Assembly (NCBI GenBank): GCA_026416125.1
Contig: JAOAFT010000017.1
Coordinates: 1-48,458 of the forward strand
DNA: 48,458 nucleotides
Direction of reading: 5' to 3'
From: Bacteroidota bacterium
GTDB lineage: Bacteria; Bacteroidota; Ignavibacteria; UBA10030
A program made the position numbers and the translations under genes. Numbering within the stretch: position 1 is the stretch's first letter; every line of letters starts with the position of its first letter. Below are positions 1 through 48,458 of the stretch, piece by piece. The notes under the pieces were generated by a model. It searched no databases and had not been told where the DNA came from. It worked only from the letters and a program-made list of their open reading frames with translations.

Positions 1-19
1 AGATGTGTATAAGAGACAG
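1..19. other. Residual Tn5/Nextera mosaic-end adapter
   Basis: Bases 1-19 read AGATGTGTATAAGAGACAG, which is exactly the 19-base Tn5 mosaic end used in transposase-based sequencing libraries. It is directly at the contig edge and is not native DNA. Native sequence begins at about base 20. Confidence 0.97.
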
Positions 20-847
20 CTCATACGTACCAGGGATCAGTTTTTCGAGAGGTAACGGTATATAGTATTGCTTAAATGGTAGTGTGCTGGTAGACTGAAC
101 TAAACATAATTGATGGTTACATTCGGTAATATCGAAGTGTGTATAGTGTTCAAATAATTTCCCATGATGGGATGTTCCACCTTCGTACGCTGGTACAATT
201 TTTGGCACAATACTCCATTCCACAGATACAGATTGGTCGAGGTGATTCGTAGTGTTAACAAATAATCCACCTGAACTGGCAAATGGAATAGCTCCATCGT
301 AGAGTAAGAGGGAAAAGTGGGGGCGATTGCTATCAGATTTCAGAAGAGAGCAAAATACCATCGACATCAACGAAACAGTATCTATAGCTTTAGCAATTGT
401 AAAGATGTACTCTCTGTTTCTGTACTCTCGAGGAGAATTGTTGTCTTTTAATTCAACAAGTAAGCGATAAGTACCTGGAGAAAGAGGTACAGATGTGAAG
501 TAGAAACGTTCAATATCATCAATTTTTTGCAATGATGGTTGAGTAAACGTTAGAAGTTTATACGTATGCCGAACAGTGATGTTTTCTTCATTGAGAATAT
601 CTAGTACAAGCTCACCACGTGCCTCAAAAGATTGATGTTCATTCTTCCCTTTTAGAAACGTGAAGAATGATGGTTGGATTCGGTAACATATGTGGACGAT
701 TGTGGTTGTTGAATCAATTCTATACCACGGGTAAGCAAAGGCTGTTATTGGTTTTGTTTCATAGTCTCGATTTTGTGTTCGTACTTGTGTTGTTGCAGGT
801 AAAGCAAGAATAATCACAAGAACGATACTGTAGAGTAATTTGTTCAT
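20..847 (-). CDS. Secreted protein, C-terminus missing; resembles N-terminal part of GWxTD-domain proteins
   Basis: An open frame runs from an ATG at 847 down to the window edge without a stop, giving at least 276 codons before the adapter. The N-terminus MNKLLYSIVLVIILALPATTQ is a typical signal peptide, so the product is exported. The mature part is beta-rich, with a stretch ending in PLSPGTYRLLVELKDNNS that resembles the N-terminal beta-sandwich of the GWxTD family found in Bacteroidota and relatives. The GWxTD motif itself would lie in the missing C-terminal part, so this family call is tentative. The gene is divergent from aroC; 150 bases separate the two start codons and must hold both promoters. 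It is the only gene on the - strand. Confidence 0.7.
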
Positions 848-997
848 TTGTACATTCCCTACAAAGAAAATACAGAGAAAGGTATGGAAAGGCAATAAAT
901 GTTTTTCTCACACGATAATGACAGGTATATTTGAAAATCGCTTGAAAATTCTGTTAATTACAAACATTCAGTAAAATAGAAAAAAGGATGGAAGCAC

Positions 998-2167
998 ATG
1001 ATTCGGTATTTGACAGCTGGGGAATCACATGGGAAGGCTCTTGTAGGAATAATTGAGGGGATTCCTGCGGGTATTCCATTGACTGCTCAATATATCAATC
1101 ATCAACTCCATCGGCGCCAACAAGGATATGGCCGTGGTGGACGAATGAGTATCGAGAAAGACACCGTTGAAATTCTTAGTGGTGTCCGCCATGGTAAAAC
1201 ACTGGGATCTCCAATTGCGTTAGTTATTAAGAACAGGGACTGGGAAAATTGGAAAGAGCGAATGGCTGTTGAGGAAAATAATTTCCAAACGGAGAAGATT
1301 ACTGTACCAAGGCCAGGGCATGCTGACTTTGCTGGAGTACTAAAATACGACTTTGATGATATTCGGAACGTTATAGAGAGAGCTAGTGCACGTGAAACTG
1401 CTATGCGAGTTGCGCTGTGTACTGTTGCACGTCGTTTCTTAGAGGAATGTTCAATTTCAATAGGGAGTCATGTTTTATGTATAGGGACCGTTGAGATCAA
1501 AGAATCGCTTCGAGAAAAGATCTTGATGCAGATTCATCATGCTGTAACAATTTCAGAACAAGCTGATCGTTCGCAGGTACGAATGATAGATGCAAATTCT
1601 GAACGGAAGGCTTTGGATCTTATCAAACGAGCGAAAAAGAAAGGTGATACTCTAGGAGGAATCTTTGAGATCATAGTCACTGGTGTTCCTATAGGACTTG
1701 GTTCATATGTCCAGTGGGATCGACGTTTAACTGGTATGATAGCACAAGCGGTTACATCAATACAAGCAATAAAGGGAGTTGAATTTGGCAATGGATTTGA
1801 CATGGCCAGAAAATATGGTTCTGAAGTCCATGATGAATTTACAGTAAAACATGGGAAGGTTACTCGTAAAACTAACAGAGCTGGTGGTTTCGAAGGAGGA
1901 ATGACGAATGGAGAAATGCTTATAATCAAAGCAGCAATGAAGCCAATTTCTACATTAGTTCATCCTCTCCAATCTGTTGATTTATTGACTCATCAAGAAG
2001 TAAAATCGCGGTACGAACGCTCAGATGTATGTGCTGTACCGGCAGCATCAGTTGTTGGCGAAGCTGTTGTAGCAGTACCACTTGCAAATACCGTGCTTGA
2101 AAAGTATGGGGGAGATTCACTACGAGAAATTAAAGAGCGATTGGAAAAAGCCCTTGTAATTCGATAG
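998..2167 (+). CDS. aroC: Chorismate synthase
   Basis: Catalyses the last step of the shikimate pathway, converting 5-enolpyruvylshikimate-3-phosphate to chorismate with reduced FMN, in the cytoplasm. The 389-residue product has normal length and starts MIRYLTAGESHG, containing the family's GESHG signature. Other conserved blocks are RRQQGYGRGGRM near residue 45, RPGHADF near 105, and the RASARETAMRVA stretch near 128. AGGFEGGMTNG near 300 and the C-terminal VPAASVVGEA block also fit. An AAGGA-like ribosome site precedes the ATG. Its product is the substrate of the MqnA step encoded at 29635-31503, though the two genes are far apart here. Confidence 0.97.
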   Translation: MIRYLTAGESHGKALVGIIEGIPAGIPLTAQYINHQLHRRQQGYGRGGRMSIEKDTVEILSGVRHGKTLGSPIALVIKNRDWENWKERMAVEENNFQTEKITVPRPGHADFAGVLKYDFDDIRNVIERASARETAMRVALCTVARRFLEECSISIGSHVLCIGTVEIKESLREKILMQIHHAVTISEQADRSQVRMIDANSERKALDLIKRAKKKGDTLGGIFEIIVTGVPIGLGSYVQWDRRLTGMIAQAVTSIQAIKGVEFGNGFDMARKYGSEVHDEFTVKHGKVTRKTNRAGGFEGGMTNGEMLIIKAAMKPISTLVHPLQSVDLLTHQEVKSRYERSDVCAVPAASVVGEAVVAVPLANTVLEKYGGDSLREIKERLEKALVIR

Positions 2168-2180
2168 GTTGTTATGCACC

Positions 2181-2209
2181 TTGATTATGCATTAGTAATA
2201 TACTATATT
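2181..2209 (+). promoter_or_regulatory. Promoter-like site upstream of the HNH nuclease gene
   Basis: TTGATT (2181-2186) and TATATT (2204-2209) are separated by exactly 17 bases in the gap after aroC. The same pair with the same spacing occurs at 45928-45956. It lies about 130 bases upstream of the HNH start. Inferred from sequence only. Confidence 0.5.
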
Positions 2210-2337
2210 TTACGTAAATTATTGAGAAAGTCTAAAGTAATGTACGAGACAATGGCACAGAAGAAAGGAGGTGCCGGGTCTTCAGTAAATTCGAAAAGAC
2301 ATTTAGTTCCAATGGAAAATTAAGTCGTAAGGTACTT

Positions 2338-2823
2338 GTGCTCAATAATAACTATGAGCCATTAAGTATTTGCAATGTAAAGAAAGCATTGATCCTGCTT
2401 TACTTAGGAAAAGCAGAACTAATAGCTGCATGTGAGGGGAAGTATCTTCATTCGATATCATACACAATGCCCTACCCAAGTATAGTCCGTCTATCAAAGT
2501 ATGTTCGTGTACCCCATAAGACAATTGTTCTATCCCGAAAAAATATACTTCGACGAGATGGTCACCGCTGTCAGTATTGTGGCAGAACGGATGTTACACT
2601 GACGGTAGACCACATTATACCACGTTCACGAGGTGGGAGCGATACGTGGGAAAATTTGGTTGCAGCGTGTGTTGCATGTAATAATAAAAAAGGTGACCGT
2701 ACACCGCACGAAGCAAATATGAAATTACTTCGCAAACCAATTCGTCCAAATCATGTAATGTTTATACGGCATTTCGTTGGTACTGTGGATGAAGAGTGGA
2801 AACCATACCTCTACATGAATTGA
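2338..2823 (+). CDS. HNH endonuclease family protein (HNH_5 type)
   Basis: A 161-residue protein of the stand-alone HNH family common in bacterial chromosomes; its cellular role is not established. The zinc and catalytic region is intact: Cys78 and Cys81 (CQYC), Asp91-His92 (VDHIIPRSRGG), Asn106 (TWENLV) and Cys111/Cys114 (CVAC). The GTG start is the only usable start in frame and has TAAGG about six bases upstream. However, in-frame codons just before it encode KLSRKVLV, which continues the family's usual VLVLN N-terminus, so the true start may be upstream and hidden by a one-base length change in an A-run at 2316-2319. Nothing marks it as part of a mobile element. Confidence 0.85.
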   Translation: MLNNNYEPLSICNVKKALILLYLGKAELIAACEGKYLHSISYTMPYPSIVRLSKYVRVPHKTIVLSRKNILRRDGHRCQYCGRTDVTLTVDHIIPRSRGGSDTWENLVAACVACNNKKGDRTPHEANMKLLRKPIRPNHVMFIRHFVGTVDEEWKPYLYMN

Positions 2824-2934
2824 TTTGAACAAAAGAGAAATACATCAGAAAAACGACACGAAACATTTTCTACGATTGATTAAGAGTGGATCTTCAATTT
2901 CATTTTCTACCATAATTAGGAGAAGTTAGCAGTT

Positions 2935-3921
2935 ATGCGGAAAAAAGTGATCTTAAGCGGAATGCGTCCAACAGGGAAGCTTCACTTAGGGCACCTTGTA
3001 GGAGCTCTTGAGAATTGGGTAGCGCTACAAGGTGAGTATCAAAATTATCATCTTATAGCTGATTACCACGCTCTTACAACGAATCCTGACACCTCTGAAA
3101 TTTACCAAAATTCACTTGATATGCTGATTGATTGGCTTTCTGCAGGACTTGATCCAACAATAAGTCCGATGTTTCGACAATCTCAAATTAAGGAGCATAC
3201 CGAACTTTTCCTTATTTTTTCAATGCTTATAACAACATCTCGTTTAGAGCGTAATCCAACATTAAAAGAACAGGTGCGGGACTTGGCAATAGAAACTATT
3301 GCATATGGACATCTAGGGTATCCCGTTCTTCAGGCGGCTGATATCCTTCTCTACAAAGGTGAGGTTGTTCCTGTTGGAGAAGATCAATTACCTCACATTG
3401 AAATTACTCGAGAAATTGCCCGACGATTCAACGCACAGTACTGCCCTGATAATCCAGTTTTCCCAGAACCCGAAGGTAAACTTACAAAATTTGCACGCTT
3501 ACCTGGTTTAGATGGGAAACGAATGAGTAAATCTGTTGGTAATACTATTTTGCTCTCCGATTCACCACATGAGATCGAACAAAAGTTGCGATCAGCACTA
3601 ACGGATCCGCAAAAAATACGGAAGGGCGATCCGGGTAGACCAGATATTTGTCTTGTTTTTGCGTATCATTCAAAGTTTAATTCTACTGAGGTAGATGAAA
3701 TTCGTTTAGGGTGTGAAAGCGGTGCACTCGGGTGTGTTGAGTGCAAGAAACGTTGTGCATTAAAAATAATTGAAACTCTTACTCCTCATCGTGAGAAACG
3801 GCTATACTACGAAGCACATCTTGATGAAGTGAAAGCAATTTTAATTGATGGTGAAGCAAGGGCTCGTGCGGTAGCGCAACAAACAATGCACCAAGTACGC
3901 GATGTTATGAAGATGGGATAG
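2935..3921 (+). CDS. trpS: Tryptophanyl-tRNA synthetase
   Basis: Charges tRNA-Trp with tryptophan using ATP; class I synthetase in the cytoplasm. The 328-residue length is typical of bacterial TrpRS. The HIGH-type motif is HLGH at residues 17-20 and the KMSKS motif is RMSKS at 196-200. The stretch GEDQLPHIEITREIARRFN is the usual TrpRS core. AGGAGAAG precedes the ATG at good spacing. The next gene, scpA, begins two bases after the stop, so the two are probably co-transcribed. Confidence 0.97.
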   Translation: MRKKVILSGMRPTGKLHLGHLVGALENWVALQGEYQNYHLIADYHALTTNPDTSEIYQNSLDMLIDWLSAGLDPTISPMFRQSQIKEHTELFLIFSMLITTSRLERNPTLKEQVRDLAIETIAYGHLGYPVLQAADILLYKGEVVPVGEDQLPHIEITREIARRFNAQYCPDNPVFPEPEGKLTKFARLPGLDGKRMSKSVGNTILLSDSPHEIEQKLRSALTDPQKIRKGDPGRPDICLVFAYHSKFNSTEVDEIRLGCESGALGCVECKKRCALKIIETLTPHREKRLYYEAHLDEVKAILIDGEARARAVAQQTMHQVRDVMKMG

Positions 3922-3923
3922 TA

Positions 3924-4664
3924 ATGTATACTATTAAACTACAGGATTTCGAAGGTCCTCTTGATCTCCTTTTGTTTTTCATCAAACGTGACGAGCTTGA
4001 TATTTACGATATTCCGATTGCGCGTATTACAAAGGAATTCCTCGAGTACATCCACTATATGCAAGAGCTTGATCTCGAAATTGCAAGTGAATTTCTTGTA
4101 ATGGCTGCAGAACTCATGCAAATCAAAGTGAAAATGCTTCTCCCACCAGAATGTACTGAAGAAGAAGAAATTGATCCTCGTGCACATTTGGTACAACGAC
4201 TTGTTGAATATAAGCGATACAAAGAAGTTGCTATGGAAATGAGGACATTAGAGGAGGAACAGTCAAAAATATTCTACCGAGGATACTACGAAGCTGATCC
4301 TCGCACTGTTGAAGAAGAAACGGGCCAAGAGTTCATTCGTGATGTAACATTTTTCGATCTTATTGCATCGTTTAAATTTGCTATGGAACAAATGCCGAAG
4401 AAATTCGTCCACGAAATTTTACGAATCAATGTAACCATTGAAGAGCAAATTGAGTATTTGGAAAATTTCTTTGCCCGCCGTTCGGAAGCGACGTTCCATG
4501 AAGTAGTGAGGGATTTTAAAGAAAAAATTCGTATTGTTGTAACGTTTTTGGCATTACTTGAACTCATTCGCTATCGAAAACTCGTTGTTCGTCAAAATAT
4601 TCCCTTCGGTGAAGTTTTTATTATTCGAAATGTATCAGAGAGTCTTACTATTTCAGAAAACTAA
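3924..4664 (+). CDS. scpA: Segregation and condensation protein A
   Basis: Kleisin subunit that bridges SMC heads with ScpB in the bacterial condensin, needed for chromosome compaction and segregation. The 246-residue product begins with the conserved ScpA block around FEGPLDLLLFFIKRDELDIYD-like sequence at residues 9-29 and has the middle LVMAAELMQIKVKMLLP helix near 58-74, the N-terminal kleisin helices. The C-terminal winged helix covers roughly residues 165-240. Its stop overlaps the scpB ATG by one base (TAATG), so the partner subunits are translationally coupled. Confidence 0.95.
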   Translation: MYTIKLQDFEGPLDLLLFFIKRDELDIYDIPIARITKEFLEYIHYMQELDLEIASEFLVMAAELMQIKVKMLLPPECTEEEEIDPRAHLVQRLVEYKRYKEVAMEMRTLEEEQSKIFYRGYYEADPRTVEEETGQEFIRDVTFFDLIASFKFAMEQMPKKFVHEILRINVTIEEQIEYLENFFARRSEATFHEVVRDFKEKIRIVVTFLALLELIRYRKLVVRQNIPFGEVFIIRNVSESLTISEN

Positions 4665-5962
4665 TGCTCGAAGAGACAACAACACAAAATTTCGAACTTA
4701 AGATTCCGACAACGTTGAAAGCGCTCGTTGAAGCACTTATTTTTGCTGCTCATGAACCACTTTCAATTGCTCAAATACGTTCGATATACCATAGCGACAG
4801 TAAAAAGAGTGACACTGACAAGATCGATGGAGATACAATTCGCAACATTATTGATGAGTTAAATAGAGAATATATCCGTGATGATCGCCCATACCGTATT
4901 GTCTCGATTGCAGGAGGTTACCAGTTTGCAACACGACCGGAATATGCAGAGTGGCTAGGACGCCTTCATAAAGAACAAGGACGAAAAAAGCTATCGCAGT
5001 CAGGAATTGAAACACTTGCGATTATAGCATACAAACAACCAATTACAAAAGCGGAGGTGGAGAAAATTCGAGGTGTAAATTGCGATTACGTTATTAAGAC
5101 ACTCCTCGAAAGAGAATTAATCACAGTTGTAGGTAGGTCTGAAACAGTGGGGCGACCATTGCTCTATGGGACGACGAGAGAATTTTTAAAGCATTTTGGC
5201 TTGAATGACATCACAGATCTTCCCCGTCCACGCGAGATAGAAGAAATTCTTGGTGAAAGTCAATTTGAGACAGAACGACGAATGCTCGAAGCTCAAGCAG
5301 CCGCTGATGCAGCAAAGAAAGAATCAGAAGAATTTAAATCGCGTTTACCACACATCCCGAAGAAGAAAGCAGAACTGAATCAAAAAGAAGCCCAGATTTT
5401 TGCACGACAACGTCTACGAGAAATTCGCATTATCCGAAGCCCACGCAACTCCAAAGAAAACACTTCTCAACAAGAGCCACTTGTATTTCAGCAAGCCACA
5501 TCATTACAAACGGATTCAGGTACTACTCAGTCTGTTCAACAAAACGGCATTGAACCTGTTGATACAACAATCAGTCAATCTGTTAGTACTATTCAGCCAG
5601 CAAAGGTTGAAGAAGTAACAAACCTCGAGACACAGCAAGTGGAAAGTATTGAACAGGTTACAAATAAAAGACATGGTGAAAATGATGAACGAGTGGATAT
5701 TGCGTTCAAACAGGCAGAGCAACACACTACCGATATCAAAGAACAGGTAGAAATTAAAGAATCTGCATCTGCAGGGAACATACAAGATGGATTACCTCAA
5801 GAAGAACTTATGTATGTAATGGAAACAAGCAATCAAAGCAGTTCTGACAACGAAAGTTCGATTGGAAAAGCATTGGGGAGCGAGATTCCAAAGGAAGCAA
5901 AATCACGATGGCAACGATGGAAAGAAAAAGTTCAAAACCTCCTCAAGAAACTCTTCGACTAA
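4664..5962 (+). CDS. scpB: Segregation and condensation protein B with a long C-terminal tail
   Basis: Dimeric winged-helix partner of ScpA in the SMC complex. The conserved ScpB domain occupies about residues 14-195, with the diagnostic SQSGIETLAIIAYKQPITK and GRPLLYGTT blocks. Typical ScpB proteins are about 180-250 residues; this one is 432. The extra part, from about residue 215, is rich in Gln, Glu, Ser and Thr, looks disordered, and ends in a basic amphipathic helix (RWQRWKEKVQNLLKKLF). The last 55 bases overlap the next gene in another frame. The tail could be a linker to a DNA- or membrane-binding helix; that is inference. Confidence 0.92.
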   Translation: MLEETTTQNFELKIPTTLKALVEALIFAAHEPLSIAQIRSIYHSDSKKSDTDKIDGDTIRNIIDELNREYIRDDRPYRIVSIAGGYQFATRPEYAEWLGRLHKEQGRKKLSQSGIETLAIIAYKQPITKAEVEKIRGVNCDYVIKTLLERELITVVGRSETVGRPLLYGTTREFLKHFGLNDITDLPRPREIEEILGESQFETERRMLEAQAAADAAKKESEEFKSRLPHIPKKKAELNQKEAQIFARQRLREIRIIRSPRNSKENTSQQEPLVFQQATSLQTDSGTTQSVQQNGIEPVDTTISQSVSTIQPAKVEEVTNLETQQVESIEQVTNKRHGENDERVDIAFKQAEQHTTDIKEQVEIKESASAGNIQDGLPQEELMYVMETSNQSSSDNESSIGKALGSEIPKEAKSRWQRWKEKVQNLLKKLFD

Positions 5963-6669
5963 ATCGTTTCCTTGCAATGGCAGGCATTGCATCGCGGAGA
6001 AAAAGTGATGAGTTAATTAACAGTGGGGTAGTACGCGTAAATGGCAGAATAGTTACCGAGCTTGGTACAAAAGTGAATCCAGCAACAGATCGAATTACAG
6101 TCAACGGGAAACCTGCTACATTGACTGAGAAGAAGATCTATATATTGATGAACAAACCAAAAGATGCTATAACAACTGTTAGTGATGAAAAAGGTAGGAC
6201 TACTGTTATGGACTACCTGAAAACGAAGTACCGTGTTTTTCCAGTGGGGCGGCTTGATAGGAATACAACAGGTGTTTTGCTGTTTACAAACGATGGAGAT
6301 TTTGCTCATGCTCTTCTCCATCCCAAAAACGAAATTGAGAAAGTATACCGTGTAACACTCGACAAACAAGTTACTGATACGGATCTGCGAAAACTCCGGA
6401 AGGGAATTGAATTAAGCGATGGCCCTGCAAAAGCACGCACAGCAGAGATCATTGAGGGATCGAAGAGAAAGAAAGTACTTATTTCATTGACGGAAGGGAG
6501 GAATCGCGAGGTACGCCGTATGTTTGAAGCACTTGGATACGATGTGAAACAACTCGATCGTGTATCATTTGCTGGATTGACACCGCTTGGTGTACCAAGG
6601 GGAAAGTGGCGTTTTTTAACACATCAAGAAGTCCAACAAGTAAAGGAATTAATTGGATTACTGACGTGA
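5908..6669 (+). CDS. rluB: rRNA large-subunit-type pseudouridine synthase (RluB/RsuA family)
   Basis: Isomerises a specific uridine in rRNA to pseudouridine. An S4 RNA-binding domain is at residues about 14-60 (LRLNRFLAMAGIASRRKSDE), followed by the catalytic domain with GRLDRNTTGVLLFTNDG, where the Asp of GRLD is the nucleophile. The C-terminal EGRNREVRRMFEALGY block is typical of the RluB/RsuA/RluE/RluF branch. RluB is the most likely member, but RsuA-type specificity cannot be excluded. The ATG at 5908 or the in-frame ATG at 5917 both lie inside the scpB 3' end; no later start would keep the S4 domain. Placement next to scpAB is a common bacterial arrangement. Confidence 0.9.
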   Translation: MATMERKSSKPPQETLRLNRFLAMAGIASRRKSDELINSGVVRVNGRIVTELGTKVNPATDRITVNGKPATLTEKKIYILMNKPKDAITTVSDEKGRTTVMDYLKTKYRVFPVGRLDRNTTGVLLFTNDGDFAHALLHPKNEIEKVYRVTLDKQVTDTDLRKLRKGIELSDGPAKARTAEIIEGSKRKKVLISLTEGRNREVRRMFEALGYDVKQLDRVSFAGLTPLGVPRGKWRFLTHQEVQQVKELIGLLT

Positions 6670-6676
6670 GGAATAC

Positions 6677-8185
6677 ATGGCGTTTAAACGGTCCAGTGGC
6701 ATTCTCCTTCATGTAACATCTCTTCCTGGACATTGTGGTATAGGCGATCTTGGACCATCAGCATACCACTTTGTCGATTGGCTTGTGGCTGCAGGACAAA
6801 CAATGTGGCAAATGTTGCCACTGTGTCCGGTTGGGTATGGGTACTCACCGTATATGGGACTTTCAGCATTTGCGGCAAATCCGTACGTCGTGGATCTTCT
6901 TGAACTTCAAGAACAAGGCTGGCTCTCCGGTTCTGATCTGCAGTATAGTCAAGAAAATTATCACGCTGTAGAGTTTGAAAAAGTTTTTAGATACAAACAG
7001 CAACTTCTTCGAAAAGCTGCTCATAGTTTTTTTTATAGCAGCTCAACGCAGAAACATGCGTTTGAAGAATTTTGCATGAGAGAATCGTACTGGTTGAATG
7101 ATTATGCTCTCTTCCAGGCACTCAACGATGAGTACGGTGATTGTGACTGGACACAGTGGGATAGTGCTCTTGTTCAACGCGTACCTCATGCAATCGAAAA
7201 AGCCAATTCTGATTTCAATTATCAAATCAATTGCCATAAGTTTGTTCAATGGACATTTGACAGGCAGTTTAAAAAACTAAAATCATATGCAAATAAACGA
7301 GGAATACTCCTTGTTGGTGATATCCCAATCTTTGTGGCACATCATTGTGCGGATGTATGGACACACCAAGAATATTTCTACCTTGATAGAGATGGATTAC
7401 CAACTGTAGTAGCCGGTGTACCACCGGATTATTTCAGTAAAACCGGTCAACGATGGGGGAATCCATTGTACCGATGGAATATTTTACGGGAACAGGGGTA
7501 TTCATGGTGGATAGCTCGTTTTCGTCGTATGCTTGAACTTTTCGACATAGTTCGTATCGATCACTTTAGAGGATTTGAATCATACTGGGAAATACCAGTT
7601 GAAGAAGAGACCGCAGTGAATGGACAGTGGCGTCAAGGGCCTGGGAAAGAATTCTTTGAGGTTCTTCAAAGGAGTGTAGGAACATTGCCCATAATCGCTG
7701 AAGATTTAGGGATAGTAACACCTGAAGTACATACATTACGGGAAACGTTTGGATTCCCCGGCATGCGCGTTCTCCAGTTTGCATTTACCGGTGGTGTCGA
7801 CAATGAATATTTACCCCATCGTTACGAGAGAAACACTGTGGTGTATACTGGAACACACGACAATGATACGACTCGTGGGTGGTATGAAAAAGCTACAGAA
7901 CATGAACGCGATTTTGTTCGACGTTATTGCCAAACCTCTGGACAAGAAATTCATTGGGACTTGATACGACTTGCACTCCAGTCTGTAGCAGATATTGTCA
8001 TTATTCCATTTCAAGATGTATTAGGACTTGGTTCAGAAGCTCGTATGAACACACCAGGAACTGTTGGTGGGAATTGGCAATGGCGTTTTACGTGGGATCA
8101 AGTTGGTCCCTATGCAGCAAGTAGATTGTGTGAATACACAGCTCTCTATGAGCGGTGTTCTCCAACACGTCTTCATCTGTTGTAA
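6677..8185 (+). CDS. malQ: 4-alpha-glucanotransferase (amylomaltase, GH77)
   Basis: Transfers alpha-1,4-glucan segments between oligosaccharides; used in maltodextrin or glycogen turnover in the cytoplasm. The 502-residue length matches the family. It starts with the family block [14 protein letters not shown]. The catalytic nucleophile is Asp295 in VRIDHFRGF and the acid/base is Glu342 in IAEDLG; the [14 protein letters not shown] stretch carries the third acidic residue. GAGGA lies just before the ATG, overlapping the end of the pseudouridine synthase region. No other glycogen genes are in the window, so the substrate source is not shown. Confidence 0.96.
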
Positions 8186-8214
8186 CATTATGTATCATTA
8201 TTAAGAAGAGAGTT

Positions 8215-9741
8215 ATGAATTCAGAAACAATAAATACAGAACAAGACCATCAAGAACTTAATGACCAAATGCTTCGTCGACGCGACGAGCTACAAAAGTT
8301 AATTGAAATGAATATCAATCCATACGCTTACGAATTTCCGCGTACAGCCTTTTCGCAAGACATTTTTCGTTCCTTTGACGACAGTGCTCCCCCTCAAACT
8401 GTTGCTGTTGCGGGGAGAATAATGTCCATTCGTCGTATGGGAAAAGCATCGTTTTGTCATATTCAGGATTCCAAAGGGAAGATACAAATTTATCTTAAGA
8501 AAGATGATTTAGGAAAAATGTACGATGCTTTTAAACTGATGGATATTGGTGATATTATTGGTGTCCATGGGTTTGTTTTTCGTACAAAGATGGGAGAAAT
8601 CTCAGTTCATGCACAGCGCTTAGAACTTTTAGCAAAATCACTTCGCCCTCTCCCCGTGGTTAAGGAAAAAATTGATGAGCACGGTAATCGAATTGTGTAC
8701 GATCCCTTTTCAGACAAAGAACTTCGGTACCGCCAACGGTACGTTGACTTGATTGTTAATCCGGAAGTACGACAGGTATTTATTAAACGTGCAAAAATTA
8801 TTAGTACAATCCGCAAGTTCTGTGATGAACGTGGATATTTAGAAGTTGAAACACCGGTTCTCCAACCACTGTATGGTGGAGCATCAGCAAGGCCTTTTAT
8901 TACTCATCATAACGCCCTTGACATCGACTTATATCTTCGGATAGCTGACGAATTATACTTGAAACGTCTCATTGTTGGTGGGTTCGACGGTGTTTACGAA
9001 ATTTCAAAGGACTTTCGAAACGAGGGAATGGACCGAACACACAATCCAGAATTTACGATGATGGAAATTTACGTTGCATACAAAGACTATATGTGGATGA
9101 TGACTTTTGTAGAAGAACTTCTCTCAACAGTTGCCAATGAGGTCAATGGTACAATGAAAGTAACGGTTGGTAGCAATGAGGTAGACTTTACACCACCATG
9201 GCGGCGTTTGACAATGTACGATGCTATTCGTGAATTTACTGGAAAATCTCTCGAAGGAAAAAATGAGAAAGAACTTCGTGAGATAGCTGACGAACTTGGA
9301 CTTGAGGTGGATCAAACTGTAGGAATTGGTGCAATTATCGATGAAATATTTAGTGAGAAGGTAGAACCATTCTTAATTCAGCCAACTATCATCACTGATT
9401 ATCCGATAGAAATGTCTCCCTTAGCAAAGAAACACCGGTTCAAACCTGGGTTAGTTGAACGTTTTGAGGTTATCGTCAATGGAAAAGAGCTTTGCAATGC
9501 GTTTAGTGAGTTGAATGATCCACTTGATCAACGTGCAAGGTTCGAAGAACAAATGAAGTTACGAGCTCGAGGAGATGAAGAAGCCCATGTATTGGACGAA
9601 GACTATCTTCGAGCTCTTGAATATGGAATGCCTCCAACAGCAGGTCTTGGTATTGGTATTGACCGCCTAACGATGATCCTTACGAATCAGGAATCAATTC
9701 GGGATGTTATTCTCTTTCCTCAAATGAAGCCAGAACGGTGA
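8215..9741 (+). CDS. lysS: Lysyl-tRNA synthetase, class II
   Basis: Charges tRNA-Lys. The 508-residue product has an N-terminal OB fold (about 55-150) and a class II catalytic core. Motif 2 is in [19 protein letters not shown] and motif 3 in [15 protein letters not shown] near the end; [11 protein letters not shown] is typical of LysRS. The frame is open upstream to an ATG at 8155 inside malQ, but the ATG at 8215, with AAGAGAG before it and directly followed by a hydrophilic helix, is the better start. It follows malQ with a 29-base gap. Confidence 0.97.
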
Positions 9742-9776
9742 ATTTATCGGAGGAAAACGATGTAAAAAGGCATTAA

Positions 9777-9805
9777 TTTGCTTTTCGAATCTTTTCATTT
9801 AACTT
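9777..9805 (+). promoter_or_regulatory. Possible promoter for the S41 protease gene
   Basis: TTTGCT (9777-9782) and TAACTT (9800-9805) are 17 bases apart in the 156-base gap before the protease start. The -35-like box is weak; the TAnnTT box matches the stronger sites in this window. Confidence 0.3.
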
Positions 9806-9897
9806 TTAAGCAGATAATAAAGTAAAGGGGTTACAATATGCACAACGCACAGAAGAACGCGTTTGTGCGATATGTTGTATTAGTAAAGGAATTTTCT

Positions 9898-11538
9898 ATG
9901 AAAAAACGTTTTTCACTTTTTACGGTTTTGGTAGTTACATTGTTAAGTATAACCATTGGCGTTGGCATTGGTACATTAATCTCTGCGGATAACATTTACA
10001 ACCAAATTCGAAAATTTGGTGATATCCTTAGCTTTATTGATAAAAATTACGTTGATACCGTCGATACCGGTAAGCTTACGCAAGCTGCAATTGAGGGAAT
10101 GCTCAACTCGCTCGATCCACATTCTATTTATATACCTCCTCGACAGTATGAACGCGTTCAAGAAGAATTTCGTGGGAAATTCGAGGGTGTCGGTATCGCC
10201 TTCCGTATTATCAATGATACAATTACAGTAATTGAACCAATTGCTGGAGGACCTTCAGCTCGGATGGGAATTCTCTCAAATGATAGAATTGTAAAAATCA
10301 ATGATTCTTCTGCTATTAAATTTACCGATGAACAAGTAATGAAAAGTTTACGTGGCCCGAAAGGAACAAAGGTAAAGGTTACTATCAAACGACCAGGCGT
10401 TCAGGAGTTGCTCGATTTTGAAATTATTCGAGATGTAATTTCAATTTATAGTATTGACGCTGCACTGATGCTTGAGAATGGAATTGGGTACATTCGAGTA
10501 AATCAATTCAAAGAAACAACGTATGAAGAAGTCGATGCAGCACTTAATAAATTAACTCGCATGGGCATGAAGAAGTTAATTCTCGATTTACGGGATAACG
10601 GTGGTGGGTACCTTGAACAAGCCTATCGTATTGCAGATCTCTTTCTCTCAGGAGGTACAAGCAGTAAACCACGGACAATAGTGTACACAAAAGCACGTAG
10701 GCCTGAATTTGAAGAAAGTTACTTTGCACAAAGCGGTGATCAGTACGAATACCTTCCACTCATCATTCTTGTAAACAATGCATCGGCGAGTGCAAGTGAA
10801 ATTGTTGCAGGGGCAATACAGGATTGGGATCGTGGATTGATTGTTGGTGAAGTGACATTTGGAAAGGGATTGGTACAGCGTCAAATTCCGTTGAGTGATG
10901 GGTCTGCATTTCGATTAACTGTTGCACGATACTATACTCCAAGTGGTCGACTCATTCAACGCCCTTACGAGGGAAAAAACAAAATGGAATACCAGCTTGA
11001 AGCGTTCCAACGTGAAGAAGAAGAAGGTGAAAATATTTCTCACACGCGTGATGAGAAAGCAGATACAACGGTTCCTAAGTACAAAACCTTTGGGGGTCGT
11101 ACAGTACTTGGAGGTGGTGGCATAACACCCGATTACATTGTTAAATCGGGAAATGTTACAGGACTTGTTCAAACCATCTATCGTAGAAATATATTTTATG
11201 ATTTTGCAAAAGCTTTTGTAGAAGGTCCAGGCGCTTCGTTACGAACAAAGTATGGAAAGGATGTTGAAGCATTTAAAAGAGAGTTTACCGTTAATGACGA
11301 GATGCTGCGTGAGTTTCGGAAAGCAATTGAAGAAAAGAAAATAACCATCGATGACAAGGAATACGAAAAAGACTTAGGGTTTATAAAAGCCCGCCTAAAG
11401 GCTCAAATTGCTCAATGGTTGTTTGGTACAGAAGGATACATCTACGTGATTATCGATGTTGACCCACAAGTACAAAAAGCATTGACGCTTTTCCCTGAAG
11501 CTGAAAAAATGATATTGACACCAAATACAAAGAAATAG
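9898..11538 (+). CDS. C-terminal processing peptidase, S41 family (CtpA-like)
   Basis: Periplasmic serine protease anchored or secreted by an N-terminal hydrophobic segment (MKKRFSLFTVLVVTLLSITIG). A PDZ domain spans about residues 80-170 and the S41 catalytic domain about 185-385. Ser298 (in NNASASASE), Lys323 (FGKGLVQ) and Gln327 form the expected Ser-Lys-Gln triad, with the usual 25- and 4-residue spacings. The 546-residue length is somewhat longer than average because of an extra C-terminal helical region. An upstream in-frame ATG at 9838 would add 20 residues before the signal sequence; 9898 has AAAGGA before it and leaves a normal signal. Such proteases trim or degrade periplasmic proteins and often act on cell-wall hydrolases. 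Confidence 0.93.
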   Translation: MKKRFSLFTVLVVTLLSITIGVGIGTLISADNIYNQIRKFGDILSFIDKNYVDTVDTGKLTQAAIEGMLNSLDPHSIYIPPRQYERVQEEFRGKFEGVGIAFRIINDTITVIEPIAGGPSARMGILSNDRIVKINDSSAIKFTDEQVMKSLRGPKGTKVKVTIKRPGVQELLDFEIIRDVISIYSIDAALMLENGIGYIRVNQFKETTYEEVDAALNKLTRMGMKKLILDLRDNGGGYLEQAYRIADLFLSGGTSSKPRTIVYTKARRPEFEESYFAQSGDQYEYLPLIILVNNASASASEIVAGAIQDWDRGLIVGEVTFGKGLVQRQIPLSDGSAFRLTVARYYTPSGRLIQRPYEGKNKMEYQLEAFQREEEEGENISHTRDEKADTTVPKYKTFGGRTVLGGGGITPDYIVKSGNVTGLVQTIYRRNIFYDFAKAFVEGPGASLRTKYGKDVEAFKREFTVNDEMLREFRKAIEEKKITIDDKEYEKDLGFIKARLKAQIAQWLFGTEGYIYVIIDVDPQVQKALTLFPEAEKMILTPNTKK

Positions 11539-11547
11539 ATTGACACA

Positions 11548-12441
11548 GTGAAAGTATGCATGGTTCTAGTTGGAATGAGGTTAAATACACTTAGACAATG
11601 GAGGAGGGCTTTTTTTCACAAATTTCTATTGGCGTTCATCATTGGTTTTTTTTGTACACTCCACTCTAGCTTAGCAAAGAACGCATGGTGTACACCATAT
11701 ACTCCTCGAAGTACGGAATCGATGCTCCTTGTAGGGGAAGAGTTAGAATATAGTGTACATTATTCATTCTTTAACATTGGAACAATTCGATTGAAAATTT
11801 TAAGTCGTAATGTGTCCAATGGAAAAGTTACATATAATGCAATTGCCTATATGGACTCAAATCCTGCACTTTCGTGGTTAGTAGAGCTACATGCACGATT
11901 TTACAGCACATTCGATAAGGATATATTTTCGTATGAGTGGATTGGAGAAGATAGTACGTCACGAACTGTGAACTATCAGCTCCTACGTTTTAACTACGAT
12001 TCCATGAAACTGTACTTTGAAAGAGGTAAAAAACGTAAAACACAGTACCATGCATATGAGCGGGATACAGTGCGCATACTTTCAAAATGCCAGGATGGTC
12101 TCTCTTTATTCTATTATGCCCGCGGGTACCTTCATCAAAAAGCTGACGTAACAATTCCAACCTGTATTACAGCTGAAGAGCGTAAGACTATAATTCATTT
12201 CTTGAACGAACGAGAAAAGGTGAAGATCGATTCTGTACAATATCCGATTGATTGTAAGCATTTTATTGGAGTCGCTGATTTTACCGGTATTTTTGGTTTA
12301 ACTGGTGAATTTGAAGGATGGTTTAGTAATGACGACGCTGCTGTACCAATTACTGCTCGGTTGAAAGTTTTACTAGGAAGCATTCGTGTTGAACTTCGTC
12401 GTTGGAATCGTTTTGGATGGGTTCCACCGCGTTGGAGATGA
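11548..12441 (+). CDS. DUF3108 family secreted protein
   Basis: A 297-residue product with a basic N-terminus and a hydrophobic signal segment at about residues 25-43, followed by a beta-rich domain beginning GEELEYSVHYSFFNIGTIRL. That block is characteristic of DUF3108, a periplasmic or outer-membrane-associated family of unknown function in FCB and proteobacteria. The GTG at 11548 has no clear ribosome site; in-frame ATGs at 11560 or 11575 would still keep the signal peptide and are equally possible. It sits 9 bases after the S41 protease and 3 before the carbonic-anhydrase-like gene, so it is likely in the same operon. Confidence 0.78.
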   Translation: MKVCMVLVGMRLNTLRQWRRAFFHKFLLAFIIGFFCTLHSSLAKNAWCTPYTPRSTESMLLVGEELEYSVHYSFFNIGTIRLKILSRNVSNGKVTYNAIAYMDSNPALSWLVELHARFYSTFDKDIFSYEWIGEDSTSRTVNYQLLRFNYDSMKLYFERGKKRKTQYHAYERDTVRILSKCQDGLSLFYYARGYLHQKADVTIPTCITAEERKTIIHFLNEREKVKIDSVQYPIDCKHFIGVADFTGIFGLTGEFEGWFSNDDAAVPITARLKVLLGSIRVELRRWNRFGWVPPRWR

Positions 12442-12444
12442 AAA

Positions 12445-12972
12445 ATGTGTACTTTACTTCCCTATGAAGGGAAATTGCCTCAAGTCCACAACAGTGTCTA
12501 CCTTGCACATGGAGTTCGCATTATAGGAGATGTTCGTCTCGATGAAGATTGTAGTGTATGGTTTAATGCAGTCTTACGGGGAGATATTAATTCGATATCA
12601 ATTAGTAAAGGTACGAATATCCAGGATCTCTGTGTTCTCCATGTGACACGAAATACGTACCCTCTTCGTGTTGGACAGTATTCTACCATTGGACATAATG
12701 CAATTTTACATGGTTGTACAATAGGTGATTACACCCTCATTGGCATGGGATCTATTATTCTTGATGGCGCAACCATTGGTAACAATGTACTGATAGCTGC
12801 CGGCACAGTACTACCAGAGCAATGTGTAATACCCGATGGTGTTTTAGTTGCTGGGGTTCCAGGAAAAATCAAACGAGAGCTGAATGAGGAAGAGAAAGCC
12901 GCTATCGTAAGATCGGCACATCACTATATCGAAATTGCAGCACAATACAGCAATTCAATGAAGAAAGGGTAA
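12445..12972 (+). CDS. Gamma carbonic anhydrase-like hexapeptide protein
   Basis: A 175-residue left-handed beta-helix protein made of hexapeptide repeats, such as IGHNAILHGCTIGDYTLIG. The three zinc ligands of the gamma-class carbonic anhydrase family are present as His66 (LHVT), His84 and His89 (GHNAILHG), and Arg45/Asp47 of LRGD are also kept. Many members have no measured carbonic anhydrase activity, so CO2 hydration is possible but not certain. The protein is probably a cytoplasmic trimer. It lies between a DUF3108 gene and a metallo-hydrolase gene with gaps of three and four bases. Confidence 0.9.
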   Translation: MCTLLPYEGKLPQVHNSVYLAHGVRIIGDVRLDEDCSVWFNAVLRGDINSISISKGTNIQDLCVLHVTRNTYPLRVGQYSTIGHNAILHGCTIGDYTLIGMGSIILDGATIGNNVLIAAGTVLPEQCVIPDGVLVAGVPGKIKRELNEEEKAAIVRSAHHYIEIAAQYSNSMKKG

Positions 12973-12976
12973 GGCG

Positions 12977-13876
12977 ATGAAATTAACTTTTTGGGGTGTG
13001 AGGGGGTCAATTCCAACACCGGGGAAACATACCGTTCGATACGGTGGGAACACTCCGTGTTTGGAACTACGTATGGATGATGAGCGACTCATTATCTTCG
13101 ATGCTGGAACAGGTATTCGTAATTTTGGTGATTACCTCATCAACAATGGGGAATCAGTGAATGCTTATTTGCTTATTTCGCATCCTCATTGGGATCACAT
13201 TCAAGGGTTTCCATTTTTCAAGCCCGCTTTTATCCCGGGAAATGAGCTGACAATCGTTAGTACTGATCGTGCGGAGAAATCACTCAACGAGATTATATCA
13301 GAACAAATGAATAGGATTTATTTCCCTGTTCAACTCCACGATTTAAAGGCAAAAATTAATTTTATACCAATTAAGGAGGAAGGACAACTCAAAATTTACG
13401 ATGCCATTGTGAAAATGATTTTTGTGAACCATCCAGGATTTACACTTGGATATCGGCTTGAGTATAAAGGAAAATCATTAGTATATATAAGTGATAATGA
13501 ACCATTCGATCGAGCTGCAACTGAATCACTAACTAATTTTGAGCAGAAAGTAAAAGAAAAATTTTTGGCATCGTCTGGTGACCCGAACCAACGTATTTTT
13601 GATTTTTGTCGCAACGCTGATGTTCTCATTCACGATACAACATACACTCCAGAAGAGTACATCGATAGAGTTGGATGGGGACACTCAGATTACCTCTTTA
13701 CACTTCGTGTTGCTGCAGAAGCACAAGTAAAGCGACTCTATCTCTTTCACCACGACCAAAATCACAGTGACGATAAGATTGATGAGATCTTAAAAAAATG
13801 TAAAAAGGAAATAAAGAGTCGTGGGTATAAGTTTGAGTGTGAAGCTGCTATAGAAAATACAACAATTACAATCTAA
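12977..13876 (+). CDS. Metallo-beta-lactamase-fold hydrolase
   Basis: A 299-residue protein of the metallo-beta-lactamase superfamily, closest in outline to the RNase Z-like/phosphodiesterase-like branch that begins with LTFWGVRGSIPTPG. The metal motif is HPHWDH (His69, His71, Asp73, His74); further ligands are expected from the His near residue 150 (VNHPG), the Asp of ISDNEP and a late HHDQNH motif. The opening GVRGSIPTPG with YGGNTPCLE is typical of stand-alone cyclic-nucleotide phosphodiesterase-like members. The substrate cannot be told from sequence. No signal peptide is present, so it acts in the cytoplasm. Confidence 0.88.
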   Translation: MKLTFWGVRGSIPTPGKHTVRYGGNTPCLELRMDDERLIIFDAGTGIRNFGDYLINNGESVNAYLLISHPHWDHIQGFPFFKPAFIPGNELTIVSTDRAEKSLNEIISEQMNRIYFPVQLHDLKAKINFIPIKEEGQLKIYDAIVKMIFVNHPGFTLGYRLEYKGKSLVYISDNEPFDRAATESLTNFEQKVKEKFLASSGDPNQRIFDFCRNADVLIHDTTYTPEEYIDRVGWGHSDYLFTLRVAAEAQVKRLYLFHHDQNHSDDKIDEILKKCKKEIKSRGYKFECEAAIENTTITI

Positions 13877-13878
13877 AC

Positions 13879-13907
13879 TTGACAATCATACCTCCAGAAG
13901 GTATATT
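13879..13907 (+). promoter_or_regulatory. Strong promoter-like site
   Basis: TTGACA (13879-13884), 17 bases, then TATATT (13902-13907), 30 bases before the start of the unknown gene at 13937. It probably drives the run from 13937 through ybeY, smg and topA. Confidence 0.65.
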
Positions 13908-13936
13908 GGCGATAGAAATTAAGCTAATCGAATCCT

Positions 13937-14419
13937 ATGCCATGTGAATTTACAAAACGTGATATACAAAAGATTGCTCGTACATTGAACGTTGCACCGA
14001 AGCGGCTCCAAGATTGTATACGTTTTGAAATCGGTATGCAGAAAGCACAACGAATATTGGCGCTTGAAATTTACCCAGACTTGAAAATTGGGACTAAAAA
14101 AGGTCATTTAATTTCTGTATATACTCGCACATCTCATCTTCAATTACACTTTTGTACGGGCTACATTGTAAGTAATTTATTGGGCGAAGTAACGTTCGTA
14201 AGCGAATCAAATGGGACCATATCAGGGTTAACCATTGAACGTGAAGGCGGGTGTTCCCTCTATGCAAATGTTGATCGTTCGATACTCTCTGGGAATTTCA
14301 CAACATTAGGCCCTGAAATAATGTTATCGAGTGTAGCGTTATCCCTCACTGAGCAAGTACTCCCCCCACCAGAACGAAGTACGAAAAAAAAGCGGCAGCG
14401 GAGTAAAAAAGCCCAATGA
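13937..14419 (+). CDS. Unrecognised small protein with basic C-terminal tail
   Basis: A 160-residue product that I do not recognise. It has no signal peptide or membrane segment. The N-terminal third is helical and basic (KRDIQKIARTLN), the middle is predicted beta-rich, and the last 20 residues are a Lys/Arg-rich tail (RSTKKKRQRSKKAQ) that could bind nucleic acid. It is the first gene after a strong promoter-like site, and its stop overlaps the ybeY ATG by four bases (ATGA), so the two are translationally coupled. This linkage to YbeY, an rRNA-maturation enzyme, hints at an RNA or ribosome role, but that is only inference. Confidence 0.75.
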   Translation: MPCEFTKRDIQKIARTLNVAPKRLQDCIRFEIGMQKAQRILALEIYPDLKIGTKKGHLISVYTRTSHLQLHFCTGYIVSNLLGEVTFVSESNGTISGLTIEREGGCSLYANVDRSILSGNFTTLGPEIMLSSVALSLTEQVLPPPERSTKKKRQRSKKAQ

Positions 14420-14826
14420 TCGTTGTAGCACATACACACCGATACTTGCGCTTCCCAAAGCAGCAAGCAGTAAAAGTTGTACGAACAGTGTTTCGTAGTG
14501 AGGGTGTGAAAAACGTACCAAATATATCCGTTGTTTTTACAGACGACGTATACATTACGAAAATTAATAAACGATTTCTCAACCACAATGATACAACGGA
14601 TGTAATCGCTTTTTCACTAATAGATGAAATGAGTAATGAAGCTGAACTCTATATTAATCTCGATGCTGGTCGTCGTCAAGCGAAAGAATATAACGTAACA
14701 TACCAAAATGAAGTAAAACGGCTTCTCATTCATGGCACACTGCATCTTATTGGATACACTGATTCAACTCAAAAACACCGAGCTTATATGAAACAAAAGG
14801 AAGAGTGGTACCTCAAAAGGATATAA
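14416..14826 (+). CDS. ybeY: Endoribonuclease YbeY (rRNA maturation factor)
   Basis: Single-strand endoribonuclease that takes part in 16S rRNA 3' end maturation and ribosome quality control. The 136-residue length is normal. The zinc motif is HGTLHLIGYTD, in which His106 and His110 are followed by Asp116 where proteobacterial enzymes have a third His. Bacteroidota-type YbeY proteins commonly carry an Asp in this GY-D context, so activity is still expected. The stretch NHNDTTDVIAFSL also fits the family. It overlaps the previous gene by four bases and lies four bases from the smg-like gene. Confidence 0.93.
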   Translation: MIVVAHTHRYLRFPKQQAVKVVRTVFRSEGVKNVPNISVVFTDDVYITKINKRFLNHNDTTDVIAFSLIDEMSNEAELYINLDAGRRQAKEYNVTYQNEVKRLLIHGTLHLIGYTDSTQKHRAYMKQKEEWYLKRI

Positions 14827-14830
14827 TGAA

Positions 14831-15277
14831 ATGTATGAAAGAATTGTCGAAATTATACTTTTTTTAGTAAGTGAGTTAAAAGCGAAGAAACGCCTGAGTG
14901 ATGTGGATGTAACCTTGCTGACACGCGAAGGGTATACACAATCCGAAATATCGACTGCCTTCTCGTGGTTATTTGACCAATTAATGAGTGGGAAAGAATT
15001 TCTTCTTCGTGGGCAGGCACGTAAAGAATCTGTCCGTCAACTCAATGATTTCGAACGAAGTATTATTCAACCTGATGCATATGGATACTTATTGCAATGC
15101 CAACAACTTGGACTTCTTTCAAATGAAGAACTCGAAACACTTATTGAACAAATTCTTAGTGCTGGGTTTTCTGCTGTTGGGATTAGTGAAGTAAAGTCGT
15201 TCGTTGCAGGAATCCTGTTTAGTACAGAACACACTAGCTCGTCATTATTGTATAACTCGAATGATACAATACACTGA
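14831..15277 (+). CDS. Smg/DUF494 family protein
   Basis: A 148-residue, mostly helical cytoplasmic protein. It resembles the Smg (DUF494) family in its opening MYERIVEIILFLVSEL, the central EISTAFSWLFDQL helix, and the RQLNDFE..AYGYLLQCQQLGLLSNEELETLI region. The function of Smg is not established. In proteobacteria smg often lies beside dprA and topA-related genes; here it also directly precedes topA (12-base gap), which supports the assignment. Similarity is moderate by eye. Confidence 0.72.
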   Translation: MYERIVEIILFLVSELKAKKRLSDVDVTLLTREGYTQSEISTAFSWLFDQLMSGKEFLLRGQARKESVRQLNDFERSIIQPDAYGYLLQCQQLGLLSNEELETLIEQILSAGFSAVGISEVKSFVAGILFSTEHTSSSLLYNSNDTIH

Positions 15278-15289
15278 TCTAAGAAATCT

Positions 15290-17551
15290 ATGGAAAAGTC
15301 GTTAATCATTGTTGAATCTCCAGCAAAAGCGAAAACAATTAATAAGTATGTAGGGAAAGATTACATTGTTGAAGCTTCCGTAGGACATATTAAAAACTTG
15401 CCGAAAAGTAAGTTAAGTGTTGATGTTGATAACGGTTTTCAGGTAACGTATGAAACGATTAAAGGGAAAGAAGAGGTTATAGAAAAACTACGGAATCACG
15501 CAAAACATGCAAAAGCAGTCTATATAGCAACTGATCCCGATCGAGAGGGGGAAGCGATAGCTGCACACTTAGCAGAGGAAATAAAACCAGTAAACCCAAA
15601 CATTCAACGAGTACTTTTCCATGAAATTACGGAACATGGAATCCATGAGGGGATGAAGAACCCTAAAAGTATTGATCAACACCTTGTACTTTCGCAGCAA
15701 GCTCGTCGAGCAATGGATAGGTTGGTTGGATACAAAGTATCACCTTTCATCTGGAAAACTGTCTACTATGGGCTATCCGCAGGGAGAGTCCAATCGGTTG
15801 CGCTACGGTTAATTTGTGAGCGTGAAGAAGAAATAAAGAATTTTATACCTGAAGAGTATTGGTCCATTATTGGTGAGTTCAAAACACCACAGAACGAAGT
15901 GTTTCTTGCAAAACTTGTGAAAGTTGCAGGTACTGACCCAAAGTTACCAGATGAAACAACTGTCAAAGGATACTGTACCGATATAAAGAATCATCAGTTT
16001 ACTGTAACAACGATAAGTAAAAAAACTGTTAAACGTAATCCAGCTCCGCCGTTTATTACAAGTACACTACAACAGGAAGCTGCTCGTCGATTGCGCTTTT
16101 CTGCACAACGTACAATGACCTTGGCCCAAAAACTTTACGAAGGGGTTGAACTTGGAAGTGAGGGACTCACTGGTCTTATAACTTACATGAGAACAGATTC
16201 GACACGGTTGAGTGAGGTTGCAGTGACTGAAGTACGCGAGTACATTTATAACAATTATGGAAAAGAGTATGTACCACGTGAACCACGATTGTATAAAAAA
16301 GGAAAAGCGTCACAAGATGCACATGAAGCAATACGACCAACATCCATGAAGTTTACACCAAAATCAGTCAAAAAATACCTTGAAAAAGATCTCTATGCTC
16401 TCTACGAGCTAATATGGAACCGATTTGTAGCATGTCAAATGACATCAGCAGAATATGAGCAAGTGTCAATTGAAGTTGAAGGTGGTGACTACCTTTTTCG
16501 TGCAACCGATCAAGTTCCAAAGTTTCGAGGTTTTCTCCAAGTATACGATGACATTCCAGATGAGAATGGAAATGGTACTGAGGATGCAGACCCTGTATCG
16601 TCGCTCCCAACGTACATAACAGAAGGGCAACAACTTTCAGTTAACGGACTTTTTCCACGGCAACACTTTACAAAACCACCTGCTCGTTTTACGGAAGCAT
16701 CACTCGTAAAAGAGTTAGAGTCTTTAGGTATTGGACGACCAAGTACATATGCACATATTGTTTCGACCGTTATCGATAGAAAATATGTTGAGCAAAGAGA
16801 GAGAAAACTCTATGCAACTGAACTTGGGATGGAAGTCAATAAATTGTTAGTAACGTATTTCCCCGAAATATTTAATGTGAAATTTACTGCTCGAATGGAA
16901 GAGGAACTTGATACAATCGCATCTGGGAAACAAAAGTATGAAAAAGTAATGAAAGATTTCTACGAACCTTTTCATAGAGCTGTCGAAAAAGCATCAAGCC
17001 AAGCTGTGACAATAAAAGGATCTCTTCAGACAATCACAGAAGAACAGTGTGAGCTCTGTGGAAAACAAATGATTATAAAGTGGGGGCGAAATGGAAAATT
17101 TATGGCATGCTCCGGATATCCTGAGTGTAAAAATACACGGCCACTTCCCGACGAAACTGAGATACCAGAACATCATCTGGGAGAACAGTGTGAGCTCTGT
17201 GGTGGTGAAATGGTCTTAAAGAGTGGACGTTTCGGATCGTTCCTTGGTTGTTCAAATTACCCACAGTGCACGAATACAAAGTCGATAACAACAGGAATTC
17301 AATGCCCTAAGTGTAAGGAAGGAATGCTCGTAGAACGGAAGACAAAGAAGCGAAAACGAGCATTCTATGGGTGTTCTCGTTATCCAGATTGTGATTTTGC
17401 AACCTGGGATAAACCCATAGATCGTCAATGTCCTGAGTGTAATCACCCCTACCTTGTAGTGAAAACAAGTCGTACTAAGGGTACAGTTTATCAATGCCCT
17501 GAGTGTAAGTATGAAGAGCAAAAGACAGAAGAAATAGCAGCATCAGCATAA
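15290..17551 (+). CDS. topA: DNA topoisomerase I
   Basis: Type IA topoisomerase that relaxes negative supercoils. The 753-residue product begins with the Toprim domain (SLIIVESPAKAKTINKY; acidic DPDREGEAIA block near 80). The active-site tyrosine is Tyr299 in YMRTDSTRLS. Four Cys-rich zinc ribbons follow from about residue 585: two begin CELC and two begin CPKC or CPEC. The first two share an exact 20-base run, including GTGAGCTCTGTGG, at about 17042 and 17184, evidence of a fairly recent ribbon duplication. xerC/D starts four bases after the stop. Confidence 0.97.
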   Translation: MEKSLIIVESPAKAKTINKYVGKDYIVEASVGHIKNLPKSKLSVDVDNGFQVTYETIKGKEEVIEKLRNHAKHAKAVYIATDPDREGEAIAAHLAEEIKPVNPNIQRVLFHEITEHGIHEGMKNPKSIDQHLVLSQQARRAMDRLVGYKVSPFIWKTVYYGLSAGRVQSVALRLICEREEEIKNFIPEEYWSIIGEFKTPQNEVFLAKLVKVAGTDPKLPDETTVKGYCTDIKNHQFTVTTISKKTVKRNPAPPFITSTLQQEAARRLRFSAQRTMTLAQKLYEGVELGSEGLTGLITYMRTDSTRLSEVAVTEVREYIYNNYGKEYVPREPRLYKKGKASQDAHEAIRPTSMKFTPKSVKKYLEKDLYALYELIWNRFVACQMTSAEYEQVSIEVEGGDYLFRATDQVPKFRGFLQVYDDIPDENGNGTEDADPVSSLPTYITEGQQLSVNGLFPRQHFTKPPARFTEASLVKELESLGIGRPSTYAHIVSTVIDRKYVEQRERKLYATELGMEVNKLLVTYFPEIFNVKFTARMEEELDTIASGKQKYEKVMKDFYEPFHRAVEKASSQAVTIKGSLQTITEEQCELCGKQMIIKWGRNGKFMACSGYPECKNTRPLPDETEIPEHHLGEQCELCGGEMVLKSGRFGSFLGCSNYPQCTNTKSITTGIQCPKCKEGMLVERKTKKRKRAFYGCSRYPDCDFATWDKPIDRQCPECNHPYLVVKTSRTKGTVYQCPECKYEEQKTEEIAASA

Positions 17552-17555
17552 ATAC

Positions 17556-18446
17556 ATGGAATGTGTGGTACGTCAATACCTCGAATATCTTAAAGTTCAG
17601 AAAAATTACTCTGAGCACACGATTCTTTCTTACTCAACTGATTTGGGAGGATTTTTATACTATCTTCAACGGCAATCTATATCATCGTTTGATAGGGTAT
17701 CTAAAACAGTACTTCGAAACTATATTGCAGAACTCTTCAACGCTGGTTATGAATCTTCAAGTATAGCCAGGAAAATTGCTACATTAAAATCGTTCTTTAA
17801 GTATTTGAAAAAGCAAGGCATTATCACCATAAATCCAGCAGCATTGTTGTCTGCACCTCGTCGGGCAAAGAAGCTCCCAGCTGTGTTAGATGAGCACTCT
17901 ATGATGCTTCTCCTGCAACAGCCCGATCGTACTACCCTTGGAGGAAAACGTGATGCTGCTATCCTTGAATTGTTCTACAGTAGTGGAATTCGATTGAGCG
18001 AATTGATACAATTAAATGTGGGGGATATTGATTTTCGTGAAGGTGTTCTAAAGGTGTATGGGAAAGGTAAAAAAGAACGAATTGTTCCTGTTGGTTCGAA
18101 GGCTATAGACGCCGTGTGTGAATACCTAAGTCATCGGAAATTAGAATCAAAAATGAACCTTTCACACAATGATCCACTTTTTGTAACTGTTCATGGGAAG
18201 AGATTGTATCCTCAAGCTGTGCAGGCAATTGTACGAAAGTACATAGCACGTGTTTCTGAAATCCATAAGAAAAGTCCACACGTGCTTCGACATACTTTTG
18301 CTACCCACTTACTGAATCGAGGTGCAGATCTACGAGCTGTAAAAGAATTACTTGGACACGAGAGTATTTCAACGACTCAGGTGTACACCCATGTTGCTGC
18401 AGAACAATTGAAACAAGTATACAGGAAGGCACATCCTAAAGCATAA
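17556..18446 (+). CDS. xerC: Tyrosine recombinase XerC/XerD
   Basis: Site-specific recombinase for chromosome dimer resolution at dif during cell division. The 296-residue product has an N-terminal SAM-like core-binding domain (about 1-90) and a catalytic domain with the full set of residues: Arg146 (SGIRLSEL), Lys172 region (GKGKKER), His242 and Arg245 (HVLRHTF), His268 (LLGHES) and nucleophile Tyr277 (VYTHV). The ending YTHV...LKQVYRKAHPKA is the usual XerC/D ending. XerC and XerD cannot be told apart with confidence. It is placed among housekeeping genes, with no sign of an integrated element. Confidence 0.9.
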   Translation: MECVVRQYLEYLKVQKNYSEHTILSYSTDLGGFLYYLQRQSISSFDRVSKTVLRNYIAELFNAGYESSSIARKIATLKSFFKYLKKQGIITINPAALLSAPRRAKKLPAVLDEHSMMLLLQQPDRTTLGGKRDAAILELFYSSGIRLSELIQLNVGDIDFREGVLKVYGKGKKERIVPVGSKAIDAVCEYLSHRKLESKMNLSHNDPLFVTVHGKRLYPQAVQAIVRKYIARVSEIHKKSPHVLRHTFATHLLNRGADLRAVKELLGHESISTTQVYTHVAAEQLKQVYRKAHPKA

Positions 18447-18471
18447 TGATTCACAACAGAGGAGACACACA

Positions 18472-18804
18472 ATGAAAATAAAAGTTACTTCGAGACATTT
18501 CAGAGCACGTGATGAACTAGTGGAGTATGCTGAGAATGCAGTTTCAGAGCTTGAACACTACTACGATGGAATAACACGAGCAGATGTGATTTTAGCATTT
18601 GAAGGGTCTGAAAATGAAATAAAAGTTGCTGAAATACGAATCCATGTGTACGATCATGTCATTTCATCAATCACAAAGGATAAAGATTTCCAAAAAGCGA
18701 TTGATGCTGCTGTAAATAAAGTGTTAGCACAACTAAAGAAGTTTAAAGATAAACTTCATGACAAAAAACGTGAACGTGTACGTAAAACACGCGATAAACT
18801 ATAA
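18472..18804 (+). CDS. hpf: Ribosome hibernation-promoting factor, short form (HPF/RaiA)
   Basis: Binds the small ribosomal subunit under slow growth and protects idle ribosomes. The 110-residue product has the beta-alpha-beta-beta-beta-alpha layout of the family, starting MKIKVTSRHFRARDELVEYAE and ending in a Lys-rich helix. There is no long-form C-terminal dimerisation domain. GGAG precedes the ATG. The hprK gene follows 13 bases downstream; hpf-hprK neighbours are known in several Gram-negative groups alongside PTS regulatory genes, none of which is seen here. Confidence 0.92.
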   Translation: MKIKVTSRHFRARDELVEYAENAVSELEHYYDGITRADVILAFEGSENEIKVAEIRIHVYDHVISSITKDKDFQKAIDAAVNKVLAQLKKFKDKLHDKKRERVRKTRDKL

Positions 18805-18817
18805 CGTTGAGGCAGCT

Positions 18818-19825
18818 ATGTCACTCACCAATATCAAAGAAACAAGGAAAAGCAGTATAACTGTTGGATTCCTTTATGAGGTAAATAGAGAACGATTAAA
18901 GCTTAAGACTGTTAACGGTGATATCGGGTTCGAGAAGAACATTTCTGATAAGAACATTCATCGTCCTGGGCTTGCTCTAGCTGGGTACGTCGAGCTCTTC
19001 ACGTACAATAGGGTCCAAATATTTGGAAATACAGAAATGCGGTACTTGAATCATTTAAGTAAGCCAGAACGAATTCAAGCATTCGAAACAATTTTTAAAT
19101 TTGACCTACCGTGCATCATTATAACAAACGATAATGTACTTGAAGATGACCTCGTTCGAATAGCAACAGACAAGAGAGTGTCAATATTTCAAACACCGTA
19201 TGAGACAACTAAAGTTGTATACTACTTGAGTGATTTTCTCGATGACCAGTTTTCACCACAAACAGTTATTCATGGGTCATTTGTTGATGTGTATGGTGTT
19301 GGTGTTCTTATAACTGGTCGTTCTGGTATTGGGAAGAGTGAAGTTGCTCTCGATCTTGTTGAGCGTGGACATCGTTTAGTCGCTGATGATATTGTTATGG
19401 TAGTACGAAAGGGAGAAGGAATACTAATCGGAACCGGCTCCGATGTGGTTAAGCACTTCATGGAAATTCGTGGATTAGGTTTAATCGATGTTCGTGCTAT
19501 ATTTGGTATCCGAGCTATTCGGTACCAAAAGCGAATTGAAATCCTAGTGGAACTAGAAGATTGGAAACAAGAGGAAGAATATACTCGAACTGGCCTGGAA
19601 CACGGTACTTTTAATGTTCTCGATGTACCATTACCACATATAAAGCTTCCAATCTTTCCCGGGAAAAACATTACCGTCATTGTGGAAGTAGTAGCTCTGG
19701 ATTACTTGTTGAAGCGATACGGCTATGATGCAGCTAAAACCTTCGCTCGTCGATTGGATGCTGCCATTGCGCAGAAATCGAAAGGTAAAGCTGCTATTGA
19801 CTACTTTGAGCATGATTTTGAGTAG
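18818..19825 (+). CDS. hprK: HPr kinase/phosphorylase
   Basis: Bifunctional enzyme that phosphorylates and dephosphorylates Ser46 of HPr and links carbon status to regulation. In the 335-residue product the Walker A loop is GRSGIGKS at residues 167-174, followed by the HprK block ERGHRLVADD and the MEIRGLGLIDVRAIFG signature. His152, in the IHG block, is the expected catalytic histidine. The frame is open to an ATG at 18758, but that overlaps hpf by 47 bases; the ATG at 18818 has GAGG seven bases upstream and is preferred. No ptsH or ptsI lies in the window. Confidence 0.93.
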   Translation: MSLTNIKETRKSSITVGFLYEVNRERLKLKTVNGDIGFEKNISDKNIHRPGLALAGYVELFTYNRVQIFGNTEMRYLNHLSKPERIQAFETIFKFDLPCIIITNDNVLEDDLVRIATDKRVSIFQTPYETTKVVYYLSDFLDDQFSPQTVIHGSFVDVYGVGVLITGRSGIGKSEVALDLVERGHRLVADDIVMVVRKGEGILIGTGSDVVKHFMEIRGLGLIDVRAIFGIRAIRYQKRIEILVELEDWKQEEEYTRTGLEHGTFNVLDVPLPHIKLPIFPGKNITVIVEVVALDYLLKRYGYDAAKTFARRLDAAIAQKSKGKAAIDYFEHDFE

Positions 19826-19851
19826 AAATTTTCAATTAGCCTCAAAAATCT

Positions 19852-19880
19852 TGACAAAACTAAAAATATTTCCTAACTTC
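19852..19880 (+). promoter_or_regulatory. Promoter-like site for the M23 peptidase gene
   Basis: TTGACA (19852-19857), 17 bases, then TAACTT (19875-19880), about 60 bases before the M23 start. It follows an imperfect inverted repeat at the end of hprK (19814-19822 with 19841-19850) that lacks a U-run and may only partly terminate. Confidence 0.6.
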
Positions 19881-19941
19881 ACGCAGCAAGAGAGTTCGCG
19901 TGTAGAACATTAGTCCCCAAAAATACATAAAGGGCTGTGTG

Positions 19942-20880
19942 ATGAAACTGCGATTAACACCGTTGTATAAATTTTCACCAGAGGCGCTTGCCTTTGTCAA
20001 AGTAAAGTGGGGGCGTACAAAAATAATGCTTATGGGGGTGCTGGTTTGTATTATTTTCCTGAGTGCAGTGTATGGTATTAATCAATATTACGGAGACATT
20101 CTTGGCCTTGCATACTTACACGAAACGACACTTGTTTATGAGAACAAAATACTCCGTGAACAATTGAAGTACCTTACGAAAAAAATAAATGATGTTCAGA
20201 AAATTATTGCCCAAGTAAGTGACAAGGGGAATGAATTACGTCTTTTAGTTAATCTACCTAAGTTGGAAATTGATATCCAAAAAGTTGGTGTTGGTGGTAT
20301 CGAAGAGAACGTTGAGCTTACTTCATCAAGTGAAATTAATGATATGCTTAACAATTTACAATTTCTTGTTAGTAAGCTTGAGCGTGAAGTAATGCTCCAA
20401 CGTACAAGTTATGACGAAGTCGCAAAAATGTATGAAAAAAATCGAACGATGTTCGAGCATCTTCCAGCTATTAAACCTGCAGATGGATATTTTTCACCAA
20501 ATAGCTATGGAATACGGCTACACCCGATATTGCGAATCTATCGGATGCATGAGGGAATAGATATTGTAAATGAAATTGGTACCCCTGTGTACGCAACAGG
20601 CAATGGAGTTGTGAGTTTTGCTGGACGCCAAATAGGATTGGGGTTGACTATCGAAATTAACCATGGGTATTCAATAAAAACAATTTATGGACACCTCTCA
20701 AAAATTCTTGTTCATGAAGGGCAGTCTGTGAAACGAGGTGATTTGATTGGTAGGATTGGAAATAGTGGTCTTTCCAGTGGACCACACTTGCATTACGAAG
20801 TACGAATTAACGGAGTTGCACAGAACCCAATTGATTACTTTTTCAATGATATCCATCCTGTTTCTATTGCACGAAAATGA
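19942..20880 (+). CDS. M23 family metallopeptidase (LytM-type, membrane-anchored)
   Basis: Cell-wall endopeptidase or activator facing the periplasm. The 312-residue product has one membrane helix at about residues 32-52, a helical coiled-coil region to about 180, then an M23 domain. Zinc ligands are visible as His and Asp of MHEGIDI and the HLHYE motif near residue 285; GHLSKILVHEGQSVKRGDLIG is typical. The start is taken as ATG 19942 with AAAGGG eight bases upstream; a GTG three bases earlier is also in frame. It is followed by a small DUF2795 gene and then an intrinsic terminator. Confidence 0.92.
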   Translation: MKLRLTPLYKFSPEALAFVKVKWGRTKIMLMGVLVCIIFLSAVYGINQYYGDILGLAYLHETTLVYENKILREQLKYLTKKINDVQKIIAQVSDKGNELRLLVNLPKLEIDIQKVGVGGIEENVELTSSSEINDMLNNLQFLVSKLEREVMLQRTSYDEVAKMYEKNRTMFEHLPAIKPADGYFSPNSYGIRLHPILRIYRMHEGIDIVNEIGTPVYATGNGVVSFAGRQIGLGLTIEINHGYSIKTIYGHLSKILVHEGQSVKRGDLIGRIGNSGLSSGPHLHYEVRINGVAQNPIDYFFNDIHPVSIARK

Positions 20881-20901
20881 TCATGAAGGGAGATGGTACA
20901 T

Positions 20902-21126
20902 ATGATCTGGACACTTGAACTTGCGTCATACTTAGATGATGCACCCTGGCCAGCTACAAAAGAAGAACTTATAGACTACGCTATTAGAACTGGGGCTCCA
21001 ACCCAAGTTATTCAAAACTTGGAAGAGCTGGAAGATTCTGATGAGCCATACGAAAGCATTGAAGAAATCTGGCCAGATTATCCATCAGATGAAGATTTCT
21101 TCTATGAAGATGAACAGGAGTATTAA
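20902..21126 (+). CDS. DUF2795 family small acidic protein
   Basis: A 74-residue very acidic protein. Its first half, LASYLDDAPWPATKEELIDYA followed by a GAP turn, matches the DUF2795 pattern (a small helical domain of unknown function), and the rest is Asp/Glu-rich (SIEEIWPDYPSDEDFFYEDEQ). An ATG nine bases upstream at 20893 is in frame, but the AAGGGAG site at 20886-20892 abuts it and is ideally spaced for 20902, which decides the start. It is the last gene before the terminator at 21180-21210, sharing a unit with the M23 peptidase. Confidence 0.85.
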   Translation: MIWTLELASYLDDAPWPATKEELIDYAIRTGAPTQVIQNLEELEDSDEPYESIEEIWPDYPSDEDFFYEDEQEY

Positions 21127-21179
21127 CTTGTTCAACACGTAACTACAGTAACTCTGTAGATCAGAATTGATGGGATTAG

Positions 21180-21210
21180 AACCCAGCAAATCAATGCTGG
21201 GTTTTTTTTT
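21180..21210 (+). terminator. Intrinsic terminator after the M23/DUF2795 operon
   Basis: A perfect 9-bp stem, AACCCAGCA (21180-21188) with TGCTGGGTT (21195-21203), encloses a six-base loop and is followed by a T-run to 21210. A smaller hairpin (CTACAG 21143-21148 with CTGTAG 21154-21159) lies just upstream. Its position shows that an upstream start for the next gene at 21167 is not real. Confidence 0.9.
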
Positions 21211-21220
21211 ACGAAACGTT

Positions 21221-23263
21221 ATGACAAGGAAAGTAGCTTTTTTAGTACTAGCGTTTGTGTGCTCTCTTTTCGCTCAGGCTACGAGGACTTATGAAATCGA
21301 AAAAATAGTGTTCGTGGGAAATCGGTTTTTGCCTGACGAACAGTTACGTTCGATTCTTACACTCCGTGAAACACCAGCAGGACTTTGGAAGTTCATTTAT
21401 CGCAACGTTAGCGAAGCTGTTGGACAAAAACCGGAGTTCTTTGATCCGGTCAATTTTACATCTGATTATCAACGACTTAAGCAATTTTATGAGCGTCGTG
21501 GTTTTTTCACTGCAACGATTGATACAACAATCGATTTTGATACTGATGAAATGACGGTTACAATTACATATAAAATTAATGAAGGTAAGCGATCGTACAT
21601 CGATACTTTGATCTACCGTGGGTTAGATAAGCTTCCGTCTGATGTACATAGTGCAATATTTAAAGATCCCATCGTAAAAGTAGGTGATCCGTACGACTTA
21701 GAACAATTGGAGAACGAATTACGGCGTATTGTTTCAATATTGGCAAATTCTGGATACATCAATGCAAAGGTTGTTCGAGTTGAAGCCAAACGATTTGCAT
21801 CGACAAACAATTTTTCTGTGTTATACGAATTTCAACCAGGCGATCGTTATCGATTTGGTGCGATTCATGTAGTCTATGATAGTACTAGTAACGAGCGAAT
21901 TAGCGAAGGAGTAATTTTGCGGCATTTAGATTTTTCCGAAGGAGAGTACTACAGCGAAGAAAAAAAATTTCAAAGTGAACGGAATTTAAATCGATTGGGG
22001 GTGTTTGATATAAGTCGAATTGAAAATATGACATCTGAACAAGTGCTTGAAACTCATACTGTACCGGTTGTTGTAACAGTCAGAACACGGTCATTCCAAG
22101 AACTCGCACCAGAAATTGGTATTAATGATGAAAATAATGCATTTAACATTTCGTTCGGAGTAGCGTACAGCCACCGGAACCTTTTTGGAGGAGCACAGAA
22201 TTTTACATCGTCACTCCGAATGAGCATCCAATCGATTCGTGACTTTCGGTTAAAAAAATTTTTATCAGAAGATCGTTTGAAAGATAGCTCAATTATAGCA
22301 AAGCTCGATTGGAGCATGCAGCTCGTACAACCATACTTTTTGAACAATAAAACAAGTCTACGTGTAGCATTTACTGCTAGTGTTGATAAACAGCGTTCGT
22401 ACTACCTTCCAGTTGTGCGATGGCAAACAGGTGTAACCACACAGACAGCAATGTATACCAAGGTGTTCCTCGATTGGAACTTGGAATTTAGTAATCCGAC
22501 AGCGCTCGCAACGCGAGCAGATACTATAATAGGGCTCTACGAACGTCAGCTGAATTCAATTTTTACATTTACTATTCAACGCGATAAACGAAACGATGTT
22601 TTTTACCCTTCCTCTGGTTTTTTCCATTCATTTACATTCGAAGAAGCAGGTTTACTTCCACGCACGATTGGTCCATTTATAAAGAATACAATTCCATACT
22701 CGCAGTATATCAAAACAGTGGTTTTTGGGTATTGGTATTGGGATCCTACATTAAGGAATAAATTCATTTGGGCAGTGAAAGCAAAAGTCGGTACTGCATT
22801 TCTCTATGGGCACGCTGCTGCAAATGTACCATTAACACAACGCTTCTTTGCTGGTGGTAGTGGAAGTATGCGTGGATGGAAAGCAAGGAGCTTGGGGGTT
22901 GTACAACGACGAGATCTAGGTGGAAACGCATTAATTGAAGGGACCGTTGAAGGGAGATGGAATCCTTTACAAGAAGCTGGTTCATTTTTGTTTCTTGATG
23001 CTTCCAAAATATCTTTTGTAGGATTTTACGACATTGGCAACATGTGGGCACGACCAGCAGAAATCCGTGTATCACAACTCTCGATGGATATAGGCATTGG
23101 TATACGTTACAACACTGTTGCTGGTCCGATTCGTTTTGATTTTGGTGTACGTTTGTACGATCCCGATCTCCCACAGCGGTATCGATGGATTCATCAGCGA
23201 CGATTCTTTCCAGAAACCGTTGCAAATGGGGTTTTTCATCTTGGTGTAGGACATACGTTTTAG
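21221..23263 (+). CDS. bamA: Outer-membrane assembly protein of the Omp85/BamA family
   Basis: Inserts beta-barrel proteins into the outer membrane. The 680-residue product has a signal peptide (MTRKVAFLVLAFVCSLFAQA), POTRA repeats starting with TYEIEKIVFVGNRFLPDEQL, and a C-terminal 16-strand barrel ending in the aromatic GVGHTF. The barrel holds the conserved GGSGSMRGWKARSLG loop-6 motif, which carries the RGW variant of the family's VRGY/F-type turn. Only about three POTRA domains fit in the periplasmic part, so TamA-like or another Omp85 branch is possible. The ATG at 21221 follows the terminator; starts inside the terminator are rejected. holB starts two bases after the stop. Confidence 0.85.
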   Translation: MTRKVAFLVLAFVCSLFAQATRTYEIEKIVFVGNRFLPDEQLRSILTLRETPAGLWKFIYRNVSEAVGQKPEFFDPVNFTSDYQRLKQFYERRGFFTATIDTTIDFDTDEMTVTITYKINEGKRSYIDTLIYRGLDKLPSDVHSAIFKDPIVKVGDPYDLEQLENELRRIVSILANSGYINAKVVRVEAKRFASTNNFSVLYEFQPGDRYRFGAIHVVYDSTSNERISEGVILRHLDFSEGEYYSEEKKFQSERNLNRLGVFDISRIENMTSEQVLETHTVPVVVTVRTRSFQELAPEIGINDENNAFNISFGVAYSHRNLFGGAQNFTSSLRMSIQSIRDFRLKKFLSEDRLKDSSIIAKLDWSMQLVQPYFLNNKTSLRVAFTASVDKQRSYYLPVVRWQTGVTTQTAMYTKVFLDWNLEFSNPTALATRADTIIGLYERQLNSIFTFTIQRDKRNDVFYPSSGFFHSFTFEEAGLLPRTIGPFIKNTIPYSQYIKTVVFGYWYWDPTLRNKFIWAVKAKVGTAFLYGHAAANVPLTQRFFAGGSGSMRGWKARSLGVVQRRDLGGNALIEGTVEGRWNPLQEAGSFLFLDASKISFVGFYDIGNMWARPAEIRVSQLSMDIGIGIRYNTVAGPIRFDFGVRLYDPDLPQRYRWIHQRRFFPETVANGVFHLGVGHTF

Positions 23264-23265
23264 CT

Positions 23266-24387
23266 ATGGCGTGGAATTCAATTATTGGACAAGAGCGTGT
23301 AAAACGTCTCCTCATAAAAACGTTAGAGCAGAGAACAATTGCTCACGCTTACCTTTTCTATGGTCCGAAAGGTATTGGGAAAAGTGCTCTTGCACTTGAA
23401 TTTGCTAAAGCATTATTGTGCGAAGCACAGTCCAACGATGCGTGTGGAAGCTGTAAAAGTTGCAAACAGTTTGAAACACTTCAACACCCAGATGTTCATC
23501 TTGTGTTTCCTCTTCCAATAGGAAACAACGAAAAAAGTGGAGATGATCCATACGAACGATTAACCGATGAGCAACTTTCAACAATACGTGAGCAACTTCG
23601 TCTTAAAGCAAGGAATTATTATCATACCATAGAAATACCGAAAGCAAATTTTATAAAGATTAATAGTATTCGCGAGTTAAAGAAACAAACAGCCCTTGCT
23701 CGTATACAATCACGATTTAAAGTTTTTGTTATATTCGAAGCTGAAAAGATGAATACAGAAGCTGCAAATTCATTATTAAAAACGCTCGAGGAACCACTTC
23801 CTAATACTGTGTTGCTGTTGACAACAAATGATCGTGATCAAATTTTAACAACGATAATTTCTCGATGTCAACAAGTACAATGCATGCCACTTTCGGAAGA
23901 CGAAATAATCAAGGCACTTATTGAAAGGGATGGATGTTCAGAATCACACGCACGTTCAGCTGCACGCTTGTCTAATGGAAGCTATTGGCAGGCACAACGA
24001 ATTATTGCGAACGATATTGAACCGTATCAAACAGAGGTAATTAATTTCCTTGGGTACGCTGTCACAAGACAGTGGAGAGAACTCATTGCGATTGTAGATG
24101 AGCTTGTAACACGCGAAAAATATGATATTCGGCAATGGCTCCAATTGCTTCAACTATGGTTGCGTGAGGCAATGGTACTGCGTGAAACAAAAATAGACAA
24201 CTATTCATTTTTTCACGCAGAACGTTGCAAACGATTTCTTGAACGGTATCCCAATGCAAGACTCAACGAGGCAATTACTGCAATCGATCGAGCAATTGCT
24301 CATCTAGATAAAAATGTCTACCTTCCATTAGTAATTACAACATTAGCACTAGATTTGCATCAATTAATAACGGATTATCAATTATGA
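23266..24387 (+). CDS. holB: DNA polymerase III subunit delta' (clamp loader)
   Basis: Part of the clamp-loader AAA+ complex that places the sliding clamp on DNA. The 373-residue product starts MAWNSIIGQERVKRLL and has a Walker A loop GPKGIGKS at residues 33-40. A zinc module uses Cys52, Cys60, Cys63 and Cys66, and TLEEP and TTIISRCQQV (sensor/SRC region) are present. The upstream ATG at 23185 lies in the barrel gene and is rejected. The gene ends with a four-base ATGA overlap with metG. The tau/gamma subunit DnaX is not in the window; the SRC motif is shared by DnaX, but the length and context favour delta'. Confidence 0.9.
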   Translation: MAWNSIIGQERVKRLLIKTLEQRTIAHAYLFYGPKGIGKSALALEFAKALLCEAQSNDACGSCKSCKQFETLQHPDVHLVFPLPIGNNEKSGDDPYERLTDEQLSTIREQLRLKARNYYHTIEIPKANFIKINSIRELKKQTALARIQSRFKVFVIFEAEKMNTEAANSLLKTLEEPLPNTVLLLTTNDRDQILTTIISRCQQVQCMPLSEDEIIKALIERDGCSESHARSAARLSNGSYWQAQRIIANDIEPYQTEVINFLGYAVTRQWRELIAIVDELVTREKYDIRQWLQLLQLWLREAMVLRETKIDNYSFFHAERCKRFLERYPNARLNEAITAIDRAIAHLDKNVYLPLVITTLALDLHQLITDYQL

Positions 24388-26459
24388 AAAAAGAGTTTAA
24401 ACGAGTACTTATCACAGCTGCATTACCATATGCAAATGGATACATTCATTTAGGACATTTGGCAGGCGCATACCTCCCTGCTGACATCTACGCTCGATAC
24501 CAACGTCTTAAAAAGAGAGATGTACTCTTTATCTGTGGCTCTGATGAACACGGTGTTGCAATAACAGTGTCAGCAGAACGAGAGAAAACGACACCTCAGG
24601 CGATTATTGATCGGTACCATCCGGCAAACAAAGAAGCATTTGAACAGTTTGGTATGAGCTTTGATAATTATTCGCGGACATCGCTACCACTACACCATGA
24701 AACAACGAGAGAATTTTTTGCTGATTTCTACAAGCGTAATATTGTTATTGAAAAGAAAGAACAGCAGTTGTATTGCGAGCGCGATGCTATGTTTCTTGCT
24801 GATCGATATGTCGAAGGAACTTGCCCGAAGTGCAAATCGATTCAGGCGCGTGGTGATCAATGTGAAAGTTGTGGTTCGTGGCTAAGTCAAATAGAACTTA
24901 TTGATCCAAAATGTAAAATATGTGGGAGTAGGCCAGTTATTCGTGAAACAACACATTTGTATTTCCCGTTAGGTCGTTACCAGCAACGACTAGAAAAGTA
25001 TATTAGAGAACGACATGAACGTGATGGTTGGAAAGAAAATGTACTTCGGTATAACGAATCATGGTTCAAAGAAGGTTTGCAAGACCGTGCTGTAACACGG
25101 GATCTCACATGGGGTGTGCCTGTACCAGTAAAAGGATTTGAAACGAAAGTCGTCTACGTATGGTTCGACGCAGTCCTAGGATACATTTCTTCAACAAAAG
25201 AGTGGGCATTGAAGAATAAAACACCTGAAGCTTGGAGAGAGTACTGGCAACGTGACGATACAAAGTATGTTGCATTCATTGGAAAAGATAATGTTGTATT
25301 CCATTGTATTGTGTTTCCAGCAATGTTAATGGCATGGAACGATGGTCATCCTGATGAACAATATGTACTTCCTGAAAATGTTCCAGCAAATGAATTTTTA
25401 AATTTTGAAGGGCAAAAGTTTTCCAAAAGCCGTGGATGGGGAATAGATGTACGTGATTTTCTCCGTTTTTTCCCAGCTGACACATTACGGTATGCTCTTG
25501 CTGTTAACTTACCGGAAAAAAGTGATAGCGATTTTTATCTACGGGATTTTCAGGCACGTGTAAATAATGAGCTTGCAGATATACTTGGGAATTTTATCAA
25601 TCGAACACTTGCATTTATCGAGAAGAATTTTAATGGAAAAGTACCTCCACGCGGTGACCTCAATGATCTGGATATACAGATACTTGAATACATGAAGCAA
25701 GCTCCAACTAGAGTTGGAAATTACTACGAACAGTACCGATTTAGGGAAGGTCTTGCTGAAGCAATGAATCTTGCCCGTGTTGCAAACAAGTATTTTAACG
25801 ATAGTGAACCATGGAAAACAGCAAAGGCAGATAAAGCTCGATGTGCTACTACACTCAATATTTCTACGCAAGTAGTACGGGCATTAGCGATTTTAATGGA
25901 ACCTGTAATACCACATACATCTCACCGTATTTGGTCACTCTTGAATTTACAAACAACCATTTATGATGATGGGTGGGACAGTGCAGGGGAAGAGAGAGTT
26001 CCTGTTAATCACCTGGTGAAAAGTCCAGAAATACTCATTTCAAAAATTGAAGATTCACAGATAAAACAAATTCTCAACTTTATAGAAAGTGGTTCAGAAA
26101 CATCTACTCTAACTACAATTGCAATGCAAACACATACCATAACGATTGACGATTTTAAAAAAATTGACCTTCGTGTAGGGAAAGTCCTTTCTGCCGAACG
26201 TTTACCTAAATCTGAAAAACTCCTCAAGGTACTTGTTGACCTTGGTGTTGAACAACGACAACTCATTGCAGGTATAGCACAATATTATACACCTGATCAA
26301 TTAGTGGGGAAATCGGTTGTTGTTGTTGCTAATCTAAAACCCACAAAATTAATGGGACATGAATCTCGTGGGATGCTCTTAGCTGCTACTGACCACGACG
26401 GGACTCTTGCGTTAGTAACCCTTGAGCGAGATATTACACCGGGTTCTTCTGTAAAGTAG
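24384..26459 (+). CDS. metG: Methionyl-tRNA synthetase with C-terminal tRNA-binding domain
   Basis: Charges tRNA-Met, including the initiator. The 691-residue product has the HIGH-type motif as IHLGH near residue 22, a zinc-binding knuckle with four CxxC pairs near 140-175 (CPKC, CESC, CKIC), and the KMSKS motif as KFSKS near 350. The last 110 residues form an EMAP/tRBD-like OB fold (FKKIDLRVGKVLSAERLP). The gene overlaps holB by four bases and precedes the menaquinone cassette by seven bases, so the whole run is probably one operon. Confidence 0.97.
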   Translation: MKKEFKRVLITAALPYANGYIHLGHLAGAYLPADIYARYQRLKKRDVLFICGSDEHGVAITVSAEREKTTPQAIIDRYHPANKEAFEQFGMSFDNYSRTSLPLHHETTREFFADFYKRNIVIEKKEQQLYCERDAMFLADRYVEGTCPKCKSIQARGDQCESCGSWLSQIELIDPKCKICGSRPVIRETTHLYFPLGRYQQRLEKYIRERHERDGWKENVLRYNESWFKEGLQDRAVTRDLTWGVPVPVKGFETKVVYVWFDAVLGYISSTKEWALKNKTPEAWREYWQRDDTKYVAFIGKDNVVFHCIVFPAMLMAWNDGHPDEQYVLPENVPANEFLNFEGQKFSKSRGWGIDVRDFLRFFPADTLRYALAVNLPEKSDSDFYLRDFQARVNNELADILGNFINRTLAFIEKNFNGKVPPRGDLNDLDIQILEYMKQAPTRVGNYYEQYRFREGLAEAMNLARVANKYFNDSEPWKTAKADKARCATTLNISTQVVRALAILMEPVIPHTSHRIWSLLNLQTTIYDDGWDSAGEERVPVNHLVKSPEILISKIEDSQIKQILNFIESGSETSTLTTIAMQTHTITIDDFKKIDLRVGKVLSAERLPKSEKLLKVLVDLGVEQRQLIAGIAQYYTPDQLVGKSVVVVANLKPTKLMGHESRGMLLAATDHDGTLALVTLERDITPGSSVK

Positions 26460-26466
26460 TGTATGT

Positions 26467-27318
26467 ATGAACTGGAACAGACAATGGAAAAAAGTAGCTC
26501 GATTTCTTAAAATTGAACATACGCTATTTTCACTTCCACTTATTTTTGCTGGTGTATTGTTAGCAGCAAAGCAGATACCACCACTTTACCAGATCGTACT
26601 CATTCTTCTTGCTGCAGTTGGTGCAAGAACCGTTGCTCTTTCATTGAATCGCATTATTGATAGGCACATAGACGCAAAAAACCCACGTACTTCAAATCGG
26701 GAACTACCAAGGAAAACAATGAAAGTATCAGAAGCGCTCATAGTTATGTGTATCGGCCTACTCTTCTACATCGGAAGTGCAGCACTGATTTCTCCTTTTT
26801 GTTTACTACTCTCACCTATACCACTTCTTGTGTTTGCAGTGTACCCATACTTAAAACGTTTTACACCTTTGGTACATTTTGGTGTGGGGCTTGGTTTAGC
26901 AATGGCTCCTTTAGGTGGATGGTTGGCTGTTACCTGTACGTTCGATGGAATCTTACCGGGTGCGTTACTTGCGCTCTTTATGTTTTTCTGGGCATCTGGA
27001 TTCGACGTTATTTATGCAACCCTTGATGAAGAATTCGACAAGAAAGAGAAGCTATATTCTCTAGTCGCAACGTATGGTAAGGAAAAAGCGTTGAAAATAT
27101 CTGCAATGCTCCATGTACTTTCTTTCTGTGTGTTATCGTTAGTATGGGCATTGTATCTACACAATGTTGGTTCGTTGCTTTTGCTTCTCCTCTCAGGGTA
27201 TTTACTTTACTTAGAACATAAAAATGTAGATAATGTTGAATTGGCATTTTTTAGAATCAACGCTTTGAATGGATTTGTGATACTAGGAATGGTAATAGTA
27301 GGAATCTACTTCTCATGA
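26467..27318 (+). CDS. UbiA-like prenyltransferase (menaquinone, MqnP-type)
   Basis: Integral membrane enzyme that attaches a polyprenyl chain to an aromatic acid. The 283-residue product has about nine hydrophobic segments. The two Asp-rich Mg/diphosphate motifs are visible as NRIIDRHID near residue 60 and DEEFDKKEKLYSL near 185. In the window's context, with UbiX- and UbiD-like neighbours and futalosine enzymes, the substrate is most likely a dihydroxynaphthoate-type acid, corresponding to the MqnP role. That assignment comes from context; 4-hydroxybenzoate prenylation would give a similar sequence. It overlaps the next gene by four bases (ATGA). Confidence 0.88.
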   Translation: MNWNRQWKKVARFLKIEHTLFSLPLIFAGVLLAAKQIPPLYQIVLILLAAVGARTVALSLNRIIDRHIDAKNPRTSNRELPRKTMKVSEALIVMCIGLLFYIGSAALISPFCLLLSPIPLLVFAVYPYLKRFTPLVHFGVGLGLAMAPLGGWLAVTCTFDGILPGALLALFMFFWASGFDVIYATLDEEFDKKEKLYSLVATYGKEKALKISAMLHVLSFCVLSLVWALYLHNVGSLLLLLLSGYLLYLEHKNVDNVELAFFRINALNGFVILGMVIVGIYFS

Positions 27319-27866
27319 GGATCGTCGTTGGCATAACAGGAGCATCGGGAGTACTCTTTGCCAGAGAATTCTTGCGGCAATGTGATACTGAAAAATACTT
27401 AATTGTTAGTAAATGGGGAAGCGTTGTATTGAGGGATGAATTAGGTATTACAGAACGAGATTTACTACCGTATGTACAAAAATATTTTCATGATGATGAT
27501 CTTACCGCTCCAATAGCTTCTGGTTCCAATAAGATTGATGCTGTTGTAATACTACCATGCTCAACCTCTACGTTAGGTAAGATTGCTTCAGGAATTGGGG
27601 ACACTTTGATTACACGGGTTGCACATGTAGCATTGAAAGAACGGTGGAAACTCATTCTATGTGTGCGAGAAACCCCACTATCGACTATAACGCTTGAACA
27701 CGCAATGAAACTCTCCATGCATGGAGCACTCATAATGCCAATTTCACCACCATTCTATACAAAACCGTCAACGCTTGATGATGTTATTGCGGTATTTGTC
27801 GAGAAGTTATGTAATATTCTAGGTATACGTGAGTCAAGAGGTTGGCGCTCTGAGAATTTGGAGTAA
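27315..27866 (+). CDS. ubiX: UbiX-like flavin prenyltransferase
   Basis: Makes prenylated FMN, the cofactor of UbiD-family decarboxylases. The 183-residue length is typical. It starts MRIVVGITGASGVLFAREFL, the FMN/phosphate-binding opening, and has the PCSTSTLGKIASGIGDTLI block near 75-95 and RETPLSTITLEHAMKLS near 120-140. Its partner UbiD-like gene begins two bases downstream; the pair is often seen with futalosine-pathway genes, where they are called MqnM/MqnL-type. Confidence 0.92.
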   Translation: MRIVVGITGASGVLFAREFLRQCDTEKYLIVSKWGSVVLRDELGITERDLLPYVQKYFHDDDLTAPIASGSNKIDAVVILPCSTSTLGKIASGIGDTLITRVAHVALKERWKLILCVRETPLSTITLEHAMKLSMHGALIMPISPPFYTKPSTLDDVIAVFVEKLCNILGIRESRGWRSENLE

Positions 27867-27868
27867 GG

Positions 27869-29650
27869 ATGTACTATCGAGCTCTTACAGAATTCCTTAT
27901 GGTTTTAGAAAAGCATGGTGAACTTTGTAGAATTACAAGACCAGTTGATCCACACCTAGAGATTACAGAAATTGCAGTACGCGCTGTTCGTGAACAAAAG
28001 CCTGCACTGCTCTTTGAAAATGTTAAAGGTTCACGGTATTCTTTAGCCATAAACGTTTACGCTTCTGAAAAGCGTATTGAGTTAGCCTTGGGGACTCATC
28101 CTGAACAACTTGGGGAAGAAATTTTACAATATGTAGAGCGATTCAATCCGCCCACGTTGAAAACTCTTTGGCATGAGCGACGTTTTTTGAAACGGTTGAT
28201 ATCAATTCGACCTCATTTTGTTAGTGGCGGTGTTGCTCAAGAAGTGGTTGAAAAAAAACCTACTCTCTCTGACTTACCGATACAGACCTGTTGGCCAAAG
28301 GATGGCGGTAAATTCATTACTCAGGGACAAGTTATTACATATCATCCTCGAACATGGCGAAGAAACGTTGGTGTCTACCGGATGCATGTGTTTGATGAAC
28401 GTACAACTGGGATGCATTGGCAAATTCAAAAGGGAGGAGGATTTCACTTTTCGGTTGCTGAAAACCTCAACCAAAGCCTTGAAGTAGCAGTTGCACTTGG
28501 AACTTCACCGGCATTGTATTTTGCATCAGTTGCAGCACTACCTGAAGATATAGACGAAGTTATTTTTGCGTCATTTCTTCAAAATAGACCAGTATCAATG
28601 ACATGCGCTAAAACACTTTCAATTCATGTACCAGCCGATGCTGAAATTATTCTCGAGGGAATTGTGTCGCCACATATGCGGAGACTCGAGGGTCCATTTG
28701 GTGATCACTTTGGACATTATTCAACAGTAGCGGAATTTCCAGTATTTCAACTCACCGCAATTACACACAGACGGTCTCCAATATATCCTGCAACAGTCGT
28801 TGGTATACCACCAATGGAAGACAAGTTTGTTGGTGATGCAACGCAACAAATTCTATCACCTTTAATTAAGGTGTTTTTTCATGAAGTTAATAAAATTTGG
28901 GCATACTACGAAGCTGGTTTTCATAATTTACTAGTTGCTGCTGTGAATGTACGATATAAGAAAGAAGCAATGAAGACCGCATGTGGTATCCTTGGAATGG
29001 GACAGTTATCATTAACAAAGTGCCTTATTCTTGTTTCGAGTAGCATCGATCCAAGGAACTGGCGATCGGTGTTACGTGAAATACGGGACAATTTTATTCC
29101 AGAGTGTGACCTTACGTTTCTCTCCCATGTTCCGATTGATACACTCGATTTTACAAGTGGGACATCAGAACTTGGTAGTAAAATAATTATCGATGCTACA
29201 AGGAAATTATATAGGCAACCTATTCACCGGGAAAGAAAAAAATTGTCCAACTTAGAACAAAAGGTGAGAGAACTTGATTCTCGAATTACAGCTGCTCGTT
29301 GTATGGAAGACTGTATGCTTATTGTCCAGTGTGAGAAAGATGGCCGTTCAATAGTTGAAACTTTAGTATCACACCCGGAACTCCAGGGATGTCCAATAGT
29401 TGTAGCAGTAAGCAGCGATATCAATGTGAATGATGATGAAAACGTTCTTTGGGGAATATTTACCCGTTTTGATTGTACACGGGATATTGTTGTGACAGAG
29501 AAAATGTTCGTTGGTTGTATGCCAGTGTACAAGGGTGTATTAGGCATAGATGCAACTCTGAAACAAGGGTATCCAGAGCCATTAAAAATGGATCCAAATG
29601 TTATACAACGAGTTAATGAGTATTGGGATAGTTTATGGAAAAACCGCTAA
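27869..29650 (+). CDS. ubiD: UbiD-family decarboxylase
   Basis: Prenyl-FMN-dependent decarboxylase that removes the carboxyl group from an aromatic acid. The 593-residue product has UbiD features: ITRPVDPHLEITEIA near the N-terminus, a central MEDKFVGDATQ region and EGPFGDHFGHYS near 272. In this cassette it probably acts on the prenylated or unprenylated dihydroxynaphthoic acid, but the order of the late steps is not decided by sequence. It overlaps the MqnE-MqnA gene by 16 bases, a strong coupling sign. It lies between UbiX and the radical SAM enzymes. Confidence 0.9.
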   Translation: MYYRALTEFLMVLEKHGELCRITRPVDPHLEITEIAVRAVREQKPALLFENVKGSRYSLAINVYASEKRIELALGTHPEQLGEEILQYVERFNPPTLKTLWHERRFLKRLISIRPHFVSGGVAQEVVEKKPTLSDLPIQTCWPKDGGKFITQGQVITYHPRTWRRNVGVYRMHVFDERTTGMHWQIQKGGGFHFSVAENLNQSLEVAVALGTSPALYFASVAALPEDIDEVIFASFLQNRPVSMTCAKTLSIHVPADAEIILEGIVSPHMRRLEGPFGDHFGHYSTVAEFPVFQLTAITHRRSPIYPATVVGIPPMEDKFVGDATQQILSPLIKVFFHEVNKIWAYYEAGFHNLLVAAVNVRYKKEAMKTACGILGMGQLSLTKCLILVSSSIDPRNWRSVLREIRDNFIPECDLTFLSHVPIDTLDFTSGTSELGSKIIIDATRKLYRQPIHRERKKLSNLEQKVRELDSRITAARCMEDCMLIVQCEKDGRSIVETLVSHPELQGCPIVVAVSSDINVNDDENVLWGIFTRFDCTRDIVVTEKMFVGCMPVYKGVLGIDATLKQGYPEPLKMDPNVIQRVNEYWDSLWKNR

Positions 29651-31503
29651 TACGATTTCGTGACAAACGACTTCAACTTATATGGGAAAAAGTCTCTACT
29701 GCTGAACGGTTAACGTTTGATGATGGGCATACACTCTTTCAAACAAATGATTTCTATGCTCTTGGAAAAATGGCACGGTATGTTCAGATGGTGAAAAATG
29801 GTGATGCTGTTTATTTTTCGCTCAATCAAAAAATAGAACCAACAAATATTTGTGTACTCACATGTAAGTTTTGTAATTTTGGAGTAACAAAATACCATCC
29901 TCGTGCATATGAATTAACAATTGATGCAATACTTAAAATGTTGAATGAACAAGTACGAGAAGTGCACATTACTGGGGCTTTGCATCCAGAATGGAGTTTT
30001 GAACACTATGTCCATATAATACGGGCAATTCGCGAACATTTCCCCCGCATTGGCATCAAAGCATTTACAGCAGTAGAAATATGGTACTTCCATAAGAAGT
30101 TCAACCTATCCATTGAGGAAGTGTTAAAACGTCTTCAAGAAGCGGGTGTTCAAGCATTACCAGGTGGTGGTGCAGAAGTATTTTCAGAACGTATTCACAA
30201 CGAACTATTTCCACAAAAATTGGGTGCAAAGGAATGGCTCTCAATTCACCGTACAGCACATTTACAGGGGTTACCTTCAAATGCAACAATTTTGTATGGA
30301 CATATCGAAACTATAGAAGAACGCGTGAATCATCTACTGCAAATTCGTTCATTGCAAGATGAAACAGGTGGCTTTTTATCATTTATTCCCCTTGCGTTCC
30401 AACCTGGTACAACGAAGATAAAGCCATACGCGTATCCTACTTCAGCACTCGATGATCTCAAAATGATCGCAGTATCACGACTCTTACTTGACAATGTACC
30501 TCACATAAAAGCTTATTGGGTAATGTCAACAGAAGAAGTGGCATCGGCAGCACTCAATTATGGAGCAGATGATCTTGAAGGTACTGTAGGTGGTGAACGG
30601 ATTGCTCACGATGCAGGGGCACGAACGCCAACCAAACTTTCAATAAATCGTATACTTTCACTCATTCGCGATGCCGGGAAAATTCCTGTTGAACGAGATA
30701 TTATGTACAATCCTATTGCAATACACTCACCAAACGTTATTGGCAAAATTCCATATTTAAATTCAGTTCCTTTTTTTACAAAATTTACGTCGTCATCCTT
30801 CAAACTCCTTCCCCTCATTCCTAAACAAATGGGTATTCTAGCAGAAAAGAAACAGCTTCTTGCAGGGTTATTTCCTCTTATCGAATATCTTCGTTTGAAG
30901 TCGATGCTACTCCCATTACCATATTGTCTTTCATCACGCGATCAAGTGAAAAGTGTGCTTCTCTTTTCAAATGAGGGGTGGAAGCAGTTAGAAGGGAAAA
31001 AAATTGGTGTCACAGATGCAACAGTTACTTCGGTAATGCTTCTCAAAGTACTCTTACGAGTAAAGTACAATGTGAACGCTCATATTGAGAGACTGCCACC
31101 AATGATGAGTTCATACACACACTATGATGCTGTGTTACTAATTGGCGATCAAGCATTAAAACATAAAAAAGATGCCTTAGGATATTTTGAGCTTATATTC
31201 GATCTAGCACACGAGTGGTACGAGTGGAAACGGCTCCCATTTGTCTTCGCACTATGGGCAATTCAAGCATCTGCTACAGAGGAAGAGAAATCAGCACTCC
31301 TGAACACATTGAATGAATCTATAGATTATGGCGAAAGAAACTTTGCCAAACTCTGTGGCTATCATGCAAAACAGTTGAAAATTTCTGAAATTGAGTGTAT
31401 AGAATACTTAGAAGGATTCAATTTTCGTATGGGTCAAAGAGAACTTGCTTCTATCCAAGAATTTGAACGATGTATCAGCGAACTTATAACAATCGAGCAC
31501 TAG
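29635..31503 (+). CDS. Fused aminofutalosine synthase (MqnE) and chorismate dehydratase (MqnA)
   Basis: A 622-residue protein joining two futalosine-pathway enzymes. Residues 1 to about 360 are a radical SAM enzyme with CxxxCxxC at Cys73, Cys77 and Cys80 (NICVLTCKFC) and the PGGGAEVFSERI block, typical of MqnE. Residues from about 369 on match MqnA: IGKIPYLNSVPFF, then AGLFPLIEYLR, then AVLLIGDQAL near 500 and LPFVFALWAI near 535. MqnA makes 3-enolpyruvylbenzoate from chorismate, which MqnE then joins to SAM-derived adenosine, so the fusion links successive steps. A misread stop between two genes is unlikely because the frame is continuous with no in-frame ambiguity. It overlaps ubiD by 16 bases. 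Confidence 0.9.
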   Translation: MEKPLIRFRDKRLQLIWEKVSTAERLTFDDGHTLFQTNDFYALGKMARYVQMVKNGDAVYFSLNQKIEPTNICVLTCKFCNFGVTKYHPRAYELTIDAILKMLNEQVREVHITGALHPEWSFEHYVHIIRAIREHFPRIGIKAFTAVEIWYFHKKFNLSIEEVLKRLQEAGVQALPGGGAEVFSERIHNELFPQKLGAKEWLSIHRTAHLQGLPSNATILYGHIETIEERVNHLLQIRSLQDETGGFLSFIPLAFQPGTTKIKPYAYPTSALDDLKMIAVSRLLLDNVPHIKAYWVMSTEEVASAALNYGADDLEGTVGGERIAHDAGARTPTKLSINRILSLIRDAGKIPVERDIMYNPIAIHSPNVIGKIPYLNSVPFFTKFTSSSFKLLPLIPKQMGILAEKKQLLAGLFPLIEYLRLKSMLLPLPYCLSSRDQVKSVLLFSNEGWKQLEGKKIGVTDATVTSVMLLKVLLRVKYNVNAHIERLPPMMSSYTHYDAVLLIGDQALKHKKDALGYFELIFDLAHEWYEWKRLPFVFALWAIQASATEEEKSALLNTLNESIDYGERNFAKLCGYHAKQLKISEIECIEYLEGFNFRMGQRELASIQEFERCISELITIEH

Positions 31504-31512
31504 GGTAAACGT

Positions 31513-32334
31513 ATGACAGAAATACTACTTAAACGATTCGAAGAACTCATTGAATCTGGGAATAAACTTGTTCCTCTCGGTGGATTTGAATTTTCTGGGT
31601 ATAATGCTCGCCTACAAAACACATATAGTGAATGGCGAAAAGCAAGTCTTGAACTCTTTGATCTTGTAGGTCCAATAGGGTTTCCTTATAAAAACAAAGT
31701 ACTGAGTGATTCGAATAGTGTATATTTCTACCAAACGTCGGCATTTCTTATTCTCAATGCACTCAAAGAATTATCGGAAAAACTTAAAGCAACACCAGAA
31801 CTCATTACGGAAAAATCAATTCTTGCTCAGGAACAAAAGGAGAGAGAGCAAGTCACGTTTCACCAAGAAGAAGGTGTAACGGTACTAAAACCACCACCGA
31901 AAAAACAACCACCGCAGCAACAGATATCGATTGCAGAGAGGAGTATTCGTAAAAAAGTCTACGTTATAGGTAATAAGAATGAACCACTTCGAGTACAGCT
32001 CTCAGAATTTCTTAAAGAGCTTGATATTGAAGAAGTAGTAATTGAACGTACACCTGGGAAAATGCTTCTACTTGACGAGATACAAGATAATCCCGACGTT
32101 CACTATGCTTTTTTCGTAGTTGATTCTCAGGATATAGCATATATCATGTTTGAGCTTGGTCATTTCGTTGGTAAACTTGGCAATGGGAAAGTAATGGTAC
32201 TGCATATGACAGATGTGCAATTCCCACGTGAAGTACCAGGTGTTACTGTGAAACCAATAGTTGTAAAATTAGAAGAGGCAAGTTTAGCAATTATAAAGGA
32301 ACTAAAAGCAGGAGGGTACTCAATCAACATTTAA
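31513..32334 (+). CDS. TIR-like nucleotide-binding domain protein (PF10137-like), unknown function
   Basis: A 273-residue protein in two parts. Residues 1 to about 95 are helical (LLKRFEELIESGNKL). A Pro/Gln-rich linker follows at 126-140 (KPPPKKQPPQQQ). Residues about 148-273 look like the TIR-like domain of PF10137: KKVYVIGNKNEPLRVQLSEFL, then DNPDVHYAFFVVDSQD, then FELGHFVGKLGNGKVMVL (213-230) and IIKELKAGGY near the end. In related domains a Glu lies in the position held here by Asp188 or Glu189, and the Arg/Gln-rich stretch before FELG is absent, so NADase activity is doubtful. No signal peptide. It is encoded nine bases after the MqnE-MqnA gene and is followed by mqnC. Confidence 0.72.
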   Translation: MTEILLKRFEELIESGNKLVPLGGFEFSGYNARLQNTYSEWRKASLELFDLVGPIGFPYKNKVLSDSNSVYFYQTSAFLILNALKELSEKLKATPELITEKSILAQEQKEREQVTFHQEEGVTVLKPPPKKQPPQQQISIAERSIRKKVYVIGNKNEPLRVQLSEFLKELDIEEVVIERTPGKMLLLDEIQDNPDVHYAFFVVDSQDIAYIMFELGHFVGKLGNGKVMVLHMTDVQFPREVPGVTVKPIVVKLEEASLAIIKELKAGGYSINI

Positions 32335-32356
32335 AGTGTTTAAACGAGAGACTTTA

Positions 32357-33436
32357 ATGAGAATTAGGGAAATACTCACAGCGTGTATCAATGGGAAACG
32401 AATTACACGCGACGAAGGGTTACAACTTTCTCTTGAAGCTGATATCCTTGAACTTGGTGAAGCTGCTTACGAGGTACGATTTCAAAAGAATCAACAACCA
32501 TTCGTAACCTATGTTGTGGATACAAATCCTAATTATTCAAATATCTGTACAATTGAGTGCTCGTTTTGTGCTTTCTACAAGCGAAAAGGTGAAACAGGTG
32601 CATTTACGCTTTCAGTAGAGGAACTTATAACATCTTTTAAACACGCTGCAGAACGCGGTGTGACAACAGTGCTCCTTCAAGGGGGGGTACATCCAGATTT
32701 ACCATTCGAGTACTACCTTGAATTAATTGAACGAACACGAAAAGAAGTACCGCACATTGTACCTCATTTTTTCTCACCACCAGAAATACTTGGCATTGCT
32801 CAGACTTCTGGGTTGAGCGTAGAAGAAGTGCTTCAAAAGTTTTGGTATGCCGGTCTACGAACTCTTCCTGGTGGTGGTGCTGAAATTCTCTCAGATAGGG
32901 TACGACTAAAAATAAGCTCCAAAAAAGGAAGTTCAAACGATTGGCTCATGGTGATGAGGATAGCACATCGGATTGGATATAGAACAACAGCAACAATGAT
33001 GTTTGGTCATTTTGAAGAATGGGAAGATATAATTAACCACTTGGAAGCAATACGTATACTGCAAGATGAAACTAATGGATTTATGGCATTTATTCCTTGG
33101 TCATTTAAACCTTCTAATACACCACTTGAAAAAGTAATTCCTTATCATGCTACACCACTAAAGTATCTTCGAATACTAGCTCTTGCACGTCTTTACTTGG
33201 ATAATGTTCCTCACATTCAAACATCTTGGTTTTCTGAAGGGAAAAAAATTGGTCAAATAGGATTGTACTTTGGTGCTGATGATTTTGGGGGAACGATCTT
33301 TGAGGAAAATGTGCATGCAGCTGCACAGTACTATAACAAAGCTACAGTCGATGAATGTAGGCGATTGATTCGTGAAGCTGGCTTTATTCCAGCACAGCGG
33401 AACACATTGTACAACATTCTTTCTATCGATAAATAA
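32357..33436 (+). CDS. mqnC: Cyclic dehypoxanthinyl futalosine synthase (MqnC)
   Basis: Radical SAM enzyme that cyclises dehypoxanthine futalosine in the futalosine menaquinone pathway. The 359-residue product has CxxxCxxC at Cys64, Cys68 and Cys71 (NICTIECSFCAF), LPGGGAEILSDRVR in the middle, and a C-terminal FGADDFGGTIFEENVH block. These match MqnC rather than MqnE. A GTG at 32336, two bases after the previous gene, would add seven residues; the ATG at 32357 is preferred. It ends the unit; the next feature is the promoter and RNA before porU. MqnB and MqnD are not found in the window. Confidence 0.93.
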   Translation: MRIREILTACINGKRITRDEGLQLSLEADILELGEAAYEVRFQKNQQPFVTYVVDTNPNYSNICTIECSFCAFYKRKGETGAFTLSVEELITSFKHAAERGVTTVLLQGGVHPDLPFEYYLELIERTRKEVPHIVPHFFSPPEILGIAQTSGLSVEEVLQKFWYAGLRTLPGGGAEILSDRVRLKISSKKGSSNDWLMVMRIAHRIGYRTTATMMFGHFEEWEDIINHLEAIRILQDETNGFMAFIPWSFKPSNTPLEKVIPYHATPLKYLRILALARLYLDNVPHIQTSWFSEGKKIGQIGLYFGADDFGGTIFEENVHAAAQYYNKATVDECRRLIREAGFIPAQRNTLYNILSIDK

Positions 33437-33482
33437 TAGGATCTACGTTTTAACTGTAATTGAATTCTGAAATATACGTTAC

Positions 33483-33511
33483 TTGACATTTTTTTCTTCT
33501 CTCAGTATCTT
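33483..33511 (+). promoter_or_regulatory. Strong promoter-like site upstream of the porU leader RNA
   Basis: TTGACA (33483-33488), 17 bases, then TATCTT (33506-33511). A start of transcription is expected near 33518. It lies in the 232-base gap between mqnC and porU and points toward the stem-loop and terminator that follow. Confidence 0.65.
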
Positions 33512-33512
33512 G

Positions 33513-33665
33513 GTATTTGCAATAAGGAAGGAGCAATACGTATCGAGTTTTGATAAGGTATTGAATAAACTGGAAAAGAGCTGTGCAAGTAGACCTTTTC
33601 AAACTCGATATTGTACAAGTTGAGAGTGCCAGATGAAAAGGTACCACTTTTTATCTGGCTTTTTT
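33513..33665 (+). ncRNA. Candidate structured RNA or attenuated porU leader ending in an intrinsic terminator
   Basis: About 150 bases between the promoter and porU fold into a plain series of elements. A hairpin could form between GTATTTGC (33513-33520) and GCAATAC (33533-33539), with AAGGAAGG in its loop; its 5' arm may precede the transcription start. A long stem pairs TATCGAGTTT (33541-33550) exactly with AAACTCGATA (33601-33610), and AAGGT (33555-33559) pairs with ACCTT (33593-33597) inside it. The terminator at 33628-33665 closes the unit. No open frame fills this stretch. It could be a free small RNA or a riboswitch-like leader controlling the T9SS genes. I do not recognise the class. 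Confidence 0.6.
33628..33665 (+). terminator. Intrinsic terminator directly before porU
   Basis: GCCAGAT (33628-33634) pairs with ATCTGGC (33653-33659), extended by GAAAAG (33635-33640) with CTTTTT (33647-33652), giving 13 base pairs around the loop GTACCA, followed by six T residues. It overlaps an in-frame ATG at 33633, which therefore is not the porU start. Confidence 0.9.
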
Positions 33666-33668
33666 ATT

Positions 33669-36600
33669 ATGAAACACGTAGTGGCCTATATAGTATTACT
33701 TACAACTACTGTGCAGGTTGTTCTTGCACAAAACAGTATTCCACTTAGAATTGTTCAGCAAACACCTACTTTTGTAGACATTGAATTTAATCCCTCTGTA
33801 CGGCAATCTATACGGTTAGGTTCAGATGGCAAAGAGTATGGTTGGTATGATTTTGAGTATAGCCACATAGGAGTTGACTCACGTTCTGGATTGCTTTTTT
33901 TCTATGCGATGATTCCTGTAGTACTGCCAGATTCTTTCTGCACGATTCAAATTCTAACAACGGAAAGCTTTGAAACTCAGGTACTACCACCAAACGCAGA
34001 AGCACTGGGTATATCAAGTATCCAAAAGGAATTTAAGGAAGATAGAATTGCGTGGTTTACTGACTTTTCTCACTTCCACGAGTATACAGTTGCCTCGTTG
34101 ATTTTGAGACCAGTTGAGTTTATAGATGTTTCAAGAACTCGTCTTTACACAAAATTTGTTCTTCGGATACAAAGCACAAACGGACATCTATTTGCGAACA
34201 ATCCACTTGCACTCTGTCGGTGGAATACAGGATCAGAACTTGAAGCAACAAGTACTCGTACAATAAAGAAATTGACTGGAGTACCTTCACCCTTAGCAAC
34301 TGGAACATGGTATCGTTTTACTATTCAAGAGACAGGGATATATAAACTTGATTATTCATACTTTAAAAGTCAGAATATACCTGCTACGGTATGGAATAAC
34401 ATTAATGAAATAAGAATCTATGGGAATGGTGGTATTGTTGTACCACAAAATACTGGCCAACCGTATCCAGATGATTTGCAAGAAATTGCGAGACTCGTTG
34501 TAGACAACAATAAAAATGGAACGTTTGACACCGATGATTACATTCTTTTCTATGGTGTTACACCACGTATGTGGGTATATAAAGATAAAAGTATAACGCA
34601 TGTACTCCATCCATATACAGAAACAAACAACTGCTTTCTAACATCAACGCCAGGTATACCAGGGAAGGCGATGAGTGTACTCGAGTCAATATCCTCAAAT
34701 ACTATATTTCAACCAGCCTATTTTTTAGATGGGGTTTTTGTTGAACAAGAGAAGTATAACCTTATCAAGAGCGGTCGTCGCTGGGTAGGACAACGATTCG
34801 ATGCAAATACACAGTCAGCAATTTATACAAATACGCTCTATGGAATTATCTCTTCACTACCAATTGAGTATCGTTTTGTCTTCTATGTTAGATCGTCAAC
34901 ATCAGACGCTATGACCATAACAGAAAACGGGCAAAATCTTCTCACGATCTCCTTACCGTCGATGGTTGTTAACCAATCGGATAATCAAGGGTACTATGCG
35001 CAAACACGTCAGTATTCGTTTAAGACGATTCGACAAATTCCCGATAACAGAAGTGTCGTAAAATTTCAGTACTCACCAATGAATGCAAATGGAATTGCGT
35101 GGTTGGATTGGTTTGAAATTATTTACTATCGAAGTTTTGACGCTGTAAACAACTTTTTACTGTGGTGGGGGTACGATACTACTGGGTATGTCCAATATGA
35201 AGTGAAGAATTTATCATCCGCAGACGTATATGCTTTTGATGTAACAGAACATTCAAATGTAAAAGTGATTATCGGTTTACAGACTGAACCTGCAAACCCT
35301 ACTGTTAGACGGTTCACAGTATATCAAGCGGGTGGTACAATTCGACGTTTTGCTATTGTTGGATTAAACGGTACGAAAACACCAAGTACCGCTGAACGCG
35401 TTGATAATTCCAATCTCCATGGTGTAACAGATCGTATCGATTACATTATTATTACACCAAAAGAATTCGAAACAGAAGCAAATCGGTTGAAAAACCACAG
35501 AGAAACTCGTGATACAATCAGAACATTAGTAGCAACAATTGAAGCGGTTTACAATGAATTTTCTGGTGGACTTCAAGACCCCATGGCGATTCGAAATTTC
35601 CTGAAGTATGCATATGAACGGTGGCCTACACCTCCAAAGTATGTTCTCCTATTTGGAAGTGGTCACTATGACTATAAAAATATCACGACAACTCTAAAAA
35701 ATTGGATACCTCCATTCGAAACAGATGAGTCAAATTATCAAATTATGTCGTACTGTACCGATGATTCACTCGTTCTATGGGGAAATAGTTCAAGGGTAAT
35801 GATGGGGCTTGGACGTTTACCTGTGCGAACAAAAGCACAGGCAAAAAGTGTTGTTGACAAGATTATTCGATATGAAACAGAATCTCCCTTTGATGAATGG
35901 CGTAGTCGGATTACTTTTGTAGCAGATGATGAGTTTCCAACGCGTGTAGTAGGTGATTCTGCATCAACTACGAAGGAATATTTCCATGCTGAAGACACGG
36001 AAATTCTTGCCCGTGGCTATGTTCCGGCAACAATGGAAAAGAATAAAATTTTTCTTTCACAGTATCCAGACGTCATTACTGCTGCAGGACGGCGGAAACC
36101 AGGAGCGGCAGAGGCGCTTATCACAGCTATAAACAATGGAACGTTAATATTGAACTACGCTGGTCATGGTAATGAAACAGTCTGGGCTCACGAGGAAGTG
36201 TTTTCTCAATCTTCAACGTTACCCCAATTAACAAATCAACGGATGCTACTTCTCCTCATTGCTGCAACGTGTGACTTTGCTTTGTACGATGATCCTTCTG
36301 TGTTCAGTGCTGGAGAAGAATTTGTCACAATGGCAAATGGTGGAGCGATTGTAGGTATTTCTGCTGCTCGACCAGTCTATGCAAATCAGAACATTGCTCT
36401 CAACCGTGAAATACTTAGGCAATTGTTTTTACGTGATACATATGGGAATGTTCCAAGGATTGGCGATGTAATAAAGACAGTAAAGCAGTTCTATAACACA
36501 GTAAATGACAAAAAATACCATCTCTTTGGCGATCCAACTCTTCGTATTTTAATTCCGCGATACACTGTTGCAGTTGACTCTATTAATGATGAAAGTCCAA

Positions 36601-37616
36601 CGTCACTAGTTACGGTTAAAGCACTTGGAAAAATAAGAATAGCAAGTTCAGTACGAAGTAAAGATTCAAGTATTATTGAATCTTACAATGGCGATGCCAT
36701 AGTAAAGATTTATGGACCAACAAGGGTACTTCGATTTAATAATTGGCCGAAGTCCGATTCATTCCTTGTACATGGGGCAATTCTTTACAGTGGGAAAGTA
36801 TCAGTGCGGAATGGTACTATGATGGCGTTAGCACGTCTTCCTAAAGATGTCGTTATGGGAAATAATGCACGACTTGCAGTCTACTGTTGGGATAACAACA
36901 TAGATGGTATAGGTGTGACAGAAAACATTCTTATCAACGATATCGATACATCAGATGTCAGTGACTCGAGAGGACCCCAAGTCACAGTTTACTTTGATAA
37001 TGAGATGTTTCGAAATGGCGATGTTGTACCACAAACAACGAGGCTCATCGTACGAGTAGAAGATGAAAGTGGTGTTAATACATCAGTTCTTGGTATTGGA
37101 CATGGGCTCCGGGCATCCCTTGAACGACCACCCTCAGTAATTGATCTCAGTTCGTACTACAAGAATGATCGTGATACGTACCAACGTGGCGAAGCTCAAT
37201 ATGTACTACGAAATTTACCATTAGGGAAAAATTCTATCCGTGTAAAAGCTTGGGATATTCACAATAACTCAAGTGAAGTAGAGGTTGCATTTGAGGTTGT
37301 TGAGTATTCAAAAACAGAGATTACACGGATTAACAATTACCCAAATCCGTTTTCACAAAGTACATTCTTTACTTTTCAACGGAGTTCGGGTGATCCAATT
37401 GCAATTGAAATTAAAATATATACCCTCGCGGGTCGTCTTGTGAGAACTCTCTCTCTACCGGTTTTTACAGAACGGTACGGACGGATACTATGGGATGGGT
37501 ACGATACACATGGTGATAACGTTGCGAATGGTATTTATATATACAAAATTATTACAAAGGATTTGATAACGAATGATACTAAAGAATACATAGGGAAACT
37601 AGCACGTGTTCAATAA
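33669..37616 (+). CDS. porU: T9SS signal peptidase-like protein PorU (C25 family)
   Basis: PorU is a gingipain-family cysteine peptidase on the cell surface that removes the C-terminal sorting domain of T9SS cargo and joins cargo to the surface. The 1315-residue product begins with a signal peptide (MKHVVAYIVLLTTTVQVVLAQ). The C25 domain spans about residues 585-965, with catalytic His833 (NYAGHGNE) and Cys868 (AATCDF). The last 90 residues, from NNYPNPF near 1222 and with LAGRLVRTL, are themselves a T9SS sorting domain, as in known PorU. The start is taken as ATG 33669, just after the terminator; no ribosome site is clear. porV follows 42 bases downstream. Confidence 0.9.
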   Translation: MKHVVAYIVLLTTTVQVVLAQNSIPLRIVQQTPTFVDIEFNPSVRQSIRLGSDGKEYGWYDFEYSHIGVDSRSGLLFFYAMIPVVLPDSFCTIQILTTESFETQVLPPNAEALGISSIQKEFKEDRIAWFTDFSHFHEYTVASLILRPVEFIDVSRTRLYTKFVLRIQSTNGHLFANNPLALCRWNTGSELEATSTRTIKKLTGVPSPLATGTWYRFTIQETGIYKLDYSYFKSQNIPATVWNNINEIRIYGNGGIVVPQNTGQPYPDDLQEIARLVVDNNKNGTFDTDDYILFYGVTPRMWVYKDKSITHVLHPYTETNNCFLTSTPGIPGKAMSVLESISSNTIFQPAYFLDGVFVEQEKYNLIKSGRRWVGQRFDANTQSAIYTNTLYGIISSLPIEYRFVFYVRSSTSDAMTITENGQNLLTISLPSMVVNQSDNQGYYAQTRQYSFKTIRQIPDNRSVVKFQYSPMNANGIAWLDWFEIIYYRSFDAVNNFLLWWGYDTTGYVQYEVKNLSSADVYAFDVTEHSNVKVIIGLQTEPANPTVRRFTVYQAGGTIRRFAIVGLNGTKTPSTAERVDNSNLHGVTDRIDYIIITPKEFETEANRLKNHRETRDTIRTLVATIEAVYNEFSGGLQDPMAIRNFLKYAYERWPTPPKYVLLFGSGHYDYKNITTTLKNWIPPFETDESNYQIMSYCTDDSLVLWGNSSRVMMGLGRLPVRTKAQAKSVVDKIIRYETESPFDEWRSRITFVADDEFPTRVVGDSASTTKEYFHAEDTEILARGYVPATMEKNKIFLSQYPDVITAAGRRKPGAAEALITAINNGTLILNYAGHGNETVWAHEEVFSQSSTLPQLTNQRMLLLLIAATCDFALYDDPSVFSAGEEFVTMANGGAIVGISAARPVYANQNIALNREILRQLFLRDTYGNVPRIGDVIKTVKQFYNTVNDKKYHLFGDPTLRILIPRYTVAVDSINDESPTSLVTVKALGKIRIASSVRSKDSSIIESYNGDAIVKIYGPTRVLRFNNWPKSDSFLVHGAILYSGKVSVRNGTMMALARLPKDVVMGNNARLAVYCWDNNIDGIGVTENILINDIDTSDVSDSRGPQVTVYFDNEMFRNGDVVPQTTRLIVRVEDESGVNTSVLGIGHGLRASLERPPSVIDLSSYYKNDRDTYQRGEAQYVLRNLPLGKNSIRVKAWDIHNNSSEVEVAFEVVEYSKTEITRINNYPNPFSQSTFFTFQRSSGDPIAIEIKIYTLAGRLVRTLSLPVFTERYGRILWDGYDTHGDNVANGIYIYKIITKDLITNDTKEYIGKLARVQ

Positions 37617-37658
37617 TGATAATTGTGAACTAATAATTAACCGTAAGGAGTACTAACA

Positions 37659-38768
37659 ATGCAGAAAATTCTTTTAATTGTAATTATAACAATTCTATGT
37701 TTATCAGTTCTCCCAGCCCAAGAACTACAAACAACAGCGGTACCATTTCTCCTTATTGCTCCGAATTCGCGGGCAAGTGCCATGGGAGAAAGTGGTGTTG
37801 CAACAGCAGATGATGCATGGGCTATTTTTTGGAATCCTGCTGGATATGCTTTCCAAAAGGGTTCAGAAATTTCGATGTCACATGCGAACTGGCTTCCTGC
37901 TCTAGGCTTATCCGATTTATGGATTGCCCACCTCGTTTATAAGCAACCGGTTGAAGAATTGGATGGTATTGTAGCTGCATCGGTAACCTACGAAAACCTT
38001 GGTGAGTTTCAACGCACCCTCAATGACCCAACACCAATTGGTACATTCAAAGGATATGAAGCAGCACTTACACTTGGTTATAGCACAAAATTATCTAAAA
38101 CAGTAGGTATTGGTGTAAATACAAGAATTATTTACAGTCACTTAGCGGACAAAGGAACCGGTGAAGAAGCAGGGCGTGGTACTGCCACAGGATTCAGTTT
38201 CGATGTTGGGTTACTCTATAAACCAGAGCATGTTCTCATTCCATTCACAGGTATTGATTTGCAGAATGCGTTAAGTATTGGAGTCAATATTTCAAATATT
38301 GGTCCAAATATATATTACGTTGACAAAGAACAGGCAGATCCATTACCTCAAAATTTACGTTTTGGAGTTGCGTTTAATATTCTTAATGATGAGTACAATT
38401 CGTTAACAACTTCTCTTGAATTCAACAGACTTCTTGTGAATCGAGATACCTCTGCCAAAAAAGCCGACGAGTTCTACAAAGCGTTCTATACTACGTGGAC
38501 TGGCGGTTCATTGGCTCAACAACTTAGACGTTTCACAACTGCTGTAGGTATTGAGTATTGGTATGGATCACCGAAGCTCATCGCACTCCGTGCTGGATAC
38601 TTTTATGAGGATCCCCGCGCCGGTAATCGTAAGTTTATGACATTTGGTGCCGGAATTCGGTACGATATTTACGGATTCGATTTCAGCTACATTAGTACAG
38701 CCGAAGAGCAACACCCACTCGGGGAAACATTACGTTTTACATTGTCGATAGGTTGGGGTGGTGAGTAA
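37659..38768 (+). CDS. porV: T9SS outer-membrane protein PorV
   Basis: PorV is a FadL-like barrel that receives T9SS cargo from the translocon and works with PorU on the surface. The 369-residue product has a signal peptide (MQKILLIVIITILCLSVLPAQ) and the family start TTAVPFLLIAPNSRASAMGESGVA, followed by DDAWAIFWNPAGYA. Repeated beta strands end in an aromatic-rich barrel end (LRFTLSIGWGG). AAGGAG lies nine bases before the ATG. Its stop overlaps the GTG start of the M6-like gene by about 11 bases, so PorV and its neighbour are coupled. Confidence 0.93.
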   Translation: MQKILLIVIITILCLSVLPAQELQTTAVPFLLIAPNSRASAMGESGVATADDAWAIFWNPAGYAFQKGSEISMSHANWLPALGLSDLWIAHLVYKQPVEELDGIVAASVTYENLGEFQRTLNDPTPIGTFKGYEAALTLGYSTKLSKTVGIGVNTRIIYSHLADKGTGEEAGRGTATGFSFDVGLLYKPEHVLIPFTGIDLQNALSIGVNISNIGPNIYYVDKEQADPLPQNLRFGVAFNILNDEYNSLTTSLEFNRLLVNRDTSAKKADEFYKAFYTTWTGGSLAQQLRRFTTAVGIEYWYGSPKLIALRAGYFYEDPRAGNRKFMTFGAGIRYDIYGFDFSYISTAEEQHPLGETLRFTLSIGWGGE

Positions 38769-41700
38769 ATCAATTACTGGTAGAGTAGAGAGTGTAGTGA
38801 AAGTCGCTATCACAATGTGTGTTATCCTATCTTCTTTAGCAGTGGCGCAAACATCATTGCCACAGCTAATGAAAAAGAATGTACCATCAGGGCAAGTATT
38901 ACTCCAACGTTCGTCAATAAACATATTTGCACTTATGGTTCAATTTCAAAAAGATGATGATCCGCGTACGACAGGAGATGGTACATTTCTTACTACTGAA
39001 AAACGTATTGGCGTTATTGATCCTCCGCCACACGATTCAAATTACTTTTCAAATAAAATACGCTTCCAACAGAATTACTTTTCTAAAGTTTCCAATAACC
39101 ATCTTACAATTGTAGGTACTGTTTGGGGTAAAGTTCTTACACTCTCCAAGCCAATGTCGGCATACGCACCACCAACTGATCGAGATGACTACCAAAAACT
39201 TATCGAATGTATTACTGAAAGCTGGCGAATGGCTGATTCATTATATCCTGAAATTGATTTTAGCCAATACGATGCCTTTGTTATTTTCCATGCTGGTACT
39301 GGGCGAGATATCGACTTGGTGAATCTTCTAGGGTATAATCCAACACCCTATGATCTCCCTTCACTCTTTGTCGATTCAACTCTTTTTGCAAAGTCATTGA
39401 ATCAAAATACTTTCAATGGAATTCCGGTCGATAGCGGAACTGTGCGCATTAAACACACAATCTTTTTACCAGAAACCGAGTCAAGAATCCTTCCAACAAG
39501 CCCACCAGAAACATTGCAGTTGAGCATCAATGGGTTGTTTGCAGGTATGATAGGTAGTTTCTTGGGGTTACCCGATCTTTTTGATACGAAAACCGGTCGT
39601 TCTGGTATAGGTCAATTTGGGTTAATGGATGGTGCTGGTATGTTTGCCTACAGCGGACTTTTTCCACCAGAACCATCTGCTTGGGAAAAGATAGAACTAG
39701 GGTGGGTAGTTCCTCTTACTATTCAGCGCTCATCAACAATAACGCTTTTTTCTGGTAATAGACGAAATAATATCACAGGAACTATCATTAAAGTACCAAT
39801 TAGTGATACTGAATATTTTCTACTCGAAAACAGAAGTAGAGATCCAGATGATAATGGACAAACAGTCACTGTAGTTGATCAGTTCGGAAGAGAAAGAAAT
39901 ATATACTTTAGAAAAGATACAATAGGTTTTAACCAGTACGATGTTTCTGCTATCCATGGTTCAGTAGTTGATGTTGAGGACTTTGACTGGGCACTACCTG
40001 GATACATCGATTCTACTCATTATTACGATGGTGGTGGGATTCTCATTTGGCATATTGATGATAGAATTATAAAACAAAATCGAGAAACAAATACAGTCAA
40101 TGCTACTAGATCTGCAAAAGGTGTTCGACTAATGGAAGCAGATGGTTCTCAAGATATCGGACAACAGTATGGACAATATACAGCTGGTGCGGGGACTGAG
40201 TATGGAAGCCCACTCGATTGTTGGTACAAAGAAAATCGAGCACCGTTTTATAAAAATCAATTTGATGGTACAACATATCCAAATTCAAACAGTAATACTG
40301 GTGCGAAAAGTTTAATTGCAATACGGAATTTTAGTAGTCGTTCCCCAATCATGACCTGTGAAGTGGAAATTGGAATAATCGGAGTAACTCCAATCGATAA
40401 ATTAACGCGTTCTTTCAAAATAGGGAGAGCAATTGCTGTTCAGGATTCATTTATTTTCCTATTAGCTGATTCTTTACTATATCTTTTGAAAACCAGTGGT
40501 GATTCCGCTGTCCAGTCGTACAAGGGAGCACTATCCACAAATAGTAAAGCTCAAGATATAGCTGCAAAATTTCTAACACAAAACATTTTGCTTGTGGTTT
40601 CATCAGGTGGTTCGGATATAACTTTACAGAAACTTTATGATACAAATAACGACGGAGTATTTGAGAGTTGGGATGTCAGTTCATGGTCTCTTCGATCTTC
40701 AGAGGTTACAACAACGCCGGTAATATTTGAAAACTCAAATAGTACACTTGTTTTGGTTGGAGATTCGAGAGGGTGTCTCTGGTTTTTCGACACGAGTGGT
40801 GTTTGTAGAGATTCTCTAATCGTTGCTCATTTGCCTATTACGTCGTTAATGGTACTAGATACCATGTGGTATGCGTGTGCAGGTAATACTGTTTATTGTA
40901 AAACTCATTCTGTAGTTACGGGGTTACAGAATACTTCATGTATACTCGTTGGTCTTAAGGAGCACGGGTCGTCATATCTTGCCGTTACAACTAGAGGGTC
41001 TAATGCACTTCAAATATATACAAGTGATCTTCGTACACTTCGTTGGAGTGGAGTTCTTCCCGTTGATAGTATTGGTGCAATTGTTGCAGGTGATATAAAC
41101 TCAGATGGTTTCACAGAAATACTTATAAGTGGTGGCAATAAACTAGTAGCAATTAGTACCAATGGTGCGATAGCAGAACATTACCCTATTGAACTTTTCG
41201 ATGGGAGCCTCTTTGCAGAATCTCCTTTACTTATAGATTGTACGAATGATGATATTCCTGAAATTATTACTTCAACATCACGGGGAAGTATCGTGGTTTA
41301 CAATTCTGTTGGGAACATTTTAAATGGTTATCCTTTCCAAGTTGCATCTGAAAGTGCACAGCTTGTCGTGGGAAATATTCAAAATCATATTGCACTGTGT
41401 GCTTTTACAGAAAATGGTTATTTAACAGGAATTAAAATCGAACAACCCTGTCCAAAGTTAGAAACATACTGGACACAACGGTATCGAAATTCGCAGCGAA
41501 TAAATGCAACAGATCAACCAACAACACAGATACGTCGGTATAGTACGTTTTTTCCTGAGGAACGTGTTTACAATTGGCCAAATCCTGTGTATGGGAATCG
41601 AACATATATCAGGTACTACATATCGGAAGATGCTGATATAAACGTGAAAATTTTTGACTTGGCTGGTACATCCGTTACAACAATAAAAAGTAAAGGATAT

Positions 41701-41829
41701 GGCGGATACGACAATGAAATTGTCTGGGATGTTACGCACATTCAGAGCGGTATTTATTTTGCCCACATCGAAGCACGAAGCCCACAGTACACAGCTTCAA
41801 AAGTGATTAAAATTGCAGTAGTAAAATGA
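38758..41829 (+). CDS. T9SS-sorted M6-like peptidase homologue lacking the zinc-binding motif
   Basis: A 1023-residue secreted protein with a signal segment (VVKVAITMCVILSSLAVAQ), an M6 (immune inhibitor A-like) domain to about residue 470, FG-GAP/VCBS-like repeats (VAGDINSDGFTEILISGG) and a T9SS sorting domain from YNWPNPVYGNRTYIRY near 945 to the end. Active M6 enzymes carry HExxH followed by xxGLPDLYD. Here the same place reads AGMIGSFLGLPDLFD (residues 262-275): His, Glu and second His are Gly263, Met264 and Ser267, so zinc binding is not expected. Start codon GTG 38758 or 38761. The protein is probably a binding or structural pseudo-enzyme. Confidence 0.85.
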   Translation: MVSKSITGRVESVVKVAITMCVILSSLAVAQTSLPQLMKKNVPSGQVLLQRSSINIFALMVQFQKDDDPRTTGDGTFLTTEKRIGVIDPPPHDSNYFSNKIRFQQNYFSKVSNNHLTIVGTVWGKVLTLSKPMSAYAPPTDRDDYQKLIECITESWRMADSLYPEIDFSQYDAFVIFHAGTGRDIDLVNLLGYNPTPYDLPSLFVDSTLFAKSLNQNTFNGIPVDSGTVRIKHTIFLPETESRILPTSPPETLQLSINGLFAGMIGSFLGLPDLFDTKTGRSGIGQFGLMDGAGMFAYSGLFPPEPSAWEKIELGWVVPLTIQRSSTITLFSGNRRNNITGTIIKVPISDTEYFLLENRSRDPDDNGQTVTVVDQFGRERNIYFRKDTIGFNQYDVSAIHGSVVDVEDFDWALPGYIDSTHYYDGGGILIWHIDDRIIKQNRETNTVNATRSAKGVRLMEADGSQDIGQQYGQYTAGAGTEYGSPLDCWYKENRAPFYKNQFDGTTYPNSNSNTGAKSLIAIRNFSSRSPIMTCEVEIGIIGVTPIDKLTRSFKIGRAIAVQDSFIFLLADSLLYLLKTSGDSAVQSYKGALSTNSKAQDIAAKFLTQNILLVVSSGGSDITLQKLYDTNNDGVFESWDVSSWSLRSSEVTTTPVIFENSNSTLVLVGDSRGCLWFFDTSGVCRDSLIVAHLPITSLMVLDTMWYACAGNTVYCKTHSVVTGLQNTSCILVGLKEHGSSYLAVTTRGSNALQIYTSDLRTLRWSGVLPVDSIGAIVAGDINSDGFTEILISGGNKLVAISTNGAIAEHYPIELFDGSLFAESPLLIDCTNDDIPEIITSTSRGSIVVYNSVGNILNGYPFQVASESAQLVVGNIQNHIALCAFTENGYLTGIKIEQPCPKLETYWTQRYRNSQRINATDQPTTQIRRYSTFFPEERVYNWPNPVYGNRTYIRYYISEDADINVKIFDLAGTSVTTIKSKGYGGYDNEIVWDVTHIQSGIYFAHIEARSPQYTASKVIKIAVVK

Positions 41830-44800
41830 AAATCGCCATTCGAGTTATAATTCAAATGACCTACAATATAACTGTGCTTCTTTTTATTTTCTGTGTAACG
41901 AATGTGTTTGCACAAGAGAGCTATAATCACCCAGAACTCGATTGGTTTACAATTGAAACTAAACACTTCTTTGTCCATTACCATAAGGGAACGGAACGCA
42001 CTGCACGTGAAGTCGCTAAGATTGCTGAAACAATATATCCAACAATAACCTCGCTGTACAATCATACTCCAGATCAAAAAGTAACGTTCATCATACGCGA
42101 TCACGATGATTACTCAAACGGTGCGTCCTACTTCTATGATAACAAAATTGAAATATGGGCACCAGCACTTGACTTTCATTTTCGAGGTGTTCATCCATGG
42201 TTATGGAATGTTGTAACGCATGAATTTACTCATCTCATACAAATTCAAACACTTATGAAGTTTGGAAGGAAGGTCCCATCCGTTTACTTCCAGTGGTTAA
42301 GCTATGAGAAGGAGTATCGTCCTGATGTCCTTTATGGATATCCCAACGTACTAGTATCGTATCCTCTATCAGGATTTGTATTACCAAGTTGGTTTGCTGA
42401 AGGTGTAGCACAATACAATGCGCCTGAGTACACATTCGATTATTGGGATACACACCGTGATATGCTTCTTCGTACAGCAATTCTCCACGGTACTCTCCTT
42501 TCGTGGGATGAAATGTCTGTTTTTGGGAAAAACAGCCTTGGTAATGAATCCGCGTATAATGCTGGTTTTTCACTTGTCAAGTACATTGCTGAATCGTACG
42601 GTGTGGATAAACTTGCGTCTCTCTCGCGAGAGCTTGGAAAATTACATCGTCTAACAATCGATGAAGCTTTACAAAACGTGTTAGGAAAAAGTGGAAAAGA
42701 GTTATATGCAGAATGGAAAGCAGAGAAAGAACAATACTACAAAAAGCTTATCGATTCACTCCAAACACAAGATGTCAATGGAGAAGTAATTGAAGCAGAT
42801 GGTTTCGGGAATTTTTACCCGGTATTTTCAAGATCAGGCAAATTCATTGCATATGTTTCAAACAAAGGACGCGATTACTTGACTGCAAGTAGTTTGTACC
42901 TTTACAATCAAGAAATGCAAGAAGTAAAACTCTTAGTGCAGAATGTTCACTCTACACTATCATTCTCTCCAGATGATAGATACATTTACTATTCAAAAGT
43001 ATCATCACAGAATAAGCATCGGTCAAATTTCAGTGATCTGTATAGGTATGATATTGTTGAGCAGAAAGAAGAACGATTAACATATGGCCTTCGTGCTGCA
43101 AATCCAAAAATATCTCCTGATGGAAAAACGATTGTTTTTGTGTTTGGAAACGACGGCACTTTGAATCTCGGACTATGTCAGAACAATGGAAAAGGCATTC
43201 GATCGATAACGAATTTTAGAGATGGCGAACAAGTATTTACACCGTCATGGTCACATGATGGAGAAAAAATCGTTTTTGGTTTTTCGAGTGGTCACTGTCA
43301 GCATATTGCAAGCATTGATACGTCAGGAAATTATTTTACGATACTCATTAAAAATGGTGATAGCCGTCACCCTACGTTTTCATGTAATGGTGAATCTATA
43401 ATATTTTCATGGGATAAAACAGGTATATTTAATCTTTATGAGCTTTCACTTACCGATTCGACAATTAGGCAAATTACCAATGTTACCGGTGGTGCATTTG
43501 CACCATCTGCTAATAAACAGGGAGATATTGTCTATGCACTATATACAAAATCAGGTTATTCAATAGCACTGTTAAAAAACAAGGAATGTTATACGTCAGA
43601 GTGCTTTCAGATAAGTTCCCTTCAACGAGATAGTACGTGTAGAGATAGTACGTATAAATGTTCCAATGAGTTACCACCAACTGTAACAGAAGAAATATCG
43701 GAATCAAAGTCATATCGTTCACGGTTTACAAGTGTTTCACTAATACCATTCTTGAGACTTGATCAGTATAACAAGCGAGAAGGTCTCGATATCATAAAAC
43801 CTGGATTCTACGTTACTTCAAACGAAGTACTCGATAATATGTCGTTATTCGGTGGAATTGCTATAAATCGCAAGTATGAGCGGGATATATTTGTAATTTT
43901 TGAGTATCGAAATCGATTACCATTACTATACCAATTTGGTCTCGCACCAACTGCAACATTGGAACTGTATAGTGTTTCACGGACGTTAGAGTACGAATTC
44001 AATCTCTATATCAATCGACTTGAAAAATTTCAAACAAATGTAGAATTCAACTTGTTTGAATTTGATGCATCGTTGTCACATCCCTTTGTATCGTTAAATA
44101 ATAGCATCGAAGTTCGTTATATTTACTCGCGGTATAATCAAAACTTTGGAAGTTGGCTCCATCCAACGTATGGTGTTATACCCGCTTCACGAATGACATA
44201 TTTAAAGAGTAATACACTTGTACTATCATTTAAACATGATGGAATACTCCCTGCATCTGATATGGCAATAAATCCGAAAGGACGGACAATTACACTAAAA
44301 TATTCTTATGAAATGAATCGATATAATCCAAATGATAGTGCGGAATATAAGAATGGTCTCCGTGTGCCTGTATATATACCATATAATTTACATCGTTTAG
44401 AACTTTCATGGCGAGAACATTTACCACTGCCATTAAAAAACCACGTTCTTGCACTTTCAATTCGCAGTGGTTCTATTCTCGGAAACACAGTAGATAATTT
44501 TTTTGATTTCTATGCCGGCGGATTTATCGGTATGCGCGGATATCCTTTCTATGCAGTAAGTGGAAACGAAATGCTGGTTACTCAAATAGCCTATCGATTT
44601 CCTCTAAGTACTGAACTTAACACTCGATTGTTACATTTATACTTTAAACGACTTTATGGAATTATTTTTTACGATTTTGGAAATGCATGGAGTGGGAAAA
44701 CACCAGCTATCAAGCAGTGGAAGTCTGATGTCGGATTTGAATTACGTTTAGAAACATTTTCATGGTACGTATACCCGACACGTGTTTTTTTTAGTGGGGC

Positions 44801-44939
44801 CTATGGATTACGATCATTCACTCGTACTATAGAAACACTGTCACACACTACAATACAGTACGGCGGCGAATGGAGATTCTATTTAGGAGTACTCTTTGAT
44901 TTTGAAATATCGGATGTATCACGTTATATCAGACATTAG
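41826..44939 (+). CDS. Gluzincin peptidase / TolB-like beta-propeller / Omp85-like beta-barrel fusion
   Basis: A 1037-residue outer-membrane protein with a signal peptide ending near VFAQ (residue 30). Residues about 35-300 are a gluzincin-type metallopeptidase domain with an intact HEFTH motif (His132, Glu133, His136) and a downstream Glu in SWFAEGVAQY (Glu192) as third ligand. Residues about 325-620 are repeats of TolB/WD40-like type (FSPDDRYIYYSK, ISPDGKTIVFVFG). The last part is a barrel with the Omp85-like motifs GGFIGMRGYPFY and IIFYDFGNAWSG. The start overlaps the previous gene by four bases. The peptidase and propeller are probably periplasmic or surface-exposed; substrate unknown. 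Confidence 0.85.
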   Translation: MKIAIRVIIQMTYNITVLLFIFCVTNVFAQESYNHPELDWFTIETKHFFVHYHKGTERTAREVAKIAETIYPTITSLYNHTPDQKVTFIIRDHDDYSNGASYFYDNKIEIWAPALDFHFRGVHPWLWNVVTHEFTHLIQIQTLMKFGRKVPSVYFQWLSYEKEYRPDVLYGYPNVLVSYPLSGFVLPSWFAEGVAQYNAPEYTFDYWDTHRDMLLRTAILHGTLLSWDEMSVFGKNSLGNESAYNAGFSLVKYIAESYGVDKLASLSRELGKLHRLTIDEALQNVLGKSGKELYAEWKAEKEQYYKKLIDSLQTQDVNGEVIEADGFGNFYPVFSRSGKFIAYVSNKGRDYLTASSLYLYNQEMQEVKLLVQNVHSTLSFSPDDRYIYYSKVSSQNKHRSNFSDLYRYDIVEQKEERLTYGLRAANPKISPDGKTIVFVFGNDGTLNLGLCQNNGKGIRSITNFRDGEQVFTPSWSHDGEKIVFGFSSGHCQHIASIDTSGNYFTILIKNGDSRHPTFSCNGESIIFSWDKTGIFNLYELSLTDSTIRQITNVTGGAFAPSANKQGDIVYALYTKSGYSIALLKNKECYTSECFQISSLQRDSTCRDSTYKCSNELPPTVTEEISESKSYRSRFTSVSLIPFLRLDQYNKREGLDIIKPGFYVTSNEVLDNMSLFGGIAINRKYERDIFVIFEYRNRLPLLYQFGLAPTATLELYSVSRTLEYEFNLYINRLEKFQTNVEFNLFEFDASLSHPFVSLNNSIEVRYIYSRYNQNFGSWLHPTYGVIPASRMTYLKSNTLVLSFKHDGILPASDMAINPKGRTITLKYSYEMNRYNPNDSAEYKNGLRVPVYIPYNLHRLELSWREHLPLPLKNHVLALSIRSGSILGNTVDNFFDFYAGGFIGMRGYPFYAVSGNEMLVTQIAYRFPLSTELNTRLLHLYFKRLYGIIFYDFGNAWSGKTPAIKQWKSDVGFELRLETFSWYVYPTRVFFSGAYGLRSFTRTIETLSHTTIQYGGEWRFYLGVLFDFEISDVSRYIRH

Positions 44940-44952
44940 GTGAGATTGAGCT

Positions 44953-45885
44953 ATGATAAGAATATTTCTCAGTACGGTATGTGTAATAACCCAATTCGCA
45001 ATAGCACAAATGAACTGCGATAACATGGCACTATGTGTTAAGAATAATTACTATATCAGTGGTAGTTTAAAGAATGATCTTTGTGCAAATAGAGAATCGT
45101 ACTATATAAATTATAATACAGCAATGGAGCAGTCGACGGTAAAACAAAAATACTCTCCGCTGAAAGCAGCATTGTTCTCAGCTGTAATACCAGGTGCAGG
45201 ACAATTTTATACGAAGAGTTATTTTCAAAGCGCATTGTTTTTTAGTGCTGAAGTTCTTTTCTGGATACTTTATGTTCAATATAACCGAAAGGGGTACATT
45301 CAAACTGAGAATTTTGAGCGATTTGCTGATGAACATTGGTCTGTCCTTCGATATACTCGCTGGATTGAAACATTTTACCCAGCACAGTTTGATCCAAGTG
45401 TTATTCTCGGTAATCCATCGAATGATGTTCATAATCCGTGGGAGTATATCAATTGGAGTAAGCTTAATGAAGTCGAAGATAAAATAAGCCAATTAGCAAC
45501 TCAAGGGCAAGTAACAGGATTTACACATCGATTACCACAACGACCAGAACAACAGTACTATGAACTGATAGGGAAGTATTCACAGTACGGTAGTGGTTGG
45601 GATGATGCATCTTATTTTACACCTAGTGATGTACTGACAAGCAATGTTTCACCACGATTTCGCAGCTATAGCCAAATGCGAGGTAGAGCAAACGACCTTT
45701 ATGCAGTTGCAACTACTGCTACGTATTTGATTGTAGCAAACCATATCGCCAATGCTTTGGAAGCAGCATGGAATGCAGCAAGAATCAATAAGAAATTAGT
45801 AACGAAAAGTTCATTTGATATAAAGCAGCGCGGACACTACTACCATCTTGAAGCAAATGTAACATTATCACTAGAAGTTCAGTAA
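44953..45885 (+). CDS. DUF5683 family membrane protein
   Basis: A 310-residue product with a signal peptide (MIRIFLSTVCVITQFAIAQ). The conserved region KYSPLKAALFSAVIPGAGQFY, near residue 65, is the DUF5683 signature, and a hydrophobic segment follows (SALFFSAEVLFWILYV) with a second near residue 260. DUF5683 is found in FCB bacteria and has no known function. It lies 13 bases after the barrel fusion and is the last gene of the T9SS-linked run. Confidence 0.82.
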   Translation: MIRIFLSTVCVITQFAIAQMNCDNMALCVKNNYYISGSLKNDLCANRESYYINYNTAMEQSTVKQKYSPLKAALFSAVIPGAGQFYTKSYFQSALFFSAEVLFWILYVQYNRKGYIQTENFERFADEHWSVLRYTRWIETFYPAQFDPSVILGNPSNDVHNPWEYINWSKLNEVEDKISQLATQGQVTGFTHRLPQRPEQQYYELIGKYSQYGSGWDDASYFTPSDVLTSNVSPRFRSYSQMRGRANDLYAVATTATYLIVANHIANALEAAWNAARINKKLVTKSSFDIKQRGHYYHLEANVTLSLEVQ

Positions 45886-45927
45886 GCGAGGTGCATGTGA
45901 TGTATATTACGTGAACATTCAAATAGT

Positions 45928-45956
45928 TTGATTTGGAAATGATATTGTAATATATT
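45928..45956 (+). promoter_or_regulatory. Promoter-like site for the HIT/SLBB genes
   Basis: TTGATT (45928-45933), 17 bases, then TATATT (45951-45956), 27 bases before the HIT gene start. The sequence pair matches the site at 2181-2209. Confidence 0.6.
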
Positions 45957-45983
45957 AGGAAGAAATCACGAAGGCATAATTTA

Positions 45984-46493
45984 ATGGCAAAACACTTATT
46001 TTCTCCATGGCGATCTGAGTACATTGAGGAATTTAATAAACCGAAATCAAAAAAGTGTTTGTTCTGTACACTCGCTTCTGATAAGCTCGAAGACAGAAAA
46101 AATTTAGTTATCTATCGCGGGGAGCATTGCTATGTTGTGATGAATAAATTTCCATATAATAGCGGACACTTGATGATTGTTCCATATAAACACACAGCAA
46201 AATTAACCAAACTTACAGAAAATGAATTTACAGAAATTATGAATCTGACTGTTCGTTGCTCAGAAGCGCTCACAACACTGTATAAGCCTCATGGATTTAA
46301 TTTTGGAGCTAACATTGGCAGAGTTGCTGGTGCTGGCATTGAGAAACATATTCACTTCCATCTTGTACCACGATGGAATGGCGATGTGAATTTTATGCCT
46401 GTCTTAAGTGATGTTAAAGTTGTGTCACAATCAATTCAAAAAATTGCAGATTCGCTCCAGAAAGTGCTATGTAATACAAAGGGTACTGTATGA
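45984..46493 (+). CDS. HIT-family nucleotide hydrolase/transferase
   Basis: A 169-residue HIT (histidine triad) protein that hydrolyses or transfers nucleotidyl groups, for example on AMP-containing compounds. The triad reads HIHFHLV (His122, His124, His126). A CxxC pair, Cys25 and Cys28 in KKCLFCTL, is seen in the branch that resembles Ap4A phosphorylases. The stop overlaps the ATG of the polysaccharide export gene by four bases (ATGA). Confidence 0.92.
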   Translation: MAKHLFSPWRSEYIEEFNKPKSKKCLFCTLASDKLEDRKNLVIYRGEHCYVVMNKFPYNSGHLMIVPYKHTAKLTKLTENEFTEIMNLTVRCSEALTTLYKPHGFNFGANIGRVAGAGIEKHIHFHLVPRWNGDVNFMPVLSDVKVVSQSIQKIADSLQKVLCNTKGTV

Positions 46494-48458
46494 TTAGACT
46501 AATAGTTCCAATTACCTTATACGTAGGAATATTAATATGTTCGTCAGTGAGTGTGGCTCAAACCAAAGACGAAATAGAAAAAACATTAAAACAAATGGGT
46601 CCAGAACAAATAGATCAAAAATTAAAAGAATTAGGTTTATCACGTGAAGAAGCACTCAAACGAGCACGTGAACAAGGAATCGATCTAGAATCATACCTTA
46701 CTACGCTTTCAGTTCAACCAACAAAAGGACAAGCTCAACAGACGGCAGTCCATTCAATAAAACAAGAAAAACCAACACCGCCTGTACAACTTGAAACCAT
46801 TGAACGTTCACCAGAGGCAAAAGGCACGTTACTGCCAGGATTTACGAATAGAATCCAAGCTCTGGGGTTGGAACCCTATGGCTACTCGATTTTTCGATAT
46901 CCAGCAACTACCTTTGAGCCTGTACTTAATATCCCTACTCCACCTTCATACATTGTGGGACCAGGTGATGAAATAATTATTTCTGTGTGGGGAGATACAA
47001 AACTTTATCATGAGCTGACGGTGAATAGAGAGGGAAATCTTGTTATACCTGATGTTGGTCCAATCAATGTTAACGGTTTAACGATAAAGGAGATACGGGA
47101 AAAACTGCTTCGGCGTATGACAGAAGTGTATTCAAGTCTGAAACATGGTGCCAAAGGGGCGACATCGTTTCTTGATGTTTCACTTGGGAAATTGCGTACT
47201 ATACAAGTTTTTGTACTTGGTGAAGTTTCTAAACCAGGTGGGTATAGCTTATCCTCCCTTTCCACAATGCTCCATGCCTTGTACCTCTCTGGCGGACCAA
47301 CGACGAATGGCTCGCTTAGAAAAATCAATCTTCTCAGAAATAATAAAGTAGTTGCTCAACTTGATTTCTATGAATATGCGTTGAAAGGAAATCGTACCGA
47401 TGATGTACGATTACAAGATGGTGATATACTGTTTATTCCTCCTGTACAAAAACGTGTTGCGATTGTTGGTGCAGTTCTTAGACCCGCTATTTATGAGTTA
47501 AAGGAACAAGAAACGCTCTCGGACCTCATAGCACTATCCGGTGGTTTACTTGTCAATGCGTACACTGAAAGAATTCATATTGAAAGACTTGTACCGTTTT
47601 CACAAAGGTCAATTCTTAAGAAAGATATCCTTGATATCGATTTACCATTTGCATCCCTTGAGCAGTTACAATCAAGTGTATTTAAACTTGAAGATGCTGA
47701 TATTGTGAGTATATACTCTATTACAAACTATCCATACAATCGAGTTACTATCACTGGAAATGTTAATAAACCCGGCACGTACGAACTAATAACAAGAATG
47801 CGAGTTTCAGAACTAATTATGAAAGCAGATAGTTTCGCACGCAATACATTTATGGAAAAAGCGACACTCCTCCGTTTATTACCTAATCTTCGGAGAGAAA
47901 TTTACCATTTTAACCCACGAAAAGCATTGGCAGGAGATACAACTGAAAATTTAGTTCTTCAGAATGAAGATCAAATTATAATTTACCAAGAAAGCACATT
48001 TTTCCCAGAACGATATGTAGAGATTTATGGAGCGGTAAAAAATCCAGGTCGATATCCACGATATGAAAAAATGACAGTTGCAGACTTGGTAATTTTAGCT
48101 GGCGGTTTACGAGAAGACGCTTCGTATGAGAATTGGGAATTAGCGAAAATCGATACAGGGAGTATCGATAATTATTCTAAAATCTTTAAATTTAGTGTAC
48201 TTGTTTCTTACTGGGAAGATCAAACGTTGAAACAGTTATTACTCCAAGATTTCGATCGTGTAACTGTTCCTCAGAATCCAAGATTTAAATACCCAGTACA
48301 GGTTACACTTGCTGGATATTTTGTCTATCCAGGAGTTTATTCACTAATAAGTAATGAAGAACGGTTATATGATATCATTAAAAGAGCCGGTGGAATAAGA
48401 CCCGATGCATATCTACGGGGCGCTACCATGTACAGAGTTGTTAACAGTGTCGTAATGA
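46490..48458 (+). CDS. Polysaccharide export protein with SLBB domains, 3' end cut by the window edge
   Basis: An open frame of 656 codons runs to the last base without a stop. The protein has a signal peptide (MIRLIVPITLYVGILICSSVSVAQ), a short helical region (residues 25-75), then the Poly_export domain starting YIVGPGDEIIISVWGD and several SLBB domains (for example GAVLRPAIYELKEQETLSDLI, with similar blocks near 425, 510 and 610). Wza-like proteins form the outer-membrane channel for capsule or exopolysaccharide export. No other polysaccharide gene is inside the window; neighbours beyond the right edge would decide the pathway. Confidence 0.9.
   Translation, partial: MIRLIVPITLYVGILICSSVSVAQTKDEIEKTLKQMGPEQIDQKLKELGLSREEALKRAREQGIDLESYLTTLSVQPTKGQAQQTAVHSIKQEKPTPPVQLETIERSPEAKGTLLPGFTNRIQALGLEPYGYSIFRYPATTFEPVLNIPTPPSYIVGPGDEIIISVWGDTKLYHELTVNREGNLVIPDVGPINVNGLTIKEIREKLLRRMTEVYSSLKHGAKGATSFLDVSLGKLRTIQVFVLGEVSKPGGYSLSSLSTMLHALYLSGGPTTNGSLRKINLLRNNKVVAQLDFYEYALKGNRTDDVRLQDGDILFIPPVQKRVAIVGAVLRPAIYELKEQETLSDLIALSGGLLVNAYTERIHIERLVPFSQRSILKKDILDIDLPFASLEQLQSSVFKLEDADIVSIYSITNYPYNRVTITGNVNKPGTYELITRMRVSELIMKADSFARNTFMEKATLLRLLPNLRREIYHFNPRKALAGDTTENLVLQNEDQIIIYQESTFFPERYVEIYGAVKNPGRYPRYEKMTVADLVILAGGLREDASYENWELAKIDTGSIDNYSKIFKFSVLVSYWEDQTLKQLLLQDFDRVTVPQNPRFKYPVQVTLAGYFVYPGVYSLISNEERLYDIIKRAGGIRPDAYLRGATMYRVVNSVVM

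Follow-up and report, generated by a model that had tools for sequence, protein, structure and literature searches.

The gene at positions 31513-32334 (+) of the window (the whole 48,458-nucleotide stretch analysed here), which we call X, encodes a 273-residue protein that we read, with belief and doubt about evenly balanced, as a domesticated TIR protein now in a housekeeping role, with ligand binding predicted for a rebuilt pocket and a conserved helical N-terminal domain attached. Within the family to which the window belongs (f1; f2-f6 denote the other families of the same order), X is a syntenic core gene. Its role is not limited to the futalosine pathway, since genomes that have lost this pathway still have X. 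PF10137-type TIR genes are otherwise patchy and known from defence systems, and the TIR domains of bacteria are familiar chiefly from immune effectors with a patchy distribution and horizontal transfer. A TIR protein that is instead core, syntenic and passed on vertically, and whose NADase site has been taken apart, would represent domestication that took place naturally among bacteria. Repeated loss of the surrounding operon provides a clean test of what X does not serve, and the setting bears on two biochemical matters as well, the enzyme that carries out futalosine hydrolysis across the order and the quinone of the operon-less genomes.

In the literature, we found no description of a TIR gene associated with a futalosine/menaquinone operon, of the candidate defence family PDC-S35, or of futalosine in Ignavibacteria and, judging from summary entries, nothing on a comparable non-defence bacterial TIR protein. 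The closest parallel found comes from the extracts of a 2026 preprint on TIR domestication (PMC13142454), in which the amoeba proteins TirB, TirC and TirD are immune TIR proteins of the PF10137 clade that were taken over into a new setting and kept in synteny, as X is. In the same extracts, these proteins are eukaryotic and TirC is a toxic NADase (PMC13142454), whereas X is bacterial and its active site appears dismantled.

Gene X within the menaquinone operon

An earlier note on this DNA had placed an open reading frame in tight spacing between MqnE-MqnA and MqnC. Its coordinates proved exact, with X lying 9 bp downstream of the fused mqnE-mqnA and 1 bp upstream of mqnC. The genes upstream are, in order, metG, ubiA, ubiX, ubiD and the fused mqnE-mqnA, and the gene downstream is mqnC. 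The features to which we refer are as follows:

24384..26459 (+): metG, methionyl-tRNA synthetase, the upstream neighbour; named from its sequence
26467..27318 (+): ubiA-type prenyltransferase of the operon; profile match
27315..27866 (+): ubiX-type flavin prenyltransferase of the operon; Pfam Flavoprotein match, the name ubiX being presumptive
27869..29650 (+): ubiD-type decarboxylase of the operon; profile match
29635..31503 (+): mqnE-mqnA fusion, aminofutalosine synthase plus a PF02621 MqnA-type part; TIGR03700 435.2 bits (cut-off 434.55), PF02621 156.3 bits
31513..32334 (+): X, 273 aa; helical N-terminal domain, disordered linker and C-terminal degenerate PF10137 TIR domain, as predicted
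31513..31845 (+): X N-terminal part, residues 1-111; predicted helical bundle with the signature GG(F/L)EFSGYNA(R/K)xQ...YxxWRK...FxQ
31882..31902 (+): VLKPPPK, residues 124-130; short conserved motif of the disordered linker
31948..32331 (+): X TIR domain, residues 146-273, assigned from profile, model and hhalign
32047..32049 (+): R179, directly following a predicted strand; invariant in 35/35 copies (alignment A2)
32131..32133 (+): D207, matching the second D of TPDD in canonical members; invariant in 35/35
32152..32154 (+): E214, aligned with the catalytic E84 of SfSTING; 35/36 copies
32230..32232 (+): E240, aligned with D110 of SfSTING, the residue supplied by the dimer mate; D in none of 36 copies
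32266..32268 (+): K252 of the KLEE motif; invariant in 35/35
32336..33436 (+): mqnC, cyclic dehypoxanthinyl futalosine synthase; TIGR03699 455.7 against a cut-off of 428.1

The linker motif VLKPPPK occurs in 23/36 X copies and is missing from those of f5. The MqnE-MqnA fusion of the window is a single 622-residue protein, and the same long form is seen across the order. Downstream of mqnC, positions 33633-38768 encode a large protein with a Peptidase_C25 domain, followed by another protein; the first would be of the PorU kind and the second PorV-like. Queries for amidohydrolase, mqnD and ubiE gave no match in the window at E 1e-10; relatives have all three downstream of mqnC. Among the 8 neighbouring proteins of X, none matched a PADLOC family at E 1e-5, so the earlier remark that no defence genes are near holds for the proteins scanned.

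Family, fold and active site of X

By its profile matches, the C-terminal part of X is a TIR domain of the PF10137 family, as the earlier note had proposed. Pfam PF10137 (CAP12/Pycsar effector TIR) matches residues 148-248 with 35.7 bits against a cut-off of 24.7 (E 9.8e-9), the best PADLOC match is PDC-S35 (E 2.1e-17, 61.7 bits, residues 134-272 only), and hhalign of the X alignment against 6 canonical PF10137 members returns a probability of 99.7. The model of whole X has a mean pLDDT of 82.9, with means of at least 89 in each ten-residue block over residues 151-270. Its best Foldseek match is a TIR-STING chain (E 7.7e-4), to which VIA-align fits it with a Z of 10.8 at 3.3 A over 122 aligned residues, and response-regulator receivers tie with this, at Z up to 11.5. 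The predicted fold is thus TIR-like, so the lack of a structural match by which the earlier note would have been refuted did not come about, though receiver domains score equally; since the fold search fails to separate the two, the TIR assignment of X rests on sequence profiles.

The Cap12 equivalog profile gives 19.1 bits on X and does not reach its cut-off of 450, and the PycTIR profile gives only 17.1 bits. The 8 neighbours are without a PADLOC match, so there is no CD-NTase among them, nor a pyrimidine cyclase. Searching the solved structures with the X sequence yielded only weak Cap12 matches, and Pfam recognised neither a STING nor a cyclic-nucleotide-binding domain. X shares with the PF10137 family (SfSTING/Cap12, PDB 7un8 and 9lmq; PycTIR, 8jsj) the TIR fold, the Glu and the second D of TPDD, and it shares with the canonical member L043 the same C-terminal KELKxxG(Y/F) tail. 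It departs from the family in having no CC-loop insertion, no R78, N80 and D110, and no Pfam-recognised STING/cyclic-nucleotide-binding domain, and in being a vertical core gene. PDC-S35, for its part, resembles X in size and in order (N-terminal part, C-terminal TIR), as seen in L043, whereas the match is limited to the C-terminal residues given above, X is not patchy, and its active-site motif is lost.

The N-terminal part of X, when modelled alone, is a helical bundle (pLDDT 78), and 19 of its residues are invariant in 34 copies. Against the N-terminal parts of canonical members, it reaches an hhalign probability of 3%; a P2-domain match (E 0.091) falls below cut-off; Foldseek gives no match at E 0.001; and VIA-align scores are at most Z 8.8, to unrelated helical bundles. 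With no specific structural relative, this part belongs to no family that we can name.

The active site can be compared with that of SfSTING. According to the extracts of PMC9402430, E84 is catalytic, R78 and N80 are positioned to contact the phosphate and ribose of NAD, and D110 is supplied by the dimer mate, with no activity seen for the D110A form at the enzyme concentration given there. PDB sequence matches equate E84 with E214 of X, R78 with I208, N80 with Y210 and D110 with E240, this transfer of numbers being a reading of the alignments. The R78 counterpart is R in 2/36 X copies versus 17/18 canonical PF10137 proteins, the N80 counterpart is N in 3/36 versus 18/18, and the D110 counterpart is D in 0/36 versus 15/18; the E84 counterpart is E in 35/36 versus 18/18. 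For L109, L075, L076, L064 and L042, residues were taken from alignments rather than from a motif search, and the X columns were tabulated again. In place of the CC-loop insertion, there is a gap between the TPDD-like and FELG motifs in 12/12 X copies aligned with canonical members, and the same gap appears in the larger alignment. The earlier note had called key residues altered, and this was borne out in the window, where the RARQN motif is absent before FELG and the TIIEKFE motif is absent around D188/E189. As judged from these alignments, the NADase site of X is largely dismantled, with the Glu kept. The strict conservation of E214 would also be in keeping with a retained hydrolase.

Two further residues, R179 and K252, are new invariants, and D207 and E214 are kept, each in 35/35 copies; R179 was not found at the corresponding place in L043. 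In the predicted secondary structure, R179 comes after strand 173-178 and K252 after strand 244-249, and D207 and E214 lie in the helix that follows strand 196-203. All four thus stand at or beside the C-terminal ends of predicted strands, on the sheet edge that carries TIR pockets. The X copy of G049 (L042:7500-8531) has lost all four and keeps the N-terminal signature except Y38, as if the four residues served one site. We infer that R179, D207, E214 and K252 form one pocket.

Distribution, origin and retention of X

In a search of 61 genomes, X was found in 31/32 genomes of f1, the sole miss (G022) being 55% complete, and in 5/7 genomes of f5. No X was detected in f2, f4 or f6; the f3 genome G038 carries a canonical TIR gene that is unlinked. 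When 294 genomes of the class were searched with a profile, full-length matches came solely from f1 and f5, the f5 genomes G040, G053 and G217 being without X. Scanning a collection of 84,980 species genomes gave 43 X loci, all titled Ignavibacteria/Ignavibacteriales, Bacteroidota or unclassified MAGs. X adjoins mqnEA and/or mqnC in 36/43 of these loci, with 7 loci without either, and its slot between mqnEA and mqnC is identical in f1 and f5. Linkage with mqn genes, whose absence from related genomes the earlier note had named as a refutation, is thus conserved, and the presence of X with synteny in 31/32 f1 genomes is far from chance. Canonical PF10137 genes are patchy, with a match in 16/148 sampled genomes of the phylum outside f1 and f5; within f1, strong extra PF10137 copies occur in G020 and G029.

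In f2, f3, f4 and f6, mqnEA is followed directly by mqnC, without X, in 7/7 genomes examined. This arrangement in four other families makes it probable that X was inserted once into an existing operon and then passed on by vertical descent, which is the simplest history. The X-bearing families form one clade on a concatenated MqnEA+MqnC tree (support 92/89, 95% of bootstrap trees), built from 29 chosen rows, with the window's own sequence, a long branch in a tree of MqnC alone, left out. That MqnC tree does not separate f1 and f5 from the X-less families, and three of its rows (L072, L092 and L093) are wrongly mqnEA. A required link between X and metG was considered and rejected: metG adjoins X in f1, but no metG stands next to the operon at the loci of f5.

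In seven genomes of f1, the futalosine genes around X are lost or decayed. Five of them (G010, G012, G014, G023 and G024) have neither mqnC nor mqnEA, and two (G026 and G028) hold mqn genes only as broken pieces, yet X is in its usual site in all seven. The mqnC query detects both mqnC and mqnEA in each of the remaining f1 genomes that are reasonably complete. In all seven, X lies behind metG, the neighbour that stays beside it where mqn genes are lost, with a second ubiA-type gene in between in G024, G026 and G028. The far flank is preserved too in G010, G012, G014 and G023, where ubiE and the amidohydrolase stand as in the mqn-bearing G019, but without mqnD between. In these four genomes, metG, amidohydrolase and ubiE are in place and mqnC, mqnD, mqnEA, ubiD, ubiX and ubiA are gone; with both flanks preserved, genes must have been removed on either side of X and X spared. 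On the X tree, the mqn losses need 5 changes, of which at least 3 are forced by well-supported branches (G023 is not in this tree).

The suggestion of the earlier note that X senses by-products of the futalosine pathway finds no support in the five operon-less genomes and the two with decayed operons, and a futalosine-specific role is rejected on the same evidence. X may instead be a sensor of some other nucleotide-type ligand. The f5 genome G040, from which both mqnC and X are missing, counts against complete independence of X from the mqn genes.

The reading frame of X is intact in 6/7 of the operon-less or decayed genomes, G023 being frameshifted; among mqn-bearing f1 genomes, there is a frameshift in G015 and an in-frame stop in G025, and some copies are truncated. 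For X, pairwise dN/dS comes to 0.12-0.14 in G026-G028, 0.10 in G024-G030 and 0.14 in G029-G031. The first two pairs include operon-less genomes, and both members of the first have decayed operons; selection on X looks purifying. In the G026-G028 comparison, dN/dS is 0.08 for metG and, over 87 codons, 0.21 for the mqnC relic, suggesting a recent loss of the pathway in these two genomes.

Proposed role and competing explanations

Our preferred reading, domestication of a TIR protein, can be set out as a series of steps:

(i) In the ancestor shared by f1 and f5, a PF10137-type TIR gene appears to have entered the operon between mqnEA and mqnC in a single insertion, with moderate tree support.

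(ii) X has probably been inherited vertically since that insertion, on the same moderate tree support.

(iii) The NADase site was taken apart, as the alignments show, through loss of the CC-loop insertion and of the R78, N80 and D110 counterparts, with the Glu retained.

(iv) R179, D207, E214 and K252, which predicted secondary structure places at the sheet edge, would build a shared pocket there.

(v) X would most likely bind a small ligand, probably of nucleotide type, in the pocket so rebuilt, without working as an NADase.

(vi) X may signal or scaffold through its conserved N-terminal helical domain.

(vii) The job of X would be wider than the futalosine pathway, given the observed loss of the pathway and persistence of the gene.

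Stated in its most specific form, which we put forward tentatively, the domestication reading holds that an immune-type TIR protein became a vertically inherited housekeeping protein, that its NADase site was rebuilt with the new invariant basic residues R179 and K252 beside the old D207 and E214 as a pocket for a different nucleotide-type ligand, that it was joined to a helical domain not otherwise belonging to the family, and that it entered by way of the menaquinone operon and outlives it.

It is possible, though rather unlikely, that X serves quinone synthesis or quinone status generally, as an accessory or regulatory protein of a step common to the futalosine pathway and its replacement; this would account for X staying close to quinone genes once the futalosine genes had gone. 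Quinone genes always adjoin X, being mqn genes in 36/43 loci and ubiE with the amidohydrolase nearby in four operon-less loci, and in the window, X is tightly spaced with mqnEA and mqnC. X and mqnC are, moreover, both missing from G040. The operon-less genomes have complex I, and 6/7 have a haem-copper oxidase, so some quinone is presumably present in them. Against a general quinone role stand the at least 3 independent losses that took the futalosine genes on either side and not X, the four other families (7 genomes examined) that run mqnEA-mqnC without X, and the finding of no quinone route in the operon-less genomes, where menD and menB stay below cut-off as in all 32 of the 32 f1 genomes. 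For this classical menaquinone route, menD and menB are over cut-off in 0/32 f1 genomes, and sub-cut-off matches occur in mqn-bearing genomes too. As an observation in its own right, G010, G012, G014, G023 and G024 have no futalosine genes and no menD or menB over cut-off, yet possess complex I and mostly haem-copper oxidases, with ubiE in four.

That X is still an anti-phage effector, a single-gene TIR system like PDC-S35 kept in the operon for steady expression, is improbable. The match to this candidate defence family (E 2.1e-17), the membership of PF10137, the CAP12/Pycsar effector TIR family, and the retained catalytic Glu are all in keeping with it, as is the greater divergence of the X region between G026 and G028 (82% DNA identity) than of the upstream 4.7 kb (93.4%). 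However, X is core and syntenic family-wide, whereas canonical PF10137 genes occur in only 16/148 genomes sampled outside f1 and f5; R78, N80, D110 and the CC loop are lost, no neighbour has a defence match, and dN/dS is housekeeping-like. Core inheritance, lost active-site residues and the absence of defence neighbours together argue against a defence effector, and the hidden NADase effector that the earlier note had entertained finds its R78, N80 and D110 counterparts lost nearly throughout.

In the futalosine pathway, MqnB hydrolysis falls between the MqnE and MqnC steps. The MqnB step presumably lies between the products of the genes flanking X, and X could then be an N-glycosidase that fills a missing MqnB step by releasing the base from (amino)futalosine, using its retained Glu as TIR-fold glycosidases do. 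The position of X exactly between the genes for the preceding and following steps speaks for such an enzyme, together with the retention of E214 in 35/36 copies, the finding of MqnB over cut-off in 0/61 relatives, and the phosphorylase size (276-279 aa) of both PF01048 proteins in the window's genome. We nevertheless consider it very unlikely. Genomes with neither MqnE nor MqnC retain X, and an N-glycosidase of this kind would be useless to them; f2, f3, f4 and f6 have MqnE and MqnC with neither X nor an MqnB over cut-off; and the G049 copy has lost the Glu although its genome keeps mqnC. MqnB (TIGR03664) is also of a different fold family, no PF01048 or TIGR03664 match was found in X, and X, unlike MqnB, persists without the pathway. 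Independently of X, MqnB is over cut-off in 0/61 genomes of the order, for example G000, though most of the genomes searched for MqnC have it.

A dead remnant, kept only since its neighbours need an unbroken operon, is scarcely credible: the TIR part is degenerate in the G049 copy and frames are broken in G023, G015 and G025, but purifying selection, the 19 invariant N-terminal residues in 34 copies and an intact X in 6/7 genomes whose neighbours are gone or decayed, that is, the retention of X without the operon, largely refute it.

Returning to X and its surroundings, we note some minor features of the loci that lost the pathway. The second, MenA-like UbiA gene between metG and X lies at L036:6527-7420, L032:4874-5767 and L037:8875-9768 (among G024, G026 and G028). 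The three second UbiA genes are 94-95% identical to one another, and X is only 66% identical between G024 and G028. Between L036 and L037 (G028 and G026, respectively), DNA identity is 93.4% over metG and the second ubiA (the upstream 4.7 kb), 82% in X and 86% in the mqnC relic; so sharp a boundary suggests recombination. Finally, the metG beside X in G012 (L031:8084-10012) is 31% identical to that of the window, against 64-72% in the other relatives listed: this position is occupied there by a methionyl-tRNA synthetase of another type.

Follow-up and report, generated by a model that had tools for sequence, protein, structure and literature searches.

Transcription-terminating riboswitch platforms, attenuators of amino-acid operons and protein-controlled anti-antiterminator leaders are the described systems closest to the leader upstream of porU reported here, and the features compared are general knowledge. 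Riboswitch platforms of this kind use mutually exclusive terminator and antiterminator structures, with one strand common to the antiterminator and a stem upstream of it; the porU leader is built alike but shows neither a conserved aptamer core nor a match to an Rfam riboswitch. Attenuators of the trp and his type follow a three-pairing logic (1:2, 2:3, 3:4) that the porU leader shares, whereas it shows no convincing conserved leader peptide and its target is a secretion operon. PyrR-type leaders likewise have three exclusive structures, with a stable stem further upstream that favours termination; in contrast, the conserved sequence of the porU leader lies in the long stem, and Rfam gives no match. 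The target itself belongs to type IX secretion, which exports surface enzymes, adhesins and the gliding machinery of Bacteroidota and whose control of expression has, to our knowledge, been little explored except in a few model species.

Lineage-restricted candidate RNAs such as Chlorobi-1, Chlorobi-RRM, SAM-Chlorobi and Lnt have been described (PMC2864571). Like the porU leader, these are structured RNAs derived from comparison, several of them cis-regulatory candidates (PMC2864571); unlike them, the porU leaders score below Rfam gathering thresholds, and porU is absent from that study (PMC2864571). In Rfam 15, no leader reached a gathering score and permissive searches returned nothing relevant, in agreement with a preliminary description of this DNA, which had recognized no known RNA class. 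In the open-licence literature, no prior report was found that connects porU or type IX secretion with a riboswitch, a leader RNA or a candidate RNA.

In the window (the whole stretch of 48,458 nucleotides that was analysed), the gap between mqnC (32336-33436; TIGR03699 above its cut-off) and porU spans 33437-33668, and its part from 33483 onward carries a promoter followed by a long stem (P1), an inner region and an intrinsic terminator (Table 1). Transcription is expected to start near 33518. The core of P1, UAUCGAGUUU/AAACUCGAUA, is the perfect 10-bp pairing of 33541-33550 with 33601-33610 that the preliminary description had pointed out, exact in sequence, and it extends both inward (GA/UC, AAGGU/ACCUU) and outward (UAC/GUA). 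The promoter and the 13-bp terminator named there are also found as described, the terminator stem ending nine bases, and its T-run three bases, before the porU ATG. In many relatives GGAAGGAG is part of an outer P1 helix, and the insert contains a hairpin, P2, that is not evident in the window.

Table 1. Features of the porU leader and of the genes that it precedes, in window coordinates.
Feature	Position	Strand	Details and basis
Promoter (TTGACA, 17-base spacer, TATCTT)	33483-33488 and 33506-33511	+	Consensus scan; conserved in homologous leaders
GGAAGGAG, conserved GGAG-like stretch, 5' side of P1	33526-33533	+	
Strand 1, 5' strand of P1, UACGUAUCGAGUUUUGAUAAGGUAU	33537-33561	+	Fold and covariation
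Variable insert between the P1 strands	33562-33592	+	Comparison of leaders
Strand 2, 3' strand of P1, ACCUUUUCAAACUCGAUAUUGUA	33593-33615	+	Fold, covariation, partner-swap test
Strand 3, 5' arm of terminator with loop edge	33628-33642	+	Terminator scan, partner-swap test
Intrinsic terminator	33628-33665	+	13-bp stem 33628-33640/33647-33659, loop of 6, U-run 33660-33665
porU, type IX secretion sortase, target gene	33669-37616	+	NF033707, 907 bits; Peptidase_C25, 306 bits
porV, type IX secretion outer-membrane protein	37659-38768	+	NF033710, 274 bits, above cut-off

The leader folds at -46.6 kcal/mol, compared with a shuffled mean of -30.2 kcal/mol (z -4.4; 0 of 200 shuffles). Taken singly, neither promoter-like sites (7 found, 6.0 expected) nor terminator-like sites (3 found, 1.2 expected) are notable; it is their arrangement, together with conservation, that raises the leader above chance. 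In a blastn search of 100 relatives, the gap found only itself, no other genome of the same genus being among those listed. Despite this silence, the gaps upstream of porU in relatives hold a clearly homologous leader, with a shared order of promoter, GGAG, UAUCGAAG-UUUGUUAAAGGUU, variable insert with hairpin, CAAGCCUUUAUCAAAUUCGGU, GCCGAAU...UUCGGC terminator and ATG. The structured RNA is thus invisible to blastn and Rfam and plain once orthologous gaps are compared.

A covariance model built from 15 leaders (R1) finds one locus in its own genome and matches 59 of the 98 genomes of the order, with one or two matches per genome. Nearly all of the matched places (57 of 63) lie on the porU strand and 5' of porU, at most 0.75 kb from the first aligned PorU residue. 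E-values come from a shortened calibration and the search filters overlook weak matches; in fact, with the filters off, most porU-upstream stretches from the missed genomes of the order match too. A second model, of 65 leaders (R2), adds families f12, f17, f9 and f13 of the class, where the leader stands before porU in those read, the exceptions being L215, whose downstream gene either was truncated at the contig end or did not align, and f13, with porU further down. A P1-only model (R3) adds f20, which brings the further families of the class to five. A promoter of the same type stands at the same place before 62 of the 65 leaders, its spacer being 17 bases long in 61, and the median distance from the model end to the first ATG is 7 bases. 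With a leader in nearly all relatives examined, the RNA probably controls their main protein-secretion system. In a phylum-wide sample, matches outside the class were ordinary GCCGAAU-type terminators or chance, none near porU. Two weak second matches in genus g9 (L171, L173) were also set aside as ordinary terminators or chance.

The preliminary description had proposed covariation in homologous gaps as a check, to be refuted by a lack of compensatory changes; this check did not refute it, since such changes are present in all three pairings: P1 (1:2), the terminator (3:4) and an antiterminator (2:3). RNAalifold, applied to a MAFFT alignment (A1), recovers P1 and the terminator unguided. When the structure is imposed on an unfitted alignment (A2), 16 pairs have changed on both sides, compared with 8.8 in shuffles (0 of 500), and 41 cells compared with 13.8; sliding the partners by one column lowers pairing from 85 to 50 per cent.

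The antiterminator had been missed in the preliminary description. The terminator's 5' arm and loop have, in many species, a striking complement in the 3' strand of P1, as in L143 and L145 (ACCUUUAACAU/AUGUUAAAGGU, 11 bp), L164 (CCUUUAACGU/ACGUUAAAGG, 10 bp), L142 (GACAAGC/GCUUGUC) and L215 (GUAGACCUUU/AAAGGUCUGC). A partner-swap test, which scores duplex energies of true and swapped partners and not alignment columns, gave -12.7 kcal/mol for true and -9.0 kcal/mol for swapped partners over 38 genera (z -8.7; 0 of 5000), with |z| at most 1.4 for the controls (strand 1 with terminator, insert with terminator, and linker). Restricting swaps to within families left z at -5.1 (0 of 10,000), and no control exceeded |z| 1.5. 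Test segments and controls alike were cut from A4, a model-fitted alignment, and single-species shuffle tests were significant in only 21 of the 38 genera. In the window, ACCUUUUCA at 33593-33601, the part of strand 2 that doubles as the 5' side of the antiterminator, pairs with UGAAAAGGU at 33634-33642 in strand 3, and AAGU (33587-33590) pairs with ACUU (33646-33649); the energy of the antiterminator pairing is -12.5 kcal/mol (p about 0.02 against shuffles). Comparison thus supports a mutually exclusive antiterminator, and the intrinsic terminator sits between the promoter and the first gene.

Pairings 1:2, 2:3 and 3:4 make up the scheme of a transcription attenuator, and we consider it likely that the leader attenuates transcription of the porU-porV operon in cis, with a three-pairing design and an off default. 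In the proposed mechanism, strand 1 would pair with strand 2 into P1 once strand 2 is made, leaving strand 3 free to form the terminator, and RNA polymerase would halt just before the porU start codon. If strand 1 were held, or the alternative stabilised, strands 2 and 3 would pair, no terminator would form and porU-porV would be transcribed; a trans-acting signal, be it a protein, an RNA or a small molecule, would set the switch. In computed equilibrium folding of the growing RNA of the window, P1 has formed by the time the RNA reaches 33612, and the terminator by 33657; unaided, the RNA should therefore terminate. At full length, about 14 kcal/mol separate the antiterminator state (-30.6 kcal/mol) from the more stable combination of P1 and terminator (-44.7 kcal/mol), and with strand 1 blocked in the computation the antiterminator state is only transient, reaching a probability of 0.54 at 33642 and falling to near 0 after the terminator is complete. 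Consequently, switching would require a factor or control by kinetics. With only a few bases between the end of the terminator and the ATG, transcripts from the leader promoter have to read through it to reach porU; the short terminator-ATG gap of the relatives leaves no room for another porU promoter. We infer a working terminator, an off default and an operon reaching porV. A deeply conserved attenuator in this place suggests that the decision to make the sortase is taken during transcript elongation. A hairpin inside strand 1 that would favour the on state was rejected, its covariation being weak (z -2.5 within families) and its stability no greater than that of shuffles (mean z +0.2).

Two more specific versions of such control concern what acts on P1. 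As a sub-case of the attenuator, the leader could be a metabolite-binding riboswitch, in which P1 and the insert form an aptamer and the ligand sets P1 stability. The strand-exchange design, the placement and the lineage-wide tie to one gene are typical of riboswitch candidates, whereas the insert, at about 20 to about 90 bases, is variable in length and has little sequence in common between leaders, a variability that speaks against an ordinary aptamer; no sensor domain can be made out in it, the leaders show no conserved aptamer core across their inserts of varying length and sequence, Rfam riboswitch matches are absent, and the conserved part is a plain helix. We regard a riboswitch as unlikely, though not negligibly so; a small aptamer core could conceivably be hidden in P1. 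In leader-peptide attenuation, a ribosome on a short ORF over strand 1 would free strand 2 for the antiterminator. The 1:2, 2:3, 3:4 scheme fits, GGAG lies upstream, in most leaders from the order, strand 1 contains a UUG that opens frames of 4-37 codons, and some ATG, GTG or TTG frame is present in 61 of 65. Yet ATG or GTG frames occur in only 12 of 65, the frames vary in length and content, the UUG lies about 13-17 bases from GGAG (in the window no start codon stands at the usual distance from GGAAGGAG) and has become UUC in families f12, f9, f20 and f6, and the target genes are not biosynthetic; this reading is very improbable.

The RNA might instead work apart from porU, or not at all. The preliminary description had left a choice between a small RNA and a riboswitch or attenuator; compensatory changes and porU linkage speak for the attenuator branch, and a free small RNA becomes less likely because a further porU promoter would not fit between the terminator and the gene. 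A small RNA of about 150 bases that stands alone and merely adjoins porU would account for the leader having its own promoter and terminator and for the U-run that follows P1 in families f5, f20 and f24. It would account poorly for the linkage to porU over many families, while the neighbour mqnC is not beside porU in other loci read, and for antiterminator covariation, which has no role in a free RNA; nor is it 6S RNA, the 6S candidate of this genome being on contig C6. We judge it improbable. That terminator and stem are an accident without function, as the near-expected numbers of single sites and the lack of a blastn relative might suggest, is contradicted by the covariance-model matches and by the fold energy and the order-wide conservation with covariation, and we give it hardly any credence.

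For the attenuator that we prefer, the conserved part of the leader offers a pointer to the trigger. It is paired as UUAAAGGUU/CCUUUAAC, and conservation of this pairing suggests recognition by a protein or RNA; some of it is due to the double role in P1 and antiterminator. As a first guess, the candidate trigger would be a sequence-specific binder of this stem, and the leader is a compact handle for finding the signal. We entertain, with somewhat less than even confidence, that the leaders are sensory RNAs of a new class, found within one class-level group of Bacteroidota, which would tie expression of the sortase and PorV to a cellular signal, in some genomes together with a PorV-family gene and in others with Rieske and YceI genes. 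If so, no RNA switch controlling type IX secretion would have been known before it, as far as our searches show.

The longest porU ORF opens at an ATG at 33633, within the terminator, and the signal peptide and relatives point to the ATG at 33669 as the start. The 42 bases between porU and porV make porV the probable second gene of the controlled operon. A gene for a T9SS-dependent M6-like inactivated metalloprotease (38758-41829; NF052323, 836 bits) begins inside the end of porV, which suggests a porU-porV-M6i operon, and the leader probably affects the whole cluster. We note that MqnC has its best named-genome matches in Elusimicrobia (55-60 per cent identity) and Dadabacteria, and that in none of the other loci read was mqnC found next to porU; horizontal transfer of mqnC is possible.

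Further copies and variants were seen among the relatives. In G002 and G012 of family f1, a similar leader precedes a PorV/PorQ-family gene (L227/L243 and L283, respectively; L227 at 1052-1176, L283 at 975-1101), the G002 gene being assigned to PorVQ2 below its cut-off; these second leaders hint at a small T9SS regulon. In genus g152 (family f24), a hairpin that resembles P1, contains GUUAAA(A/G)G and closes with a U-run precedes a membrane-protein/YceI gene pair and a Rieske protein (L223 1241-1338, L224 851-942, L228 975-1068, L261, L262, L264), and P1 itself looks like the terminator there. On weaker scores, the f1 and f24 copies hint at a wider regulon. Upstream of porU in G131 (family f20; L245, 1500-1650), the P1 stem closes with a U-run immediately followed by a likely TTG start, and a single hairpin seems to serve as both P1 and terminator. 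In L003 and L030, the insert inside P1 holds an extra hairpin followed by a U-run, resembling an earlier second terminator or a pause site. Finally, 6S RNA (RF00013), which has no match in the window, has a sub-threshold candidate elsewhere in the genome (G000, contig C6, 11087-11341; 37 bits, E 5.8e-6); similar candidates occur in 11 of 30 relatives, and 6S RNA in this lineage seems to have diverged from what the Rfam model describes.

What the first reader, a model, noticed from the sequence alone, without database searches (positions are those of the whole stretch)
39544..39558. Zinc motif lost in the T9SS-linked M6 protein
The HExxH site expected in M6 peptidases is GMIGS here (residues 263-267) although the surrounding GLPDLFD and the rest of the domain are kept. 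The gene is coupled to porV and ends in a T9SS sorting domain. It may be a cell-surface pseudo-peptidase with a binding role, perhaps a helper for secretion.
Basis: partly seen in the sequence, partly recalled or inferred. Interest (0 to 1): 0.66.

Follow-up and report, generated by a model that had tools for sequence, protein, structure and literature searches.

The report
Ancient dead protease beside PorV
This gene makes a surface-secreted protein built on a protease fold whose metal-binding active site was lost long ago; the dead version is kept next to a secretion-shuttle gene in nearly all relatives examined, so it probably works by holding on to something rather than cutting it.

Summary
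In detail: residues 263-267 of the 1023-aa protein at 38758-41829 are GMIGS where an M6 peptidase has HExxH. It is neither a sequencing error nor a local decay. All three catalytic residues are missing in 105 of 105 orthologues of the same class (window included), 80 of 80 named relatives (overlapping set) and 20 of 20 from other families, while 9 of 9 intact M6 controls keep HExxH. The fold is still M6 (model vs InhA2, Z 22.6), and the ex-active-site region is the protein's most conserved stretch, with new fixed residues N258 and D291. NCBIfam already holds the family (NF052323, 'T9SS-dependent M6-like inactivated metalloprotease'), so the pseudo-peptidase call is not new; I found no paper on it. 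What I add: the gene follows porV wherever the flank is visible in the class; 78 of 78 M6i genomes of a phylum sample have PorV; and five near-complete genomes keep M6i, PorV and SprA although PorU and PorZ are not detected. So M6i goes with the PorV shuttle rather than with the sortase, and it is not a PorZ substitute. Most likely role: a PorV-bound surface binding protein; ligand unknown.

The parts
33633..37616 (+). porU, type IX secretion sortase (C25 peptidase), first gene of the set
   Evidence: NF033707 907 bits, PF01364 E 5.8e-91
37659..38768 (+). porV, outer-membrane shuttle/channel protein
   Evidence: NF033710 274.4 bits over cut-off 250; PF19572 E 3e-40
38758..41829 (+). M6i: T9SS-dependent inactivated M6-like protein, 1023 aa, GTG start, overlaps porV by 11 nt
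   Evidence: NF052323 836.1 bits, cut-off 600, full length
38758..38847 (+). signal peptide, residues 1-30 (LAVA|Q), Q31 at the predicted new N-terminus
   Evidence: sequence and model helix 9-32; Q31 at 90% or more in alignment A1; cleavage site inferred
38923..40377 (+). pseudo-M6 peptidase domain, residues 56-540
   Evidence: model of residues 50-540: pLDDT 93.2, pTM 0.94; best structural match InhA2 4yu5 Z 22.6, rmsd 3.6, 379 residues
39529..39531 (+). N258, M6i-specific invariant residue (I/V in intact M6 controls)
   Evidence: N in 105/105, 21/21 and 81/81 rows; controls I or V in 9/9
39544..39558 (+). dead zinc motif GMIGS in place of HExxH, residues 263-267
39565..39585 (+). retained GLPDLFD; D273 at the usual +10 ligand position kept
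   Evidence: D273 in 105/105 and 81/81, 21/21; ligand role recalled from HExxHxxGxxD peptidases
39628..39630 (+). D291, M6i-specific residue directly after the Met-turn-like M290 (A/C in intact M6 controls)
   Evidence: D in 104/104, 21/21, 81/81 scored rows; controls A 8, C 1 of 9; 'Met-turn' is a recalled label
40378..41448 (+). beta-propeller, residues 541-897, poorly conserved in sequence
   Evidence: Z 29.9 to Sqt1, about 28 to BamB and designed 8-bladed propellers; mean relative entropy 1.00 for 541-915
41569..41826 (+). type A T9SS C-terminal sorting domain, residues 938-1023
   Evidence: PF18962 and TIGR04183 over cut-off; seven strands in the model
41826..44939 (+). next gene (PMA): Peptidase_MA_2-like zincin with intact HEFTH plus PD40/TolB-like propeller; often follows M6i
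   Evidence: HExxH kept in 81 of 81 homologues
44953..45885 (+). DUF5683 protein, frequent last gene of the set
   Evidence: PF18935 E 1.5e-9

Best explanation
The gene encodes an ancient, fixed pseudo-peptidase (M6i) that is a partner of the T9SS shuttle PorV. Shown: an M6/InhA fold without the zinc histidines or the catalytic glutamate, a propeller, and a type A sorting domain; gene position directly after porV; strong conservation of the ex-active-site region with new invariant residues; persistence with PorV and SprA in genomes where PorU and PorZ are not detected. Inferred: the protein enters the periplasm by Sec, leaves through SprA, is caught by PorV through its sorting domain and stays there uncleaved as a surface subunit. 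The rebuilt cleft (N258, S267, D273, D291) then binds a ligand, most likely an extended polypeptide such as emerging cargo or a partner protein, so that M6i works as a binding or holding factor of the shuttle, not as a peptidase or a sortase subunit.
For: Dead motif in 105/105, 80/80 and 20/20 (first two sets overlap). Region 250-316 is the most conserved of the protein: mean relative entropy 3.17 against 1.77 overall, 99 full-length HMM-found sequences. N258 and D291 are fixed in M6i but I/V and A/C in 9 intact M6s. PorV directly upstream in 103 of 105 class loci and 75 of 80 named loci; the 7 others are cut within 345 bp upstream of M6i. PorV upstream in 19 of 20 out-of-class loci, 6 of them without PorU just upstream. 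Phylum sample of 198: 78 of 78 M6i genomes have PorV, 73 PorU, 72 PorZ. Five M6i genomes (99-100% complete) lack PorU and PorZ hits and show 0 of 5 C25 domains, against 4 of 4 PorU-bearing controls, while SprA is present in 5 of 5. In 3 of the 5 porU is missing from between thiolase and porV while M6i is intact with its sorting domain. Type A sorting domains are carried by PorV, and type B substrates are often encoded beside their cognate shuttle (PMC12618676, passages).
Against: No direct evidence of PorV binding, surface location or ligand. Distance matrices of 23 genomes correlate best between M6i and PorU (0.93), then PMA (0.90), then PorV (0.84) (not corrected for shared ancestry). One of 20 out-of-class loci (L272) has M6i away from PorV. 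76 of 154 PorV genomes lack M6i, so PorV does not need it. The M6i sorting domain shows no extra hairpin like that of the uncleaved PorU and PorZ domains (PMC11285876, passages), although that paper finds the hairpin functionally irrelevant. Absence of PorU/PorZ rests on HMM thresholds in mostly draft genomes.
Confidence: 0.5

Rival explanations
1. M6i is an accessory of the sortase/attachment complex (PorU-PorV-PorQ-PorZ), for instance presenting cargo or lipopolysaccharide to PorU.
For: porU-porV-M6i order is the rule (87 of 105 class loci show all three; many others are cut); PorU and M6i distances correlate best, 0.93; propeller plus sorting domain recalls PorZ, and the full-length model finds PorZ 5m11 at Foldseek rank 5.
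Against: Five genomes keep M6i where PorU, PorZ and any C25 domain are not detected; 57 genomes of the sample have PorU and PorZ without M6i; PorZ is present beside M6i in the own genome.
Confidence: 0.2
2. M6i is the partner or regulator of the zincin-propeller protein encoded next (PMA), a dead peptidase controlling a live one.
For: PMA usually follows M6i and keeps HExxH in 81 of 81; in genome G263 M6i and PMA are both missing between porV and DUF5683; porU loci of M6i-less genomes showed no PMA (20 loci).
Against: Several families carry M6i without PMA next to it (for example L040, L041, L055-L061 and L264-L268); whether PMA lies elsewhere there was not tested.
Confidence: 0.15
3. M6i is an ordinary surface cargo (adhesin or carbohydrate binder) that only happens to be encoded after porV.
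For: It has a standard type A sorting domain and a variable propeller; no binding partner is known.
Against: One match per genome at E <= 1e-60 in 78 of 78, the same place after porV across the families sampled and retention in a 1.7 Mb genome (G115) are unusual for cargo.
Confidence: 0.1
4. M6i is still an enzyme, with another metal or another catalytic set (D273, D291, N258, H178).
For: Invariant polar residues stay around the lost site.
Against: H178 is also kept in 8 of 9 intact M6 controls, so it is no new ligand; no residue set typical of another hydrolase was recognised; no coordinates could be measured.
Confidence: 0.05

Closest known systems
NCBIfam NF052323, T9SS-dependent M6-like inactivated metalloprotease (T9SSA_dep_M6i)
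   Same: Full-length match over the curated cut-off, dead M6 motif, type A sorting domain
   Different: Nothing that I can see; the model gives a name but no function, and no paper was found
Peptidase family M6 (immune inhibitor A, InhA2)
   Same: Fold (Z 22.6 over 379 residues), GLPDLFD context, D273, Met-turn-like M290
   Different: No HExxH; TIGR03296 below its cut-off (64.7 against 110.8); new invariant N258 and D291
PorZ of the T9SS attachment complex
   Same: Propeller architecture and a type A sorting domain on a T9SS-exported protein
   Different: One propeller plus a pseudo-peptidase instead of two propellers; only the sorting domain matches the PorZ profile; both occur in the same genome
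Type B substrate and PorP/SprF shuttle gene pairs of Flavobacterium johnsoniae
   Same: Exported protein encoded next to the shuttle that carries it (PMC12618676, passages)
   Different: Type A sorting domain and PorV here; the gene order is shuttle first

Membership tests
NF052323 T9SSA_dep_M6i | full-length profile match over 600 bits | tested here: met
   836.1 bits, residues 17-1023, profile 7-1043
NF052323 T9SSA_dep_M6i | inactivated zinc motif | tested here: met
   GMIGS; 105/105 orthologues without H, E, H
NF052323 T9SSA_dep_M6i | type A T9SS sorting domain in a T9SS genome | tested here: met
   TIGR04183 28.7 bits over 23; SprA, PorU, PorV in the own genome
Peptidase M6 (active) | M6 fold | tested here: met
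   InhA2 4yu5 Z 22.6, rmsd 3.6, 379 residues; next unrelated-entry match Z 9.2
Peptidase M6 (active) | HExxH zinc-binding and catalytic motif | tested here: not met
Peptidase M6 (active) | TIGR03296 or PF05547 over cut-off | tested here: not met
   TIGR03296 64.7 against 110.8; no PF05547 hit for the window, 14 of 62 sequences of A3 hit it at E <= 0.01
Peptidase M6 (active) | zinc content and peptidase activity | not testable with these tools
   needs protein
T9SS attachment complex subunit (PorZ-like) | PorZ profile over the whole protein | tested here: not met
   only residues 935-1023 match, 14.4 bits against 260
T9SS attachment complex subunit (PorZ-like) | co-inheritance with PorU and PorZ | tested here: not met
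   5 M6i genomes without PorU and PorZ hits, 57 with both and no M6i
PorV partner | gene next to porV and PorV in every M6i genome | tested here: met
   103/105 and 75/80 with the 7 others cut, 19/20 outside the class, 78/78 genomes
PorV partner | physical binding to PorV, uncleaved sorting domain | not testable with these tools
   no complex prediction on hand

The most novel reading that the evidence does not exclude
M6i is an unrecognised, sortase-independent surface component of the T9SS translocation/shuttle stage in a large part of the phylum (Ignavibacteria and other lineages): a peptidase fold rebuilt into a PorV-bound holding subunit, whose former zinc site grips emerging cargo or caps idle PorV.
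Probability: 0.3. Interest if true: 0.68.

Novelty: new member of a known kind. Interest (0 to 1): 0.48.

Why it matters
The T9SS papers seen here concern mainly Porphyromonas and Flavobacterium and do not describe M6i. A conserved dead peptidase fixed beside porV in Ignavibacteria and other lineages suggests that T9SS variants outside the model organisms have a surface component nobody has studied. The genomes that keep M6i where PorU and PorZ are not detected give a ready way to separate shuttle functions from sortase functions. It would also be a clean case of an active site turned into a conserved binding site.

Tried and rejected
PorZ substitute: rejected, because PorZ is over its cut-off in 127 of 149 class genomes, the own genome included, and present in 72 of 78 M6i genomes of the phylum sample.

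Local decay or sequencing error: rejected by the same dead motif in all relatives and by the open frame.

Intact M6 at the same place in M6i-less genomes: not found. In 20 porU loci chosen from genomes without a strong M6i hit, no M6i or M6 label stands beside porU-porV. L111, L120, L127 and L129 showed no PorV beside PorU.

Sequence search of PDB with the M6i profile gave propellers and the PorZ sorting domain but no M6 peptidase; the M6 relation came from the separately folded domain. The full-length fold search was swamped by propellers. Foldseek alone ranked OgpA first for the domain at E 7.8e-5 and did not list InhA2 in its first 50 rows.

Own-genome search with PF05547 rang nowhere, also not in the controls, so it says nothing.

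Conservation in alignment A2 was repeated on the HMM-found set, because A2 loci had been fetched by two conserved peptides, one of them in this very region. Four of 13 TIGR03296 loci (L139-L141, L143) gave no ORF with HE.GH and were left out of the control set; whether those M6 proteins are also altered was not followed. Mirror-tree correlations do not single out PorV and are not used as support. Paper searches for M6i or an inactive T9SS M6 protein found none. The search for cowrin/immune inhibitor A structure papers gave two papers, neither on InhA, so the third-ligand role of D273 is recalled. The model's coordinates were not in the Python box, so no distance around the dead site was measured.

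Full report
Observation. The window holds porU (33633-37616), porV (37659-38768) and, overlapping the porV stop by 11 nt, a 1023-aa ORF from GTG 38758 to 41829. Codons 263-267 at 39544-39558 read GMIGS, followed by FLGLPDLFD.

What it is. Against NCBIfam the protein matches NF052323, 'T9SS-dependent M6-like inactivated metalloprotease', with 836.1 bits over the whole length (cut-off 600). The active M6 domain model TIGR03296 stays below its cut-off (64.7 against 110.8), with its best stretch starting just after the dead motif. Pfam sees only the T9SS sorting domain over its cut-off. So a curated family already exists and already says 'inactivated'. I found no paper on it.

How old the loss is. 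The NF052323 profile exceeds its cut-off in 101 of 149 genomes of the class. I took the 30 loci and 80 regions (six of them re-fetches), which with the window gives 105 loci. Of 109 M6i sequences found in them, 4 fragments lack the motif columns. In all 105 others position 263 is A, S, G or N, position 264 S, N, T, M or Q, and position 267 S, T or N; the LPDL of GLPDLFD is kept in 105 of 105. Eighty named relatives (Ignavibacteria, Melioribacteraceae, Kryptonia, Thermochlorobacter, Chloroherpetonaceae) also show 80 of 80 dead motifs; this set shares genomes with the first. Twenty loci from families outside the class, including four under the profile's cut-off, show 20 of 20. Nine intact M6 proteins from the same class keep H, E and H in 9 of 9. 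No relative with a live site was met, so the loss probably precedes the spread of the family.

Fold. A model of the whole protein has mean pLDDT 90.3 and pTM 0.86. Residues 541-897 form a propeller (Z 29.9 to Sqt1, about 28 to BamB and designed eight-bladed propellers). The domain 50-540 folded alone has pLDDT 93.2 and pTM 0.94; its best match among Foldseek's candidates is the M6 peptidase InhA2 (4yu5, Z 22.6, rmsd 3.6, 379 residues), well above the next protein at Z 9.2. The fold is therefore kept although the motif is gone.

Selection on the dead site. On 99 full-length sequences found by profile, residues 250-316 have mean relative entropy 3.17, against 2.53 for the sorting domain, 2.30 and 2.15 for the rest of the peptidase-like domain, 1.00 for the propeller and 1.77 overall. 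N258 is N in every scored row (105, 21 and 81 rows) and D291 is D in every scored row (104, 21, 81), whereas the nine intact M6s have I/V and A/C there. D273, the usual third ligand position (recalled), is kept in all. H178 and H432 are also common in intact M6s, so they are not a new zinc site. This pattern fits a site kept for another purpose, not a relic. An alternative metal site cannot be excluded.

Genome context. PorV lies directly upstream on the same strand in 103 of 105 class loci and 75 of 80 named loci; in the 7 others the stretch ends within 345 bp of M6i. Outside the class it is upstream in 19 of 20, and in six of these PorU is not just upstream; the exception is L272. In 20 porU loci from class genomes without a strong M6i hit, no M6i label stands after porV.

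Which machine part it follows. In a phylum sample of 198 genomes M6i (E <= 1e-60) is found in 78, always as one match; PorV (E <= 1e-30) in 154, PorU (E <= 1e-100) in 136, PorZ (E <= 1e-40) in 129. All 78 M6i genomes have PorV, 73 have PorU and 72 have PorZ; 76 genomes have PorV without M6i, and 57 have PorU and PorZ without M6i. Five M6i genomes of one family (G195, G210, G231, G239, G278) show neither PorU nor PorZ and no C25 domain (0 of 5; 4 of 4 PorU-bearing controls ring), but all five have SprA. Their sorting-domain counts are 8, 7, 32, 26 and 18, against 66, 60, 18 and 55 in the four controls. Three PorU-bearing genomes of the same family carry metB-thiolase-porU-porV-M6i; three of the five carry metB-thiolase-porV-M6i with a dead motif and an intact sorting domain; G263, of the same genus as G210, has metB-thiolase-porV-DUF5683, with porU, M6i and the next gene all missing. 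So M6i outlasts the sortase but travels with PorV and the translocon. That PorU was lost, not never gained, is inferred from the gene order.

Mechanism. Known: type A sorting domains are carried by PorV, and PorU, PorZ and PorA keep their domains uncleaved; the attachment complex is PorU:PorV:PorQ:PorZ (passages of PMC12618676, PMC11285876, PMC5562754). The simplest reading is that M6i is exported, caught by PorV and held there, presenting a rebuilt cleft and a propeller at the surface. Export is inferred from the signal peptide and sorting domain; holding on PorV and ligand binding are inferences with moderate support. Against it: distance correlations favour PorU (0.93) over PorV (0.84) in 23 genomes without correction for ancestry, and half of the PorV genomes do without M6i.

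Verdict. The association with PorV and not with the sortase, and the newly fixed residues at the dead site, are what this work adds. The function remains to be tested.

Noticed in passing
window 41826-44939 (+): The gene after M6i joins a Peptidase_MA_2 zincin with intact HEFTH to a TolB-like PD40 propeller and a long C-terminal stretch that looks like an outer-membrane barrel (my reading); HExxH is kept in 81 of 81 homologues.
   Followed up: partly
L279 (genome G263) compared with L280 (genome G210): In G263 porU, M6i and the zincin-propeller gene are all missing between thiolase and DUF5683 while porV and SprA stay, a possible joint loss of M6i and its downstream neighbour.
   Followed up: partly
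genomes G195, G210, G231, G239, G278 (L270, L271, L280-L282): Near-complete T9SS genomes with SprA, PorV and sorting-domain proteins but no detectable PorU, PorZ or C25 domain: T9SS that may work without a sortase.
   Followed up: partly
window 31513-32334 (+): A 273-aa ORF with a CAP12/Pycsar-effector TIR domain match (PF10137, E 9.8e-9, residues 148-248) sits between two radical-SAM menaquinone-type genes.
   Followed up: no
window 29635-31503 (+): A 622-aa ORF fuses a radical-SAM/CofH-like part to a VitK2_biosynth (MqnA/MqnD-like) part.
   Followed up: no
L129 (genome G129): A class genome whose family-mates have M6i shows a PorU gene without PorV or M6i beside it; it may be a second PorU locus or a loss.
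   Followed up: no
L139-L141, L143: Four M6-domain loci over the TIGR03296 cut-off gave no ORF with HE.GH; other altered M6 proteins may exist in this class.
   Followed up: no
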